From assembly GCA_030835305.1 (NCBI GenBank), contig JAURPJ010000071.1, positions 1-64,000 of the forward strand: 64,000 bases of DNA, given 5' to 3'. Origin of the DNA: Verrucomicrobiota bacterium. Its GTDB lineage: Bacteria > Verrucomicrobiota > Verrucomicrobiia > Verrucomicrobiales > Akkermansiaceae. A model generated the notes under the pieces. It had not been told where the DNA came from. It saw only the letters and a program-made list of their open reading frames with translations, and ran no database searches. The position numbers and the translations under genes were made by a program. The first letter of the stretch is position 1. Every line of letters starts with the position of its first letter. Shown piece by piece: positions 1 through 64,000 of the stretch.

Positions 1-140
1 AGAGCACCAACGGGCTGATTCGCCAATACTTCCCAAAGAAAACCGACTTCTCAACAATCAACCCAAAAGACGAGAAGGAGGTTCAAGACAAACCCAACCG
101 AAGACCTCGCAAATGCCTCGGCTTCCAAACCCCAAAATAA
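1..140 (+). CDS. IS30-family transposase, C-terminal end (partial, cut by window edge)
   Basis: A frame open from base 3 to a TAA at 138-140 encodes about 45 residues that match the conserved C-terminus of IS30-family DDE transposases: an N-G-L-(I/L)-R-Q-Y-F-P-K block, then an Asn-Arg-(R/P)-Pro-Arg-K-x-L-G-x-x-T-P block. In intact members this follows the catalytic Glu helix. Only the last segment is inside the window, so whether the element is whole cannot be judged. I saw no clear terminal inverted repeat just after the stop. Another decayed transposase lies 1.4 kb away, so this edge is a transposon-rich boundary. Confidence 0.75.
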   Translation, partial: STNGLIRQYFPKKTDFSTINPKDEKEVQDKPNRRPRKCLGFQTPK

Positions 141-617
141 CATCTTTTTTCCTACTGAACCACTTGCGCTAGCCGCTTGAATCCGTCTCTTCTTCCCCTC
201 ACGCTGGTCAGCCGGGAATACCTCAGGCCGCCATAGCTTTGGGTAATTAGATTTTGCAGGAATCCACGATCATTCGCGGAAGATTCAATGACCATGCTGA
301 CCCCACGTTCTATCCCACTCTCCCTGGAAAGAATCTTTTCAGACCATCGATGTCTTGTTGACTCGGAAACCTTCGTCTATTGATGGGTCCATTCTTGACG
401 GAGGCGGCTGCTTTAAGGTGCTTGAGCTCTCCCTAGTATTTCTCAACTTATTTTTTGATGACCGCGTTGCCTTTTGTGATAAGCCGCCGGAAAATCCAGT
501 TCTCCGTTTCCAAGAGGATCACGTTTAAAATGGGAGCTCCACTAACATGAATCGATAAATCCTGGCAGCCAGCCCCTGATAGAGGCCCCTCGATACGAAA
601 TAGCATCGATGTAAACT
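141..617. other. intergenic region with two short minus-strand reading frames, possible gene debris
   Basis: No complete recognised gene lies here. Two minus-strand frames stand out weakly. One runs from about 360 to a stop at 152-154; its last 47 codons follow an ATG at 293-295 and encode a basic tail containing YGGLRYSRLTSVRGRRDGFKR, which could be the 3' end of a lost gene. The other is a 52-codon frame at 448-606 whose ATG is 11 bases downstream of the esterase stop. I recognise neither family. With the IS30 end just to the left, decayed accessory DNA is the likeliest reading. Confidence 0.25.
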
Positions 618-1373
618 CTACTTCTTTTGAAGATTGAGTATTTCCTCCGCATAGCGTTCGCCGAGTTTGATCATGCTTTCGGCATCAAAGTGCCAACGGT
701 CCATGGTCTTGAGCCCTTTTGCGATAGCGACACCGGTCCGGGGAACGCTACCAGGAAGCTTTGCGATCTCTTGGTTGATTTTTTCACCTTCCTTAATCTG
801 CCCTGCCACGAACAAGAGGTCGGGGTCTTTGAGATCCTTGCGGAGCTCCTCGACGAGAGCCTTAAGCTTGGGGAGATAGCTACCAGGATCACCGCTATTG
901 GATTCGCCCTGGTGCCAAAGTACCCCTTTCAGGGTGCCGGTTTTTTGAGCTATCTGGGCTCGCTTAACGATGGCTTTGTAAAAAGGTGTTTCGGGTGCCC
1001 ATTGTTCGATCTTACTCCCTCCCCTGGCATTGACAACAAGGCCGAAGGTGGTCTTCGGATTTGCTTTCTTCATCGCCCTCGCAAAGGAATAGCCGGGATT
1101 AAGCTTCTGCATGCTGAGACTTTTCCGGATGGTGGAATAACGGTTGAGTGGATTCCTGGCTCTCTCCCATTCATTGAAGGCATTGAGGAGAAGACATCCC
1201 TCGATCTCTTTGGCGGCCGTATCATCAATTGGTGCACGCCCGGCCATATTTGATTGGCCAATTAGAAGATAAACGTGGAGGTCTTTTCGAGCAATATCCC
1301 CTGCTGCTGTTCGAGCGTTGGCAGACAACACGAAAACGAAGAATACAATGGTGATAAGTTGGAGTGGTTTCAT
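618..1373 (-). CDS. secreted sialate O-acetylesterase-like (SASA/DUF303) SGNH hydrolase
   Basis: This 251-residue protein begins with a Sec-type signal (about residues 1-24) and is a compact carbohydrate acetylesterase of the SASA family. GQSNMAG at 39-45 carries the nucleophile Ser41. NARGGS (about 116-120) and WHQGESN (153-159) are the oxyanion and substrate-side blocks. DRWHFD near 225-230 supplies the Asp/His pair. Family members remove O-acetyl groups from sialic acids or plant and algal polysaccharides, usually in the periplasm or outside the cell. It stands alone between two stretches of mobile-element debris. The exact substrate cannot be read from sequence; a polysaccharide deacetylase role fits the nearby sulfatases and DUF1080 protein. 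Confidence 0.87.
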   Translation of the reverse strand: MKPLQLITIVFFVFVLSANARTAAGDIARKDLHVYLLIGQSNMAGRAPIDDTAAKEIEGCLLLNAFNEWERARNPLNRYSTIRKSLSMQKLNPGYSFARAMKKANPKTTFGLVVNARGGSKIEQWAPETPFYKAIVKRAQIAQKTGTLKGVLWHQGESNSGDPGSYLPKLKALVEELRKDLKDPDLLFVAGQIKEGEKINQEIAKLPGSVPRTGVAIAKGLKTMDRWHFDAESMIKLGERYAEEILNLQKK

Positions 1374-1496
1374 TATTTCTTTTTCGAATCAGACCTGAAG
1401 GCAAACCTCTGGAGTCCGCGCTGGACTGACAGGATCATCGCAGACGGTCCCGCCAAATGAATCTTTTTCCCCTTGAGAACTAACGCGACAGGAACC

Positions 1497-1557
1497 TAGG
1501 GAAACGCTGATTTAAGCGGAGTGGTCGTCGAGCAGAAAATCTGAGAGACTCTTCGTC
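1497..1557 (+). other. probable left end of the decayed IS5-type element
   Basis: The stretch just before the transposase start contains GGGAAACGCTGATTTAAGC (about 1499-1517), resembling the short terminal repeats and leader spacing of IS5-group elements. The expected matching right end is not visible, because the transposase frame dissolves around 2136. It is assigned by position and general appearance only; comparison with an intact copy would settle it. Confidence 0.3.
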
Positions 1558-2136
1558 ATGGGGCACCAGCTGGAATCAGAATACGCAGGGAAGCGCAAGA
1601 CGACATGCCGGGTGAAATTTCTCGCGGAGATGGAAATCACTGTTTCCTCGGATGAACTTCTCGTGGAAATCAAGCCCTACCAACCGAACAGGAAACGTGG
1701 ACATCCACCCATTGGACTCGAGCGAATGCTCCGTCTCTACTTCCCACAACAATAGTATGGCCTCGCTGACGAGGCTCTTAAAGATGCTGTCTATGACAGT
1801 CAGGCCATGCGCGCTTTTCTCGGGATCAACCTCGCCAGAGACCCCATGCCTGATGCCATGACCTTACTCAAATTCCGTCATCTGTTAGAAAAGCACGATC
1901 TCTGTGCCACCATCATCAATGCTCGCTCTTCCACGAAGAACAAGGACAGAGCCCGTGCCCCAGAGATGCATCAGACCAAGAAGGACAACCAATGGTATTT
2001 CGGGATGAAAGCGCAGTGGAAGATCCCACCGGGCGCATTCGTTGGCAGATAACGAAGCGGCGAAGCCCGATCAAGAAGTTGGAAGAAGGCCCGGAAAAGG
2101 ACCTCGCCGAGGATCACCCCGGCAAGGTCAAAGAAT
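1558..2136 (+). pseudogene. IS5-family transposase, inactivated by stop, deletion and frameshift
   Basis: The translation follows IS5-group transposases in pieces. Residues 1-65 end with R-M-L-R-L-Y-F-P-Q-Q and then an in-frame TAG at 1753-1755 where the family has Trp of the QQWYGL block. The same frame resumes with YGLADEALKDAVYDS and a D-A-x-T-L-L-K-F-R-H-L-L-E block. About 70-100 residues are then missing before SSTKNKDRARAPEMHQTKK and a KKDNQWYFGMKA block. Near 2036-2040 the frame shifts to RWQITKRRSPIKKL and ends at a TGA at 2134-2136. The C-terminal catalytic region is gone. At least three independent lesions mean it cannot be active alone. Confidence 0.85.
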
Positions 2137-2176
2137 GAAAAAACAGCGGGTAATCCCGCAAGAACAGCAAAGACAA

Positions 2177-3058
2177 TTAGTCTTCCAAAGGGCGTACCCA
2201 GATATTGCGGAAACGGACGGGATTACCATGGTCCTGCATCGACAAGGGCATTTTGTCAGGATGAGCCTTATACTCTGAAGCAGCGTGGGGCCCACGCCAA
2301 CCTGTTCCGCCACTCAGCACGGTGTGATCTTGAATCAGGACTCCGTTATGAAGAACGGTGAAGGTCGCACGCCGGGTCACTTTGCCCTCCTTGTCAAAGA
2401 GCGGACGGTGGAAAATAATGTCATAGCTCTGCCATTTCCCGGGCTTCCGTGAAGCGTTCACCAGAGGCTTGGACCTCCCGTAAAGAGCTCCCGCCTGGCC
2501 ATCGGCATATGTCTGGTTTTCGTAGCTGTCAAGAACCTGGATTTCGTAGGTCCCCATCAAAAAAACCCCGCTGTTTCCGCGCCCTTGGCCATCGCCCTGA
2601 ACCTTCGCCGGGGAAGCCCACTCGATATGAAGTTGGCACGACCCAAACTTCTCTTTTGATTGAACATATCCCGCACGGCGAACTGACTCCATGGCGCCGT
2701 CAACGACCTTCCACTTGCTGGGACCACCTTTGGTATCCGTCCAATTCGCACTAAAGGAATCCGCACTTCCATCAAAAAGCACAACCGCATCGGAGGGAGG
2801 AGCGCCGGGCTTGTCACCCGGTGTCACCACGGTGGGAAGAGGTTGCTTGCTCGTGTCGGTTTCATGAACCTTCACGCCATCAATATACATGTAAACCGAT
2901 TCCCTGCCGTTCGCGTCCTTCTTTGTCTCAACCTTAATCTCAGGTTTGGTCATATCCTCCTGGGCATAGAGGGAAGGTGCGGCGGCACCCAGCGCGAGCG
3001 CTGCAGCGGGAGTTGTGAATCGGAATAGATCTGCTAGGAAAGATTTGCTTTTTGCCAT
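2177..3058 (-). CDS. secreted DUF1080 (3-keto-disaccharide hydrolase-like) protein
   Basis: This is a 293-residue protein with a signal peptide (about 1-32, ending SLYAQ). A linker follows, then a DUF1080 concanavalin-like domain from about residue 88 (VVLFDGS) to the C-terminus, including GNSGVFLMGTYEIQVLDS and the closing FRNIWVRPLED block. DUF1080 proteins are abundant in PVC bacteria; characterised members act on 3-keto-glycosides, and others only bind glycans. It sits 56 bases downstream of the propeller-cytochrome gene on the same strand, so the two may be co-transcribed. That pairing of a possible keto-sugar hydrolase with a redox protein is suggestive. IS5 debris lies just past its 3' end. 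Confidence 0.87.
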   Translation of the reverse strand: MAKSKSFLADLFRFTTPAAALALGAAAPSLYAQEDMTKPEIKVETKKDANGRESVYMYIDGVKVHETDTSKQPLPTVVTPGDKPGAPPSDAVVLFDGSADSFSANWTDTKGGPSKWKVVDGAMESVRRAGYVQSKEKFGSCQLHIEWASPAKVQGDGQGRGNSGVFLMGTYEIQVLDSYENQTYADGQAGALYGRSKPLVNASRKPGKWQSYDIIFHRPLFDKEGKVTRRATFTVLHNGVLIQDHTVLSGGTGWRGPHAASEYKAHPDKMPLSMQDHGNPVRFRNIWVRPLED

Positions 3059-3114
3059 GGGGAGGACCCTACGCTTTCACCACCCAGCGGGTCAACTTCC
3101 GATCCCGCCGCCAA

Positions 3115-5127
3115 TCACTTCAGCGTTTTAATCCACTGAACGAGGGCTTTTTGTTCCTCATCCACCAAGTTCAAATTCGGCATGGCAGGCGGATAACCAA
3201 CAGGACCTTCCGCAAGTGGATCACTAATCGCACGAAGAAGGTAGGCCTCATCAACTGTCACCTCGACCGTTTTTCCGTCCCGGATAATTTCCTGCTTGCG
3301 ACCGTGAATTCCCTTCAAAGAAGGCCCGGCGAGGCGAGAACCATCAAGCGAATGACACGCCGCACACACCGCCGCAAACTGGGCCCTGGCGTATTCCATG
3401 GGTTGATCTTTTGCTGAAATCGATTGAGCCACCTGTGTATTCGCTCCCCCGCCTTGATGATGAATCATGGTATACCAGGCCGTAGTTTTGTAGAGCGGGA
3501 GACTCTCCACCTTGACTTCGATGACCCAACCCACGTTCTCATTGCTGTAGTTTTGATGGGTGACATACGGAGGAGAATTATCCCGGATCCCGGGAATGGT
3601 AAGCTTGATAAACAGTCCATCATCGCTCAGTTCACGCTCCGGAAGCGGGAGAGTCTCCGTGCCGAAATTCCGCCCCCCGTAACCATTCGTCGGAATATAG
3701 GTCCATTGCTTGATCGTAAACCGGGCCTTGTCCAATTGCTCACGCGTGATACGCCTAAAAAGTTCGATCTCAAGTCCGCTGGGGATATCACGCAGGGCCA
3801 CCATTTCGTTAAACGCGGCGGGAAGTTCATTCGCCTTCTTAAGCGACAGCCTTTGCAAACCATAGTGGGGTTTGGGCTCCTCCCCCTTCTTTGGAAGAAA
3901 CTGCCAGAGCCCTCCGTGGCCAATATGGCCAATATAGTAATTATTATCCGGCCCTTCGATGATTCGATTTGGACCTGCTGTTAATCCAGACCGCCCTTCG
4001 GGATCATGTCCACCCGAGTGCAGAAAAACCGCGCCCTGCCAAACGCCTTCCACCTCCTCAAGAAAGACCCGGTTGATCCGTCCCAAGGTGACGTCTCCAA
4101 AAAGCCACTGGCCATTGTAAACTGAAAGCGGCCCTTTGAGGTTTTTCAAGATTACCGGCTGACTGGGCGAGCGATTCACAATGCCTTGCGGAAGGTGCAC
4201 CGTCGGAGGCGTTTGATACCGGGAACCTCCCACTTCGGAGTCCACCTCCTCCGACTGAAAAGCCGCGATATTTGTGTTCTTCTTTTTGAGAAGGTAGTGC
4301 CCGTAAAATCCCCCCTGGGTTAAGCGAATGAACTCATTGGAAGGGTTAAAAACACCCTGATTATCAAGCACGATCATCTCCTGATTCGGTCCCACCGCGA
4401 AACCATTGGGCGTGCGATACCCTCCGGAGAAATACTCGATGTCCACATCCTTTTGCTCCTCGCGGCCCGTGATAGGCCCCAGCAAAAATGTCGAACCACG
4501 TTTTGTTTTTGGGTTCACCGTGACATTGAGATCACGTGATCCGCCCAATCGGACCGAAGTCGTCAGATTCCCAGCCAAGTAGACTTTTCCGTCCTTCTTA
4601 ATCGTTTCAAAGCCAACGGTGTAAGTATGAAAATTCGGCTGTGAAATGCCATCGATCAAAATCACCTTTTCATTAGTCTTATAGACCCCGTCACCATTCC
4701 GGTCCTCAAGCCGCGAAATCTTGTCCTTCTCGCCCACGTAAATCTTCCCTTCATGTACTGCGATCGCCGTCGGTTCATAAAGATCCCCCATCAGGCGTTG
4801 AGCCTTCACCTTGGAGCGGTCGGAATTTCCGATGAGACCGGTCACTTTGAAAATCTCCCCCTTTTTAAAGGGAGCCTTGTTCTGACGGTCCGGAGTGAAC
4901 ACCGTCACGTAAAGATCGTCACCGTGAAATGCCATCGCCGAGATCTTCAATTGAACGTCTTGCTCAGGATAGAGGTTTTCCAACTTGAACAACGGATGAA
5001 GCCGGTCTGCTTCAACCACTGCATCAAGCTTCGGGCTGAATGGTTTCCTGGGCTCTTTGGCCTTGGTCTGAGCTTGCGCCAGCGATGAAATAAGAAGGGG
5101 AAGAATGAGAATACATCGGAACATCAA
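3115..5127 (-). CDS. PVC-type propeller protein with C-terminal c-type cytochrome domain
   Basis: This 670-residue protein has a signal peptide (1-20). A beta-propeller of the glucose/sorbosone-dehydrogenase-like sort spans roughly residues 45-430 (AIAVHEGKIYVGE, NGFAVGPNQEMIVLDNQG and TAGPNRIIEGPDNNYYIG repeats), followed by a mixed region. A single-heme cytochrome lies near the C-terminus: CAACH at 588-592, then GPSLKGIHGR, with a likely axial Met in YPPAMPNL (about 646-651). The cytochrome tail resembles the one appended to caa3 oxidase subunit II. Such proteins are common in PVC genomes and are presumed periplasmic dehydrogenases or electron carriers; the substrate is unknown. It is the first gene of a likely pair with the DUF1080 gene and is divergent from the isomerase gene at 5249. 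Confidence 0.82.
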   Translation of the reverse strand: MMFRCILILPLLISSLAQAQTKAKEPRKPFSPKLDAVVEADRLHPLFKLENLYPEQDVQLKISAMAFHGDDLYVTVFTPDRQNKAPFKKGEIFKVTGLIGNSDRSKVKAQRLMGDLYEPTAIAVHEGKIYVGEKDKISRLEDRNGDGVYKTNEKVILIDGISQPNFHTYTVGFETIKKDGKVYLAGNLTTSVRLGGSRDLNVTVNPKTKRGSTFLLGPITGREEQKDVDIEYFSGGYRTPNGFAVGPNQEMIVLDNQGVFNPSNEFIRLTQGGFYGHYLLKKKNTNIAAFQSEEVDSEVGGSRYQTPPTVHLPQGIVNRSPSQPVILKNLKGPLSVYNGQWLFGDVTLGRINRVFLEEVEGVWQGAVFLHSGGHDPEGRSGLTAGPNRIIEGPDNNYYIGHIGHGGLWQFLPKKGEEPKPHYGLQRLSLKKANELPAAFNEMVALRDIPSGLEIELFRRITREQLDKARFTIKQWTYIPTNGYGGRNFGTETLPLPERELSDDGLFIKLTIPGIRDNSPPYVTHQNYSNENVGWVIEVKVESLPLYKTTAWYTMIHHQGGGANTQVAQSISAKDQPMEYARAQFAAVCAACHSLDGSRLAGPSLKGIHGRKQEIIRDGKTVEVTVDEAYLLRAISDPLAEGPVGYPPAMPNLNLVDEEQKALVQWIKTLK

Positions 5128-5248
5128 AAATAGAAAGCTAGGTTGCTGTTATTTGACGTTACTAACAAAGAAAAAGAAACCATCGAATTTGAGATGAGCC
5201 GGAAGGTTCGAGATTTAGGCAGGCGGTAGAATGTGTTCTTATAACCCC

Positions 5249-6130
5249 ATGAAACGTCGAAGTGTGATTGCCGGGTTGGGATCAATTGGGTTGTGTGGAG
5301 CCCGCGGACCCATCGAACGGAGTGGTAATGCCAACCTGCGTCTCGGCTTGGCCGCCTACTCACTCCGGGAACACTTCACCTGGATGAAAGGGAAACCTAA
5401 AAAAGGAAGGGAACCGGCAATCGATATGTTTGGCTTTCTCAATGTCTGCGCGAAGTGGCAGGTGCCAGGAGCAGAACTGACGAGCTACTTTTTCCCGCCC
5501 AATGCCGATCAGGCTTACTTCCGCAAAATCCGCCATCACGCCCATACCAGTGGAGTCACCGTAAGCGGAACCGCCATCGGCAACAACTTTTCGAAAGGTC
5601 GTGGTGAGCACCTTGGGCAGGAAATTGCCACGGCCAAAAGATGGATCGACCGGGCTGTCTGGATGGGAGCTCCCCACGTCCGCTTTTTTGCCGGAACCTC
5701 CAAAGACTTCGCCCAGGAGCACGACCGATTGAAGATTGCCATTGAAGCACTTCAAGAGTGCACCGATTACGCCGGTAAGCGTGGCATATTTGTCGGCGTT
5801 GAAAACCATGGCAACCTTACCTCCAAACAAGTTCTTGAGATCGTCAATGGAGTCGAAAGCAAATGGTTCGGGGTTAATCTCGACACCGGCAATTTTCATT
5901 CAAAGGACCCTTACGCCGATCTCGAAAAATGCGCACCCTACGCGGTCAATATTCAGCTCAAGACCATGATGAAAGATGATAAAGGAAAGGTGTTCCCTGC
6001 CGATCTTGAACGCATCACCGACATTTTCAAGAAAGCGAGATACCAGGGTTTTGTCGTTCTCGAATATGAGGGAAACCAAGCGCTTCAAAACATCCCGAGA
6101 GTTCTCACAAAACTTCAAGATCTCATGTAA
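5249..6130 (+). CDS. Tat-exported sugar phosphate isomerase/epimerase-like TIM-barrel protein
   Basis: About 293 residues from the ATG that begins MKRRSVIAGLGS; an upstream in-frame ATG at 5231 would add six residues before the twin-arginine motif and is less likely. After the Tat signal the chain follows the xylose-isomerase-like AP-endonuclease-2 family, with LAAYSLREHF at the first strand, VGVENHGN mid-barrel, FGVNLDTGNF with its conserved Asp, and VVLEYEGN near the end. Cytoplasmic relatives isomerise sugars, but exported PVC copies are mostly uncharacterised; some relatives act on 3-keto-glycosides. The nearby DUF1080 gene makes keto-sugar chemistry a fair inference. It converges with the CehA/McbA gene with 19 bases between. 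Confidence 0.83.
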   Translation: MKRRSVIAGLGSIGLCGARGPIERSGNANLRLGLAAYSLREHFTWMKGKPKKGREPAIDMFGFLNVCAKWQVPGAELTSYFFPPNADQAYFRKIRHHAHTSGVTVSGTAIGNNFSKGRGEHLGQEIATAKRWIDRAVWMGAPHVRFFAGTSKDFAQEHDRLKIAIEALQECTDYAGKRGIFVGVENHGNLTSKQVLEIVNGVESKWFGVNLDTGNFHSKDPYADLEKCAPYAVNIQLKTMMKDDKGKVFPADLERITDIFKKARYQGFVVLEYEGNQALQNIPRVLTKLQDLM

Positions 6131-6149
6131 TCACCTTCATACCTGAGGA

Positions 6150-8363
6150 CTACTCGACCTCCGACTCATTAAGACGTGTCTCGTATTCTTTCTTGGCGTG
6201 GGCATAAGCAGCCTTGGCATCATTCAATTCAGCCTTGGCAATGAAGCGCTCCTTTTGGCTCCAGCATTGATCGACCGAGGCGAGACACCATTTCGCACTT
6301 CGTCTCGATGCCCGGACCGGCTTGTCATCAACAATGACCCAGACTGGATTGGTGTGAGAACTTCCCAGCACCCGCATCGCGACCCAACTGCTTCGATCAA
6401 TTTGAACCTCAAAGCCCACCTCTCTGGTTTCTCCGTCGGCCGCCACTTCCTTTCGTGCCACCGGGTAGCCGTTCACGAGAAATTCCACCGGGACCATTCG
6501 GGAATCCCCCACCCGTGCCCGCTCAATGTGCCAGTAGGGTTTCTCCTGCTGACTCCTTCCGCGCACAATAGGGTTCACTTCCTTGTCCAACCAAGCTGCA
6601 AAATTAACGCGAGCGGTCACCTTGCCCGGCTTGGCCAGCTGCAACTCGCTATCTTTGACTCCGACCTCCACCCCGCCCACTGAAAAATCCATGAGGTGGC
6701 TTCGACCGTCTCCGACGTAGTTTCGGCCGGCCCTGATGCCTTCGCACCACCTGTTGTAAGTCAGTTCTCCATCCACTTTGACGTAACTTCGACCCAGCCC
6801 CACCCGCTCGCCGTAGATGCAGGGAAAGTCGGTCTCGCCGCTGATCCGGGTGCGATATCCCACGTTGAGCGTGTGATACCAGATGTTAAGCTCCCAAACC
6901 ATCGGGGTATCGACGGTGGAAAGAAAATCGACTGCCGGAACGAGGCTCCCTTTGGGCCCTTCCACCTGATGGGTCACATCCACGATGTATTCATTGGCGC
7001 CGATGCCATCGAATGGAGGGATTTCATAGTTGGGCAACTTGCTGCTCTGGCAAGCAAGGCCCCAACCCGAGTGTGCCGGCCCCACCACCGCGCCCTGCCT
7101 TTTTGCCCACTTCAAGGTATTGAGACCCAGGGTCGGCCAGTGGTCCGTGGAATCCCCGCCCGGATACATCTGGTCCTTCAATTGCAGCAGACAAAGGTGA
7201 CCGCTTTGATGGGAGCCAAAACCCGAAACCTCGATATCGTATCGCAGGAGATAAGGATGCTGCGAAACCTTGTCCTCTTTTCCCGTGAAGAATTGCTTCT
7301 GGTAGTCAAAACACGGTCCCCAGGTGAGATTGGCTCCCACCTTGAGATCCTCCCCAAGGATATGCCTCATCATATCGGGGGCATGCACTCCTTCGGTCGG
7401 CTTGTTGTAATGGGCACAACCAGCGGCATGAATATGGTGATCACCACTCCACCACCCGCTCGCCGCCGGATCGACCCAACGATTGAGATCAATTTTCAAA
7501 TCGCGCGCTTCCTTACCCATCGTAAACGCCCTCAACTCTTCGAAATACTCAGGCCCTCTCGTCACCCGTATCTTATACCGCCCCTCGGGGAGCTTCACTG
7601 TTTCACCATGGGCCCGGTAAATCTGGGGATGAAAGTGGAAATCCGGAGCAAGCCTCTTTGCCTGGGACGGATAAACCCGTCCCTGGTTGTCCCTGATTTC
7701 TAGTGCCGCCGTGGTCGGTTTGCCATTTTCATCCAGAAGCTTGAGTTGGACCTCCCGGGTCGGTCGACACTCGAAGTTCACCAGAAGGTCGCTTCGAAAG
7801 CCCAGGTCCTGGGTTCCCTGCCCCACGTCAAAAGTCAGGACCGCCGCCCGCCGCCCGGCATCACGCGAATATAATTGAATGATACGATAATCGATACTCG
7901 CCCCGGTCAGAGTCGGAGAGAGCGGGCGGCCTCGAAAGATCGCAAGATCAAGCCAACGATCCTCCAACTTTGCCTTCGGAGATCCGGCGAGCGGAATGGC
8001 CTGCTCGCTTGTGACCCGCAATGGTGCAGTCACCCCTGCCTCATTGATCACCTTGATCAAAAAAACACTCCAACCGGCCTCCACCAGCACCGGTTTGGCC
8101 TCGCCAGCCACTGCTTTCACCCGCGATTCCGGATTGATCGTCACCACTGCCAAACACTTCGAATCCAAAACCCCTTCCATCGTTCCGCCGTCTCCGTCTG
8201 CAAGTCTGGCCTTTTCTTCATTCGAGAGTGGGTTCCCCAGCACCTCCAGGGCCTCCACCACCCGCTTCGCATTCAAGGCCACGGCCTGACCGTCATTGGC
8301 AGCTTTTGCAATGAAGACCGCGACCAAAAGACCAGCCGGGAGAAGGAGTCTGAGGATTTTCAT
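6150..8363 (-). CDS. secreted CehA/McbA-type metallohydrolase (PHP-like)
   Basis: A 737-residue secreted protein (signal 1-21). The N-terminal 300 residues look like beta-sandwich domains. GWWSGDHHIHAAG at about 304-315 opens the PHP-like catalytic domain, with His-x-His metal ligands, and continues through NLTWGPCFDYQ, GPAHSGWG and a TDFPCIYGERVG block. The best-known family members hydrolyse carbamate pesticides, but most CehA/McbA proteins in PVC bacteria are of unknown substrate and occur next to sulfatases and cytochromes, as here. The C-terminal 80 residues are charged and may form a helical tail. It stands alone transcriptionally, 158 bases downstream of the sulfatase gene. Confidence 0.82.
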   Translation of the reverse strand: MKILRLLLPAGLLVAVFIAKAANDGQAVALNAKRVVEALEVLGNPLSNEEKARLADGDGGTMEGVLDSKCLAVVTINPESRVKAVAGEAKPVLVEAGWSVFLIKVINEAGVTAPLRVTSEQAIPLAGSPKAKLEDRWLDLAIFRGRPLSPTLTGASIDYRIIQLYSRDAGRRAAVLTFDVGQGTQDLGFRSDLLVNFECRPTREVQLKLLDENGKPTTAALEIRDNQGRVYPSQAKRLAPDFHFHPQIYRAHGETVKLPEGRYKIRVTRGPEYFEELRAFTMGKEARDLKIDLNRWVDPAASGWWSGDHHIHAAGCAHYNKPTEGVHAPDMMRHILGEDLKVGANLTWGPCFDYQKQFFTGKEDKVSQHPYLLRYDIEVSGFGSHQSGHLCLLQLKDQMYPGGDSTDHWPTLGLNTLKWAKRQGAVVGPAHSGWGLACQSSKLPNYEIPPFDGIGANEYIVDVTHQVEGPKGSLVPAVDFLSTVDTPMVWELNIWYHTLNVGYRTRISGETDFPCIYGERVGLGRSYVKVDGELTYNRWCEGIRAGRNYVGDGRSHLMDFSVGGVEVGVKDSELQLAKPGKVTARVNFAAWLDKEVNPIVRGRSQQEKPYWHIERARVGDSRMVPVEFLVNGYPVARKEVAADGETREVGFEVQIDRSSWVAMRVLGSSHTNPVWVIVDDKPVRASRRSAKWCLASVDQCWSQKERFIAKAELNDAKAAYAHAKKEYETRLNESEVE

Positions 8364-8521
8364 TTCGCTACCCTATCAAAGATGACAAGAAGGACGAGGT
8401 CAGATCTTTACCGCCCCCTTTTCGAATCCAATAAACCATCCCGTGAAGACACTTCCCTGATCGTCTCCCGGCGCTGACCTCAAACTTGCCTGGCGGCTTG
8501 TTTCCGAACGACGGATTGAGC

Positions 8522-10447
8522 TTACTTCACCCGCTCAATCTTACTGAATTCAGACCGGGTATCCTTTGCGTAAATGCCGATGTAGCTGACTTGTTCAAGA
8601 CTCGCAGGCAGCCTTTGCACGACTTTGGTCCCACCCACGTCCATGACCGCTTCACCGTGTTCGAGATCAATCGTGATCAATGCTTCAAAGGAATCGCCTG
8701 ACTTGAAATCAGCCTTCTTTGAAATGCCCCCGGCCACGTTCCCCCACCCGCCTTCGAAGATCCCGTGCTTGCCCATCCCAATGAGAGTCCCAGCCTTGTA
8801 GAGATCGTTGTTGGTGGGATTTGGCCCGAAACAAAAGCAAGCGTTGCGGGTGACACCCCTGGCCGCCGAGCGATACTTCACCTTGAAGGTCGCTTTCTCC
8901 TGAAGCGGAGTTGCCAACTTCTGCAGAGCAAACCCCTCGCTACCAACGGTGTCCAGGAGGTAGCCAAACTTGCTGGTCGTGACCTTGCCTCCGCGCACGA
9001 GGCCAAAGTCTCCGCTCTCGTCCTTGCCTTCGGCAAGCTTGCCCGACTTCTTCTTACGGCCTTGATTTCTCCGCTCCTGGTCGGCCTGTCTCTTCCACCA
9101 CTCGCTTGGGCCCTCCTTCTCAACTCCCTCCCAAACCTCTAGAAATTTCGCCTTCAGTTCCGCCAATTTGTCCGGATGCTCTTTGGCGAGATCGTTTTTC
9201 TCCTTCCAGTCCTTCTTGATTTCATAAAGCTGGAACTCCTCAAGCTTCTCGTCCGCGACAATCTTCCAATCGCCGATCCGCATCGCGGCATGGCTTTTTG
9301 TCGGAGCGATATGAGTCCGCCAAAACAAGGGAACCGGGCGTTCCACCTCTTTGCCAGCGCAGGCCGGAAGAATATTCACTCCATCAATCGTCCGGTCGGC
9401 GGGAACCGGCACCCCCGCCAAGGCGAGTGCGGTTGAAAAGAGATCGGAGCCGATGATGGGGACTTCACTCACCGAACCAGCCTCAATGTTTCCGGGCCAG
9501 CGGATGATCCCCGGAACACGAATGCCGCCCTCGTGGCTGTCCCGTTTACGACCGCGAAGTCCGCCGGTCGATCCCCAGGTTCGATTTTGTTGGGACTCCG
9601 GAGCAGACAGCTTTCCTCTCCCTGATCCTTCCGGCCCGTTATCACTCGTGAATACGACGAAGGTATTCTTGCGAAGACCGAGCTCATCGAGCGTCTTCAT
9701 GAGCTGTCCGAAAGCATAATCCAGCTGGGTGACATTGCCATGATGCTGACGCACTCCGGGGTTATCGATATCGGCATAGTGCTTTTGAAATTCAGGGTCG
9801 CTCTCGATGGGCAGGTGCGGCTCATGAGTCCAGATGGTCAGGAAAAACGGCTTATTTGGATCACGCTCATTCTTCAACCAAAGGGCGGCCTCATCCGCGA
9901 CCAGAGGAGCTGAGAATCCTTTCAGTGGACCTACTTCTTTTCGATTGCGGACGAAGTTGACGGGATCCTTGTGAGAGGGTGAGGCATTGTTCTGGGTCGC
10001 GAACCACCAGTCGTATCCGTGATCATCGGGCTGGGGTTGTTTGTCGCTATTAAAGTAACCATTCAAATGCCACTTCCCACTGTGCATCGTTTCGTAGCCC
10101 GCTTTCCCAAGAAGCCCGGGTGTCGTGATTTCGGACTCCCGAAGATGGGCTTCATTCCCTACCGGCAGCCAACGCCAAACCCCGTTTCGGTAGGGCGTGC
10201 GGCCGGTTAGAATCGACGAACGCGAAGGCGAGCAAACCCCACACGCCGAATAAGCCTGTGTGAAACGAACTCCTTCGTTGGCAAATTGATCGAGGTGGGG
10301 CGTTTTAATGCGGGGATGGCCGTAACACGCCAAATCCCCCCACCCCAGGTCATCAGCCAAAAAGATGACGATGTTCGGTTTCGTCCTCGAAAAAGCCAAA
10401 GACGGAAGGAGCAGAAAGCACAGAAGCGAGCGAATCATAATTTTCAC
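8522..10447 (-). CDS. sulfatase with an appended C-terminal beta-sandwich-like domain
   Basis: This 641-residue protein has a signal peptide (1-20) and the full N-terminal sulfatase pattern: LADDLGWGD (30-38) with two metal-binding Asp, CSPSR at 72-76 whose Cys would be converted to formylglycine, TGR at 81-83, SGKWH, and the FTSDNGPEG block. The catalytic domain seems to end around residue 460. After a Lys/Arg-rich linker, residues about 480-641 form an extra module with beta-sandwich character (ATFKVKYRS, SFEALITIDL, VSYIGIYAKD), perhaps a carbohydrate-binding fold. Enzymes of this family cleave sulfate esters from polysaccharides outside the cytoplasm. No formylglycine-generating enzyme gene is in the window. 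Confidence 0.9.
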   Translation of the reverse strand: MKIMIRSLLCFLLLPSLAFSRTKPNIVIFLADDLGWGDLACYGHPRIKTPHLDQFANEGVRFTQAYSACGVCSPSRSSILTGRTPYRNGVWRWLPVGNEAHLRESEITTPGLLGKAGYETMHSGKWHLNGYFNSDKQPQPDDHGYDWWFATQNNASPSHKDPVNFVRNRKEVGPLKGFSAPLVADEAALWLKNERDPNKPFFLTIWTHEPHLPIESDPEFQKHYADIDNPGVRQHHGNVTQLDYAFGQLMKTLDELGLRKNTFVVFTSDNGPEGSGRGKLSAPESQQNRTWGSTGGLRGRKRDSHEGGIRVPGIIRWPGNIEAGSVSEVPIIGSDLFSTALALAGVPVPADRTIDGVNILPACAGKEVERPVPLFWRTHIAPTKSHAAMRIGDWKIVADEKLEEFQLYEIKKDWKEKNDLAKEHPDKLAELKAKFLEVWEGVEKEGPSEWWKRQADQERRNQGRKKKSGKLAEGKDESGDFGLVRGGKVTTSKFGYLLDTVGSEGFALQKLATPLQEKATFKVKYRSAARGVTRNACFCFGPNPTNNDLYKAGTLIGMGKHGIFEGGWGNVAGGISKKADFKSGDSFEALITIDLEHGEAVMDVGGTKVVQRLPASLEQVSYIGIYAKDTRSEFSKIERVK

Positions 10448-10607
10448 GGCCCGAAAAAATGAACCAAATCATCTTGGGTTGGGAAGCCAAGATCTCTCCC
10501 CGTTCCCTTCAAAAAGAAAATCCCAGACTGTCATCGCCAGCGACCGATCATTTCGGCTCAATCACGTGCGTGGATCAATCGTGAGAGAAATTCGGGCCAG
10601 GGAGACT

Positions 10608-11150
10608 TCACTCGGTCTTCTTCTTTTTCCCGCCAGGCTTCTCGTTCTTGGCTTTAGGCTTCTTAGCGGGACGCACCAGTGAGATTTCACCGGTGTCACC
10701 TGTTGCCTTCATTTCGAAACCAACAGTCAGAGTGCTTTTGTCGACGATCTTATGAGTGACTTTGAGCTCCACCACCTCACCACCGGCATTGGTTTGAGTA
10801 AGATCGAGAACTGCGGCACCATCATGAGTTGACCATTTTCCACGAGTGAGCGCTCCCTTTGAGTTTGCTCCGATGTGGAGGACTTCTTCGGATCCTTGAT
10901 CGAAGATAATCAGCGCAGTGGAAGTGCTTTCCTGAGTCTTAAGACTCAGTTCCACCGCATGTCCCTTGATCTTCCATCGGTAGGAGATCTTTAAATTCTC
11001 ACCTTCGGTATCGGCATCAACCCAAGTGCCAAGCATTTTGTCAATTCCCTCCGCTTTCATCACGTCACCGAGAGTGTCAGCCTGGAGGTTGGAGGAGGCG
11101 AAGCTGACGGAAAGGGCCACAAGGGAGAGAAATTTGGAGAGCGTCTTCAT
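10608..11150 (-). CDS. small secreted beta-rich protein of unknown function
   Basis: 180 residues with a clear Sec signal (1-24, cleaving after LQA). The mature part, roughly 25-160, is alternating beta strands (LGTWVDADTEGENLKISYRW, HAVELSLKTQ, STLTVGFEMKA) in the style of lipocalin-like or DUF1579-like barrels that measure sample composition or bind small ligands. The last 20 residues are a very basic tail (KKPKAKNEKPGGKKKK), which could bind anionic polymer. I do not recognise a named family with confidence. It is 160 bases upstream of the sulfatase gene on the same strand. Confidence 0.7.
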   Translation of the reverse strand: MKTLSKFLSLVALSVSFASSNLQADTLGDVMKAEGIDKMLGTWVDADTEGENLKISYRWKIKGHAVELSLKTQESTSTALIIFDQGSEEVLHIGANSKGALTRGKWSTHDGAAVLDLTQTNAGGEVVELKVTHKIVDKSTLTVGFEMKATGDTGEISLVRPAKKPKAKNEKPGGKKKKTE

Positions 11151-11688
11151 AGTGTTTTAAATTGGGAGGTTCTGGACTACGACTAGATTCCACGATCTCA
11201 TAACAATCACCCTCATCCAGTCTTCCAAGAAGATACTGAACCAGCCAAAATCGGTCAAGAGATCTCTTGGTGGGGCAATTCACTGGGCGATCTTACCGTG
11301 ACACAAGCCGCAAAACATCTTCATCAATCGAAAAGGAATACTGAAAACCGGGGGTTTTGGCTTGGTCAATTTGACCGGACTACCCGATGACCAGATCGTC
11401 AATCCGACTCATGGAGTTACCTACAGTGGAACAGCCGAAACATCTTCAAAAAATAAGCCTCGAAATGAAATTACAAATCATGAAGTGGTGGAAAGGGACT
11501 CTAAAAGCGGCATGCGCAATCAAAGAAGGCGATGCCATCTTTCGCAGTGACCAATGCGAAAGAATGACACTTGCCAGCGGCCTTGTCAACAAGATCGCTG
11601 GCTCCGGCGGTTTGAGCCTTCGCAAGAAAGGAGGAAAAAACAGCGGCGACAAGTTGACTCGAACTCCCTTTCAGCGACGATGGGAGGC
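11151..11688. other. intergenic stretch of about 540 bases with no gene recognised
   Basis: Several frames are open here for 60-100 codons on both strands, but none has a start signal, signal peptide or family motif that I recognise. A short plus-strand segment near 11285-11340 reads like helix-turn-helix wording (LTVTQAAKHLHQSK) before a stop, and might be a relic of a DNA-binding protein; that is weak. A small symmetrical element, AAAACCGGGGGTTTT at about 11344-11358, could fold as a hairpin. The stretch separates two divergently transcribed genes, so promoters for both are expected within it. Confidence 0.3.
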
Positions 11689-13230
11689 ATGAAGTTTGCC
11701 CGGAAAACCACGTCCCTGCTATGCGCAGCTCTCACCATCACCTCCGCGACCGCGAAAGAAGCTTGGACGATCACCTCGCAAGAGGATTGGTCAGCCGCGA
11801 GCGCCTCGCATACCGGCTTGACTCTGATTGACGGAGCAATTTCCCCAAAAGAGAATGCCGGGACGTTTCAGAGCAATCTCAAGAAGTTCGACCAAAAGCG
11901 TTCGGTCACTTCAATAACACTGAATCAATCTCCAATTTGGCAGAATTGGAACCCCATCAAAAATCTGGGACCGGCCAACCTCGCCGATGCTCCGGTGCTG
12001 CTCACGTTAGGGCCGGACAATTACTGGATGTTTGGGCGTTACGGTGGAGCCAGGCCGAAGAAAAACAAGACGGGCCAAAAACAGGCCGCGTTTACTCCCG
12101 AAGTTGCCACCCTGGAAGGCTTCAACATTCCCCTCCAAACGACTCGTTTCCCCAATCAATTTGATGCGCCCGGCGGGCTGAAACCAAAGCTTAGCGGCTA
12201 CCACGCCTGGCAGAGCAGGGACATGGTGAACTGGGTGCACCACGGACCGGTCACCGAGGGGTTTTCGAAATGGGTCACCAGTGCCGAACATGTCGATGGC
12301 AAGACCTACATTTACTATGACTTCCCGAATGATCAGGACCCTCACGGCTACGTCGATTCCGATCTCACCGACGGCTTGCCCGGAGAGAACAAGGGGAAAG
12401 TCTTGAGCGATCCTTCACATGGATCGGACAGCGGCTTCATTCGCGACCTCGATGGTAATTTCCATGTCATCTTTGAAAACTGGAACCCTATCAACGCCAG
12501 TAAACGGGCCTGGGACTCTCCGCTGGCCGGCCACGCCGTGAGCCCGGATGGCATCTCCCCTTTCAAAATTCAGAAAATCCCTCCCGTTGATGTCCGCACC
12601 GAGCCAACCGGCGAAATCAAAACCTACAAGCACCCCCACTGGACAAAGGAAGACCCGAAAAACTACCCATCCAGCATCGCAGAATACGAAGTCCACAGCC
12701 CGAACCAGGAGGCCTTTGGCGATTGGGCACCAATTTGTATCGGCGGACAATATTACCTCTTTGGTGACTACGATTCGGAACACGGCAAACCCATGCAAGC
12801 GGCCTGGTTCACCTCTTCGGATATCGGCATGCAATTCACCTTCTGCGACAGCATCGGCAGGGGTCATCCGGATCCGGATGTCTGTTTTGCGGAAGGCCGG
12901 TTCTACCTGGCGACCCAGCAGAAGACCGATTACACCAGCCCGGGACCATGGGTCGAAACCGTGGAAGTCCGGGTCGGTGTCGATGCGAATAACGATGGAA
13001 AGATCGACAAGTGGACGGAATGGCAGGAGCTCAAAGAGACCTACGACCACACTCCGGGTTTCTCAAAGCAGATCCAAAAAACTCCGGCATCGCTCGACCT
13101 TGCCACTCTCCCGGAGGGCTATGGATTTCAATTTGAAATCAAGCTGACGGACTCCACGGAGAACAAATCAAAGCCGATTCTCGAGAGTGTCGAACTTCAG
13201 TTCAATGATCCTCTCCTGAAAAACGAATGA
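11689..13230 (+). CDS. secreted five-bladed-propeller glycosidase-like protein (GH43/GH32-like)
   Basis: I start it at ATG 11689 (MKFARKTTSLLCAALTIT), giving a good Sec signal and about 513 residues; ATG 11680 is three codons upstream, and the longer frame from 11554 has no signal. The body shows the strand pattern of GH43/GH32-type propellers: DNYWMFGRYGG, YHAWQSRDMVNWVHHG, KTYIYYDFPNDQDPHG, DSGFIRDLDGNFHVIFE, GDWAPICIGGQYYLFGDYDSE and HPDPDVCFAEGRFYLATQ. The last part contains DANNDGKIDKW, a calcium-binding type loop. Sugar cleavage is possible but not proven; the catalytic acids cannot be fixed from sequence alone. It converges with the next gene, with a 3-base gap. Confidence 0.68.
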   Translation: MKFARKTTSLLCAALTITSATAKEAWTITSQEDWSAASASHTGLTLIDGAISPKENAGTFQSNLKKFDQKRSVTSITLNQSPIWQNWNPIKNLGPANLADAPVLLTLGPDNYWMFGRYGGARPKKNKTGQKQAAFTPEVATLEGFNIPLQTTRFPNQFDAPGGLKPKLSGYHAWQSRDMVNWVHHGPVTEGFSKWVTSAEHVDGKTYIYYDFPNDQDPHGYVDSDLTDGLPGENKGKVLSDPSHGSDSGFIRDLDGNFHVIFENWNPINASKRAWDSPLAGHAVSPDGISPFKIQKIPPVDVRTEPTGEIKTYKHPHWTKEDPKNYPSSIAEYEVHSPNQEAFGDWAPICIGGQYYLFGDYDSEHGKPMQAAWFTSSDIGMQFTFCDSIGRGHPDPDVCFAEGRFYLATQQKTDYTSPGPWVETVEVRVGVDANNDGKIDKWTEWQELKETYDHTPGFSKQIQKTPASLDLATLPEGYGFQFEIKLTDSTENKSKPILESVELQFNDPLLKNE

Positions 13231-13233
13231 AAT

Positions 13234-14115
13234 TTAATTCCGCTTGTCTGCTTTAAAACGGAAAGGCTTTCCCCCCACGAGATCCGCGCTTGTAAATGAG
13301 GGACACCAGTATTTTTCGACGTGATTGATGACCAGATCGGTTCCGGTAAAGTGATCGACTCCCGGCGGACGTTCGGGGTTATACATGGTGTCGGTCATAT
13401 CTCGCATCAAGGCGACCTTCTTTCCAAGCTTGACCATTTGGCGGATGCCGAAAGGTCGACCAAGAACACACATGTTGAGATGCACTCCACAAAGGATGAC
13501 ATTCTCAATTTTTCTCTCCTGTAAAAGATTCCAGGTCTCCTGACCGTTGTCGGTGATGGCATCGCCGTCCATGATTTCGATCGTCTTGATCTGTCGGGTC
13601 CACGCCTCCCGGATTTCACATTTTTCTCCGTGGCAACTGCAGCCCATGTCCGAATCATCAATAGGCAGGACTCCCTCGAATTTGGGATCCGGCCAGCACC
13701 AGCATGTCCCCCAACGCTCCTTCACACTGAGAGGCACCGGGGACTTTGCAAAGGGAGCAGCTTTCGCGAGTTTCCAATGCGGAGTGTCATCGTAAAAAGA
13801 AACCACGCTGCTGGGGGCATGGATGATAAAGATCCCCTTTTCGCGCGCGGCCTTGACCATCTCGTTCATTGGGCCGGCCAACTCCCCCACCCGCTTTGAG
13901 GCGGACTTACACCAGTGATCGTCCCACATGTCGCAGATGATCAAAGCGGTCTTTCCAGACTCCCATTGAGCTTTGGTTTCGACGACATTTTTCGGAGACT
14001 CCTTGGATCGTGATCGCAGGGTCAAACTGAGTTTCGTTTCTTCCGCCATAAAGTTGGGAGCAAGCGTCACCGAGACGATAAACAGTCCAAGCGCTCGTTT
14101 GAAAATTTGAATCAT
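13234..14115 (-). CDS. exported isochorismatase-like cysteine hydrolase
   Basis: A 293-residue protein with a hydrophobic N-terminus (about 1-24), which is unusual for this mainly cytoplasmic family. The isochorismatase fold is clear: TALIICDMWDDHWC holds the catalytic Asp62, IFIIHAPSS is the second strand, and VILCGVHLNMCVLGRPFG carries the nucleophile Cys216 in the N-M-C-V motif, followed by KKVALMRDMTD. Such enzymes hydrolyse amides, for example nicotinamide or N-carbamoyl compounds. A Cys-rich loop around 138-166 (GTCWCW, GCSCHGEKC) is an added feature. It is the last gene in the minus-strand series after the peptidase and PQQ-like genes (63-base gap), so co-transcription is plausible. 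Confidence 0.83.
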   Translation of the reverse strand: MIQIFKRALGLFIVSVTLAPNFMAEETKLSLTLRSRSKESPKNVVETKAQWESGKTALIICDMWDDHWCKSASKRVGELAGPMNEMVKAAREKGIFIIHAPSSVVSFYDDTPHWKLAKAAPFAKSPVPLSVKERWGTCWCWPDPKFEGVLPIDDSDMGCSCHGEKCEIREAWTRQIKTIEIMDGDAITDNGQETWNLLQERKIENVILCGVHLNMCVLGRPFGIRQMVKLGKKVALMRDMTDTMYNPERPPGVDHFTGTDLVINHVEKYWCPSFTSADLVGGKPFRFKADKRN

Positions 14116-14178
14116 TCCTGACTTTTAAAGATTGGCGGATCACCTCACAAGATCAAACGGGCGAACCTCAGTCACCGA

Positions 14179-15702
14179 TCAATCCGGACGCCCGATACAA
14201 AGCAGTTCCTTCATCGTCCGCGCATAAATTTTTCCGTCACTGTAGGACAGACTTGATAAAGACCACGTCTTTCCCGCCGCACCGAGATCGCTGATTGAGA
14301 CCAGGGCGCTTTCATTAAGAACCGGAGCATTCCATCTCAAAACGTAAACCATGCCAATCATTGTCGGCATGTAGAGGTATTCGCCAATCACGGTGGGGCT
14401 GGCCGCCGAACAATGACCCCAGCCGCTGCCAGCATTGCGCTTATCCTGGGTGGCGAGAAATCCCTGGGCATTCCGCATGTCATTCGGGATCACCTTTTGC
14501 CAGAGAATTTCATCTTTCCCGCGCTTCGGCCTGACAACTTGAACCGGCACTTCGAGATACTCGACCTTGCCTGTCTTTACATTCACCCGACCGATGCGGA
14601 ATCCACTGAAGGAGCGAAAGTAATGGTAATCTCCAATCAGAAGATTGGTCTGATAAGTGATGGGATTTTTAGACGCCTTCAAGTCTTGGTTCGCTTCCGT
14701 GACATAAAGGCCATTAACCTGACGACAGGTTTGGACACCGTTCAGGAGAGAAACAGTCTTCAAAATCTCTCTGGAAGCCAGGTCGATCGTGAGATGAGAT
14801 TTGCCCACAAACATTGCCGCAAGCCGGAAATTTGAAACGCAGTTTTGATGGGAAGCGTAGCCTTTCACCGGGAGATCCCAGATCGCCTTGCCATCGGATG
14901 CCTTTAACAAAGAAATGCCATACGGTTCCTCGGGAGGTTGGTGCCCGCCGCCGCGACCCGTAAGAATCGCAGCGGTTCCATTCGTGAGTTTCGCTGGTAA
15001 CGACGTCGCATGAATGCCCGTTCCCGATTGCCCGGTCCAGACAAGCTCCCCGGTCTTCAAATCATAAGCATGCAGCCAGGTCCAGTAGGCCAGGTCCCGC
15101 CCGAGTGGCTTCGCTCCACCCTTGGTGGTGACTTTTGGATCGAGATTGGATGGCTTGACGCGCACCACAATCACTTTGCCGTCGTGCAGAATTGGCTCAT
15201 GCTGGCGGGAGTGATGCCGCCCAAATGGCACCCACTTCTTTGACCACAGCTCCTTACCATCGAAGTCAAAGCACCTCATCGATCCACCAACATTGATAAA
15301 GCAGATCCGCTCCCCGTCGGTCACGGGAGAGGCCGCGGTATTGTCGCTGAACAGGCTCGACAGATCAGTGACCCTCGTGCCGGAAAGTTCTCGCCGCCAG
15401 AGTTCCTGGCCTGAGGCAGCATCAAAACACTGCCCGATAATCAACGAACCGGTTTCCGAGTCTCCATTCGTCGGCGCATGCGACGCAACAAAGACACGGC
15501 CGTTTGAAACGACCACGCTTCCCTGCCCGGTATTTGGCAATGGGACGCGCCACCGAACCTCCTCGTCGCGCGCGACGCTGAAGCTGACCGGAGCCTTCCC
15601 TTCGACAATAAAGTTTCCATTCGGGCCCGCCGCCTGTCTCCAGTCATCGCATTGTGAGACCCCCAATTGCAGGAGGACAAGAAAGGGAATCAAAAATCGC
15701 AT
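14179..15702 (-). CDS. secreted PQQ-like beta-propeller protein
   Basis: 507 residues with a signal peptide (1-18). The chain consists of repeats ending in the W-x-x-x pattern typical of PQQ-like or BamB-like propellers: VRWRVPLPNTGQGS, GQELWRRELSG, SMRCFDFDGKELWSKKW, LKTGELVWTGQSG, DGKAIWDLPVKGY, and a last blade closing LLCIGRPD. No heme motif or quinoprotein disulfide pair is evident, so it need not be a dehydrogenase; many PVC copies are thought to be periplasmic scaffolds. It begins 30 bases after the peptidase gene ends, pointing to an operon. Confidence 0.83.
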   Translation of the reverse strand: MRFLIPFLVLLQLGVSQCDDWRQAAGPNGNFIVEGKAPVSFSVARDEEVRWRVPLPNTGQGSVVVSNGRVFVASHAPTNGDSETGSLIIGQCFDAASGQELWRRELSGTRVTDLSSLFSDNTAASPVTDGERICFINVGGSMRCFDFDGKELWSKKWVPFGRHHSRQHEPILHDGKVIVVRVKPSNLDPKVTTKGGAKPLGRDLAYWTWLHAYDLKTGELVWTGQSGTGIHATSLPAKLTNGTAAILTGRGGGHQPPEEPYGISLLKASDGKAIWDLPVKGYASHQNCVSNFRLAAMFVGKSHLTIDLASREILKTVSLLNGVQTCRQVNGLYVTEANQDLKASKNPITYQTNLLIGDYHYFRSFSGFRIGRVNVKTGKVEYLEVPVQVVRPKRGKDEILWQKVIPNDMRNAQGFLATQDKRNAGSGWGHCSAASPTVIGEYLYMPTMIGMVYVLRWNAPVLNESALVSISDLGAAGKTWSLSSLSYSDGKIYARTMKELLCIGRPD

Positions 15703-15732
15703 GGAGGGATTCCTATCAGAACAGAACCCTGC

Positions 15733-17223
15733 TTACTTGTTTTTTTGCTCACCGATTACCGATGCAATCTTGAGCGAAGATTCCCCGAAAGTTCCGTCCT
15801 CGATCTTAAGCGGTGACTCACTGAGAAACTTCCCGGTTTTGTCATAGCTCCGGATTGCGCATTCATGAACCTTCCCCTCAACCTTGCTTTGGTCCGCCCG
15901 GCCAAAGGTCAGAAAAATCTTACCGTTGGCCGCCTTATCGCCACCCAGCTTCTCGAAGAGTTCGGTGAGATCGATCCCGAGTTCGATCGGAGTGTCATCA
16001 TCCGGACCGGCGATGGGAACGTGCCCGCCATTGCTGCGACCAAACAAGGGCCAGCCGTTTAAAGCCAAAGGGGCAATCTCGTATTCAGCAACTGTCGCTT
16101 CCGCCTCCGCTGCGATTCCCACCGTCATCCGCAAGTCAGAACGATCATTACAGGAGAGCTTCAATTTTAGAGTTTTCTTGGGCTGGTAGCGCTCGACCTC
16201 CACCCGACCAAGATAATTCCCGCGCTTCCACGTAGGATCAATCATGGCACTGTAAAGGAGGTAGATCCGGCCATCTTTCGACCACGATTTCCCCCAGGAA
16301 TTCACTACGATGTAAGCACCGCGTTCCCAATCCGCGAGGGTCACCTTGCCGTCGTCATTGATATCCAAATCGTTGGTAATCTTGCCGTCGCCATTCACAT
16401 CGAATCCAACCTGATCGTCATAGCCCACGCAGGTGATTCCGTGTCCATAACCACTCGGCCCCCAACGCACCCAGACATCTTCTCCAGCGGCATATTCCTT
16501 TTCGGGGACCGTCTTGGTCACCTTCTTCAACTCACCCATACGCCCATCCAGAGCAAACAATCCGCCGATCGTTTCACCATCGTTCTTCGGTTGATTTCGA
16601 TCAAAAAGCCAACCTCGGGCTTCGTTGAGTTGCTCCACGGTATTTGCCGGCGAATAGCGATATCCGGATACCCGATACTCCATTGCTTCGCGCCAAATCC
16701 CATAGCCGTTTGGCCACATCCCGATTTTGTTAAGCCGGACTCCGCCATAGGTCTTGGCGGTTGGAATACCGATACGCTTGGCCACTTCCCACCCGTGATA
16801 AGCCTCGGAACCATTATTCTCAGCTTTATTCATCATATTCCACGAGAAGTGGGCCGGGAACCAATTGGCGTCGGTATCCGCAACCGTGCCATTCAAAACA
16901 TTCATCTCGTAAGTAAAAATCGAAGCCACCGACGCAAACTGACCACATGCCCCCCACCGCTGCTTGTAGATGGGCGGAAACTGCGAACGGGAGGAATTAT
17001 CAACACGGGACGGCAGACGTTTTGGGTCCACCTTTACCTCACCCACATCAGGGCCTGTGGCATCGGCCCAGGTGTTGTAGTCTTTTCCCCGCGAAGGAGG
17101 ACGCGAAAACCCACCCGGGTACTCGGCGCGGGCCTGATCGGCATCATCCGCAATGAGCACCCCATGAAGCGTGGTGAACAGAAGGCTGGCGGTGGTGAAA
17201 ATTCGTTTCGAATGAGTAATCAT
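15733..17223 (-). CDS. secreted papain-like (C1) cysteine peptidase with an EF-hand-like insert
   Basis: The longer open frame reaches 17403, but the ATG at 17221-17223 gives a proper signal peptide (MITHSKRIFTTASLLF) with an AGGA-type ribosome site about eight bases before it, so I use that: 496 residues. QRWGACGQFASVASI aligns with the papain C-W-A-F-S helix, placing the nucleophile at Cys93. GHGITCVGYDD carries the catalytic His and YIVVNSWGKSW the Asn. Between His and Asn is an insert with two calcium-loop patterns, DVNGDGKI and DINDDGKV, like a dockerin or EF-hand pair. It heads a probable three-gene set with PQQ-like and isochorismatase-like genes. Confidence 0.85.
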   Translation of the reverse strand: MITHSKRIFTTASLLFTTLHGVLIADDADQARAEYPGGFSRPPSRGKDYNTWADATGPDVGEVKVDPKRLPSRVDNSSRSQFPPIYKQRWGACGQFASVASIFTYEMNVLNGTVADTDANWFPAHFSWNMMNKAENNGSEAYHGWEVAKRIGIPTAKTYGGVRLNKIGMWPNGYGIWREAMEYRVSGYRYSPANTVEQLNEARGWLFDRNQPKNDGETIGGLFALDGRMGELKKVTKTVPEKEYAAGEDVWVRWGPSGYGHGITCVGYDDQVGFDVNGDGKITNDLDINDDGKVTLADWERGAYIVVNSWGKSWSKDGRIYLLYSAMIDPTWKRGNYLGRVEVERYQPKKTLKLKLSCNDRSDLRMTVGIAAEAEATVAEYEIAPLALNGWPLFGRSNGGHVPIAGPDDDTPIELGIDLTELFEKLGGDKAANGKIFLTFGRADQSKVEGKVHECAIRSYDKTGKFLSESPLKIEDGTFGESSLKIASVIGEQKNK

Positions 17224-17429
17224 AACTAAAGTCCTGAGGAGATACTTGATGTAGCAGACATCACTATCGTTACAAGTTGCAGTATTGCATTGACAGAAGC
17301 GGCTCTCTCCCTTCGTCCTCCCAAGGAGCGGAAAAATCATCCCTACCATGAAAGATTGGACGATAGATCTCTGCCCGTCCCAACAGTAGATCAATACTAA
17401 CATTCTCCTTCAGGAGGCCAGAATAAACG
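17224..17429. promoter_or_regulatory. divergent intergenic region between peptidase and DUF1592 genes
   Basis: These 206 bases lie between two genes read outward, so they must hold promoters for both the minus-strand peptidase series and the plus-strand DUF1592-DUF1552 pair. I do not see a confident sigma-70 type box or operator palindrome. A purine-rich AGGAGG is present just before the plus-strand ATG (17412-17417), 12 bases upstream, slightly far but usable as a ribosome site. Confidence 0.4.
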
Positions 17430-19940
17430 ATGAGTATCATCCGCACTTTTCTCCCAACTCGACCTGGCATCACGGCGTGGTTCCTTTTCGTATCGACTTC
17501 TTTGGGACACGCCGGGACGCCATCGCCATCAAGTGAGCTTCCGTCACTCGAACAAGCCCGTGAAATCGGGCGCAAACATTCAACCTTGTTGGCATCGAGG
17601 GGAGCCTTCCCGGAAACAATCGGAGCACCAGCTGCCAATCTCGCGGGCTTTAAGAAGAGCATCGCGCCCATTCTCAACAAGACCTGCCTGGAGTGCCACG
17701 GCCCCAGGAAAGCCAAGGGCAAGTTTCGCATCGACACTCTCGATCCGGATCTCATCGAGGGTGGCGATGTCGATTGGTGGTTGGAGGTTCTCGATGCCGT
17801 GAGCAATGGCGAAATGCCGCCCGAAGACGCTGATGTCCAAACCACTGATGGAGAACTCGCCAAGGTCACGGAGTGGCTGAACTCTGAAATTCAGAAGGCC
17901 TCGACTCAGCGGCGAAATGAAGGGGGGTATTCTTCCTTCCGTCGCATGACGCGATATGAGTACGATTACGCGCTGCAAGACCTTTTGGGACTTTCCTACT
18001 CTCTTTCCGGAAAGCTGCCTCCTGAAGCGGCCTCGGAAAACGGATTTAAGAACAGCTCGGACATGCTGCAAATGTCGGCAATGCAGTTTGAGATCTATCG
18101 AGAAACCGCACTCAAGGCGCTCAAGCATGTGACCGTCCTCGGCGAACAACCCGGGATGGTAGTCTACCGGCTCCCCAATTCGGACCAAGCTTCATCAAAA
18201 ATTGTCCCCAAGAACATCAGCGCGATCCATCGCCTCACTGAAAAAGTAAAAAAAGGGCAGACACCTCCAAAGACAGTCACCTTTGATAAGAGGAAACGCT
18301 CGGTGAAGTTTAATCTCAGCAATCACCTCCCCGATGAAGGCACGATGAGAATCACCCTCCGGGCCGCGCGTTCGACGCTGAAGCCCGATGAATTTGCGAG
18401 CCTGCGTTTTCACTTCAGTGCTCACACCAGCAATAACGCCAACTTTTCCGAGGTCATCTCCAAGCGCGACATTCCGGTCACAGGAACGACCGACAAGCCC
18501 CAGTTGATCCACCTGGACATCCCGCTCAGCGAAATCCAACGCAACCCGTTTCGAAACAATAAGGAGAAGTTCCCGAGGAGAGACGAATTTCTGACGATCG
18601 AATGCCAAACCAGCACGCGGGGAAAGGAGCCGCTCACCATTCTCGTCGATTTCATCGAAGTCAGCGCCCCGTTTTTCGAACAGTGGCCGCCGCAAAGTCA
18701 TCAGGAGATTTTCTTCGAGAGTAAGAACAAAGCAAATGAAGAGGTCTATGCCCGTGAAGTCCTGACGCGATTCATGGTGCTTGCCTGGCGCCGGCCGCTT
18801 AACGCAAAGGAAGTGGACCCCTTCGTGAACTTGTTTGCGAAATACCGTCCAGAGTTTGCCACGATGGAAGAGGCGATGCTGGAAGTCTTGGCCACGGTTC
18901 TGGCGACGCCGGAGTTTCTTTACCTGACACAGCCAGATTCCGAGACCATCAGTGATTTGGAGTTGGCCAGTCGCCTTTCGTTTTTTCTATGGTCCAGTAT
19001 TCCTGACGAGGAACTACTGACGCTCGCCTGGAAGGGTACGCTCACGAAGCCGGAGATTCTGGACGCCCAGATCGAACGCATGTTGGCCGATCCACGATCT
19101 GGTCGTTTCTCGAAACACTTCGTGCAGCAATGGCTTGGTTTGGACGGGCTCAATAGCGTGGTCCATGTGAAGGACATCGCGCTCATGGAAGCGATGCAGG
19201 AAGAACCCATCGCCTTCTTCAAAGACGTCTTAAAGAACAACGACAGCGTGATGGATTTCCTCCACTCCGACTACGCGGTGGTGAACGAACGGCTGGCGGC
19301 ACATTATCGGATCGGAAATGTTTACGGCCCGCACTTCCGCAGAGTGCCTGTCACGCCCGAAGCGAATCGCGGCGGAATCCTGACCAACGCCGCGATACTC
19401 ACCATGAATTCCGATGGCAAGGATTCCCACCCGCTCAAACGCGGAATCTGGATGCTTGAACGAATCCTCCATGATCCTCCCCCGCCCGCTCCTCCGAATG
19501 TCCCGGAGGTCGATTTGACAGACCCGAGGATTCTGGAAATGACGCTTAAGGAGCGTATCGAAGACCACCGCAACAAACCGGCATGCATTTCGTGCCACGC
19601 CAAAATTGACCCATGGGGAATTGCTTTCGAAAACTACGACGCGCTGGGCGCCTTCCGAACCAACATAAAAAGCAAACCGATCGATGCCACATCGATACTT
19701 TTCAATAAACAGGAACTGGCTGGCATGGATGGCCTGAAGCGCTATCTCCTCACAGATCGCCAGGATCAATTTTCCCGCGCAATGGTTCATAAAATGACCA
19801 CCTACGCCCTCGGACGTCCGCTGACTTTCAGCGATCATGCCGGGATCGACGCGCTGACATTGAACTTCAGAAAAAAGGATGATCGCCTGAGTGACTTGAT
19901 TCATCTCATCATCCACAGCAGTCTCTTCAACTCAAAATAG
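17430..19940 (+). CDS. DUF1587/DUF1592/DUF1588/DUF1585 surface cytochrome protein (PSD3-PSD4-PSCyt3-PSD2)
   Basis: An 836-residue exported protein (hydrophobic N-terminus to about residue 28). CLECH at 86-90 begins an N-terminal c-type cytochrome, with NGEMPPEDAD downstream giving a likely axial Met. DUF1587 follows (YSSFRRMTRYEYDYALQDLL), then beta-rich middle residues, DUF1595 and DUF1592 (LAWRRPLNAKEV, SRLSFFLWSSIPDEELL, QWLGLDGL), DUF1588 (RGGILTNAAILTMNSDG; KRGIWMLERIL) with a second heme motif CISCH at 719-723, and DUF1585 at the end (TTYALGRPLTFSD). The order is the family's standard one. These proteins are hallmark PVC envelope redox proteins without an assigned reaction. The DUF1552 partner begins 17 bases later. 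Confidence 0.92.
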   Translation: MSIIRTFLPTRPGITAWFLFVSTSLGHAGTPSPSSELPSLEQAREIGRKHSTLLASRGAFPETIGAPAANLAGFKKSIAPILNKTCLECHGPRKAKGKFRIDTLDPDLIEGGDVDWWLEVLDAVSNGEMPPEDADVQTTDGELAKVTEWLNSEIQKASTQRRNEGGYSSFRRMTRYEYDYALQDLLGLSYSLSGKLPPEAASENGFKNSSDMLQMSAMQFEIYRETALKALKHVTVLGEQPGMVVYRLPNSDQASSKIVPKNISAIHRLTEKVKKGQTPPKTVTFDKRKRSVKFNLSNHLPDEGTMRITLRAARSTLKPDEFASLRFHFSAHTSNNANFSEVISKRDIPVTGTTDKPQLIHLDIPLSEIQRNPFRNNKEKFPRRDEFLTIECQTSTRGKEPLTILVDFIEVSAPFFEQWPPQSHQEIFFESKNKANEEVYAREVLTRFMVLAWRRPLNAKEVDPFVNLFAKYRPEFATMEEAMLEVLATVLATPEFLYLTQPDSETISDLELASRLSFFLWSSIPDEELLTLAWKGTLTKPEILDAQIERMLADPRSGRFSKHFVQQWLGLDGLNSVVHVKDIALMEAMQEEPIAFFKDVLKNNDSVMDFLHSDYAVVNERLAAHYRIGNVYGPHFRRVPVTPEANRGGILTNAAILTMNSDGKDSHPLKRGIWMLERILHDPPPPAPPNVPEVDLTDPRILEMTLKERIEDHRNKPACISCHAKIDPWGIAFENYDALGAFRTNIKSKPIDATSILFNKQELAGMDGLKRYLLTDRQDQFSRAMVHKMTTYALGRPLTFSDHAGIDALTLNFRKKDDRLSDLIHLIIHSSLFNSK

Positions 19941-19957
19941 CAACAGAAAACCGGATA

Positions 19958-21355
19958 ATGAGCCACAAGACCTCCTCCATGAACCGTCGCAATTTCCTTC
20001 GGGGAACCGGCGTCGCTCTCGGCCTGCCCTGGCTGGAAACTTTTGCCGCAGATGACTCCAATGCGGATCCTGCTCCAAAACGATTTGTGAGCATTTACCA
20101 TCCGGACGGCGTCGGCCTGCCAGTCAAGGAAGATCCGGCCTGGAAGGATTGGAGCTGGTTCCCTCGAGGAGGCGAGAGAGATTTCAAACTCACCAAAGTT
20201 CTCGATGTGCTCGAGCCTTTGCGAAAAGAGATCACCATCTACTCAGGACTTTCCCATCCGGCGGCACGAACCGTTCACGGTCATTCCAACGCCGATCAGT
20301 ATCTGACCGGCGCGGCCATCGGCGGGCACGGGGCTTACAAAAATTCGATCTCCATTGATCAGGTCTATGCCGAGCAAGTGGGACATTTCACACGCCACTC
20401 TTCTCTCGTGATGTCGACCAATGGTGGTGTCGGCGGACCACGGGGAGCGCAGACCCAATCCTACAACCGGAGTGGACGGCCCATCCCGGCCTTGAACCAT
20501 CCCAAACAGATCTTCGACATGCTCTTTGTCACCAGCGGCAGGGAAGCTGCGGCCAAGTTGGCACGGAGCAAAAGCGCGCTGGACCTTCTGATCGCCAATA
20601 CACGCTCCTTCGGGCGGAAGCTATCCAAACACGATCAGGAAACGCTGGAGCAATATCTTGATGCTGTCCGCGACACCGAAGTGAAGCTGGAAAAAGCCCG
20701 CAAGTGGATCGATACGCCGGTTCCAAAAGTGGATACCCGAAACCTCACTTTGGAGGCTGGCCCCAAGGAAGCGAAACTCTATTTCGAAACGATGTACGAG
20801 CTGATTTATCTATCCTTCGTCAGTGATTCGACCCGTGTGGCGACCTTCCAACTGGGCCGTGAAAATGGGGGCGGCCCTCACGACCTTCTCTCAAAGGCGG
20901 TCGGGCTGGGGAATGCCCACGGCTTAACGCACGCCGTCAAGAAGCCAAAGGGATGGGAGAATCTCGGTACCTACAACCGGTATCAAGCGGAGGAATTTGG
21001 ACGCTTCATCCAGAAGCTCAAGGATACCAAGGAACCAAATGGCCAGGGAAGCATTCTGGACAATACCTTTGCGATGCATGGTTCTGCCTCCAGTAGTTTC
21101 CACCTTTCCCGCAACTACCCCATTATATCGGCCGGAGGCAAAAACCTCGGTTTCGAGAACGGCCGCTATCTCAAATTTGGCAAGGGCAATGAAGACAACC
21201 AGGCCGGAGCCGGAATCGTGACTGACCGTGGCTGGCAAGGCAAAGTCGAGGTAGAAGAACTCCCGCTTTCCCAACTCTTCATCACCATTTTGCAACGACT
21301 CGGCGTCGAGACGAACTCCTTCGCGGGAATCAACGGCACCTTGAGCAGGGTTTGA
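19958..21355 (+). CDS. Tat-exported DUF1552 (HXXSHH) protein
   Basis: 465 residues; an internal ATG at 19979 begins directly at the twin-arginine motif MNRRNFLRGTGVALG and may be the true start. The DUF1552 pattern is unbroken: FVSIYHPDGVG, WFPRGG, ITIYSGLSHP, HSNADQYLTG, SIDQVYAEQVG and RGAQTQSYNRSG, with the late conserved FAMHGSASSSFH block before the AGG loop. Proteins of this family and DUF1501 share an alkaline-phosphatase-like look, but the function is unknown. The 17-base gap and the constant pairing of these families in PVC genomes argue for an operon and probably one complex with the upstream cytochrome. Confidence 0.92.
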   Translation: MSHKTSSMNRRNFLRGTGVALGLPWLETFAADDSNADPAPKRFVSIYHPDGVGLPVKEDPAWKDWSWFPRGGERDFKLTKVLDVLEPLRKEITIYSGLSHPAARTVHGHSNADQYLTGAAIGGHGAYKNSISIDQVYAEQVGHFTRHSSLVMSTNGGVGGPRGAQTQSYNRSGRPIPALNHPKQIFDMLFVTSGREAAAKLARSKSALDLLIANTRSFGRKLSKHDQETLEQYLDAVRDTEVKLEKARKWIDTPVPKVDTRNLTLEAGPKEAKLYFETMYELIYLSFVSDSTRVATFQLGRENGGGPHDLLSKAVGLGNAHGLTHAVKKPKGWENLGTYNRYQAEEFGRFIQKLKDTKEPNGQGSILDNTFAMHGSASSSFHLSRNYPIISAGGKNLGFENGRYLKFGKGNEDNQAGAGIVTDRGWQGKVEVEELPLSQLFITILQRLGVETNSFAGINGTLSRV

Positions 21356-21391
21356 GATCAACTTAATTGCATTGAGCCCCGGAAGCCCGTG

Positions 21392-24300
21392 TTATCGGCT
21401 CACGACACGGACCCGAAGGAATTGCCGGACCGTCGACAGACTTTCGTCCGATCTCGTCGAGACCGTGACGGTCCCATTCGAGTTATAGCTTTTTAGGCGA
21501 CGAGTTGTCAGCGGAGTCCACGAGATCAGATCCGGTGAAGATTCGATGATGACCACAACGTCATCTGATCCGAGATTTTGATCATACTCAAGAGTAAGGA
21601 AAGTCTCTTCGCCCACGGCGGTGAAGTCAGTCTCAATGCGGCCCCCGACAGCGTATTCGACCAAGTTGAAAATCCCGTTGCCGTTATCGTCTGCAGCAGG
21701 GTCGCCTGAGAAAGTCGTGGAGTCTGTCGCGCCCGGAGTGCCGCCGGGGAATGAGCTCGATCGCCAACTGGCCGGATCGGAAAGATCGGGAGCTTCCCCT
21801 GGAGCGATGAGGGTGAGGCTCGGCCCGCCACCATCGGGGAAGCTGCTCCAGGAATGATCATCGCGGTAATGGAAATCGAAAATCGTGGCACCGAGGTAAT
21901 CGACAAGAGCAATGCGTTCACCGCCATTGTTCAACGCGGTATCGTTTTCAAAAAAACCGACGATGTCGGCGAGTTCGACCGGTGTAAAGGCAGCGGGATC
22001 CCGAGCGATCACGAGCCGATCACCCGCGACCAGAGTCGTATTCTGAGCAAAAGTGAAATCTATTCCTTCGGTGAAGGATGCCCCACCTAATTCGATGGCG
22101 TTGTTTGAGATATTGAGGAGTTCGATGAATTCCCGTCCTGTTTCCCCGGCGGGTGGGTGGTAGTTAAGTTCCGAAACAATCAGATTCTCCGAGCTGGCAG
22201 GCGTCCCTACGACGAAGGACGCTTCGGTGAGGGCGGACCATTCACCGGCATCGAGAACACGAGCTTTGATTGTGAGGGACCGGGTGAGATCTACCGGCCC
22301 CGAGTAGCTCGTGCCAAGGGAGTTACCAGTCCATGTTTGGCGGGGATCGGAACCATCAATGGTGTAATAAATCGTTCCCCCCTCAGCGGTCAGAGCAAGA
22401 TCAAATCCCGGAGCGACTTGTCCCCCGTGTTGGGAAAGATTCGGCGGATCAACATCAGGATAGAGTCCGTGAATCCGGAGTTGGGAAATAACATGACCGG
22501 GACGAACAGGAAAAAACTCGCTATTGATGCGATCGCGCTCGGCGGCCCATTCGCCATCGCGGGTGTAGGGAGAGGCCCGCCGTTGATCACCCCAACGAGC
22601 CGACTCGCCAATGACCGCACTTTCAATTTCCTGCGCCCGGGTTTCAAAGCGAAAGCTGGCATTTTGCGGAGTGAGCGCTCCGCCGTTAAAGAGATGCTTA
22701 TAGGCCCGATCGGCATATCGAAGTTGGAACTCCGGGTTATTATCCTTCAGACGGATATAGATTGAAGCGATGCTGTCAGTGATGTCGTTATTGCTGTTCC
22801 GGGAACTGGAATAGATCGGAAATGGGTATGAGAAATTGCGCGTACCCATGGGATCGATCATGGAATACTCCATGTCCCAGGCGTAGGCCTGCCAGAGACC
22901 CGGTGGGTTGTTACGCCGAACAAGGCGCATGTTATTGTGGCCAAAATCGTCCGGACCATCGCGCGTCTGCATGAACTGATGGATGAGCATGTAGTCGATA
23001 AGATTATCGACATCAATGTATTCCCGCTTGAGCGTTTCATACTCTTCCCTGGTATCGAGAAGGTTGTTGGAATAGACGATCATTTCGTCCCAGTGAACCT
23101 TACTGCCCGACTGAACTTCCACGCTGAAGCGTCGACTCACGGCATCGTAGTCGGCATCGTCTCCGCCAAAGTGGTCCTCGCCAAACGAGCCATCGGGTCG
23201 TTCGGTGGGATTGTAGAGTCCCCAGTAGGTTCCATTCAGGAAGAGGTGGACGAAGGTTGATCCGGAGTGAGGCTGTCCCATGGCTCCCTGAGTGTCTTTC
23301 GCAAAGGAGTCCTGCAGGAAGGTTGTTGATTGGCGGTCAAGCGAACGCGAACTGGTCCAGCTGTTGGCATTCTGCGCACGGAGGACAACGGTATTAAATT
23401 TTTGCGCTACAAAATCTTCCCCGAAGAGCGGGTAATTGAGCTTCTTCGGCCCGTAATCGGCACGGAAGAGGAGGCGGAGAGAGTTCTTGGGGTTTCCCCT
23501 CGAACCATTGCCATGCATGCGAAGACCGGCGTTGGTTTGCATGGATGCGTTGAAATTATCAGGGTCGATGAACTCAATGGAAACAGGTCGTTCCCAGGCG
23601 ATACCCCTGCCGCCGGTGTTGGCAAGTATGCCGATGGAGTTATCGAAAAGATTGGCCGGATCAGTGACCAGGGAAAGGGTGCGAATGGATTTCAGAGCAG
23701 AGTCGAATTCCCCCCGGTAGGCCGGATCATTCACGACGTCGGGATCCATGTTGGATTGCTTGATGATGTCGGAAGTAAAGAGGTAGGTCTGGGTATCGAT
23801 GTTGGTCGCAGTGAGGCCCGCTTTGAAAGCAGCGGCCCGAAGCACGGTCGTACCAGTGATGGAAACGCTGGCTGGGGCCACCGAGGTCGTGCCATTGGTG
23901 GCGGTGGGATCTGTTCCGTCGGTGGTGTAAACGATCGTCGCTCCGGGCGTCTCCGTGGTGATGTTCACGGTGAAAGGGGCATCATAGAACCCACGGTCGA
24001 TATCAAAATTGGTATCGGCCACGAAGCCACTGGTGGCCGTCCCGTTCTCTTCGCCCGGAGTCGGCAAAGAGAGGTAACCCGCCTGCGAGTAGGAGATATC
24101 GGTCCGTTGGGAAGGGTAGTTGAACTCGTTGATCACGGTGCTTCCGTCGGGAGTGATCAGAGCAAGGTAGCCGCCTCTGGCAGAAATTTTAAAGTTGGTA
24201 TGAAGCTCGGAAAGCCCCCTGCTGGTTCCGCTCGCAAAAACGATAAGGTAGGAATCACCACCGAGGAAGATCCCTTCGGGGAAGGTCCACTCGGTGGGCC

Positions 24301-25288
24301 TTGCTGGATCGCTGGTGAGGTGATACCCATCGAGACCAATGGCAAAGGCATTTGGGTTGTAGATTTCAATCCAATCGGAAAAATTTCCATCTTCGTCCGC
24401 AAAGTCACTATCGTTGCTGGCGAGGAATTCATTAAGGACCGGCGGAAGCACGGGCACATCGACACCCACGGTAATCTCGGAAGTCACCGGACCACCATCG
24501 TTTGCGGCAGTGAGGATGTATGTGGTTGTAGTGTTCGGACTGACCAAAAAGCTACCCGAGGTGGCATCGATGACACCAACACCGTTGTTTATCTCGGCCG
24601 TATCAGCACCGGTGATTTGCCAATCCAGTGTGGTGGATTCTCCGCTGGCGATGAGAGAGGGTGTCGCGGAAAATGATTCGATGACTGGAACCGGGAAGGC
24701 ACTCCGAACCTGGTAACCATTGAGGTGCACATTTCCAAATCCATTGGCGACGAGGTTGATCGTCTGGCTGGTTCCATCGGCAACAAAAGTCCCCGTCACA
24801 TTTTGACCAAAAGATCCCGGAGCCCCGGAAGCACGGACGTTCACGGTATTCCCTTCACCATCACCGAAAGTCATGACACGACTGCTGCAGCAGCTTCGAA
24901 GGTCGGTGAAGAACAGCTGGATCGAGTACGCCTGCCCGACGACCAGCTCTCCTCCACCTACGGTGATCGCAGTCGAAGTTCCTCCGCCAAACTCCACGTT
25001 GTTGAGCAAACGATCGAGACCGGGATCCAGCGTGCTTCGGCCGGCCAACGCGACGCTTGCCGCTGAATTAGGCAGGAGCGCATTCGTTGGAGAAAAATCG
25101 ACCCCATTGGCCGTCACCAAACCCGTTGCGGCGGTTCCGTTCAAGGCTTCGACAAGGGACCCGTCCGTCAGAATGACAGAAGGATCGGCAGTATCCGAAG
25201 CAAACGCCCAGGAAATTGGTGCTGCTATAAGAGGCGTTCCCACAGTGATGCCCACCGAAGTAACAAGGGTCAGAAAAACAAAATTCAT
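21392..25288 (-). CDS. large secreted mosaic protein: lamin-tail, chitobiase-like and CotH domains
   Basis: This 1298-residue protein has a signal peptide (1-22). Module order: an N-terminal beta-sandwich (about 25-197); an Ig-like domain (200-278); a lamin-tail domain (281-420; PVLNEFLASNDSDF, DWIEIYNPNAF); a chitobiase C-terminal-like repeat (430-500; TIVYTTDGTDPT); a CotH kinase-like domain (about 530-880; WERPVSIEFID, LRMHGNGSRG, GTYWGLYNPTERPD); a second chitobiase-like repeat (TIYYTIDGSDPRQTW); and a second lamin-tail domain (NLIVSELNYHPPAGETG). CotH domains phosphorylate proteins in spores, while large secreted versions in PVC bacteria are unexplained. No sorting signal is visible at the C-terminus. 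It converges with the DUF1552 gene and is divergent from the beta-helix gene. Confidence 0.86.
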   Translation of the reverse strand: MNFVFLTLVTSVGITVGTPLIAAPISWAFASDTADPSVILTDGSLVEALNGTAATGLVTANGVDFSPTNALLPNSAASVALAGRSTLDPGLDRLLNNVEFGGGTSTAITVGGGELVVGQAYSIQLFFTDLRSCCSSRVMTFGDGEGNTVNVRASGAPGSFGQNVTGTFVADGTSQTINLVANGFGNVHLNGYQVRSAFPVPVIESFSATPSLIASGESTTLDWQITGADTAEINNGVGVIDATSGSFLVSPNTTTTYILTAANDGGPVTSEITVGVDVPVLPPVLNEFLASNDSDFADEDGNFSDWIEIYNPNAFAIGLDGYHLTSDPARPTEWTFPEGIFLGGDSYLIVFASGTSRGLSELHTNFKISARGGYLALITPDGSTVINEFNYPSQRTDISYSQAGYLSLPTPGEENGTATSGFVADTNFDIDRGFYDAPFTVNITTETPGATIVYTTDGTDPTATNGTTSVAPASVSITGTTVLRAAAFKAGLTATNIDTQTYLFTSDIIKQSNMDPDVVNDPAYRGEFDSALKSIRTLSLVTDPANLFDNSIGILANTGGRGIAWERPVSIEFIDPDNFNASMQTNAGLRMHGNGSRGNPKNSLRLLFRADYGPKKLNYPLFGEDFVAQKFNTVVLRAQNANSWTSSRSLDRQSTTFLQDSFAKDTQGAMGQPHSGSTFVHLFLNGTYWGLYNPTERPDGSFGEDHFGGDDADYDAVSRRFSVEVQSGSKVHWDEMIVYSNNLLDTREEYETLKREYIDVDNLIDYMLIHQFMQTRDGPDDFGHNNMRLVRRNNPPGLWQAYAWDMEYSMIDPMGTRNFSYPFPIYSSSRNSNNDITDSIASIYIRLKDNNPEFQLRYADRAYKHLFNGGALTPQNASFRFETRAQEIESAVIGESARWGDQRRASPYTRDGEWAAERDRINSEFFPVRPGHVISQLRIHGLYPDVDPPNLSQHGGQVAPGFDLALTAEGGTIYYTIDGSDPRQTWTGNSLGTSYSGPVDLTRSLTIKARVLDAGEWSALTEASFVVGTPASSENLIVSELNYHPPAGETGREFIELLNISNNAIELGGASFTEGIDFTFAQNTTLVAGDRLVIARDPAAFTPVELADIVGFFENDTALNNGGERIALVDYLGATIFDFHYRDDHSWSSFPDGGGPSLTLIAPGEAPDLSDPASWRSSSFPGGTPGATDSTTFSGDPAADDNGNGIFNLVEYAVGGRIETDFTAVGEETFLTLEYDQNLGSDDVVVIIESSPDLISWTPLTTRRLKSYNSNGTVTVSTRSDESLSTVRQFLRVRVVSR

Positions 25289-25445
25289 TGCGTGCGCTCC
25301 AGTCTCGCAAATTTTTCGTTCCCTCTCGACCTCAAAATAAATCCGAACTGGTTTTCGCCATCGTCGGTGGAATATTCAAGGCCGTCAAAATTCAGAGCTG
25401 GAAACGACAACGGTTTGGTGAAACACTCTCCGGAATCTCAAGCTT

Positions 25446-26939
25446 ATGAAAAGACTGCAGAACATTTTTCCGGCGCTCTGTTTGAGTGCTCTTCAACTCC
25501 TTAATGCCGCTGAACTTCATGTCCCAAAGGATCACCCGACCATCTCGGCAGCGATTGAGAAGGGACAAAGCGGCGACGTTATTCTGGTGGCTCCGGGAAC
25601 CTACCGGGAACGTATCCAATTGAAACCCAACCTCACCCTGCGCAGTCTGGGAGGGGATGAGAGAGGAAAGCTCGGACTCAAACGGGCCGAAGCGACCATC
25701 ATCGACGGAAGTGGAGGACAGGACGATCACCCCGGCGTAAGCATGGCCGAAGGCGCAGGCCTCGACGGTTTCACCGTGACGGGCGTGGGAACTTACGACC
25801 AGGTAAAATGGCAAAAGGCTTGGGATGAAAAGGGAGAGAATCAGTCTCATGAACACATTGGAGGATTTGGCGTTCCGGGGATTGCCATCAATGCCGTGAA
25901 TTGCCTGGTCCGTCACAACATCATCCATCACATCGGAGACACCGGAATTGCCATTCGTGGGGCGAAAGGAAAACAGAGTTCCCCACTGGTCATCGAAAAT
26001 ATCTGCTACCGAAACATGGGAGGTGGCATTGGCTCGATGATGGGATCCACCGCCGTGATTGAGCAAAATCATTGCTTTGAAAATTTCTACGCGGGCATCG
26101 GACACAACAACGCCAGTCCGGTGGTCCGCGGAAATGTCTGCCATGGCAACGTCCGGGCAGGAATTGGCATCAGCGAAAGCGCAAGTCCGTTGGTCAGCAA
26201 AAACCGTTGCTATGGAAATCGAAGAGCCGGGATTGGCATCCGCACCGGGAAAGAAACTAGGCCCATCGTTGAGAATAACGACTGTTACGAAAACGAGATG
26301 GCAGGCATTGGTTGCGACGAAGAAGCATCCCCGGTCATTCGTGGGAATCGATGCAAACGGAACAAGCTGGCAGGCATTGGAGTTCGCTCAAATTCGGCGG
26401 CATACATTCTTGAGAACCACTGCCATGAAAATGGGGCCGCTGGCATTGGAATCAGCACCGCCGGGGCCGTGATCGTTCGAAATCAAATCGAGAATAATAA
26501 AACCGCCGGAATTGGAATCAGTGGAAAATCCAAAGCCAGCGTCATCGAGAACACTTGTCTGGAAAACCGCCTCGTTGCGGTTGGAATTCCAAACGGCGGC
26601 GAGGCTCTTCTTCACGGAAACACCCTCGTCCGAACCGGAGGAATGCCACCCATCGTTGCTATCTTCGAAGGTTCCAAGACCATCTTAACCGGCAACACCA
26701 TCAAGGGTGGAGGGATCGCCGGAATCATGCTGAGTGGGCGCCTCGATGCTTTCGGAAACTCCATCGAAGGGCAAAATGGCGCGAACGGAATTCTTGCCAG
26801 AGAGGGGAGCGAAGTCGTGCTTTCGGGCAACGCGATCAAGGGCTACCGTACTCCGGTTTCAGACCAGAACGCAAAATCCGTCGTTGAGGTGGACAAGCCG
26901 AAAAAGGACGCGCCCTCAAAAGCAAGGGCAGGGCGTTAA
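25446..26939 (+). CDS. secreted right-handed parallel beta-helix protein with Cys/Asn ladders
   Basis: 497 residues with a signal peptide (1-22, ending LNAAE). The opening HVPKDHPTISAAIEKGQSGDVILVAPGTY block is the usual start of NosD/pectate-lyase-like helices. From about residue 195 to 395 there are around eight coils of 22-24 residues, each with a near-invariant AGIG turn followed by (N/E)N-x-C-(Y/H/K/L)-x-N, for example RAGIGIRTG, MAGIGCDEE, LAGIGVRSN and AAGIGISTA. This predicts stacked Cys and Asn ladders inside the helix. Binding or lyase activity on polysaccharide is possible; no catalytic residues can be named. The start overlaps no neighbour and is divergent from the CotH gene. Confidence 0.84.
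   Translation: MKRLQNIFPALCLSALQLLNAAELHVPKDHPTISAAIEKGQSGDVILVAPGTYRERIQLKPNLTLRSLGGDERGKLGLKRAEATIIDGSGGQDDHPGVSMAEGAGLDGFTVTGVGTYDQVKWQKAWDEKGENQSHEHIGGFGVPGIAINAVNCLVRHNIIHHIGDTGIAIRGAKGKQSSPLVIENICYRNMGGGIGSMMGSTAVIEQNHCFENFYAGIGHNNASPVVRGNVCHGNVRAGIGISESASPLVSKNRCYGNRRAGIGIRTGKETRPIVENNDCYENEMAGIGCDEEASPVIRGNRCKRNKLAGIGVRSNSAAYILENHCHENGAAGIGISTAGAVIVRNQIENNKTAGIGISGKSKASVIENTCLENRLVAVGIPNGGEALLHGNTLVRTGGMPPIVAIFEGSKTILTGNTIKGGGIAGIMLSGRLDAFGNSIEGQNGANGILAREGSEVVLSGNAIKGYRTPVSDQNAKSVVEVDKPKKDAPSKARAGR
26040..26570 (+). repeat. in-gene tandem coil repeats of about 66-75 bases
   Basis: Within the beta-helix gene, degenerate units of roughly 66-75 bases recur about eight times, each carrying GC(A/G)GG(C/A/G)ATTGG, which encodes the AGIG turn. 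The units vary in length and sequence too much for a recent DNA-level expansion; they reflect the protein's coil periodicity. It is listed because the periodic DNA signal could be mistaken for a non-coding repeat. Confidence 0.6.
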
Positions 26940-27042
26940 TATGGTGAGGTTCCTGATGCGACAACCACTCAAAGAATGGCCACCATCACGAAGACCGGAA
27001 TAATCAAAGCGACCTTTCGAAGATCAGTCTTCTACTCGGGCC

Positions 27043-27366
27043 TCACTTTGAAAAAACGAACCTTGAAAGCACCAACAGGAGGGCAAGGTGAATGATCCCC
27101 AAAGCAAAGAGACCGACGAACCACTGTCCGAACACCTCGGACGGCCCTCTTGAAATTCCAAAAATCTCACGATACCCGGCAATCACGTCGCGGGTCCAAA
27201 GGTGGAAGTAGGCAAACTCCTAACCGGAAGCAAGCCCGACCGTCCGAACCCAGTCAAGTCTACCCCGGGAAATCCAGAATACCGCTGCAAGTCGAAGGAG
27301 GATGAAAAACGACCACGATGGCATGTAGTGATTGAAGGTGCACTGTGAGCACCCCAGCAATTCCAT
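27043..27366 (-). pseudogene. small membrane protein frame broken by an amber codon
   Basis: Read on the minus strand from the ATG at 27364-27366, this gives 107 codons with a single in-frame TAG at 27220-27222 (codon 49). Both halves read as one protein: SFFILLRLAAVFWIS before the stop, then FAYFHLWTRDVIAGYREIFG and a strong membrane segment, WFVGLFALGIIHLALLLVLS, ending FVFSK. The consistent frame and two or three hydrophobic segments suggest a recently lost gene or 3' fragment rather than chance. I do not recognise the family. It lies 30 bases downstream of the Gfo/Idh/MocA gene, on the same strand. Confidence 0.5.
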
Positions 27367-27396
27367 CACGTCGAGTCCGAATGGAATGGCATGACA

Positions 27397-28809
27397 TCAA
27401 GCCAGCTTATAATGCCCGGCCCATTCCTTTCTCGGAGCAGGTCCGGCAAGAAGCGCATTGGCCGTTTCGTTGCCAACGAACTTTTGCGTCCTTCGATCGA
27501 ACTCGAGATCAACATTGAGATACTCCGCAATCATGCCGAGATTCAAAACCTGGGTGAGGGCTCCCGCGACACTGAAGGGAGATTCGGTTTTCCCATTGCC
27601 CATGCAGGCCTGGGTGAAGGATTCCATATGATCGTTCTGCGGCCCCTTGTTGTTAAGTGCCTCCTTGAGATTCTCGTGTGAGTTGGCCGAGATTAGCTTG
27701 GACGACCCGCCGTGGGAATTGCGATGAACAAGGTAGTCGCCCTGCTTGCGGTGCAGGAGAGTTCCGGCCCCACCCAGGTTGGGAGCTTTCTTGTCACCGA
27801 GGTATTTCTTGTCGACCGGCGGCGCGTAGTCCCCTCCGGCTTTCCAAACAAGATGCACCGTGGGCTTGTTCTCACCGCGTGACGGGAAGTCCAACTCGAT
27901 ATGCGAGCTGAGCGGAAAGCTGATTTTGTTGTAGTCACCGAGAGCCTTGGGCGAGATTTTGGTGGGTAGGCCTAGGTCAAGATAGTGGTGAATGAAGTCG
28001 ATGATGTGACATCCCCAATCTCCGAACATCCCTCCACCATAAAGATGAAAGCCCCGCCAGTCGAAGGGATGAAACATGGAGCTAAAGTCCTTCATCTCCT
28101 GGGGGCCGCACCAAAGGTCCCACGTCTTAAGTGACTCCGGAATGGGCTGGGACTTGGGATATCCCTTAATCCGCTTGTTCTTGTCCATGAACCAGAGCGA
28201 GGGACTCTTCCAGGCATCGACCTGCACGATGTCATTGACGACGCCACCGGCGAGCATGCGCTTGAATTGTTCGGAACCTCCCGAGGTATGACCCTGATTG
28301 CCCATTTGGGTGACGACCTTGAACTTCTTTTCACCCCGCATCAGGATGGCGGCTTCCTCAAAGGTATGGGTCAGTGGTTTTTCCACGTAAACATGCTTGC
28401 CCAGCGACATGGCCTGGATGGCCGCAGTGAAGTGAGTGTGATCCGGAGTCCCCACTGACACGGCATCGATATCGCCCTCCATCGTGTCAAACATCTCGCG
28501 GAAATCGTGGAAGAGCTTGGCATCGGGATTCCCTTTGATCGTTTTGGCAGCGCGCTGGTGATCGACATCACAAATGGCTACCGGTTTGGCATTCCCCTTC
28601 CGGCAAATCCCCGAAACCACCGAGGCTCCCCTGCCCCCTGCTCCAATGCAGCCCAGATTGATTCGCTGGCTCGGTGGCTTCTGGGGATTATTCTGGGCCC
28701 GCGCGCTCGTGAGATATGCGGGGATAAATGTGAATCCAAAGGCCGAGGAAGTGGCCCCGGTCAGGAATTTGCGGCGGGTGGGCTTGGAAGTGGAACTGTT
28801 GTCGCTCAT
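27397..28809 (-). CDS. Tat-exported Gfo/Idh/MocA-family oxidoreductase
   Basis: I take the ATG at 28807-28809 (MSDNSSTSKPTRRKFLTG), which places the twin-arginine motif properly and clears the upstream gene; the frame could extend 15 codons further. The product is 470 residues. A Rossmann dinucleotide site (NLGCIGAGGRGASVV) follows the Tat signal, then CDVDHQRA, VSVGTPDHTH and the family's catalytic VYVEKPLTHT block. The C-terminal alpha/beta domain contains FDWRGFHLYGGGMFGDWGCH. Exported members carry tightly bound NAD and interconvert hydroxyl and keto groups on sugars. It lies 16 bases after the sialidase gene, so the two are likely one operon. It may supply keto-sugar intermediates for the DUF1080-type enzymes. 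Confidence 0.9.
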   Translation of the reverse strand: MSDNSSTSKPTRRKFLTGATSSAFGFTFIPAYLTSARAQNNPQKPPSQRINLGCIGAGGRGASVVSGICRKGNAKPVAICDVDHQRAAKTIKGNPDAKLFHDFREMFDTMEGDIDAVSVGTPDHTHFTAAIQAMSLGKHVYVEKPLTHTFEEAAILMRGEKKFKVVTQMGNQGHTSGGSEQFKRMLAGGVVNDIVQVDAWKSPSLWFMDKNKRIKGYPKSQPIPESLKTWDLWCGPQEMKDFSSMFHPFDWRGFHLYGGGMFGDWGCHIIDFIHHYLDLGLPTKISPKALGDYNKISFPLSSHIELDFPSRGENKPTVHLVWKAGGDYAPPVDKKYLGDKKAPNLGGAGTLLHRKQGDYLVHRNSHGGSSKLISANSHENLKEALNNKGPQNDHMESFTQACMGNGKTESPFSVAGALTQVLNLGMIAEYLNVDLEFDRRTQKFVGNETANALLAGPAPRKEWAGHYKLA

Positions 28810-28825
28810 GGTCGTGTTTTTGTTT

Positions 28826-29962
28826 TTAAAGTTTAGCGGGATCAAGGATGACATGCTTGATCCCTTCCCGGTGGTAGGTGTAAGTGATGTGGATCATGCG
28901 GTCCTTGGTTTGAATGACGGCGGGATAGGAATACTCGACGGAGCGATCCGGATTTTCAGATTTTGGAGTTCGTTCGAGTGTCACGACCGGCTTCCAGTCC
29001 TTTCCATTTTTAGAAATGGAGACATTCAACATACGACGTCCAGGGATTTTCGTATTTCGAGTGGTGTGATTGTAGACGATGAGATGACGACCATCGGCCA
29101 GGGTCACCGCATCAGTTCCGGCGCTGGGGTTGGGAAGATTCGATGCGGTCATCTCGCTCCAGGTCTTTCCCTGGTCTTTCGACCTGGCCTGCGTGACGAC
29201 ATTCTGACGACTGCGGCAGAGGATCTGAAAATCGCCGTTCTTGTGGGTTAGGATGCTCGGCTGAATGGCGTCAAATTCAATCCCGTCATTGATGGGGCCG
29301 ATTACCTCCCAAGTCTTGCCCAGATCGCGGGTGATTTCAAAATGAACACGCCATTTGTCGTTCCCCAAGTTAACGTCCAGTTCGGAGCTCGAAGGACAAA
29401 CGATGGCACCGTCGGGGAGTTGAATGGGCTTGTTTTTGACCGGTCCAAGAAGATGTCTAATCGCTTCGTGCTCGCCCAGCTTGGTGGGCCACGACCAGGT
29501 TTTGCCATGGTCATTGGAAGTCGTCAGCATCCCCCACCAGGTGCTGGGGCTAGGGCCAACTTTGTAGAAAAGGAGAAGCGGGCCATCCTTCGGCTGAAAC
29601 AACACCGGGTTCCAACAAGGATAACGTTTGGTGCTGGATTGCACTCCATTGACCACTTCAACCGGAGCGCTCCATTTGCCATCCGAATGGCGGGACACCC
29701 GGATACCAACGTCCTTGTGTTTCTCGTGACTCCCTCCAAACCAAGCTGCCACCAACCCCTCCGGAGTTTCCTCAATGGTGGAGGCATGACAGGATCTCGT
29801 CGGCTTCTTCGCAAGATCGAAGATCTGCTGCGATTTGATCACGCTCCCCTCACCTTCCCGAAGCACAGGTGGAAAATCCACTTCAGCGGACAAGGCGGAG
29901 ATCATCGCGGAAACGCTCATCGAAAGGACCAGTGTGTAAATTGATTTCATCGGGCGACTCAA
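28826..29962 (-). CDS. secreted sialidase-like BNR-repeat protein
   Basis: 378 residues. The ATG at 29962 begins MSRPMKSIYTLV, and the fifth residue is an alternative start; both give a signal peptide ending SALSA. Asp-box repeats S-x-D-x-G-K-T-W mark the propeller blades: SNDHGKTWSW, TRDLGKTWEV, SKDQGKTWSE and a looser SKNGKDWKP. PTRSCHASTIEETPEGLVAAWFGG is the family's N-terminal arginine region. Bacterial members cleave terminal sialic acids or act on related sugars (some are rhamnosidases or lyases), so the substrate is open. It is first in a two-gene unit with the oxidoreductase. Confidence 0.85.
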   Translation of the reverse strand: MSRPMKSIYTLVLSMSVSAMISALSAEVDFPPVLREGEGSVIKSQQIFDLAKKPTRSCHASTIEETPEGLVAAWFGGSHEKHKDVGIRVSRHSDGKWSAPVEVVNGVQSSTKRYPCWNPVLFQPKDGPLLLFYKVGPSPSTWWGMLTTSNDHGKTWSWPTKLGEHEAIRHLLGPVKNKPIQLPDGAIVCPSSSELDVNLGNDKWRVHFEITRDLGKTWEVIGPINDGIEFDAIQPSILTHKNGDFQILCRSRQNVVTQARSKDQGKTWSEMTASNLPNPSAGTDAVTLADGRHLIVYNHTTRNTKIPGRRMLNVSISKNGKDWKPVVTLERTPKSENPDRSVEYSYPAVIQTKDRMIHITYTYHREGIKHVILDPAKL

Positions 29963-30028
29963 GGTTGATGTGCCGTTGAGCCTCGAGCAAGAAACAAACA
30001 GCGCAGGATTCTATCGTCCATTTCCAGA

Positions 30029-30250
30029 TCACTTCTCTCCGATGCAGCAGAGAAACTTGTTCGAACGGATCAAAAGTCGTCCACCGACCGTGGCAGGACT
30101 CGCATTGAAAACTCCCCTGCTATTCTCCAGTTTGGCGCTGCCAACCACTTCAAATTTGGGACCGGCTTTAACAATCACGGCCTTGCGATCACGACCCAGA
30201 TAGAGGATCTCGTCGCCTACTAACAAGGAAGAGGAATAGACTTGTCCGGG
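30029..30250 (-). pseudogene. C-terminal remnant of a PQQ-like beta-propeller protein
   Basis: The last 73 codons before the TGA at 30029-30031 follow the end of PVC PQQ-like propellers closely: VYSSSLLVGDEILYLG, AVIVKAGPKFEVVGSA, NASPATVGGRLLIRS and the closing LCCIGEK. Upstream of about 30250 the frame stays open but the sequence is the antisense of a different remnant, so the rest of the gene has been deleted. There is no start or signal peptide. It is clearly non-functional as a propeller, because a single blade remains. Confidence 0.65.
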
Positions 30251-30294
30251 ACCGGGCTGCACAGATTCTTCATAGGCAAAGTCACCGCTCTGCT

Positions 30295-30729
30295 GGCTCG
30301 ATCGCGACAGTGGTTGAACAAACACCTCCTGAGATCGAAATCGAAATCGTCTTTGCGATGTGGGGCGAACAGAACCGCCTTCGCCCTGCCAGCCCACAAA
30401 ACCCCAACAGAGAAAACTCCCTCGCAACCAAACTGGAGCAGCTCGACTGGGCTACTCGAAACGCGCCGGGGATCCGATCGAAACTCTATGCTGTGGACGA
30501 TGGCTACCCCCATAATAGTGCCCGCATCGCCGCCGAAATCACAGCATCCCATCCCTTGGGCGATCACGTTCTCGTGCTATCCCTCGCGGACGCGCTCCCC
30601 TCCGATGCGCCCCCGCTCAGCAAACTTCAGTCGGCCGACGACTCGCGCAAAGGAGGCGCCATCATCCTCGGAGCAATGACCATCATCGAAGAAGGGTCCG
30701 GCGCCGTCATTTACACTGACACCGAATGA
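30295..30729 (+). pseudogene. N-terminal remnant of a glycosyltransferase-like protein
   Basis: An open frame (GTG possible at 30310) encodes about 140 residues: VEQTPPEIEIEIVFAMWGEQ, a middle KLEQLDWATRNAPGI, then SKLYAVDDGYPHNSARIA, LGDHVLVLSLADALPSDAP, RKGGAIILGAMTIIEEG and VIYTDTE before a TGA. The KLYAVDDG and VIYTD strands resemble the nucleotide-sugar-binding half of GT-A family 2 enzymes, the latter at the D-x-D position. The chain ends exactly there, so the catalytic half is missing. It is back-to-back with the PQQ remnant; the join lies around 30250-30295. The family assignment rests on motif appearance only. Confidence 0.45.
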
Positions 30730-31059
30730 GTGCTGCGGAAAAATTTCATCCCAAGCAAGGCACGACCGCGGGGGCTCGCCGAAACCGAGTGACTCGGGAT
30801 CAACGCAGCTTGATTTGGAAGGCCTCGCAGCCCGCCAAGGCTTCTTTTCTAATCAGTCGGCGCAGCCACAATTCTTCATCCCCTCAAATCTGAAACACTC
30901 GTTGGGCGGTTTTTCAGACGGCCTCTCAGTGAAGAAATCCACTAAACGAATGAAATTATAAAATTAAGATCACCAAAGACAGGACTCGAAAAAAAACTTT
31001 CAAGAACAAAGATCAAAAACAGCCTTGGCACAGCACCCTCAGGAACAGACCCTTTCCCA
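30730..31059. other. intergenic, nothing recognised
   Basis: About 330 bases separate the glycosyltransferase remnant from the sulfatase operon. I see no frame with a start plus signal peptide and no strong hairpin. The 80 bases before the sulfatase GTG are AT-rich (ATGAAATTATAAAATTAAG near 30951-30969), as expected for a promoter, with a TATAAA-like box at about 30957-30962; no clear -35 partner could be chosen. Confidence 0.4.
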
Positions 31060-32463
31060 GTGAAAGCCTGTCTCGCACTATTCATTCTTCGACTCTCACT
31101 CTTGGCGGCTGAAAAACCCAACCTCATTGTAATCATGACCGATGACATGGGCTACGCCGACGTCGGCTTCAATGGCTGCAAGGACATCCCGACTCCGCAC
31201 ATCGATTCCATTGCCGCCAACGGAGTCAAGTTCACTTCAGGCTATGTCGCCTACCCGGTCTGCGGACCCAGTCGCGCCGCCTTCATAACCGGTCGCTACG
31301 GCCAGCGCTTTGGGTTTGAACGCAATCCCCAATACCGTACTCAAGATGAAAACATGGGCCTTCCCTTCAGCGAAGAAACCATCGCGAACGTCCTCGGCAA
31401 AGTCGGTTACCACTCCGGCGTCATCGGTAAATGGCACATTGGCGCGACCCAAAAGCACCACCCTCTCAACAGGGGCTTTCGGGAATTCTACGGACACCTC
31501 GGCGGTGGACATCAATACTTCCCCAAAGAACTCACCATCAAGGACAGCGATACCGCTGAAAACGAATCTCAAAGTTATCGTACCTGGATTCTCAGGAATC
31601 ACGAACCGGTTGCCCCTCGCAAGTATCTCACCACCGAATTCTCAGATGAAGCAGTCAGCTTCATCGAACGAAACTCAGCCAAGCCCTTCTTCCTTTTTCT
31701 TTCTTACAATGCCCCCCACGCTCCCCTGCAGGCACCCGGGGAATATCTCAAACGCTTCCCGCACATCGAAAAGAAGCAGCGCAAAATTTACGCCGCCATG
31801 GTGAGCGCTATCGATGACGGCGTCGGTCGCGTCCTCAAAACCCTCCGCGAAAAAGAAATCGAGAAAGACACCCTCGTGGTTTTCCTCTCCGACAACGGTG
31901 GCCCTACCACCAAGAACGGATCCAACAACGCTCCCCTTCGCGGTGGCAAAGGCGATGCCTGGGAAGGGGGGTGGCGCGTCCCCTTCGCGATGCAATGGCC
32001 GGGCGGATTGCCAAAAGGAAAAACCTACTCCCATCCTGTCATATCGCTCGATATCATGACTACCATCGTCGCCCTTACCAAAGCACCCGTCGCCAAGGAA
32101 CGTCCGCTCGATGGCGTCAACCTCATTCCCTTCGTTAGCGGAAAAAAGAAGGGACCGCCGCACCAGGGCATCTTTCTTCGCAAGTTCGATTCCGAAGCCA
32201 CCGCTGTTCGAAGTGGGGAGCACAAACTCGTAACTTATGAAAATAAGGGCTACACCGGACTCTTCGATCTCACCGAAGACATCAGTGAGTCCAAAAACAT
32301 CCGCGACCAGTCACCAGAAGACGTTGCCCGCTTGAAGTCACTTTGGAAAGATTGGAACAAGTCCAACATAGATCCCGTTTTCAAGGGCCTGATTCATACG
32401 CCCGCCTGGCAAAAGAAGCGGGATCAAGCCGCCCGCAAAAAAGCCGAAGCCGAAAACAAGTAA
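31060..32463 (+). CDS. secreted sulfatase (Cys type), first of a tandem pair
   Basis: 467 residues from a GTG start at 31060, the only in-frame start giving the signal peptide MKACLALFILRLSLLAAE. Sulfatase landmarks are complete: VIMTDDMGY with the metal Asp pair (28-29), CGPSR with Cys68 for formylglycine, TGRYGQRFG, VIGKWHIG, FLSYNAPHAPLQ and FLSDNGGP. The C-terminus ends in a Lys/Ala-rich tail. These enzymes hydrolyse sulfate esters of polysaccharides. A second sulfatase follows after 13 bases, so the pair is surely co-transcribed and probably works on consecutive linkages or different sulfate positions of the same glycan. Confidence 0.92.
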   Translation: MKACLALFILRLSLLAAEKPNLIVIMTDDMGYADVGFNGCKDIPTPHIDSIAANGVKFTSGYVAYPVCGPSRAAFITGRYGQRFGFERNPQYRTQDENMGLPFSEETIANVLGKVGYHSGVIGKWHIGATQKHHPLNRGFREFYGHLGGGHQYFPKELTIKDSDTAENESQSYRTWILRNHEPVAPRKYLTTEFSDEAVSFIERNSAKPFFLFLSYNAPHAPLQAPGEYLKRFPHIEKKQRKIYAAMVSAIDDGVGRVLKTLREKEIEKDTLVVFLSDNGGPTTKNGSNNAPLRGGKGDAWEGGWRVPFAMQWPGGLPKGKTYSHPVISLDIMTTIVALTKAPVAKERPLDGVNLIPFVSGKKKGPPHQGIFLRKFDSEATAVRSGEHKLVTYENKGYTGLFDLTEDISESKNIRDQSPEDVARLKSLWKDWNKSNIDPVFKGLIHTPAWQKKRDQAARKKAEAENK

Positions 32464-32476
32464 TCTCTTTCCACTC

Positions 32477-33895
32477 ATGAAACGCAGCATCTTCATCCTC
32501 GTTCTCGCTCTCTTCTCAACCGCCTTTGCCGGCGAGAAGAAACCCAACATCATCTACCTCATGCTCGATGAGTGGGGCTACTTTGAGTCCGGGCACATGG
32601 GCAATCCCGATCTCATCACTCCAAATATCGACCGCTTCGCCAGTGAAGGCATGCGCTTCACCAACGCCTACGCCGGAGCCCCGGTCTGCGGCCCGACCCG
32701 CTGTGTGCTACTCACCGGTCTGCACTCGGGGCACACCTCGATGAGAGCCAACAGTGGCTCGGCTCCGATCCGCGCCGATGAAACCACCCTCACCAACATG
32801 CTCAAAACACAGGGTTACGCCACCGGCGGCTTCGGCAAGTGGGGCATCGGCGGTCGCGGCACCAGTGGGGTTCCCGAGAAGCATGGCTTCGACGAATTTT
32901 TCGGCTACTACGACCAGGTCCACGCACACACCTTCTATCCCCAATACCTCATTCGAAACAGCGAGGAAGTTCCTCTCGAAGGCAACACGGGTAAAACTTT
33001 CTACGAAGGCAAAACCCACGCTCAAACCGAAATCTTCAAGGAGTCAGTGAAATTCATCAAAAAAAAGCACGACAAACCTTTCTTCTGTTACCTTCCTTGG
33101 ACTCCGCCCCACGGCCTTTGGGGCATCGACATGGATGATCCCTCCTGGCAGCTTTTCAAAGACAAGCCCTGGATCGCCGGACAACGCACCGATCGCGACG
33201 CCCGTGTTTACGCAGCCTTCATGCACATGGTCGACCGCCAACTTGGTGAAATCATGACACTCCTCAAAGAGCTCAAGATCGATGACAATACCATCATCTT
33301 TCTCTGCGGTGATAACGGCGGACAGGCTTACTTCAAAACTCCCGATCGTCCCCACGGATTCTTCGGCCCCAACTTCAACCGCAAGACCGGCAAACGTTAT
33401 CGTGCGGGCAAGGGATCACTTTATGAAGGAGGCCTCAAAGTCCCCTTCCTCGTTCGCTGGCCTGCAAAAATTAAAGCCGGTTCCGTCACCGATCACCTCT
33501 GTTACTTTCCCGACATCATGCCGACCCTCGCCGGGCTCTCCGGAGCAAAGTCGCCCAAAACCGACGGGCTTTCCCTCCTGCCAACACTTACAGGCGAAGG
33601 CGAACAGAAACAACACGACCACCTCTACTGGGAATACCTTGGCCAGACCGCCGTCCGCATGAAAAACTGGAAAGCCTACAAAGCCAAAAAGGGCGGTTGG
33701 CAGCTCTTCGACCTCTATAAGGACATCGAAGAGAACGAAGATCTCGCCAAAGAGAAGCCGGAAATCCTCGAGCAACTTGTTGCTCTCGCCGTGTCCTCCC
33801 ACCAACCGATCAAGCCTGGAAAGATCTACCGACGCGACCTCATCGAAAAAGATCGCAAACAAGCACCCCACGGCAGGAATCAGAAAAGGAAGTAA
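32477..33895 (+). CDS. secreted sulfatase (Cys type), second of a tandem pair
   Basis: 472 residues with a signal peptide (1-19). CGPTR at 71-75 is the formylglycine site. The N-terminal metal motif reads MLDEWGY, with Asp31-Glu32 instead of the usual Asp-Asp, an uncommon conservative change at a calcium ligand. Further landmarks: FGKWGIGGRG (Trp-Gly where most have Trp-His), CYLPWTPPHG, FLCGDNGG, and a basic C-terminal tail. The His missing after GKW and the Glu substitution make it a divergent member, perhaps with altered substrate or reduced activity. It follows the first sulfatase with 13 bases between. Confidence 0.88.
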   Translation: MKRSIFILVLALFSTAFAGEKKPNIIYLMLDEWGYFESGHMGNPDLITPNIDRFASEGMRFTNAYAGAPVCGPTRCVLLTGLHSGHTSMRANSGSAPIRADETTLTNMLKTQGYATGGFGKWGIGGRGTSGVPEKHGFDEFFGYYDQVHAHTFYPQYLIRNSEEVPLEGNTGKTFYEGKTHAQTEIFKESVKFIKKKHDKPFFCYLPWTPPHGLWGIDMDDPSWQLFKDKPWIAGQRTDRDARVYAAFMHMVDRQLGEIMTLLKELKIDDNTIIFLCGDNGGQAYFKTPDRPHGFFGPNFNRKTGKRYRAGKGSLYEGGLKVPFLVRWPAKIKAGSVTDHLCYFPDIMPTLAGLSGAKSPKTDGLSLLPTLTGEGEQKQHDHLYWEYLGQTAVRMKNWKAYKAKKGGWQLFDLYKDIEENEDLAKEKPEILEQLVALAVSSHQPIKPGKIYRRDLIEKDRKQAPHGRNQKRK

Positions 33896-33897
33896 TA

Positions 33898-34179
33898 TCA
33901 CCCATACAGGAAAGCCTGCAGATTCTGGCAGACCACCCCCCCAATCGCCGCTCGACCGAGGAGTTGGTTGGGATCGCGCACGATGAGCTCAAGTGCGTGG
34001 CTTACTTCAAGGTCAGCTCGGAGCCCCAGGGACCATCCTTTAATGTCACCGCTCTGGTTCACGAAGCCTACCTCCGGCTGGAGGGCGACGAAAGAATCAC
34101 CTTTCTTCGTGACTCCTGTGGAACCGACGAGGACCTGCTCGGACAAGTGAAAGCTCTCCTCGATGCACACAACGAGTAA
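33898..34179 (+). pseudogene. fusion scar of an ECF sigma factor and a Ser/Thr kinase N-terminus
   Basis: An open frame of about 93 codons ends at a TAA (34177-34179). Its first two thirds match the start of PVC-type ECF sigma factors: ILADHPPNRRSTEELVGIAHDELKCVA, then FNVTALVHEAYLRLEGDE. It then switches directly to FLRDSCGTDEDLLGQVKALLDAHNE, the short N-terminal helix of the serine/threonine kinases that in PVC genomes are usually encoded right after such sigma genes. Sigma domains 2 and 4 and the kinase domain are all gone. The simplest explanation is one large in-frame deletion across an ECF-kinase gene pair. It begins just after the sulfatase stop and has no good start codon. Confidence 0.7.
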
Positions 34180-34221
34180 CATGATCGCTTTGATTCCCTC
34201 ACCGCCTCGCAGCCAAGCGCA

Positions 34222-35625
34222 TCATATCACCAAATCCTTCCAAATATTCCCATGGACATCGGTGAGGCGGACGTTCCGGCCCGCGTAGAGATAAGTCAGT
34301 TTCTCATGATCGAGTCCCAGCTGGTGAAGAACCGTGGCCCAGAGGTCGTAAACCGAAGTGGGATTCTGAATAGCGTGGTAGCCGAGGTCATCAGTCGCGC
34401 CATAAACCGAGCCCCCCTTGAATCCTCCACCTGCGAGCCAAACTGAAAAACCATAAGGGTTGTGATCCCGACCATCGCTGCCCTGGGAGAACGGGGTTCG
34501 ACCGAATTCTCCTCCCCAAATCACAATCGTCTCATCGAGCAGACCCCGTTGTTTGAGATCGCGAAGGAGCGCCGCGATGGGCTGGTCGATTTGCCGTGCC
34601 ATAGCGCCGTGACCTTTTTCAATCGCGCCGTGTTGGTCCCAGGGATTGGCGGCCCCTCCCGCTCCAATGTTGGCGGTGAGGCAACTCAGCTCAACAAACC
34701 GAACTCCCTTCTCCACCAGTCGGCGGGCAAGGAGAGCCTGACGGGCATAGTGCGCGGTGTTTCCATCTGTGCTATTGAGTCCATACATCTCCTTGGTCGC
34801 TTCGGTCTCACCGTCGAGGTCGGTTACCTCCGGAACAGCCGATTGCATGAGCGAAGCCGTTTCGTAATTTCGCACCGCCGCTTCGACCTTCTTGTCCTGG
34901 TCCGTGAAATCGGCAAAATGATCATCAAGCGAGCGAATGAAGTCGAGCCGCTTGCGCTGGATCATTCGATCCTCTTGCGGAAGCACGTGAGGCACCGGCT
35001 CCCTGCCGTCGGCCTTAATGATGGAGGCCTGATGATGACCGGGTAAAAAACCATTATTATACATGCCCACTCCTCCGTGCGGGGGAACGGCATTGCCACT
35101 TTGCAGAACCACGAACGCCGGCAAATTCCGGTTCCCGCTCCCCAAGCCGTAACTCACCCACGCCCCGGCACTGGGATGCCCCATGAAAGGAAATCCAGTG
35201 TGGAAGGCATAATTCCCCTGCGAATGCTCGTTCACTTTCGATGTCATCGAGCGGACCACTGCGAGATCATCAGCGCAGTGCTTCTGGATCTCGGGAAACA
35301 TCGAGCTGATCTCGAGCCCGCTCTGACCACACTTCTTAAACTCAAAGGGACTGCCAAATATCTTCCCGTTATTGTTGAACTGCGTTCGCTCCACCTTCAC
35401 TGGCATCGGCTTGCCGTGCATCTCGCGAAGCTTAGGTTTGGGGTCGAAGGAATCGACGTGGGAAACCCCACCCGACATATAGAGAAAAATGACATTCTTC
35501 GCCTTGCCATCCTTCCCGGTAATTTTGGCTCCCGCCTGTTCCGCAAAAAGGCTGGCCAGCGCGATGCTTCCAAAGCCTGTTGAAGTCTGCGCGAGCATGT
35601 CGCGCCGTGTCATGTTACCGAACAT
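34222..35625 (-). CDS. Tat-exported DUF1501 protein
   Basis: 467 residues beginning [19 protein letters not shown], a twin-arginine signal. DUF1501 landmarks run throughout: [20 protein letters not shown], a H-x-x-x-N-Y-A-F-H-T-G block, [37 protein letters not shown], and the C-terminal [11 protein letters not shown] with [18 protein letters not shown]. The family belongs with alkaline-phosphatase-like proteins but has no assigned reaction. Its ATG lies 11 bases inside the upstream DUF1553 gene, so translation is likely coupled. The final [10 protein letters not shown] phrase is a common family ending. Confidence 0.93.
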
Positions 35626-38600
35626 AGATGAATTCCTTGGAGTTAAAGAGAGCGTGGGTGAGATCGGCGAGCGGAGCAGAGGGTCGAGAGCCGCGTTTCG
35701 ATTCGCTCTGCCTTTTGTGCAGAATTCCGATCATCTCCTCGGCCTTCTTCAATTCCGCCCGCTGGTTCGCATTGAGAAGGTTTAGGATTTCATCGCGGGA
35801 GGGAGGCATCTCCATTCCCAGACTTTCGCCCACCTCCTTTGCCGAAAGGGCGCGATCATAAAGGCGGGCTTCAAAGATCTGACCGGCAAGCAATCTTCCT
35901 CCCGAAGGGGAGCCGTGCCGATTCCCGATGAGAACCTGAGCCTCTCCTTTTTTGAAACCCATCGAACCAGCTTTTCGATAAGCGCGACCGTAATAGGTCG
36001 CATTGCGATACACCTGAAGAGTGCCATCACCTGAATAAGTGATGGTGACCCACACCGGTTGGTTGTCGGCTTCGGTTTCGCGCGGCCCACCCGGGCTTTG
36101 CGTTCTCCGATGAAACTCGCTTCCAGGCAGCCATTGACCCGATTCAGTTTCGGCATAGACGATGGTGTCGAAGGTAGCTCCATCGAGAGTCTGGACCCCC
36201 AACGCCCCGCCCCCCTTTTGCTGGAGATTGTCAAGCTGCACGAGGACCTGCAGGGTCTTCTCGCTCAGATCCCGATCAAGCGGCACGCTGGTAAAGTAGC
36301 CCTGCTTCCGTCCCACTCTGAGGGCACCATTTTTTATCTCGGCCCCGCCGTGCAGCTTCCCGTGAAGCCCACCAAGGCTGTCCGTGGCATCCTTCTCAAA
36401 GCCCCATCGCGCCATCGGGGTGGGCACGTTTTTGGGAGCGGACACTTTTTGCGGCTTCAGCTTTGAGCGGGCCTCCGATTCCAATTCGTTGATCCTCGCT
36501 TGCGTTTTCTGAATCTCCTTCTCCAAGTTCCCATGACTTTCATTCGTCACCGCACGTTTCTTTTCCATCGCCGCTATGAAGGCTTTGATGTCTTTCATCT
36601 CGTCCGGGGACGGCTTCCGGGAAAAGGCCAGTTCATAGGCTTGGATCACCTTTTCCGCCATGGTCTCTCCCTGAAGCCGTCCGGCCCACTGCTCAGCGAG
36701 GCCAATCACCCAATCGGAATTCAGCATCGTCAGCGATTGCGCGGGAACGTTGGTTTCGTCACGACGCCCCTTGCCACCGAGTGGCACTGGTGCGTTGAAG
36801 GTTTGTAAAAAAGGATCGAGACGGTTCCGCTGTGTCCGTACATAGACGCTGCGTCGTCGGCTCTTCCCGTCCACCGTATCCCCGAACATCGATTGATCCA
36901 GCGATCCGGACACCGTAATCAAGGCATCGCGAATGGCTTCGGCCTCAAGACGCCGAAGGGAAAAGTGAGAAAGCAGTCGATTATCGGGGTCCCTCTCCCT
37001 TGCTAGCGAATCTGGCTTACTGGAACGCTGCCAAGCTCCGGTCAGAACAAGTTCGCGGATGAGCATTTTAATATCCCATCCCCCTTCCCTGAATCCACTC
37101 GCGAGATAGTCGAGCAACTCCGGGTGACTGGGCTTCTCTCCAAGGCGTCCAAAGTTATCTGTCGTCCGCACCAATCCGGAGCCGAACAGGTGATGCCACA
37201 CACGATTTACAAAAACCCGCGAGGTGAACGGATTGTCTTCTCTCAAAAAATCCCGGGCGAGCTCAAGACGCCCACTGTTTGGCTCCTGGTAGGGCGTCTT
37301 GTCGATCACTTCAAGAAAGCGCCTCTTCACCAAATGAGCCGGCTTCATATGATTACCCCGCTCATAAAACTCCTGATCGTGAGCGTCTGCCTCCCAAACC
37401 CCCGGCGCACGTACAGGCACTGCAAGTGATTGCTCCAGCTTGCGAAACTCCGTGAGCAGGGCACCACCAATCTTGGCCTTGTTTGGCAGAACTCCAAACT
37501 GTAAAAGCTCATCAAGCATCGTCGCTTGTTCGTCGCGCAACTCATCCCTGCTCCATGCATGCAAAGCCTCGAGCGCAAGCCGGTTAAAGAAGTCCGTGAG
37601 AGTATCGCCATCACGATGGCTTTCGCGCAGAAACTTCTTCATCTTTGCGACTTCCTGATCGGCAGGATTCACACTTCCTTTCCTGGTGACCACTGCCCTT
37701 GAAATACCGAACCACGATCGCTCATCATTCTTGGCCAGGATAGGCTGATCACGGGCCGTGCTTAGCTCGAGATGAATGCGATCGCCTTTCCAGTAATCCA
37801 GGTTGTGGCGGATCCACCTCCACTTTCCGCTCTTCAGATCCGTCGAGGGAAAGACCGTGCCGTTGCGGGGATAGTTTTGCACCGAGTAGCGCACCACCGC
37901 GTTTCCACTGCCACGGACCCTCATCCAAACTTCTTCGTCGCCTTCAAGCTCGATGCGCGGTGAGATCGCGACACCACGATCCTTGTCGCTGAGTTCGTTT
38001 GAAAAGATTCCCGAAGGATAGATCGCCGACAACAAGGACCCACCTCCTGACGCAATCGCGAAACTCCCACTCCCGACCCCGACCCCGCCGGCGGTCCCCT
38101 CTCCGTGTCGCGTCCACCGGGCAAGGTCGCGACCGCTCCACTGATACCGTGCTTTCCCGCCTGCGCCATTACTCTCCTTGCCGAGGTATGCCGCCATATC
38201 CCTGCGCCCGTCATCCCAAGTCCGCAAAAAAAGAAATTCATTCTTCTGGTTGCCGTCTTTGAAGAGAGTCTCCTGGGATTGCAAAAATTGCTCGCTCCAC
38301 TTTGGCTGGTCGAGAAGCCACTTCTTCAGAAGGACTTGCTTCAACTGCAACTTGAGTTCCGTCATCTTAGAGCGGATCCCTCTTTCATCCACCGCATCAA
38401 CTCGAACCACCCCGGGTTTGGTCGATCCAAAGATCCCAAATATTGCGTAGTAGTCTTCCTGACTAATGGCATCGAATTTATGATTGTGGCATCGGGCACA
38501 AGACACCGTGAGCCCTTGAAAAGCTTTCGTAACGACATTGACCTGATCATCAGTGAAGCGAACTTTCTCATCGAGCGCATCGGTCGGAGCAAAGCCGTGA

Positions 38601-39541
38601 AAGACCATCCTGAGATGAGCTGCTCCCAGCGCCGACTCATTGATGCCATTCTTAAGGCGGGGCTTCTTCAAAAGATCACCGGCAATGTGTTCGGTGACCA
38701 AGGTATCGTAGGGCACGTTATCATTAAGAGCGCGAATCAGGTAATCACGATATCGCCAGGAATCACGAATAGCGGGATCCCCCTCGCTGCCGTGCGAGTC
38801 AGCATAGCGAATCCAATCCATCCAATGCCGCGCCCAGCGCTCGCCGAATTGTGGTGAGCTTAAAAATTCATCCACCAATATTTCCCAACGATTTGCCCTC
38901 GTATCGGCGAGGTAACGATTCACCTCCACCACAGTGGGCGGCAGCCCCCGCAGCGCAAAGCTGAGACGCCGAACCAAGGCCCGATCGTCAGCGCGCTCCG
39001 CCTTCTTTAAGCCAGCCTCTTCCATCTTGACCTGCAAAAATCGGTCAACCGGATCCCCCTCACCCTTGGGAGGCTCGACACCACGAATGGGCTGAAAACT
39101 CCACCACTGCTTTCGACGCTCCATCACCTGCTCCCAACTGCTGTCTTCTGCAACTTCCTCGTCCGATGGGGGCTCATCACGAGGATCCGGCGCACCCATC
39201 GCGATCCATTTGATAAAGTCGGTGACGACGCGCTCGTCCAACTTCGCCCCGTCCTTGGGCATCTCCATGCCTTTTTCCTCATGACGAAGCACCTTGATCA
39301 AATAGCTTTCTTCCGGATTTTTGAAATCGAAGAGGTCTTCGCTTTCGCCACCCTCCAACATGGCAGCCCGATGATCCAGCGCCAGCCCTCCCCTTTGTTT
39401 CCCACCCGTGCGGTGGCATTCGTAACAATCCTGCGCGAGAATCGGGCGAATCCGCTTCTCAAAAAACTCGATCTTCTCGGGCTCACCCGGATCAGCACAT
39501 GCCAAGTCTGTGAGAAGCGGTAGTAATATCCATCGAATCAC
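35615..39541 (-). CDS. PSCyt1-DUF1549-DUF1553 surface cytochrome protein with LamG-like insert
   Basis: 1308 residues with a short signal (1-16). PSCyt1 has heme motif CYECH at 39-43 and a likely Met in [14 protein letters not shown]1549/PSCyt2 follows ([43 protein letters not shown]) with [10 protein letters not shown] as a second heme-binding motif. After a long beta-rich middle section, DUF1553/PSD1 runs through [36 protein letters not shown] and [11 protein letters not shown] coiled coil and a LamG-like domain ([13 protein letters not shown] to [11 protein letters not shown]) are then inserted before the family's normal C-terminal tail ([15 protein letters not shown]). It overlaps the DUF1501 gene by 11 bases. 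Role: unassigned envelope redox protein. Confidence 0.93.
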
Positions 39542-39615
39542 AGTTTTTTAATACGCGGAACCGGCTCCCGGCTCTATCGGAGAATTGCGGCAAAACCCAG
39601 GTCACCGGCCCTCTC

Positions 39616-40056
39616 TCATTTTTCCTGATCCAAAAGAGCCTCGATCACTCGTATCTCATCATCGCTCACTGAGCGGTATCCACGGGGAAATTCGGTCCAC
39701 CCAAATCCCCAGCGCCAGGGGGTGGGTAGCCACGGATGACCTCCGACACGCACTCCGAGATAGACGATTTGAGCAACCATGGGCTTCCCCTTGCTACGGA
39801 TCCCATCCCGTAGTCTTTGGTCCGCTTCCCGGCGCTCCCGGCAGGTTCCTCCCTTCCAGTAGGAGAAGTCATGTTTCACGCAATCATCGCGCCAAAGCAC
39901 GGGCTCTTTTTGAGTCCCATCGGGAAACATACTGCATCCGTCCGACTCAAACGCCCGCAATCGGGCCGGTCCGCCTGACTGACATCCAACCATCAGAAAA
40001 CACACCACGAGAAGGAGCCACGCTCCTGCACAAATTCCGGGCCGCTCTCTTTCCAT
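39616..40056 (-). CDS. lipoprotein with phospholipase A2-like active-site motif
   Basis: 146 residues. A hydrophobic leader and lipobox LMVGCQ put the lipidated Cys at 25. The mature part contains FESDGCSMFPDG, then DDCVKHDFSYWKGG, where C-x-x-H-D-F-x-Y resembles the catalytic His-Asp helix of secreted and prokaryotic phospholipases A2, and ADQRLRDGI. A C-terminal segment is rich in Trp and Pro (GGHPWLPTPWRWGFGW). It is shorter than most PLA2s and has few cysteines, so an inactive or non-lipid role is possible. It stands alone downstream of the cytochrome gene, which reads in the same direction. Confidence 0.62.
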   Translation of the reverse strand: MERERPGICAGAWLLLVVCFLMVGCQSGGPARLRAFESDGCSMFPDGTQKEPVLWRDDCVKHDFSYWKGGTCRERREADQRLRDGIRSKGKPMVAQIVYLGVRVGGHPWLPTPWRWGFGWTEFPRGYRSVSDDEIRVIEALLDQEK

Positions 40057-40458
40057 ATCGCCTTAAGGCTAGCAACACGGAACATTTTGGCCCGCCTTTT
40101 CGCCCTGATTCTTTGATCAAAGACCAACCCTTCCCAATCGACCATCTCCTGACAGACCTAGCTAGCCTCCGAACCGGAAAGATTCCCTCAATTGGATGAT
40201 TACCTCTCCTAATCTCGTCGTGAAAGTCTAATCCGCGACCAAGGCCACCGAAGGTCCCCGTCAATTTGAAGCCAGCAACCACCTGGCCCATTGGCGATCT
40301 GCCTCCGCAAACGAAATCAGACTCGAAACCCGGCAGGACCACCCCGCCGGGACCCTCCGTGACAACTCGCGAACCCTCGACTCGTGCCTTCGTATTTCCC
40401 TTGAATTGAGAATTTTGCCTTCATCATTTCCTTTCAAAACAGCTAAGCTCAATTCCTG
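40057..40458. other. intergenic, nothing recognised
   Basis: About 400 bases between divergent genes. Frames of 60 or more codons exist on the minus strand but have no signal or motif and look like chance. No palindrome or strong hairpin was noticed. Promoters for the PLA2-like lipoprotein and the esterase should lie here; none could be assigned. Confidence 0.3.
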
Positions 40459-41337
40459 ATGAAATTGACTTCCTTTCTCTTCGTGATCTCCAGTCTCGCC
40501 ACTAGCGCCGCCCCTCTCACCCTGCCTCTCTGGACCGGCGAGGTCCCCGGCGAAAAGGACCAGAAAGTCGGCGAGGAAAAGGTAGAGGACAGAAACAACG
40601 ACGGAATCACCCGCACCTCCAACGTCAGCAAGCCCACGATCACGGTCTATCCGGCTCCGGCAAACCATGCGAACGGCGCAGCCGTCATCGTGGCACCTGG
40701 CGGCGGCTACGGCATCCTCGCCTCCAAGCACGAAGGCTCCGATGTCTGCGATTGGCTTAACGAAATCGGAGTCACTGCAATCCTGCTAAAATACCGCGTC
40801 CCCCGTCGGGCCAATCTCGAAAAGCACCACGCTCCCATGCAAGATGCCCAACGGGCCGTCAGCCTCGTTCGTTCAAAAGCCGCTGAATGGAAGATCGATC
40901 CAAACCGAATCGGCTTGCTTGGTTTCTCCGCCGGAGGACACCTCACCGCAACGGTTCTCACCTCTGATGGCTCCGTGAGCTTCCCAATGGAGGACGTCGA
41001 CAAACACTCCCCAATTCCCGACTTCGGACTCCTCATCTACCCTGCGTATCTCAAGAGCGAAAAAGATCCCAACAAGCTGGTTCCCGAAGTCTCGGTGGAT
41101 AAAAACACGCCACCATCTTTTGTCGTCATCGCCCACGGTGATTCCCGATTTGTCGAAGGAGCCGCTCTTTACTACCTCGCGATGCAGCGCGCCAAGCGGC
41201 AATGCGAACTCCACATCTATGGCAAAGGCGGTCACGGATATGGAATGAAGGAAATTCCCGAAAGAGTCGGGGAATGGACCACGCAAGCAGCTGGTTGGAT
41301 GAAAGAGACGGGACTACTGGAGGCTGCAAAAAAATAA
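40459..41337 (+). CDS. secreted alpha/beta hydrolase, acetylxylan-esterase-like
   Basis: 292 residues with a signal peptide (1-18). After the N-terminal ITVYPAP strand comes the oxyanion loop APGGGYG (79-85), the nucleophile elbow GFSAGG with Ser157, and GKGGHGYG with the catalytic His near 259. The acid residue is probably Asp228 in AHGDSRFVEGA, where most relatives read D-D. The family (BD-FAE/pectinacetylesterase-like lipase group) deacetylates xylan and other plant or algal glycans. This suits a role beside the sulfatases. It is a single gene, converging with the phospholipase-D-like gene. Confidence 0.87.
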   Translation: MKLTSFLFVISSLATSAAPLTLPLWTGEVPGEKDQKVGEEKVEDRNNDGITRTSNVSKPTITVYPAPANHANGAAVIVAPGGGYGILASKHEGSDVCDWLNEIGVTAILLKYRVPRRANLEKHHAPMQDAQRAVSLVRSKAAEWKIDPNRIGLLGFSAGGHLTATVLTSDGSVSFPMEDVDKHSPIPDFGLLIYPAYLKSEKDPNKLVPEVSVDKNTPPSFVVIAHGDSRFVEGAALYYLAMQRAKRQCELHIYGKGGHGYGMKEIPERVGEWTTQAAGWMKETGLLEAAKK

Positions 41338-41369
41338 GATCCCGCTCCCGGCAGTCTGTCGGACTGCTA
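41338..41369. terminator. short hairpin between converging genes
   Basis: GCAGTC (41351-41356) and GACTGC (41362-41367) form a perfect six-pair stem with a five-base loop between the esterase stop and the phospholipase-D-like stop. No T tract follows on either strand, so it would be at best a weak intrinsic terminator. Confidence 0.3.
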
Positions 41370-42776
41370 AAGTTGCTGGAGAAGGGGAGTCGAAAGCGAG
41401 TATGGCGGCACCTTCAATTCCAACTTTCCGAGCCTCTTCGATTCTCTGATATCCTTCTCGAAGACCCGGCGTCGAAGCTCCTCGGCACTCTTTGGATCGG
41501 AGTAGGCGATATTCAATTCCCCATTGATGCGCATACTCAACCCATCAAAGTTGGCAGAACCGAGGCAGACCCAGTCATCGACCATGATGGCCTTCACATG
41601 CGAAAAATTTGGGTAGGCGTAAGCCCGGCAACCCTTGTCCAACAGGGTCGCTGCGAAGCGACGGTTTGCGGTATCAAGAAGTTTTGAATCATTCTCCACG
41701 GGATAAATAAAATTCACCTCCACTCCCCGACTGCGGGCCGCGAGGAGTTCCCTGAGAAGCAGTTCGGAAGTGACGTAGGAGTTCTGCAGATAAATCCGGC
41801 GGCGGCTCATCCTGATCGCGACCAACATCGCTTCCTCAATCTCCGCTCTTTCCGGTGTCGTCCGCAGGATGCGAATCGGAAAATGCGAGTCTTTTGCGGC
41901 GGTAAGGTCAGGCTTCTGATCCCGATGCAAAAAGGCACGCCAATCCCCCCACAAACCTTGAAGTTTCCACGAATGATTAAAGCGATTTTGTAGCTCGGTG
42001 GTGACCGGACCTGTTACTCTTACCATGAGATCGTGCCACTCATACCGATACTCCCTCCCGATGTTCATCCCACCCAGATAGGCCTCATTCCGATCAATCA
42101 TGATCAGCTTGGAATGGTCTGCCACCAGCCAGGGGTTCTGGGACATTCTCGCTTGAACCCTACTCTTCTCTTTCAGATAGTGGGGCATTGACAAGGGAGC
42201 TACAAATCCAGGTGGCAGCGGCCCGGCAGGAGGCTCCCACCAGGCACCGATCGATCCGAGTCGATCCATCAGAACACGGCACTTCACTTCCTTGCTCCGC
42301 TTCTTCAGACGGTCGGCGAAACCAGTGGCCACGTCATCGTTATCAAAGATGAAAACTTGAGTGTCAATTTGCTGCCTGGCACCATTGACCGAGCGGTAGA
42401 GTGCTGGAAAAAACTCGACCCCATCCACCAACAAATCGACTTCGCCGGGATAGGGCTTTGGCAATCCCACCAGATCCAATCCTTCTTCGATATCCGCGCC
42501 CTTGGCAAACGCGGGATTTAACAAGGCTCGGTCATTACTGAAATTTTCCCCAAGAAGGCGTGAGCGCTCATACCACATGGAGGCGCCCTTCGTGGTTCCG
42601 GAAACCGGGTTGCTGATCAACGATTTCATCGAACCATGGACCAAGGCCTTCACGATCAACTCGCTCGGCATCCCGGTGGCCGCTCCCGAGTCCCGGTTAT
42701 TCCAAAAAGGAGTATCCGGTAGAGAACAGGAAGCCATGGCCAACGCCGGAACCACCGCCATGAGACGCATGCGCAT
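41367..42776 (-). CDS. phospholipase D / cardiolipin-synthase-like lipoprotein
   Basis: About 469 residues from the ATG at 42774-42776; the frame could begin 11 codons earlier. The leader MRMRLMAVVPALAMASCSLPD ends in a lipobox-like A-S-C, suggesting an envelope lipoprotein. Two HKD motifs are present: HSKLIMID followed by YLGGMNIGREY, and HVKAIMVDDWVCLGSANFDGLS, so both catalytic halves are intact. RIYLQNSYVTSELLLREL is the usual strand between them. Activity would be phosphatidyl transfer or hydrolysis, perhaps cardiolipin synthesis from outside the inner membrane. Unlike classical cardiolipin synthases there are no N-terminal membrane helices. It is transcribed alone. Confidence 0.83.
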   Translation of the reverse strand: MRMRLMAVVPALAMASCSLPDTPFWNNRDSGAATGMPSELIVKALVHGSMKSLISNPVSGTTKGASMWYERSRLLGENFSNDRALLNPAFAKGADIEEGLDLVGLPKPYPGEVDLLVDGVEFFPALYRSVNGARQQIDTQVFIFDNDDVATGFADRLKKRSKEVKCRVLMDRLGSIGAWWEPPAGPLPPGFVAPLSMPHYLKEKSRVQARMSQNPWLVADHSKLIMIDRNEAYLGGMNIGREYRYEWHDLMVRVTGPVTTELQNRFNHSWKLQGLWGDWRAFLHRDQKPDLTAAKDSHFPIRILRTTPERAEIEEAMLVAIRMSRRRIYLQNSYVTSELLLRELLAARSRGVEVNFIYPVENDSKLLDTANRRFAATLLDKGCRAYAYPNFSHVKAIMVDDWVCLGSANFDGLSMRINGELNIAYSDPKSAEELRRRVFEKDIRESKRLGKLELKVPPYSLSTPLLQQL

Positions 42777-43056
42777 TCCCCTTGTCCTAGAGGAAATCGA
42801 AGGAATCAAAAGGTGAAAATTGAAAAGTCATCAATCACCGCACTGCGCCCGGATTCGAATTTCGGCCTTACTACCCCAAAACCGATCTGCTTTGTCAAAG
42901 ACTCTCACAGGAACTCATGCCCACGGACTCAGATCGGGTCACGATCTCAAAGAGGTGCTCAACACGCTCATGATTAAAGAAGACCGACCAGCCATGCGGG
43001 TGCTTTGCACAACTGGAAGTTGGGCTGACACAGACTGGAAATGAAAGGAGCTACCC

Positions 43057-44499
43057 GTGCCAAAGGTATCTTCCCGGGTGAAATTCACTCTCCTGCTTAC
43101 CCTCGCTGCAACCACTCTTCTGCAAGGAAAATCCTATGTCCTCATCGTAGTCGATGACCTCGGCTACATGGATATTGGTGCCTATAATCCCAATACCTTT
43201 TACGAAACTCCGAACGTCGACAAGCTTGCCCAATCAGGCCTGAAATTCACCAACGGCTACGCGGCCAACCCGGTCTGCTCCCCCACCCGCTTCGGGATCC
43301 AAACCGGCCGCTATCCCACCCGCAAGGATTGCACCAATTTCTTCAGCGGACGACGCGGCGGCAAATTCGCCTGCGCTCCGCTCCACGATCGTCTCGATCA
43401 CGGCGAAACAACCCTCGCCGAGGCCCTCAAAGAGAAAGGATACTCCACCTTCTTTGCTGGAAAATGGCACCTCGGTCCGACCGAAGAATTCTGGCCCGAG
43501 AAGCACGGATATGATGTCAACAAGGCAGGCTATAAAGCCGGTGGGCCCTACACCGGGAAACGATACTTCTCACCCTACGACAATCCCAAGCTTGAGAACG
43601 GCCCCGACGGCGAGCACCTTCCCGACCGCCTCGCCACCGAAACCTGCCTATTCATGGAGGCCAACAAGGAGAAGCCCTTCTTCGCAATGCTCTCGTTCTA
43701 CTCGGTTCACACTCCGCTGATCGGACGACCCGATCTCGTTGCGAAATACAAAAAGAAGGCCAAAAAAATCAACGGAGAGGAATTCGGTGATGAAGAGCAA
43801 GTCTTCGGCAACAAACCACGCAAAGTCCGTATCCTGCAAAAGCACGCCGTCTATGCCGCGATGGTGGAAGCGATGGACCAGGCCGTTGGCAAGGTTATGA
43901 AGAAAGTCGAGGAACTGGGTCTTGAAGACGAGGTCGTCATTTGCTTCACCTCGGACAACGGCGGTCTATCCACCTCGGAAGGATCTCCGACTTCCAACCT
44001 CCCGCTGAGAGGCGGCAAGGGCTGGATTTATGAAGGAGGAATTCGCGAGCCTTTCATCGTCAAGTGGCCCGGCGTCACCAGGCCCGGCACGACCAGCACA
44101 GTTCCTGTGATGAGCACCGACTTCTTCCCGACCTTCGTGAAAGCCGCAGGCGGCGAGCCCAAAGGAACAGTCGATGGCACGGACCTCATGCCTCTCCTCA
44201 AAGGTGGCGATCTCGATCGCGACGCCCTCTACTGGCACTATCCGCACTACAGCAATCAGGGTGGATTCCCCTCGGGCGCCATCCGTATGGGTGACTGGAA
44301 ATTGGTCGAACGCTACGAAGACGGCCGCGTCCATCTTTACAACCTCAGGCACGACATCGGAGAAAGGAATGATCTCGCCAAAGACAACGCAGAACAGGTC
44401 AAAGTCATGCGCACCAAACTGCATGCCTGGTATAAGGAAACTGATGCCAAGTTCCTGCAGAAGAAAAAGGGCCAGAAGGAAGAACCCTGGAGGCCTTAG
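43057..44499 (+). CDS. secreted sulfatase (Cys type)
   Basis: 480 residues from GTG 43057, with AAAGGAG seven bases upstream deciding the start. The signal peptide is MPKVSSRVKFTLLLTLAATT to about residue 24. Landmarks: IVVDDLGYMDIG (metal Asp 33-34), CSPTR with Cys74 for formylglycine, TGRYPTRKD, FAGKWHLGP, MLSFYSVHTPL, FTSDNGGLS and GGIREPFIVKWPG. It is a full-length arylsulfatase-type enzyme acting on polysaccharide or small sulfate esters. It is transcribed alone and converges with the metallophosphoesterase gene. A hairpin repeat lies just after its stop. Confidence 0.92.
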   Translation: MPKVSSRVKFTLLLTLAATTLLQGKSYVLIVVDDLGYMDIGAYNPNTFYETPNVDKLAQSGLKFTNGYAANPVCSPTRFGIQTGRYPTRKDCTNFFSGRRGGKFACAPLHDRLDHGETTLAEALKEKGYSTFFAGKWHLGPTEEFWPEKHGYDVNKAGYKAGGPYTGKRYFSPYDNPKLENGPDGEHLPDRLATETCLFMEANKEKPFFAMLSFYSVHTPLIGRPDLVAKYKKKAKKINGEEFGDEEQVFGNKPRKVRILQKHAVYAAMVEAMDQAVGKVMKKVEELGLEDEVVICFTSDNGGLSTSEGSPTSNLPLRGGKGWIYEGGIREPFIVKWPGVTRPGTTSTVPVMSTDFFPTFVKAAGGEPKGTVDGTDLMPLLKGGDLDRDALYWHYPHYSNQGGFPSGAIRMGDWKLVERYEDGRVHLYNLRHDIGERNDLAKDNAEQVKVMRTKLHAWYKETDAKFLQKKKGQKEEPWRP

Positions 44500-44507
44500 A
44501 ATCCGAT

Positions 44508-44530
44508 AGCTGGAAGCTCCGGCTTTCAAG
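44508..44530. repeat. short imperfect palindrome, copy 1
   Basis: AGCTGGAAGCTCCGGCTTTC folds as an imperfect stem with a three-base loop and lies in the gap between the sulfatase stop and the metallophosphoesterase stop. A near-identical copy in the same orientation lies on the other side of the phosphoesterase gene at 45556-45579. In this convergent gap it may act as a transcription end, but no clear T tract follows. Confidence 0.5.
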
Positions 44531-44568
44531 CCCCACGACGAGGAGGTAATAGCCTCAGGGGCTTCCGA

Positions 44569-45540
44569 CTACTTTATTCCAATCACCCGCGCACGAATTT
44601 CCGGAGTCACCGAGCCTTTGGGCTCACGATTGAGCCCCAACTCCCCTGGGCTTTTTCCCACCCATGTGGTTACTCTTTTCTCGACAGAGACTTGCTGGGT
44701 TTTCGGTTCAAAAGTCAGCGTCGTGAAAAGAGACTCGTGATAGGGGCTGGTGTATTGCAGGGCGGAGTGCTTCGCATGAACTTCGGGAGGATAGCTTTCG
44801 TGGGCATACTTTGCACCCAGCCAGTGATACGATGCCGAGTTGATATGAAGGTATGGAATTCCGCCAACCTCCGTGAGCAGATCGATATGAGTATGGCCGT
44901 TCATTGCCAAAACGACCTTGTCGGAGTGCTTTGAGAGGATCTTTTGAACCTCCCCGGCATTATCGATGGGATAGGGCCCGGCAATAGGTTGATGGGAGAC
45001 GATCACAACCGGCCCTTTGAGTTCGCTGAGAGTTTTTTCCAACCACGCCACCTGGTCCTCTCCAATAAACTGGGGATAACCTCCCTTGTGCTTGGCCGAA
45101 CCCTTCTCGTTCGCGTCGAGCACGATGAAATGAAGGCCTTTCAGTTCATGATGATAATAGGTCGATTTCATTCCCCACGACTCAAGGCACTGTTTCTTGC
45201 TCAGACCGCCGTCAGTATCGTGGTTCCCGATGACGTGAAGAGTGGTCTCATGAGCCTTGTTGAAACGATCGACAATCATCTGATTCGCTTTATTGGCGAA
45301 GGCAAAGTCTCCCATTTGCAGGAGAGCATCCGGCTTGCTCTTCGCCATTTCGCCAAGAAAAGCATCGAGTCGTTCCGTGCCATCGGGAATGAGATCCACA
45401 TGCAGGTCTGCAATCACGCCCACGCGGATCGGTTTGGAGAGAGCTTTGAGCGCAGAGAAAGCCATGGTGGAAACCGGAAAACTCGCTCCACCAAGAGCGA
45501 GGGTTTTGGAAAAATGTCGCCGAGTGATCTTCACTAACAA
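44569..45540 (-). CDS. exported calcineurin-like metallophosphoesterase
   Basis: 323 residues. The N-terminus KITRRHFSKTLALGGASF is a Tat signal. The five metallophosphatase motifs are intact: GVIADLHVD (41-49), LQMGDFAF (75-81), VIGNHDTD (104-110), VIVSHQPI and NGHTHID. Extra residues C-terminal to the catalytic core (about 240-323) are beta-rich. Members of this exported group hydrolyse phosphate mono- or diesters. It is read alone between two copies of a small palindrome. Confidence 0.87.
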   Translation of the reverse strand: MLVKITRRHFSKTLALGGASFPVSTMAFSALKALSKPIRVGVIADLHVDLIPDGTERLDAFLGEMAKSKPDALLQMGDFAFANKANQMIVDRFNKAHETTLHVIGNHDTDGGLSKKQCLESWGMKSTYYHHELKGLHFIVLDANEKGSAKHKGGYPQFIGEDQVAWLEKTLSELKGPVVIVSHQPIAGPYPIDNAGEVQKILSKHSDKVVLAMNGHTHIDLLTEVGGIPYLHINSASYHWLGAKYAHESYPPEVHAKHSALQYTSPYHESLFTTLTFEPKTQQVSVEKRVTTWVGKSPGELGLNREPKGSVTPEIRARVIGIK

Positions 45541-45555
45541 ACCACTATCACACGT

Positions 45556-45579
45556 AGCTGAAAGCTCCAGCTTTCGGCT
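45556..45579. repeat. short palindrome, copy 2
   Basis: AGCTGAAAGCTCCAGCTTTC is a nearly perfect inverted repeat (AAAGCT-cc-AGCTTT core) 16 bases upstream of the metallophosphoesterase start. It matches the copy at 44508-44530 at about 17 of 20 positions, in the same orientation. It could be a repetitive extragenic palindrome unit or an operator; two copies are too few to decide. Confidence 0.5.
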
Positions 45580-45766
45580 AATTCTTTAAAAAGTCGCATT
45601 CAGGGTAGACGTTCCTCCCATGTGGCACGTTGGTAAACCGCTTCCGATTCACACCTTGAGGCGGGCACCCCTCTTTTGTGATTCATCTCTCTTTCTCAGC
45701 CCGCCCCATTGTCGTTTTCGTTCTTCATCGGAGGTTGAAGAGCGGCAAAAGAAATGAGGAAGATCG

Positions 45767-46984
45767 TCATTTTGCCAGAGCGGAAACCAGCTGGCTTTCG
45801 ATGATCACTCCCGTGGTGTGGGTGGTGGTTTCAAGGGGGTCGCCATCGAAGAGGGCAAGGTCGGCGTGTTTCCCTTTTTCGAGCGAGCCGATCTTTTTTT
45901 CCAAGCCCAGGATTCTGGCCGATTGAATGGTGCAGGCAGCGAGTGCCACTTCCTGTGGGAGACCGTAGGCGGCGGCCATTGCGGCCTCAAAGTGGACCAC
46001 GCGGGTCTTGGGAACGTAAGCTTCGTAACCGGACTGGAAGGCGAAGGAGATGCCTGCTTTGTGAAGTTGAGCCGCGAGGGTGAAGGTCATGTTTTTGAGA
46101 TCACCGAACGGTCGCCCCATGGTTGGGTGAACGATGACCGGGACTTTGGCAGCCTTGATTTCATCGAGAAGAAGATAAGCCTCGGCCGCACCATCAAGGA
46201 TGAGCTTGAAACCAAATTCCTCCTGCAGACGGAGAGCGGCAGCAATGTCCTGATGACGCTGGGCATTCATGAGAAGCGGGATTTTTTTGTTCAGGATGTC
46301 GACGAGGACATCGAGCCTGAGATTGGCATCGGGCTTATCCTTTTCTTCGTCGTCTTTGGCTTCTTCAATCTTGAGAAGGCGGGATTGGGCCTTCATGAGT
46401 TCCGCACGAAGCATCGCGATCGCTTTGGAACGGGTGCCGGGAGACTTGCTCAACGCCTTGGCTCCCAGCGTGGAAGCGACGGCCGAGGTGGGGACGAGAG
46501 TGTCTTTCATCGATGTGATGGACGGGATATTGGTCTTCACCACCATGAGCTGGCCTGAAATAAGCGTGCCCGGTGCGTGGCCGGTGTTCACCGTAGTGAC
46601 GCCAAGATCTCGAAGCCATTTCACAAGCGGATCGCGGCCGTTGTAGGCATCGACGGCACGGAGCTCCGGCTGAATGGGCGATGACTTCTCAAGTTGCTCC
46701 TGATCGTGCTTGGGAGAATTCAGGATCCCCGACAAGCCAACGGTGGCATGGGCATCAATGATCCCCGGAGTCACAACTTTTGCGGTGAGAGTTTGATAGC
46801 CTTTGGGAATCTTGATTTGGGAAGCAGGACCAACGGCGCGGATCTTACCGTTTTTGCCGCAAAGAACGACCCCGTCCTTGATCGGCTTCAAGTCACCGGC
46901 CATAGTGAACAAAAGATCCGCCTTGACCGCGATCTGTCCGTGGGAAATTGCGGTAAGAGCGAGAGCGAGAATTGCTTTAAACAT
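45767..46984 (-). CDS. amidohydrolase-like protein lacking canonical metal ligands
   Basis: I use the ATG at 46982-46984 (MFKAILALALTAISHGQ, a signal peptide), giving 405 residues; the frame is open 50 codons further into the upstream gene. The overall fold follows imidazolonepropionase-like amidohydrolases: GKIRAVGP, VVTPGIIDAHATVG, VTTVNTGHAPGTLISGQ, SARILGLEKKIGSLEKGKHADLALFDGDPLE. The expected H-x-H is H79-A-T81, the mid-barrel His block reads LILDGAAEAYLL, and the late His/Asp block reads FAFQSGYEAY. Most zinc ligands are therefore absent. It follows its intact paralogue by 19 bases. It is probably a pseudoenzyme partner, or an enzyme with a changed metal site. Confidence 0.83.
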   Translation of the reverse strand: MFKAILALALTAISHGQIAVKADLLFTMAGDLKPIKDGVVLCGKNGKIRAVGPASQIKIPKGYQTLTAKVVTPGIIDAHATVGLSGILNSPKHDQEQLEKSSPIQPELRAVDAYNGRDPLVKWLRDLGVTTVNTGHAPGTLISGQLMVVKTNIPSITSMKDTLVPTSAVASTLGAKALSKSPGTRSKAIAMLRAELMKAQSRLLKIEEAKDDEEKDKPDANLRLDVLVDILNKKIPLLMNAQRHQDIAAALRLQEEFGFKLILDGAAEAYLLLDEIKAAKVPVIVHPTMGRPFGDLKNMTFTLAAQLHKAGISFAFQSGYEAYVPKTRVVHFEAAMAAAYGLPQEVALAACTIQSARILGLEKKIGSLEKGKHADLALFDGDPLETTTHTTGVIIESQLVSALAK

Positions 46985-47003
46985 GATATTGAGCGGTGAA
47001 ATT

Positions 47004-48335
47004 TTAGCGATAGAAGCAGCAGCCGGAAGCTTCGCGATTGTGACCGGCTCCGTAGCCGCCTTCGGCGAAGAGCCGGTCGCTTGGGTTCTCAAGATCGAAA
47101 ACCTTCTCGCCTTCGACGTGGGTTTCAAGAACACGGGTATAGATTGAAAACGGATCGCCGGAGAGTATCACGAAATCGGCCTGCTTTCCCGGATCGAGAG
47201 AGCCGATTGATCGATCGAGATCGAGCATCTTGGCTCCGGCGAGGGTGAGACCTTCGAGAGCCTTTTGGCGGCTCATGCCTGCCCGAACACCCACGGCTGC
47301 ATTGCGAAGAAACCAACGCGAATCGTTAATCGGATCATCGGTGTGGAAAGCAGTCACCACTCCTCGTCCCGAAAGCTCGGCTCCGTTCTTCCATTCAAAA
47401 TCACGCGCTTCCAGTTTCCCGCCGGGAGAGTCGAGAAAGATCAATGAACAGGGAACCTTCGCCGCCGCGATTTCATCGGCCACCTTCCAGGCTTCCGAGA
47501 CGTGATGGAGAACGACTTTGAATCCGAACTCTTCCTTCAAACGAAGAACGGTGAGGATGTCATCGTGACGGTGGGTGTGATGATGAACGGTCCGTTTCCC
47601 TTCGAGAATATCGGCAAGAGTCTCAAGGGCAAGGTCGCGCTCAAATGCTTCGTCCGGCTTCTCTTTCTGATGCTTCCTGCGCTTTTCCAGATAAGCCCGC
47701 GCATCGATGAATTTTTGTCGCACGAGCGCGGCGGATTTCCCACGGGTTCCGGGAAAGCCTCCGTTATCGCGAATAGAATTGGTGCCATTCGCCATCTTCA
47801 CGCCATAGGCAATTGTGCCGTCGGGCTGTTCAATGAAGAGATCCTCCACCGTGTTTCCTTTGCGGAGTTTCAAGTAAATCGTTTGACCGGAAAGGAGGTG
47901 CCCCGAACCGGACATCAGGTTGGCCGTTGTGATGCCGCCGGCGCGCGCCTTGTCGATCGAGGTATTACGGACATCAATGGAATCCAGAACGCGTACTTCC
48001 GGCTGAATGGGAGATGAATAATCTCCGCCGGCCACCGAACCAATGTGCGAGTGAGTGCAGATCAACCCCGGAATGATGGTCTTACCAGAGGCATCAACAA
48101 CCTCGGCATCAGCGGGGATTTTGACCTCTTTGCCGGGCCCCACCGCCAGAATGGCATCCCCTTTGATGAGCAAGGTGCCTTTCTCGATCCTGGGCGAGGA
48201 AACCGGGTAAATCGTGGCGTTTGTATACGCACGGACCTTGACCTCAAGCGGAGGCGATTCCTGGGCTGAGGAAAAGAAAAACGGGAGGAGCAGAAGTGGA
48301 GCCAGAGCAATGGCAATGAGCTTGCGGGAACGCAT
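47004..48335 (-). CDS. secreted amidohydrolase (imidazolonepropionase-like), metal site intact
   Basis: 443 residues with a signal peptide (1-25). GKTIIPGLICTHSHIG places the His-x-His pair at 95 and 97. VVLHHVSEAW supplies the mid-barrel His, and VVTAFHTDDPIND the late His/Asp pair. A His-rich loop, HHHTHRHDD, lies before it. The C-terminal KMLDLDRSIGSLDPGKQADFVI block is the standard family ending. Exported relatives in PVC and Bacteroidota genomes often occur as tandem pairs like this one. The reaction is likely amide or peptide hydrolysis; the substrate is unknown. It is the first of two genes, the second being its ligand-poor paralogue. Confidence 0.86.
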   Translation of the reverse strand: MRSRKLIAIALAPLLLLPFFFSSAQESPPLEVKVRAYTNATIYPVSSPRIEKGTLLIKGDAILAVGPGKEVKIPADAEVVDASGKTIIPGLICTHSHIGSVAGGDYSSPIQPEVRVLDSIDVRNTSIDKARAGGITTANLMSGSGHLLSGQTIYLKLRKGNTVEDLFIEQPDGTIAYGVKMANGTNSIRDNGGFPGTRGKSAALVRQKFIDARAYLEKRRKHQKEKPDEAFERDLALETLADILEGKRTVHHHTHRHDDILTVLRLKEEFGFKVVLHHVSEAWKVADEIAAAKVPCSLIFLDSPGGKLEARDFEWKNGAELSGRGVVTAFHTDDPINDSRWFLRNAAVGVRAGMSRQKALEGLTLAGAKMLDLDRSIGSLDPGKQADFVILSGDPFSIYTRVLETHVEGEKVFDLENPSDRLFAEGGYGAGHNREASGCCFYR

Positions 48336-48426
48336 GTCCGGAGGGTATCAGGGGAGCCCCATTCAAGGAAAGCGAAGATTCCGGGATTGCCCGCTCGCGG
48401 AAATCGTCATCAGGCCTCAAACTTTC

Positions 48427-49443
48427 ATGAACATGAAAGCCATTCAGTTTCATAAGAATAGCAGCGAAGATGGTTCGGCCACGGACATCGAGCTCCCCCT
48501 GCCCAAGGCTTCCGGTCATGACATCCTCGTCAAAATCGAAGCGATTGCCATGAACCCGGTCGACTACAAAGTCAGACCGGCGGAGGGAGATCCGCCAAAG
48601 ACCCTCGGCTTCGATGCGGCGGGGACGGTGGTTGAAGTGGGCGACAAGGTAAGCTTATTTCAGAAAGGAGATCGGGTTTATCACGCCGGCGATGTCACAA
48701 GACCCGGGACAAACGCCGAGTTTCAATTGGTCGACGAACGGATCGTGGCTAAACGGCCGAAGTCACTGGATGCCTCCACAAGTGCCGCGCTTCCGCTCAC
48801 CTCATTGACAGCATGGGAGTCACTCTTTGACCGACTCGGGATCAATCCGGACACCCCCGAAGAAAACAGCGGCAAGAGCCTCTTAATCATCGGTGGGGCA
48901 GGAGGAGTCGGCTCCATCGCAATCCAACTGGCCAAGCTCGCCGGCCTCACCGTGGTGGCTACCGCATCACGCAACGAAAGCGCAGATTGGTGCCACAACC
49001 TCGGAGCGGACCACATTATCAATCATCACGAAGCCATGCCTCCCCAGCTGAAGAATCTGGGGTTGGAAACGGTCGACTACATCGCAAACTTCAACGATGT
49101 TGATCGCGTTTGGGAATCGATGGCGGATATGATCGCGCCACAAGGCAGCCTTGTTCTCATTACCGGGCACCAGAACCAGCTCGACCTTGGCGGCACCTTG
49201 AAGCTAAAGAGTGCGAGGGTCTGTTGGGAATTTATGTTCACCCGCTCGATGTATCAGACCGATGATATGATCGAACAACATCACATTCTCAAAAGAGTCG
49301 CAAAATTAGTCGATGACGGAAAACTCATCGCGACCGCGAACGACCGGCTCAGTCCCATCAACGCCGGCAACATCCTTGAAGGTCACCGTCGACTCGAATC
49401 CGGCTCAACCATCGGCAAACTCGTCCTTTCCGGCTGGGAATAA
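48427..49443 (+). CDS. zinc-type alcohol dehydrogenase-like / quinone oxidoreductase (MDR family)
   Basis: About 338 residues from ATG 48427 (MNMKAIQFHKN); the open frame extends upstream, but that part has no homology. The N-terminal GroES-like domain contains AMNPVDYKVRP and TLGFDAAGTVVEVG; the Rossmann domain has LLIIGGAGGVGSIAIQLAKLAG. Zinc ligands are lacking, as is typical for the quinone-reductase branch of the MDR superfamily (ZADH type). It probably reduces an enone or quinone with NADPH in the cytoplasm, one of the few clearly cytoplasmic products here. Next genes follow at 21 and 12 bases: a small monooxygenase and a broken acuI-like reductase, forming a stress or detoxification operon. 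Confidence 0.87.
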   Translation: MNMKAIQFHKNSSEDGSATDIELPLPKASGHDILVKIEAIAMNPVDYKVRPAEGDPPKTLGFDAAGTVVEVGDKVSLFQKGDRVYHAGDVTRPGTNAEFQLVDERIVAKRPKSLDASTSAALPLTSLTAWESLFDRLGINPDTPEENSGKSLLIIGGAGGVGSIAIQLAKLAGLTVVATASRNESADWCHNLGADHIINHHEAMPPQLKNLGLETVDYIANFNDVDRVWESMADMIAPQGSLVLITGHQNQLDLGGTLKLKSARVCWEFMFTRSMYQTDDMIEQHHILKRVAKLVDDGKLIATANDRLSPINAGNILEGHRRLESGSTIGKLVLSGWE

Positions 49444-49464
49444 TCATCAAATCAAACTCGAGAA

Positions 49465-49755
49465 ATGTCCAAACTCACCATCATTGCCCACATTCATGCC
49501 AACCCGGAACAGATCGATCTCGTGAAGGCAGAACTTCATAAAGTCATTGAACCAACCCGGGCGGAGGAAGGCTGTCTAAACTACGACCTCCATCAGGATA
49601 ACGAGGACCCGGCCCATTTTTTCTTTTTTGAAAACTGGGAGTCCCGTGAGCTCTGGCAGGCTCACATGGAGAGCCAGCATCTCAAGGATTTCAAAGCGGC
49701 CACCGAAGGATCCATCAAGGATGTCGTTCTTGATGAGATGACCCACATTGGATAA
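49465..49755 (+). CDS. putative quinol monooxygenase (ABM domain)
   Basis: 96 residues, single antibiotic-biosynthesis-monooxygenase ferredoxin-like fold: LTIIAHIHANPEQIDLVKAE, PTRAEEGCLNYDLHQD, HFFFFENWESRELWQAH and SQHLKDF. The size and pattern match YgiN-like quinol monooxygenases, which act without cofactor on quinols and dimerise. It sits between two MDR-type quinone reductase genes with short gaps, consistent with quinone redox cycling or detoxification. Confidence 0.9.
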   Translation: MSKLTIIAHIHANPEQIDLVKAELHKVIEPTRAEEGCLNYDLHQDNEDPAHFFFFENWESRELWQAHMESQHLKDFKAATEGSIKDVVLDEMTHIG

Positions 49756-49767
49756 CCGTCTGGAACC

Positions 49768-50627
49768 ATGTCTTTCAAAGCTGTCATCGTTGAGCAAATC
49801 AGCACAAACGAAACCGTGGTTTCAGTGAAGGAGCTGGAAGATCACCGGCTCCCCGATGGAAATGTCACCGTCAAAATCGAATACACCACCATCAACTATA
49901 AGGATGGGGAGTTGGAGAAAGATACTGGGGTTGGTTTGCGCAGAAGGCCCGGGTCAATGCCGATTGGCTGGTTCCCCTTCCAGATGGCCTGACCACCCGG
50001 CAAGCCAAGGCAGTCGGCACTGCGGGACTTGCGGCAATTTTTGCCATCATGGCTCTCGAAAATCACGGGCTACAACCCGACCACGGCCCTGTTCTTGTCA
50101 CCGGAGCAACCGGCGGAGTGGGATCAATCGCAACCACAGTTCTCGCTCGCAACGGTTACGAAGTGGCCTGCGTCACCGGCAGGCCTGAAAACGAAGACTA
50201 TCTTAAAAAGCTGGGAGCCAGCCAAATCGTGGACCGCGATAGGCTCAGCACGGTTTCGCAGAAGCCTCTCGAAGCGGCAACCTGGGCCGGCTGCGTTGAT
50301 GCGGTGGGCGGGACGATGTTGGCCCGCATCATCGGGCAGATGAAATACGGCTCATCCATTGCCGCCGTCGGCCTCGCGGGAGGCGCCGCCCTTCCGACCA
50401 ACGTGATGCCCTTTCTTCTTCGCGGGATGAACCTTCTGGGAATCGACAATGTGATGCAGCCTTTTGACAACCGACAGGCCGCCTGAAATCGCCTCGTTGA
50501 AGATGTTTCAAGCGAGAAAATCGAGGAAATGATCAAGCCCGCCACTCTGACCGAACTACCGGATTTGGGGGAGCAAATCCTCGCCGGAAAAGTTAAAGGC
50601 CGGGTCGTTATTGATGTCAACCGATAG
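49768..50627 (+). pseudogene. acuI/yhdH-like acrylyl-CoA/quinone reductase, broken
   Basis: Three separate pieces of one MDR reductase are present. The first frame gives SFKAVIVEQISTNETVVSV and TVKIEYTTINYKD, then garbage to a TGA at 49990-49992. About 60 residues expected after NYKD are missing. Another frame then gives FAQKARVNADWLVPLPDGL, AVGTAGLAAIFAIMALENHG, PVLVTGATGGVGSIATTVLA and LGIDNVMQPFDNRQAA, where a TGA at 50484-50486 replaces the expected Trp, and continues NRLVEDVSSEKIEEM to IQGRTL-like KGRVVIDVNR. Deletion, frameshift and nonsense codon make it inactive. It follows the ABM gene by 12 bases, so it was the last gene of the operon. Confidence 0.83.
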
Positions 50628-50719
50628 GCTGCAAGAGGAACTAACTCTTTCGATTCCACCAGGGAAATTAGAATCGAAGATTGGTTGTGATTTTCACCAC
50701 AACCGCGATCCTCCTCCCC

Positions 50720-51625
50720 ATGAAAAAACTATTTTCCATCGTCCCGCTTGTCCTCGGCCTTCTGCTCAACTCCGCATGCGCCAAGGAAGCGAAGACAGCT
50801 GTCGTTGGCCCGCAAAATGGCTCTTTGATCATTATGGGCGGCGGGGGAAAAGACCGGACCTTTCCACAAGTTTTCGAAAAATTCGTCGAACTGGCCGGAG
50901 GGAAGAATGCCAAAATCGTGATCGTCCCCACTGCTGCCTCCAGCGACCCCAACCACGACTACTATCGATCATGGGCGATCGAGCTGGCCGAATCGATGGG
51001 AGTGACGGAAGCAACTATTCTCCACACGCACGATCGCAAGGTCGCTGATACCGACGAATTCGTGAAGCCGCTCACCACCGCTACCGGAGTTTGGTTTGGC
51101 GGGGGACGTCAATGGAGGCTCACCAAGGCCTACGGAGGAACCCGGGCCGAAAAAGAATTTCACAAGGTCCTCGAACGAGGCGGAGCGATTGGCGGGTCAT
51201 CGGCTGGCGCGACCATTCAGGGCTCCTTCCTCGCCCGCGGTGACACCAGTGGCAACACCATCATGGTTGGAGATGTGCAACGGGGATTCGGCTTCATGCG
51301 AAACACCGCAATCGATCAACACCTTATCGCCCGGCGACGTGAAAAAGATCTCCTCAAAGTCTTGGAAGATCCAGAAAACAAGATGCGGAAGGAATTCAAT
51401 CGAGCCGCAATGCTGGGTATCGGAATCGATGAAGACGTAGCCATCGTAGTGAAGGGCGACGAGTTCAGCATCATTGGCAAGGACCATGGCATGGTTCTCG
51501 TTTATGACCCAAAATCGTGGAAAGAAGACACCCCCGATGAAAAAAAGTGGGTCACACTTAGAAAAGGTGATCGTTACAACCTTGCACAACGAAAGGTGAT
51601 TCCAGCAGCGGAAACAAAAAAGTAA
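50720..51625 (+). CDS. exported cyanophycinase-like serine peptidase (S51)
   Basis: 301 residues from ATG 50720 (MKKLFSIVPLVLGLLLNSAC), whose leader ends in a possible lipobox with Cys20. Peptidase S51 landmarks: SLIIMGGGGKDRTF, IVIVPTAASS, VWFGGGRQWRL (127-131), the nucleophile block GGAIGGSSAGA with Ser161, and the DQHLIARRR catalytic-site region. Cyanophycinases hydrolyse cyanophycin or related beta-Asp dipeptides; exported relatives in non-cyanobacteria are broader Asp-dipeptidases. Here it may recycle peptide nitrogen in the envelope. It is followed 49 bases later by the Tat protein of unknown function. Confidence 0.88.
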   Translation: MKKLFSIVPLVLGLLLNSACAKEAKTAVVGPQNGSLIIMGGGGKDRTFPQVFEKFVELAGGKNAKIVIVPTAASSDPNHDYYRSWAIELAESMGVTEATILHTHDRKVADTDEFVKPLTTATGVWFGGGRQWRLTKAYGGTRAEKEFHKVLERGGAIGGSSAGATIQGSFLARGDTSGNTIMVGDVQRGFGFMRNTAIDQHLIARRREKDLLKVLEDPENKMRKEFNRAAMLGIGIDEDVAIVVKGDEFSIIGKDHGMVLVYDPKSWKEDTPDEKKWVTLRKGDRYNLAQRKVIPAAETKK

Positions 51626-51674
51626 TCCGGCTTTCTTGCGGGACTTTATCCGGTGCTTCCGGTAGCATCGCAAA

Positions 51675-53159
51675 ATGAACTTTAATCCTTCCCGACGTGA
51701 CGTCATCCAAACCGGGGCTGCCGCCGGCGCTCTGGGTTTTCTCTCCAGAATCCCCTTGCTCGGAGCAGAGGACGTTAAAGTTGATCCAGCCCAAGTTCAG
51801 TTTCGCCCGGAAATTGAACCGCTGGTCCGCCTCCTGGAAGATACTCCCCGTGAGAACCTACTCGAAGAAGTAGCCACTCGAATCAAGAAGGGCACCACAT
51901 ATCGCGAGATTCTAAGTTCACTCCTTCTGGCAGGTGTACGTAATATTCAACCCCGTCCCGTTGGCTTCAAATTCCACGCTGTCCTCGTGGTCAATTCAGC
52001 CCATCTGGCGAGTTTACGATCACCGGATTCCGATCGCTGGCTCCCCATCTTCTGGGCGCTCGATTACTTCAAATCATCGCAAGCACGCGATATTGAAGAG
52101 GGCGACTGGACGATGACGGCCGTAAAAGAAAAGGACGTCCCAACTGCGGCGAAGGCCCGGGAATTGTTTCGGGAAGGACTTGATCTGTGGGATGAAGAAA
52201 AGGTGGATGCGGCCACCGCCGGACTGGCACGCACGGTGGGAGCACAGGAAACCTTCGATCTTTTCGCACGCTTTGGGGCGCGTGACTTTCGCGATATTGG
52301 CCACAAGGCAATCTATGTTGCCAATAGCTGGCGCACCTTGCAAACGATCGGCTGGAAGCACTCCGAGCCCGTCTTACGCTCGCTCGGCTATGCCCTCCTC
52401 CAACATAATGGCAGCAATCCGGCCAAGAGTGATCACGAGGCAGATCGCCCAGGCCGCCTCAACGAGAAGCTTCTCAAAGAAATTCGCGGTGACTGGCAAC
52501 GGGGTGAATTGAAACCAGAATCGACGATCGAGATGCTCAACATCCTTCGCAGCGGAACGTGGGAAGCCGCCAGCCGTAAGGTCGTGGAATTGCTTAACAA
52601 AGGGGCATCACCGAGGTCCATCTGGGACGGACTTTTCCAACATGCCTCGGAAATGCTCATGCGCCGACCGGGCATCATCTCCCTCCACGCCAGCACCACG
52701 ACCAACGCTCTCCACTACGCCCACCAACACACCTCGAACGACGAAACCCGACGTTTTCTACTCCTCCAAAATACTGCCTTCCTAACGATGTTTCGCGACC
52801 GGGGGGGAATCAAAGAAGGCATCGCGGTTGACCAGTTCGAACCAGCCGAGGGGACTCCCGGGATTGACGAAATCTTTGCCGACATCACCGGGAACAAGGA
52901 AAAAGCCGCACGCAAAGCGCTCGCATACCTTGAGTCGACCAAAGACCCGAGTCACTTCATGAAAGAAGCACAGAGACTGATCTACCTGAAGGGCACCGGA
53001 TCCCACGACTACAAATTTAGTTCCGCTGTCCTGGAGGATTACCACCACATCTCACCAAAGATGCGGGACCGCTTCCTCGCTGCCAGTGTCTTTTGGCTTC
53101 AGGGTTCCGGAAAAAAAGATACCGACCTCGTGGCAAGAACCCACGCGGCGATGGGTTGA
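51675..53159 (+). CDS. Tat-exported protein of unknown function, all-helical
   Basis: 494 residues starting with a twin-arginine signal, MNFNPSRRDVIQTGAAAGALG. I do not recognise a named family. The rest is predicted mainly alpha-helical with several His-containing stretches that look metal-like: KFHAVLVVNSAHLA, HASTTTNALHYAHQH, and AQRLIYLKGTGSHDYKFSS followed by a D-Y-H-H turn near the end. The second is striking, four His within about 14 residues. Length and Tat export suggest a folded, perhaps metal-cofactored enzyme loaded before export. It follows the cyanophycinase gene by 49 bases. Confidence 0.75.
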   Translation: MNFNPSRRDVIQTGAAAGALGFLSRIPLLGAEDVKVDPAQVQFRPEIEPLVRLLEDTPRENLLEEVATRIKKGTTYREILSSLLLAGVRNIQPRPVGFKFHAVLVVNSAHLASLRSPDSDRWLPIFWALDYFKSSQARDIEEGDWTMTAVKEKDVPTAAKARELFREGLDLWDEEKVDAATAGLARTVGAQETFDLFARFGARDFRDIGHKAIYVANSWRTLQTIGWKHSEPVLRSLGYALLQHNGSNPAKSDHEADRPGRLNEKLLKEIRGDWQRGELKPESTIEMLNILRSGTWEAASRKVVELLNKGASPRSIWDGLFQHASEMLMRRPGIISLHASTTTNALHYAHQHTSNDETRRFLLLQNTAFLTMFRDRGGIKEGIAVDQFEPAEGTPGIDEIFADITGNKEKAARKALAYLESTKDPSHFMKEAQRLIYLKGTGSHDYKFSSAVLEDYHHISPKMRDRFLAASVFWLQGSGKKDTDLVARTHAAMG

Positions 53160-53269
53160 TTTTCCCAATAAATTTTACACCCAGACGATCGTGGAACCAC
53201 TTCCTCGCGCTCGACTACGATGGCTCGGATCCCCCCGAAATCTAGGATGACCGGCGAAATCCGGAAGAA

Positions 53270-54145
53270 CTACAGGCCCTTCAGATAAGCCACGCTTTCC
53301 TTGATACTCGCGATGGGATCGGGTGACTGATCCTGCTCAACATGACAGTGGACAACACCCGCGGCTTCGGCTGCCTCAATGATTGGCTCCATCGGAATGA
53401 TGCCATTTCCCAGCTCCTTAAAGGCTTCCTTGGGCAGGCCGCCATACATCGGCAATTTCAATCCTTCCTTGATGTCCTTGAGGTGAAGCTGGGAGATACG
53501 ACCACTCAGGCCCTTGATCAAACTGACCGGATCAAGGTTCGCGGCCTTCACCCAGAAAACATCCACCTCAAACTTCATCTCGTCGCAGAACTCCTGCGCG
53601 AAAATATCGTAACCCGTTGACTGCTCCATCGGTTGAAACTCGAAGGAATGATTATGATACGCGAGTTGAATCCCAGCCTCCTTCGAGATCACAGCCGCTT
53701 TGTTGAGGTTCCCGGCCACCTTCTTGTAGCCATCGAGAGTCTTGCGATCCTTGTCGTGAAGATAAGGCACCACGAGATGGGAAATTCCGGTCTTCTTGGC
53801 CTTTTCAACGATCTTCTTGAAGTCGGAAAACTCTTCGTCCGATGGATTCACCGCCGCTTCCCAATCGAAGTGGATGGAATTCACCTCGAGCCCCAAATCC
53901 TTCGCCACCTTGATCATCTCAAGACCCCCAGGGAAACCATAAGGCTCAACCTGCGTATAACCGGCCTCGGCGACAGCCTTCAGGGTCCCTTTCAAATCTG
54001 CCTTCAACTGATCCCGGAGCGTATAAATCTGCAGACCGATTTTCTTGCAGTAGACATTATCATCGGCTAACGCCAACAAGCCCTGGGTTGATCCCGCCAA
54101 AATAGAAGCCGAGGCGGAGGTGCGTAGGAAATCTCTGCGATTCAT
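53270..54145 (-). CDS. Tat-exported sugar phosphate isomerase/epimerase-like TIM-barrel protein
   Basis: 291 residues from the ATG at 54143-54145 (MNRRDFLRTSASASI), chosen because it places the twin-arginine signal at the start; the frame extends 46 codons further with no homology. Barrel landmarks: IGLQIYTLRDQL, GYTQVEPYGF, VNSIHFDWE, LAYHNHSFEF, KFEVDVFWVKAA, ISQLHLKDIK and VHCHVEQDQS. The Glu/Asp/His metal-binding residues of the family appear present. Exported copies in PVC bacteria are of unknown reaction; some relatives isomerise or cleave 3-keto-sugars. It is divergent from the large four-heme gene at 54424. Confidence 0.86.
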   Translation of the reverse strand: MNRRDFLRTSASASILAGSTQGLLALADDNVYCKKIGLQIYTLRDQLKADLKGTLKAVAEAGYTQVEPYGFPGGLEMIKVAKDLGLEVNSIHFDWEAAVNPSDEEFSDFKKIVEKAKKTGISHLVVPYLHDKDRKTLDGYKKVAGNLNKAAVISKEAGIQLAYHNHSFEFQPMEQSTGYDIFAQEFCDEMKFEVDVFWVKAANLDPVSLIKGLSGRISQLHLKDIKEGLKLPMYGGLPKEAFKELGNGIIPMEPIIEAAEAAGVVHCHVEQDQSPDPIASIKESVAYLKGL

Positions 54146-54423
54146 ATTCAAGAAAAGAAACCACAGCTCGCTACCGCAATCCAATGAAAAGATGAGCCTT
54201 CCTCCTAACAAGCAATGTTTCACCCTCTTTCCCATCTGATGAGACTGAACTTTCTCACTACCCGAGGAGTGTCGGGACTTCAAAAAACATGCCCTCCATC
54301 ACACCATTCAGCTGGTGGCAGCACAACAGGCCGATCGGCTCTCGCCTTTTGAATTGATACCCCAACGGTTGCGCATAATCTCTCCCTCGATTCTTACACA
54401 AAGGATTCAATCGACATATCCAC

Positions 54424-57400
54424 ATGATATTTTGGCGAACACTCATCCTCGGCGGACTTCTGGCACATACGACCTCTCTGACTTTTGCCGCTACAAGAGC
54501 CGAACTCACCCAACAAAGAATCGCTGAAAATCCGAAACTCAGCTGGTGGGACGCCATGGACACCGGTCCCTTCATTAGTGACACTTTCCTCGGCTTCGGG
54601 CCCAAAGGCGATGTGGCCGTGCTCAAGGGCATCGCCATCAAGATCGGCGAAAATGAAGATCACACCGTTGTCTTCGACACCGAAACCCTCCGCATGGTCG
54701 CAGGCTTCAAAGGAAGGGTCATGCATGAAGGCACCCCGTGGAGTGGCAGGCACAGTGATAATTCCTATTTGCCCGAAGGCCGGAAGGACTACTTTTTCGC
54801 CACCACCAAAGGCCCCGGCATTGCCGTCAATGGCAACTGGAAAGATCCCCGCGAAACCAAAAACGGCCCGCTCCCCGATTCCCACGGTGAGTATCACGGA
54901 CTTTACCGACATAAGACCGGGACCATTCTTAGCTATTCAATCGGAGAAGCCAAATTTCTCGAAATGCCCAAGCTTTTCGGCAACACGCTGATTCGCTCTT
55001 TTGAATTCAAGACTCTCGTGAACGATGTCGAAATCCTTGCTCTTGACCCTTTGCAAGGCGGACAAAATATTGAGGTGAAACTTTCGAACGCGTCAAGAGA
55101 CGTCGTGCTTAAAACCCTGCCCTCCGGCCGTATCGTCGTCTCGCTAACCACAGGCGCATCCGGATCATTCCAACTCGCATACGCTCCCAAGGGCGCAAGC
55201 ATCTTGATCGAGAAGCGCGGCCCCATCTCGAATTACACCAAAGGTGGCCCTTCCCTTTTTCCGGAAATCATCAAAGTCAAAGGCCGCACCAGCAAGGATG
55301 ACAAGGGTTACGTTGTCGATGACATCCCTCTCCCAAAGGATAACCCATGGGAATCCAACATCCGCTTCGGTGCCTTCGATTTTTTCTCCGATGGCAAACG
55401 CGCGGCCTGCTCGACCTGGAACGGTGACGTCTGGATCGCCGAAGGCATCGACGGCGACCTCTCCGAGATCACCTGGCGACGATTCGCGAGCGGACTCTAC
55501 CAAACCCTCGGCCTGAAAATTGTCGATGACGTCATTTACACTCATGGCCGGGACCAAATCACCCGACTTCACGATCTCAACAACGACGGCGAGGCTGACT
55601 TCTATGAGAGCTTTAACAACGACGTCCTTATCACGCCCGGATTCCACGAGTTCGCCTTCGACCTCCAAACCGACAAAGAAGGTAATTTCTACTTCAGCAA
55701 AGGCGCTCCCGTCCTTTCCGGCGGGCGCGGATTCTCCGATCTCACCGAGCACAATGGCACCATCCTGAAAATCAGCGCCGATGGAAAAACCCTCACCCGC
55801 ATGGCTTGGGGATTACGCGCACCCGGTGGCGTCGGCATTGGACCCAATGGTGAAATGACCACCGGTGAGAACGAGGGCAGCTACGTTCCCCGTTGTAAAA
55901 TCACCTGGAGCAAGCCAGACGGCAGCAGCTTCCACGGGGTTGTTCCCAGCGAGTGGGATAACAAGAAATTCGTCCGCAATCTCCCCGGCATGCCCACCGA
56001 CTACGAGCGCCCGCTTTGCTGGCTTCCCTACTACGTCGACAATTCCAGCGGGAGCCAGTTTTGGGTTCCCGACAACAGCTCCTGGAAAAACCACGCCGGA
56101 AACATGCTCCACCTTTCCTATGGCAAGAGCTCGATCTATCGCACCTTGATTGACGAGGTCGACGGCCAGGTTCAGGGGGGCGTTTACCGCCTCCCCATCG
56201 AACTCACCACTGCCAACATGCGCGGCCGCTTCCACCCGGGGTCAGGCCACCTTTACATCATCGGATTCCGCGGTTGGCAGACCAATGGAGGTACCGGCTT
56301 CCAGCGCATTCGCTTTGTCTCGGATGAGAAGCCCGTCCCCCTCAAACTGGAGGCCTTCGAAAACGGAATCCGTGTCGAGTTCAGCTCCAGCCTCGATCCC
56401 GAAGTCGCGAAAGACCCTCGCCGCTACAAGATCAGCAAGTGGGATTACGTCTGGGGACCGCAGTATGGTTCCGGCCGCTTCTCCATCGATGAACAAGATT
56501 CCGCCGCCCGCGCCCAAGCTCTCGTCGAGCCTTCGAAAGGGTCCGTCAATCAGGTCGACTCCGTCGATGTCCGCGCCGCCCAGCTTCTTGAAGATGGCAA
56601 GTCGGTCTTCCTATACATTCCTAGAATGACTCCCGCCATGCAGATGGAAATCCGCCTTGATCTCGCCGACGCCGGCAAGAAGGAATTCAAAGAAACAATT
56701 TGGAACACCATCCACAATCTACGCCCGGCCTTCGACGACCATGGCCTCGATCTCGCCAATCTTCCCGTCATCAAAAAGGAAGCACGCGGCGAACCCGGCC
56801 TTCTCCTCACCACCTCAAAGGGAAGCGCCGATGACGCGACCGTCGTGGACCGCCTCGCCCTGACCGTCGAGGAACGCAAAGCCGTTTCCGTCTTCATTGG
56901 AACCAACCAAGCCGTTTTCGAAGGAAGCCTGATCGTCGATGCGCGCGACCAACGCGCTTTCCGGCTCGAAGGCAATGGCTGGGCCAGCCTCAAGATCAAC
57001 GGCAAGCAGGTGATGGAAGGAGACCTCCCTCTCGAGTGCCCTCCCCTCGCTCTCGAATCCGGCCCGCAAGCCATCTTCTGCCACTTCAAGGGAGCCGAAA
57101 AAGGAACGAGCAGTATTCGCCTTCTTTGGAGCGGTTCTGCATTCGTTTGGGAACCGGTCAAACCCTCCGCCTATCGCCACACCGCCAACTCCATGCTCGG
57201 CAAAAAAGACAAGGCCCGCGCCGGACGCAATCTCTTCGCCGCCGCCAACTGCATCAAATGCCACACCGCAGATAAGAATCACTTTAAGTCCGAAAGAATG
57301 CCCGAGCTTTTTGAAACGCTGCCAGACTTCAAAAATGCCGGGCACCGTTACCATGCCGGGTGGGTGGAGCAGTGGATCCGCAAACCCAATGATCACTGCC

Positions 57401-58581
57401 CGACTGTAGCGCCCGACCACGCCGCCGACATCGCGGCATACCTTGCCACCAGAAAAATGAAAACATCCGCCGGGGATGAAGGGAACGCCGAAAGCGGAGC
57501 CCGACTCATCGAAGAACTTCACCTCGGACCTTGGGCCGATGAACTTGCCAAGTCCGGCAAATTCACCCCGACCGGACTGCGCATCTTGCTGCTCAATCCA
57601 GCTCAACACCATCGGCACACCACCTTCCCCGACCTTCGTCTCACACCACGGGAAGCCGCCAACATCGCCAGCGCCATCGTTTCACGGGCCACCAAGACTC
57701 CCGTTCCCTCCGGCGGAGATTCCGTAAAAGGAAAACAAGTCTTCTCTCAACGCTGCGCCACTTGTCACGAGCCCGGCAAAGGCGTGAAATACGAGTTCGC
57801 CGCCAAAAATCTGAAAGACATGTGGAACACCGAATGGTTTGAGCACGGCTGCCTCTCCGAAGAAGAAGGCAACGCTCCCGAACTCGGCCTTGGCATCGAC
57901 CAAAAGCAAGCCCTCTTCGCCTTCAAGAACATCGATGGCAATAGAAACTACACTTCGCTTCGCCGCTTCGTTCCTCACGAATATGCCACACGAGCCATCG
58001 AACGATTGCAATGCGCCAGCTGCCACTCCGGCGAAAACAAGCTGCCCGAAATCTCGCTCGCCGGAGAAAAATTCCACAGCGATTGGCTCAATACCCTCCT
58101 CAAAGGAGAAGGGCTCAAAGTCCGGCCATGGCTCCATGCCCGCATGCCAGGCTTCTCCGCACATGCCGATGCCTTGAGCAAAGGCCTCGCCTTCCGAGCC
58201 GGCATGGACCTCTCATCCTCCGACTTTGGAGTGACGCCAGACCTTGTGAAGACCGGCATGGCACTTACCGGACCCGGTGGCTACGCCTGCATCGCCTGTC
58301 ACGCTGCCGGTGAAACTCCCGCCCTGCAAGCCTTCGAAGGACAAGGCCCCAACTTGCAAATCGCCAGCGACCGCCTCCGCCCGGATTACTACCGCACCTG
58401 GATGTTCTGGCCACAACGCCACGCCCCGCTGACCATCATGCCCAAGTACACCGTCGACAAAAAGAAGGCCCTAAACCCAACCTTCTATCGGGGCGATGCC
58501 GACAAACAGTTCGAAGCCATTCGCCACTACCTCCAAACTCTGGAAGGTGCCGAAAGAGCACCTATGCCCGAGAAGGAATAG
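54424..58581 (+). CDS. large DUF6797-type propeller protein with four c-type heme motifs
   Basis: 1385 residues with a signal peptide (1-21). The N-terminal part (to about 290) is the DUF6797-type region (LSWWDAMDTGPFISDTF, GTPWSGRHSDNSYLP). A beta-propeller follows (RFGAFDFFSDGKRAACSTW; GVGIGPNGEMTTGENEGSYV), then a PA14-like or beta-sandwich domain (about 800-925). The C-terminal third carries four heme motifs: CIKCH 943-947, CATCH 1111-1115, CASCH 1197-1201 and CIACH 1289-1293. This organisation suggests substrate oxidation in the propeller with electrons passed along a heme chain, in the periplasm or at the surface. The substrate is unknown. It converges with the HtrA-like gene across a terminator. 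Confidence 0.88.
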   Translation: MIFWRTLILGGLLAHTTSLTFAATRAELTQQRIAENPKLSWWDAMDTGPFISDTFLGFGPKGDVAVLKGIAIKIGENEDHTVVFDTETLRMVAGFKGRVMHEGTPWSGRHSDNSYLPEGRKDYFFATTKGPGIAVNGNWKDPRETKNGPLPDSHGEYHGLYRHKTGTILSYSIGEAKFLEMPKLFGNTLIRSFEFKTLVNDVEILALDPLQGGQNIEVKLSNASRDVVLKTLPSGRIVVSLTTGASGSFQLAYAPKGASILIEKRGPISNYTKGGPSLFPEIIKVKGRTSKDDKGYVVDDIPLPKDNPWESNIRFGAFDFFSDGKRAACSTWNGDVWIAEGIDGDLSEITWRRFASGLYQTLGLKIVDDVIYTHGRDQITRLHDLNNDGEADFYESFNNDVLITPGFHEFAFDLQTDKEGNFYFSKGAPVLSGGRGFSDLTEHNGTILKISADGKTLTRMAWGLRAPGGVGIGPNGEMTTGENEGSYVPRCKITWSKPDGSSFHGVVPSEWDNKKFVRNLPGMPTDYERPLCWLPYYVDNSSGSQFWVPDNSSWKNHAGNMLHLSYGKSSIYRTLIDEVDGQVQGGVYRLPIELTTANMRGRFHPGSGHLYIIGFRGWQTNGGTGFQRIRFVSDEKPVPLKLEAFENGIRVEFSSSLDPEVAKDPRRYKISKWDYVWGPQYGSGRFSIDEQDSAARAQALVEPSKGSVNQVDSVDVRAAQLLEDGKSVFLYIPRMTPAMQMEIRLDLADAGKKEFKETIWNTIHNLRPAFDDHGLDLANLPVIKKEARGEPGLLLTTSKGSADDATVVDRLALTVEERKAVSVFIGTNQAVFEGSLIVDARDQRAFRLEGNGWASLKINGKQVMEGDLPLECPPLALESGPQAIFCHFKGAEKGTSSIRLLWSGSAFVWEPVKPSAYRHTANSMLGKKDKARAGRNLFAAANCIKCHTADKNHFKSERMPELFETLPDFKNAGHRYHAGWVEQWIRKPNDHCPTVAPDHAADIAAYLATRKMKTSAGDEGNAESGARLIEELHLGPWADELAKSGKFTPTGLRILLLNPAQHHRHTTFPDLRLTPREAANIASAIVSRATKTPVPSGGDSVKGKQVFSQRCATCHEPGKGVKYEFAAKNLKDMWNTEWFEHGCLSEEEGNAPELGLGIDQKQALFAFKNIDGNRNYTSLRRFVPHEYATRAIERLQCASCHSGENKLPEISLAGEKFHSDWLNTLLKGEGLKVRPWLHARMPGFSAHADALSKGLAFRAGMDLSSSDFGVTPDLVKTGMALTGPGGYACIACHAAGETPALQAFEGQGPNLQIASDRLRPDYYRTWMFWPQRHAPLTIMPKYTVDKKKALNPTFYRGDADKQFEAIRHYLQTLEGAERAPMPEKE

Positions 58582-58595
58582 TTCGCCCGGTTGAT

Positions 58596-58630
58596 AAAAA
58601 AATCCCCCGTCGGCTTCCACCGGCGAGGGA
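58596..58630 (-). terminator. intrinsic terminator for the HtrA-like gene
   Basis: On the minus strand a hairpin (58603-58630; CCCTCGCCGG pairing with CCGACGGGGG, G-U pairs and a short loop) is followed directly by TTTTTTT (58596-58602). Its stem is GC-rich and it lies in the 70-base gap between converging genes, so it ends transcription of the protease gene. Confidence 0.78.
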
Positions 58631-58651
58631 TGATCTTAATGAGAGATCGGA

Positions 58652-60988
58652 TTAGCGAACCGACTCTTCCAACTGCTCAAGGCGGCTTTCGATTTGCTTC
58701 ATGCTCTCTCGAATCGCCTTGATCGCTTCCAGCGTTTCCTTCTTCGAAGGGGCTGGCTTCGACGCCATCTTGAATTGTGGTTTTGGTGCCACTTTTATTT
58801 TGAGTAACTCAACGATCTCGTCAGCCGGGATGGCGTAAGTCTTGGTGCGTCCGGCCCGGGAAACATTCACTCCGACGCACTTTCCTTTGAGGTTAAAGAG
58901 CGGACCACCGCAGAACTCCGGAGGAAGTGGAATGTCGTGCTGGATCACGTCGGGATACCCTCCGGTTTTTTCCGAGAGACGTCCAAGCGAGCGCTTCATG
59001 CGGGGGTCATTCTGGACATTGTCGCGCATCTTCCGCTCTTTCAAAGTCACCTTTGATTCGGCCGACTTACCCTCACGGAGATAACCAACTTTGACCTCCT
59101 CGCCAGCCTTGCATCCACGGATCAAGCCTCCAAACGAAATAGGATCTTCCACCTTTTCACCATTGAGGCTGGTGATGATATCACCCTCCTTCAAACCTGC
59201 CTCGCTCGCCGCCCCATCCGGGACAAGACGGGCAATCAACACTCCCCCATCGCCTTCACTGGCTTGAATTCCGATGAACCCCACCTCAGCCATGGCGCGA
59301 CCGGGAACGCTGAGAAGACCAATTCCGAGAGGCTCGTTCGCTACTCCACTTGCGGTGAGGATAGAACCAAGGGCGGGCTCTTCGACCTGAAAACGAACCG
59401 GACGGAGGTTCGTGGCCTCAATCTTCAACAAAGCCAGGTCCCGCTGGGGAAAGCGTTTCAAAACTTTCGCATCGTAGTCTTTTCCTCCGAGTTTTACCGC
59501 CAACTTACCTTCATCGGTTTCAGCATTCTTGGTAAGAATTTTTCCATTGGCCGAAACCACAGTGCCAAGAACCGCAGGCTTTCCATCAACCGTAACCAGC
59601 GCGGTGACGCCGGGGTTTCTTTTCATCACCGGCTCCAGTGCCTTGAGGGATGACGCGAAAAATTCATCAACACCGCCTCCCATCGATCCCGGTGCGATTT
59701 GGCCACCGCGTTTCTGAAGTTCTTCCATCAGCTTCTCCATTCCACCCATCTTCTCAATCAAGTCGGGAGTGAGCTCCAGACGACCGCCATTCTTGGCCGC
59801 ATCCTTGAGCAACTTTTCCAGAGAAGGCAGTTTATCATCCTTCTTCTCAGGCTCTTGTTTGGTCCCAGGCTTATCTTCCTTGGGAGTCGGTTTGGCAGGC
59901 TTTGTCTCTTTGGGGTCCTTCGTCTTTGGCTCTTCTTTTTTAGATTGCGGCTTTTCTTTCTTTGGCTTCTCCGGGGGCTCCATCAAGTCCTTCAATTTGA
60001 TTAATTTGGCCTTGGCGGATTTCTCCTCGCCACCTCGTTTGTAAACTAAGTCCACCTCTTGCCCGGCCTTGCGCATCCCAACCAGCTGAATCAGATCGGC
60101 TGGCTCCGAGACTTTTTTCCCATTCACCTCGACAATGAGATCACCGCCTTTCAGGCCGGCTTTTTCGGCCGGAGAATTCGGAACAACCTCCGTCACCGTG
60201 ACACCCCCCTCACCGTCACCCAACTGAACCCCAAGCATCGGGCGCTCCGGCGATTGAACTGGCTGAGGTGCGTTGTTGAAGCGTTCTCCGCTCATTTTCC
60301 CACTCTTCAATTTCTCCCATTGATTGCGAAACACATCGATAGGCACGTGGCGATTCTCACTCAGGGTCATGCCAATATTGGAATGAATGCCAATAACACG
60401 CCCTTGCACGTCAAAAAGTGGTCCCCCCGAATCACCGCCAACCACGGCGGTGTCCGTGACCACAAAACCATCGTTTGCCAGCACGCGCCCCAAACGAACG
60501 GGAGGCCTGCGCATTGGATCAAAGCCACCCGAGTGACCGAGCGCCACCGTCCACTGGTTTCGTTTCAGGCCCTTGCTCTCTCCGATCGGAACGAAGGGAT
60601 ACTTGCCTTCATCAGTGATTCGAACCATCGCCGCATCGCGATCATAGTCAGCTCCAAGAATTTCCCCAGCCTTCCTACTACCGTCAGGAAAGATGACGAT
60701 CACGCCACCCGGCATGCTGGAAGTGACATGAGCTGCGGTCAAAATGAGACCCTCTTCATTCACGATGACTCCACTTCCGGAGCCCCTTCCGTTTTTGGCA
60801 ACGAGGCAAACAGTCGCAGGTTGTGCCTGCCCGGAAAGTGCGACGATCTGGCGATCGAGCTTTTGGAGCTCCTTGAAATTCTTCACATTAGGAGCCGCTT
60901 TCATCTCCGTCTCTTGCGCCCAAATTGGCATGGTAGCCAGCGACAGAGAGGTGAGGAGAGTGCCTATTAATTTGATCGATTTCTTCAT
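58652..60988 (-). CDS. HtrA-like double serine protease with two PDZ domains and Lys/Pro-rich linker
   Basis: 778 residues with a signal peptide (1-25). The first protease domain (about 45-240) is complete: LTAAH with His87, DRDAA with Asp118, GGDSGGP with Ser187. PDZ1 follows (250-330), then a very charged Lys/Pro/Glu linker (335-390). A second protease-like domain starts near 460: its His position reads LTKNAET, Asp517 remains in QRDLALL, and the nucleophile position is EFCGGPL with Cys693 instead of Ser. PDZ2 (about 567-650) is inserted within this second domain. A helical tail ends the protein. The second half is a pseudoprotease. It is probably a periplasmic quality-control enzyme. Confidence 0.88.
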   Translation of the reverse strand: MKKSIKLIGTLLTSLSLATMPIWAQETEMKAAPNVKNFKELQKLDRQIVALSGQAQPATVCLVAKNGRGSGSGVIVNEEGLILTAAHVTSSMPGGVIVIFPDGSRKAGEILGADYDRDAAMVRITDEGKYPFVPIGESKGLKRNQWTVALGHSGGFDPMRRPPVRLGRVLANDGFVVTDTAVVGGDSGGPLFDVQGRVIGIHSNIGMTLSENRHVPIDVFRNQWEKLKSGKMSGERFNNAPQPVQSPERPMLGVQLGDGEGGVTVTEVVPNSPAEKAGLKGGDLIVEVNGKKVSEPADLIQLVGMRKAGQEVDLVYKRGGEEKSAKAKLIKLKDLMEPPEKPKKEKPQSKKEEPKTKDPKETKPAKPTPKEDKPGTKQEPEKKDDKLPSLEKLLKDAAKNGGRLELTPDLIEKMGGMEKLMEELQKRGGQIAPGSMGGGVDEFFASSLKALEPVMKRNPGVTALVTVDGKPAVLGTVVSANGKILTKNAETDEGKLAVKLGGKDYDAKVLKRFPQRDLALLKIEATNLRPVRFQVEEPALGSILTASGVANEPLGIGLLSVPGRAMAEVGFIGIQASEGDGGVLIARLVPDGAASEAGLKEGDIITSLNGEKVEDPISFGGLIRGCKAGEEVKVGYLREGKSAESKVTLKERKMRDNVQNDPRMKRSLGRLSEKTGGYPDVIQHDIPLPPEFCGGPLFNLKGKCVGVNVSRAGRTKTYAIPADEIVELLKIKVAPKPQFKMASKPAPSKKETLEAIKAIRESMKQIESRLEQLEESVR

Positions 60989-61044
60989 TCTTAAAAGAAT
61001 CTTACTCTCGAAAAGCGATCTTGGCGCACGATTTGTGTGCCAAA

Positions 61045-61431
61045 ATGGAAATCACGAGCACCTTCGCTGTCATCGTAATCTCATTAATCTCATTCTCAAT
61101 GACTTTCCGCAGCGCCTGCCAGTGGCCCGGAAAAGGGGCCAAGCAACACGCGGCATCCAATCCTTGGGTCTTCCTCCTCGAGGGACAGCCCATCCCCAAA
61201 AAAACCGTATCGTTGTCCGGCACCACCCTTTCCGAACTTCAGGTGCCTGAAATCGGGATAAGTTTCGCAAAGTTCCTTGAACCATACGGGGGGGTAGTGT
61301 TGCCAACGAACTCACAAGACTCCGACAACCTGCAAGCACCTCACGCGTCCGACCACCAATCAAAAGTATCTCTCAGCGACTGCGACGATATCGCCCGGGA
61401 GGATCGGAGGATCAATCCTCTTCTTTTTTAG
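61045..61431 (+). CDS. possible small secreted protein, weak
   Basis: A 128-codon frame begins MEITSTFAVIVISLISFSMTF, a plausible signal or membrane segment, and then reads ASNPWVFLLEGQPIPKKTVSL and PEIGISFAKFLEPYGGVV. It lies divergent from the protease gene with only 57 bases between, and its last 72 bases overlap the convergent SLBB frame. No family is recognised. Position and leader speak for it; the overlap and lack of homology speak against. Confidence 0.25.
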   Translation: MEITSTFAVIVISLISFSMTFRSACQWPGKGAKQHAASNPWVFLLEGQPIPKKTVSLSGTTLSELQVPEIGISFAKFLEPYGGVVLPTNSQDSDNLQAPHASDHQSKVSLSDCDDIAREDRRINPLLF

Positions 61432-61707
61432 GGATCCAAGATCATGGCGCACCGTCTTCCCATTTCGGGTGACCGAAACCTTTTTGGTGTTTGCCAGCTT
61501 GGTTAGACCACCTGCCTTGGCAATCACCTTGGATAAGGTTAAGCCCTTTTCCCAGGGAATAGCTGCCGGCTTATTCACCTGCCCAAGCACTTTCACAACT
61601 TCCTTGTCCTTCGCCGTAAACTGACCGACTTTAGGGACCGGGAGCACAAGGCACCGCGCAGCAAAAACAGTTTCCCGCCCACCTGCTCCAGTCGCGATAA
61701 GAAACAA
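61360..61707 (-). CDS. small SLBB-domain (polysaccharide-export-like) protein, start uncertain
   Basis: About 115 residues as shown, using a TTG at 61705-61707. The frame stays open to about 61845 but has no ATG or GTG; a CTG at 61735-61737 would restore a full signal peptide (LIRLITVLSTLFLIATGAGG). The body is one SLBB beta-grasp repeat: VVKVLGQVNKPAAIPWEKGL, TLSKVIAKAGGLTKLANTKK, VTRNGKTVRHDL, and PPILPGDIVAVAERYF. SLBB domains form part of Wza-type outer-membrane polysaccharide exporters, but this protein lacks the Poly_export domain. Either an unusual start codon is used or the start has been lost. Confidence 0.6.
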   Translation of the reverse strand: MFLIATGAGGRETVFAARCLVLPVPKVGQFTAKDKEVVKVLGQVNKPAAIPWEKGLTLSKVIAKAGGLTKLANTKKVSVTRNGKTVRHDLGSLKKKRIDPPILPGDIVAVAERYF

Positions 61708-61858
61708 GGTCGATAATACTGTAATTAACCTGATCAGGGCACGGTAAACGACTTCAATTTTAAGGTCAATGTTAGTTACCCAGACTCGGGTAACAGCTTC
61801 GTTCCTATCTCCTTGCCGCCAATTCCTCGATTCGGTAGTCTATCTAAACCTCCCGATC

Positions 61859-64000
61859 ATGCGTCTCTTCCCAACTCTCCCGATCATCTCTCTCCTTGGC
61901 CTTCCTGGCAATGCTGCTGAAGCATCAGTGAAACCCGTCAGCTTCTATCAGGACATTCGTCCCATTTTTCAGGCAAACTGTGTCGGTTGTCACCAACCCT
62001 CCAAGGACAATGGCGACTACGTCATGACCGATTTCAAGCGCCTCCTCGCCGGAGGTGAAGAGGCGGTCGCCATCGTCCCGGGCAAACCGGATGAAAGCTA
62101 CCTCATCGAGGAAATCACCCCGGACAAACACGGCGATGCCGAGATGCCAAAAAAGGACGATCCACTTCACGAAATTGAGATCGCCTTGGTCCGCCGCTGG
62201 ATTCAGGAAGGAGCCAAAGATGACACTCCTGAAAATGCCCGGCAGCGATACGATCAGGATCATCCGCCTGTCTACACCAAGCCCCCCGTCATTACCTCGC
62301 TCGACTATTCCCCCGACGGCTCCCTTATCGCCATCTCGGGCTTCCATGAAGTCCTCCTTCAAAAAGCAGACGGCTCCGGGGAAGTGGCTCGCTTGGTCGG
62401 ACTCTCCGAGCGCATTGAATCGGTTCGCTTTTCCCCCGATGGCAAAAAGCTCGCCGTCACCGGAGGCCTGCCCGGACGCATGGGCGAGGTGCAAGTCTGG
62501 GACGTTACCAAAAAGAAGCTCACTCTTTCCGCTCCCGTGACCTTTGACACTGTTTATGGGGCTGCCTGGTCGCCTGATGGCACCAAAATTTCCTTCGGCT
62601 GCTCCGACAACAGCGTGCGCGCAATTGATGCCAAGACCGGAAAACAAGTTCTCTTTCAAGGAGGCCACAACGACTGGGTCTTCGACACCGCCTTCAACCC
62701 AAAAGGCGATCACGTCGTTTCCGTAAGCCGTGACATGACCGCCAAGCTCACCGAACTGGCGACCCAACGGCTCATCGACAATATCACCTCCATCACCCCG
62801 AATGCCCTGAAAGGAGGCATGGCCGCAGTAGTCATGCACCCCACGCGCGATGAAATTGTGGTCGGCGGTTCTGACGGAGTGCCCAAGCTCTACCGCATCT
62901 TCCGCAACACGGCCCGCAAGATTGGAGATGACGCCAATCTCCTCCTCGAATTTCCGCCTCTCAAAGGCCGGGTCTTCGCAGTCGATATTTCCAAAGACGC
63001 TAAACGCATCGCCGCCGGAAGCAGCCTGAATGGCAAAGGGGCGATCCACATTTATGAAGTCGATCCCGAAGCTCAGATTCCGAATGACATCGCGGCCATT
63101 ATCAAGCAGCCAACCCACCAGCGGAATGCCGAGATGAAGGCGAAGCTCAGGAAGCATTTCGAGACCAGCATCAAAACACTCGCCACCGTCCCGGTGCCAG
63201 AATGCGGCATCTTCGCGGTCTCCTTTAATCCCGACGGATCACAAGTCGCCGCCTCCGGCCCCGATGGCATGGTTCGTATTGTCGATGTTTCAGCAGGCAC
63301 GATTTCCAAAAGTTTCCTCCCCGTCACCATCACCCCGGAAGCTAAAATCGTCGAAAAGACTTCCGGCAATACGCGGACCCTCGATAAACGAAAGCCCCTC
63401 GATTCCGAAAAAATTCCGGAAGGCCGTTCGGTCGTCAAACTCAGTGTCGTTCCGGCTGACGCGATCAGGATCGACAATGCCTACCGTTACGCCCAGGTCA
63501 TCGTCTCAGCTCAACTCGATTCCGGCGACGTGATTGACGTGACCCGGATTGCAAAAAAAACTCTCCGGAACGACAAGGCCACCATTTCCGAAACCGGCAT
63601 CGTTCGTGGCGTATCGAATGGCACCAGCGCGATCGATTTTAGCCTCGCCGGTCGCAAGACATCCATTCCCGTCGAGGTCACCGGTCTGAACCAAAAATAC
63701 CTTCCCGCGTGGACCAAGGACGTCAATCCCGTCGTTGCCCGCATGGGTTGCAACGCCGGAACCTGCCATGGGGCCAAGGACGGAAAGAACGGCTTCAAGC
63801 TCTCGCTCCGCGGCTACGATCCACTTTACGACGTCCGCGCCTTCACCGATGACATTTCCTCGCGCCGCGTCAACCTGGCCTCGCCCGATGACAGCCTCAT
63901 GCTGCTCAAGGCCACCTCCGCCGTGCCGCACGAAGGAGGGCAACTCACCAAACCCGGCGATGACTACTATGAAATTATCCGCGCCTGGATTGCCCACGGA
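61859..64000 (+). CDS. PSCyt1-WD40-Ig-PSCyt2 surface cytochrome protein (C-terminus beyond window)
   Basis: 714 codons are inside the window and the frame is still open at the edge. Signal peptide 1-20. PSCyt1: CVGCH at 41-45, then IVPGKPDESYL and a likely Met in AEMPKKDDPLH. WD40-like blades cover about 140-470 (ITSLDYSPDGSLIAIS, ESVRFSPDGKKLAVT, YGAAWSPDGTKISFG, AVSFNPDGSQVAAS). A bacterial Ig-like domain (about 540-620; [23 protein letters not shown]) precedes VNPVVARMGCNAGTCHGAKDG, where C631-x4-C636-H637 is the family's CX4CH variant, and GFKLSLRGYDP. DUF1549/DUF1553 would be expected beyond the edge. It is an envelope redox protein; the reaction is unknown. Confidence 0.88.
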   Translation, partial: MRLFPTLPIISLLGLPGNAAEASVKPVSFYQDIRPIFQANCVGCHQPSKDNGDYVMTDFKRLLAGGEEAVAIVPGKPDESYLIEEITPDKHGDAEMPKKDDPLHEIEIALVRRWIQEGAKDDTPENARQRYDQDHPPVYTKPPVITSLDYSPDGSLIAISGFHEVLLQKADGSGEVARLVGLSERIESVRFSPDGKKLAVTGGLPGRMGEVQVWDVTKKKLTLSAPVTFDTVYGAAWSPDGTKISFGCSDNSVRAIDAKTGKQVLFQGGHNDWVFDTAFNPKGDHVVSVSRDMTAKLTELATQRLIDNITSITPNALKGGMAAVVMHPTRDEIVVGGSDGVPKLYRIFRNTARKIGDDANLLLEFPPLKGRVFAVDISKDAKRIAAGSSLNGKGAIHIYEVDPEAQIPNDIAAIIKQPTHQRNAEMKAKLRKHFETSIKTLATVPVPECGIFAVSFNPDGSQVAASGPDGMVRIVDVSAGTISKSFLPVTITPEAKIVEKTSGNTRTLDKRKPLDSEKIPEGRSVVKLSVVPADAIRIDNAYRYAQVIVSAQLDSGDVIDVTRIAKKTLRNDKATISETGIVRGVSNGTSAIDFSLAGRKTSIPVEVTGLNQKYLPAWTKDVNPVVARMGCNAGTCHGAKDGKNGFKLSLRGYDPLYDVRAFTDDISSRRVNLASPDDSLMLLKATSAVPHEGGQLTKPGDDYYEIIRAWIAHG

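Follow-up and report, generated by a model that had tools for sequence, protein, structure and literature searches.

A domain of some 107 residues built around a CX4CH motif lies ahead of the PSCyt2 and PSD1 domains of a 1,695-residue protein encoded in a genome of the Verrucomicrobiota (Akkermansiaceae). The wide spacing of its two cysteines is the rule of a large domain family, not the peculiarity of one protein. The domain (residues ~612-718) is probably a small bis-histidine c-type cytochrome, with its heme attached through CX4CH.

Architecture of the CX4CH protein

The stretch analysed here, referred to as the window, is 64,000 nucleotides long. The gene starts at the ATG at 61859 on the forward strand and ends at position 66946 of its contig (C53, 71,541 bases); the end of the window therefore cuts it, with residues 1-714 inside and PSCyt2 and PSD1 beyond. 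From the N-terminus, the protein is made of a probable signal peptide, PSCyt1, a WD40 region, an Ig-like stretch, the CX4CH domain, a region that is Ig-like in paralogues, PSCyt2 and PSD1. The features within the window are as follows.

61859..64000, forward strand: visible 5′ part of the gene, residues 1-714; the gene ends outside the window
61859..61918, forward strand: probable Sec signal peptide, MRLFPTLPIISLLGLPGNAA, read by eye
61979..62158, forward strand: PSCyt1 (PF07635; Pfam E 3.2e-14, over the cut-off), with CVGCH at 61979-61993, residues 41-45
62291..63073, forward strand: WD40-type beta-propeller region (PF00400, 85.2 bits, cut-off 27), its extent taken from a THOC3-propeller match below that model's own cut-off
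63578..63682, forward strand: weak Ig-like (Big-type) stretch directly before the CX4CH domain (Big-like E 0.0096, below the cut-off)
63698..64000, on to contig position 64015, forward strand: CX4CH cytochrome-like domain, residues ~612-718, from profile search and alignment
63749..63769, forward strand: CNAGTCH, residues 631-637, with C631, C636 and the putative proximal H637 (each 163/163)
63863..63868, forward strand: R669-R670 (163/163 and 160/163), propionate contacts at a guess
63929..63931, forward strand: H691 of PHEGG, invariant (163/163 aligned copies), candidate second axial ligand
63986..63988, forward strand: W710, in the last helix, invariant in the 163-copy alignment; the WI..GA ending is also found in PSCyt1

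The first-pass annotation of this DNA had described a cytochrome-WD40-Ig-PSCyt2 fusion holding CNAGTCH at residues 631-637 and a normal CVGCH elsewhere in the same protein. Counted from the ATG at 61859, both motifs are indeed there. As for the fusion, PSCyt1, WD40 and PSCyt2 all exceed their Pfam cut-offs (PSCyt2, PF07583, E 1.6e-45; PSD1, PF07587, also over its cut-off, E 3.5e-42; these last two outside the window), while the Ig-like part stays weak here; at the equivalent position, the paralogue L035 exceeds the Big_2 cut-off (E 1.6e-6). Behind the CX4CH domain L035 is again above that cut-off, where the window protein shows no match. A third heme motif, CNKCH (residues 983-987, inside PSCyt2), had gone unnoticed, as it lies past the end of the window. 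Three CXnCH motifs (n 1-15) occur in the full 1,695 residues, one of them in the CX4CH domain.

Immediately downstream come a DUF1501 gene and then two ORFs with FG-GAP repeats. Two genes upstream (54424-58581, forward strand) lies a multi-heme candidate, a 1,385-residue protein in which four CXXCH motifs (CIKCH, CATCH, CASCH and CIACH) are seen by eye; the product of 58652-60988, on the reverse strand, resembles to the eye a trypsin-like protease and includes PDZ-like stretches.

A family with a fixed wide spacing and its CXXCH relatives

From the composition of the protein, about 0.001 CX4CH motifs would be expected by chance. Searches for the domain yielded 274 distinct matches over 331 loci, these loci being part of the matches listed by the genome searches: 241 are strong (E<1e-15) and 33 weak, the weak ones mostly carrying CXXCH. 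Counting the spacing across family members, a check suggested in the first-pass annotation, gives CX4CH in 238 of the 241 strong copies, the remaining three (L122, L135 and L286) being cut or masked at the motif; none of the 238 readable copies has a changed or lost motif. The idea of a chance motif, or of an assembly or insertion error in one protein, is already refuted by this conservation. The retention of the wide spacing across so large a family makes it likely that CX4CH is a genuine heme site and did not arise by accident.

An alignment was made of 163 strong copies, selected by profile score (E<1e-15) and freedom from masked letters, and not by motif. Eleven positions never vary in it: C631, C636, H637, H691, G634, G642, D658, R669, K684, G693 and W710. 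Across 163 ORFs, which come from overlapping loci with some genes counted twice or more, the distance from the start of the domain to the PSCyt2 motif is 350-379 residues.

The source genome holds three copies of the domain, with the motifs CNAGTCH, CNGGGCH and CNTGACH. A profile of these three finds matches in 27 of a sample of 387 genomes of the phylum, and in 77 of 294 from the phylum to which Alienimonas chondri belongs, weak matches being included in both counts and some of them being CXXCH domains. In a scan of named genomes at least 467 relatives were matched and 80 loci kept, a set that leans towards CX4CH because the search patterns contained the motif. The domain is not represented by a model in Pfam or NCBIfam. 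The Pfam scan gave no PSCyt1 (PF07635) match in the window domain and, for 68 family members, no family below E 0.005, with one member touching PSCyt1 at E 0.19; NCBIfam returned nothing for the CX4CH region.

The relatives of the family were sought by profile comparison. The three-copy profile also picks up PSCyt1-type CXXCH domains (14 of 158 matches). When the family is aligned by hhalign with 122 PSCyt1 domains, which were collected from the window protein's own PSCyt1 and all contain CXXCH (122/122), the probability is 97.9% (E 4e-13, ~91 columns), and 95.05% (E 3.5e-8) once the motif and all preceding columns are removed. Against a group of CXXCH domains with an HxGG histidine it reaches 99.76% (E 1.4e-27), or 99.55% (E 2.1e-23) with the motif removed, a comparison that is partly circular, since the CX4CH profile had itself served to find this group. 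The best column shuffles (60 in each of the four tests) scored 16.8 to 21.7, whereas the real alignments scored 42.5 to 147. In the alignment, the CX4CH cysteines and the HxGG histidine fall on those of the CXXCH/HxGG group. These comparisons place the CX4CH domain among the relatives of PSCyt1, and nearer still to the CXXCH domains with the HxGG histidine. One domain of that group matched the NCBIfam model RoxC (E 3.8e-5), an assignment that was rejected, the match being far under the model cut-off of 900 bits.

The group itself is mixed: its 29 distinct domains comprise 24 with CX2CH, four with CX4CH and one with CX5CH. In L235, a 343-residue ORF of tandem cytochrome-like repeats, a repeat with CVGCH is followed directly by one with CATTGCH. 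Another ORF of tandem cytochrome-like repeats, the 323-residue L241, has CX4CH in all three, and L225 holds a related domain whose motif is of the CX5CH type (CLGTGGCH), its surroundings being otherwise similar. In a 76-row tree the window family, with 31 rows, forms a clade of its own (97/94), and the CXXCH/HxGG group encloses its four CX4CH rows (98/90 and 99/84); this tree is built on few columns, its midpoint root is for drawing only, and it comes with a long-branch warning. Read most simply, the tree would give the wide spacing two origins, which is not proof of them.

Predicted fold, proposed heme ligation and attachment

Two AlphaFold models of the domain were obtained, one from 68 CX4CH rows (pLDDT 69.4, pTM 0.64) and the other from 147 rows that include PSCyt1 domains (pLDDT 75.6, pTM 0.69). 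Both have one helix before the motif, two in mid-domain and one at the end. In the second model these lie at 9-19, 46-56, 71-76 and 93-104, an order that fits the type I cytochrome c fold; model confidence is moderate, and lowest around and after the motif. Foldseek found no match in the PDB at E<=0.001 for either model, and VIA-align found none with Z>=2 for the first model among 36 chains. Among 51 chains, the second model gave a single match with Z>=2, to residues 666-791 of hydrazine synthase (5c2v_D), with a Z of 4.9 that is in the tool's middling range.

Against PDB sequences, a mixed profile of CX4CH and PSCyt1 domains matches FoxE (E 2.4e-13) and residues 640-767 of hydrazine synthase alpha (E 8.7e-6), matches which may be due to the PSCyt1 rows. 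The profile of the CXXCH/HxGG group also reaches FoxE (7e-6) and hydrazine synthase (0.0067). The CX4CH-only profile found no cytochrome among PDB sequences, neither FoxE nor hydrazine synthase; its sole matches, designed kelch-like repeats and ribosomal L33, were rejected as chance. Taken together, the predicted structures and the PDB profiles offer concordant but weak support for a cytochrome. The matched region of hydrazine synthase is that of heme alpha-II, which passages of two papers describe as bis-histidine ligated, His689 being a ligand, with a midpoint near -330 mV and a type I cytochrome c fold around it (PMC12607021; PMC12758564).

The following mechanism may be proposed. The heme would be thioether-bonded to C631 and C636, and the iron would have H637 as axial ligand on one face and H691, of the PHxGG sequence, on the other. 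The choice of these two histidines as the axial pair follows from the alignment, in which H691 coincides with the HxGG histidine of the CXXCH domains at the place where PSCyt1 has its MPP sequence. The heme would thus be bis-histidine and, to judge from this ligation and from the comparison with hydrazine synthase, probably of low potential; PSCyt1 instead has the conserved MPP methionine, and its CVGCH would hold a second heme of a different kind. The fixed architecture and the gene order suggest that the CX4CH domain passes electrons between PSCyt2-PSD1, or a DUF1501 partner encoded by the adjacent gene, and other carriers. Covalent attachment, ligation, low potential and electron transfer are all inferred here, and the choice of redox partner and substrate is a guess.

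How would such a heme be attached? In the source genome, which is 96.89% complete, ResB and CcsA-type genes adjoin on contig C56, constituting System II, and no match to CcmE was found; attachment would for these reasons fall to System II. The genome has a second CcsA-type gene, on contig C81, which might have supplied a dedicated CX4CH synthase. This idea was set aside: the gene adjoins ORFs recognised by eye as HemA and HemC, and from these neighbours we take it to be more likely HemX. No dedicated second synthase for CX4CH was seen in the genome. According to a passage of one paper, bacterial synthases recognise only the CXXCH motif (PMC11727520), so that either the System II synthase is more tolerant here or the CX4CH site is not a c heme.

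The second branch of this alternative would make the domain a former cytochrome in which the two cysteines have been given over to a structural disulfide, the rival named in the first-pass annotation, or to a zinc or other metal site, without heme. Such a reading would agree with the failure of Foldseek to match either model, with a System II route that may refuse CX4CH (PMC11727520, in part) and with the precedent, in a passage on hydrazine synthase, of a CXXCH histidine that binds zinc and not its heme (PMC12607021). A disulfide, however, needs neither H637 nor H691, yet both are kept in 163 of 163 copies along with a cysteine spacing of exactly four, and no motif has decayed among the 238 readable ones; this outcome is rated as unlikely. 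Less probable still is a heme held by a single thioether at C636, with C631 in another role. Single-thioether c hemes exist, and four residues have to loop out between the cysteines. Against this, C631 is as invariant as C636 (163/163), and the CX4CH of cytochrome c3 supports two thioethers. The functional heme site put forward in the first-pass annotation is thus the best-supported reading, given the conserved spacing, the conserved candidate second axial histidine and the CXXCH relatives; the spacing itself is not confined to this protein, being the norm of its family.

Known systems, PSCyt2 forms and significance

Several known systems resemble parts of this arrangement. The PSCyt1 domain (PF07635) is linked to the CX4CH domain by the profile relationship, by its place ahead of PSCyt2-PSD1 and by the P..S.L and WI..GA features; it differs in having CXXCH and MPP where the window domain has CX4CH and PHxGG, and its Pfam model fails to recognise the latter. 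The C-terminal heme alpha-II domain of Kuenenia hydrazine synthase alpha (5C2V) shares the bis-histidine heme, which is predicted here, and the structural match; contrary to the window domain it has CXXCH (CAMCH in the alignment), with 16% identity and in an otherwise unrelated enzyme. Cytochrome c3 is a small protein with four hemes, two of which are bound at CXXCH, whereas the window domain has one motif in its ~107 residues and belongs to another family. The CX4CH heme motif is nevertheless common to both; it is an established heme motif, described in a passage on tetraheme cytochrome c3 as occurring there twice (PMC10454114). What is unusual here is a whole CX4CH family, in a genome with System II in which CcmE was not found.

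The protein also resembles the PSCyt2-PSD1/DUF1501 pairs of Planctomycetes and Verrucomicrobia, with PSCyt2 and PSD1 in one protein and DUF1501 next to it. In passages of two papers these gene pairs are reported as abundant and of unknown function, and PSCyt1-3 and PSD1-5 are described together with Big_2 and WD40, no CX4CH domain being mentioned in those passages (PMC5615132; PMC2754498); a role in carbohydrate metabolism is suggested for PSCyt genes generally in part of one of them (PMC5615132). Searches of open-licence full text yielded no paper describing a CX4CH domain from PVC bacteria.

PSCyt2 itself is frequent in the source genome, with 52 matches, 51 of them over the cut-off; besides that of the CX4CH protein, a copy lies within the window at 38417-39052 on the reverse strand (L033). 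Its motif takes two forms there: C..CHxHK, seen in the 30 best-scoring of the 52, and C..CH[DN]HP, found at six places. Those 30 are all of the HK form, with CX4CH in none of the stretches examined, and ORFs combining a CX4CH-like motif with a downstream C..CHxH have HP in 170 of 170 cases. By pattern search, two of the six HP copies have CX4CH (contigs C43 and C53), three have an upstream CXXCH (C17, C19 and C122) and one has neither (C11). Among the copies examined CX4CH thus goes with HP, but the converse fails, four of the six HP copies being without it, and these four rule out a strict one-to-one pairing of CX4CH with C..CHxHP PSCyt2.

A broader proposal can be advanced tentatively, with slightly less than even confidence: that the family adds to PSCyt2-type proteins a low-potential bis-histidine CX4CH heme, attached by one System II synthase that handles CXXCH sites as well; that CXXCH gave rise to the wide spacing on two or more occasions in the domain superfamily; and that the proteins bearing PSCyt1 pair a His/Met heme with the low-potential bis-histidine one as a built-in relay. 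System II organisms with this family would offer a natural test of how much variation in cysteine spacing the synthase accepts; in L235, where a CX2CH and a CX4CH repeat adjoin, the comparison is built in. Motif scans restricted to CXXCH miss the domain, as do the Pfam and NCBIfam libraries, and heme counts for the abundant PSCyt2-type proteins are for that reason too low. If a bis-histidine heme does sit beside PSCyt2-PSD1, it would give a starting point for working out the chemistry of the PSCyt2/DUF1501 pairs.
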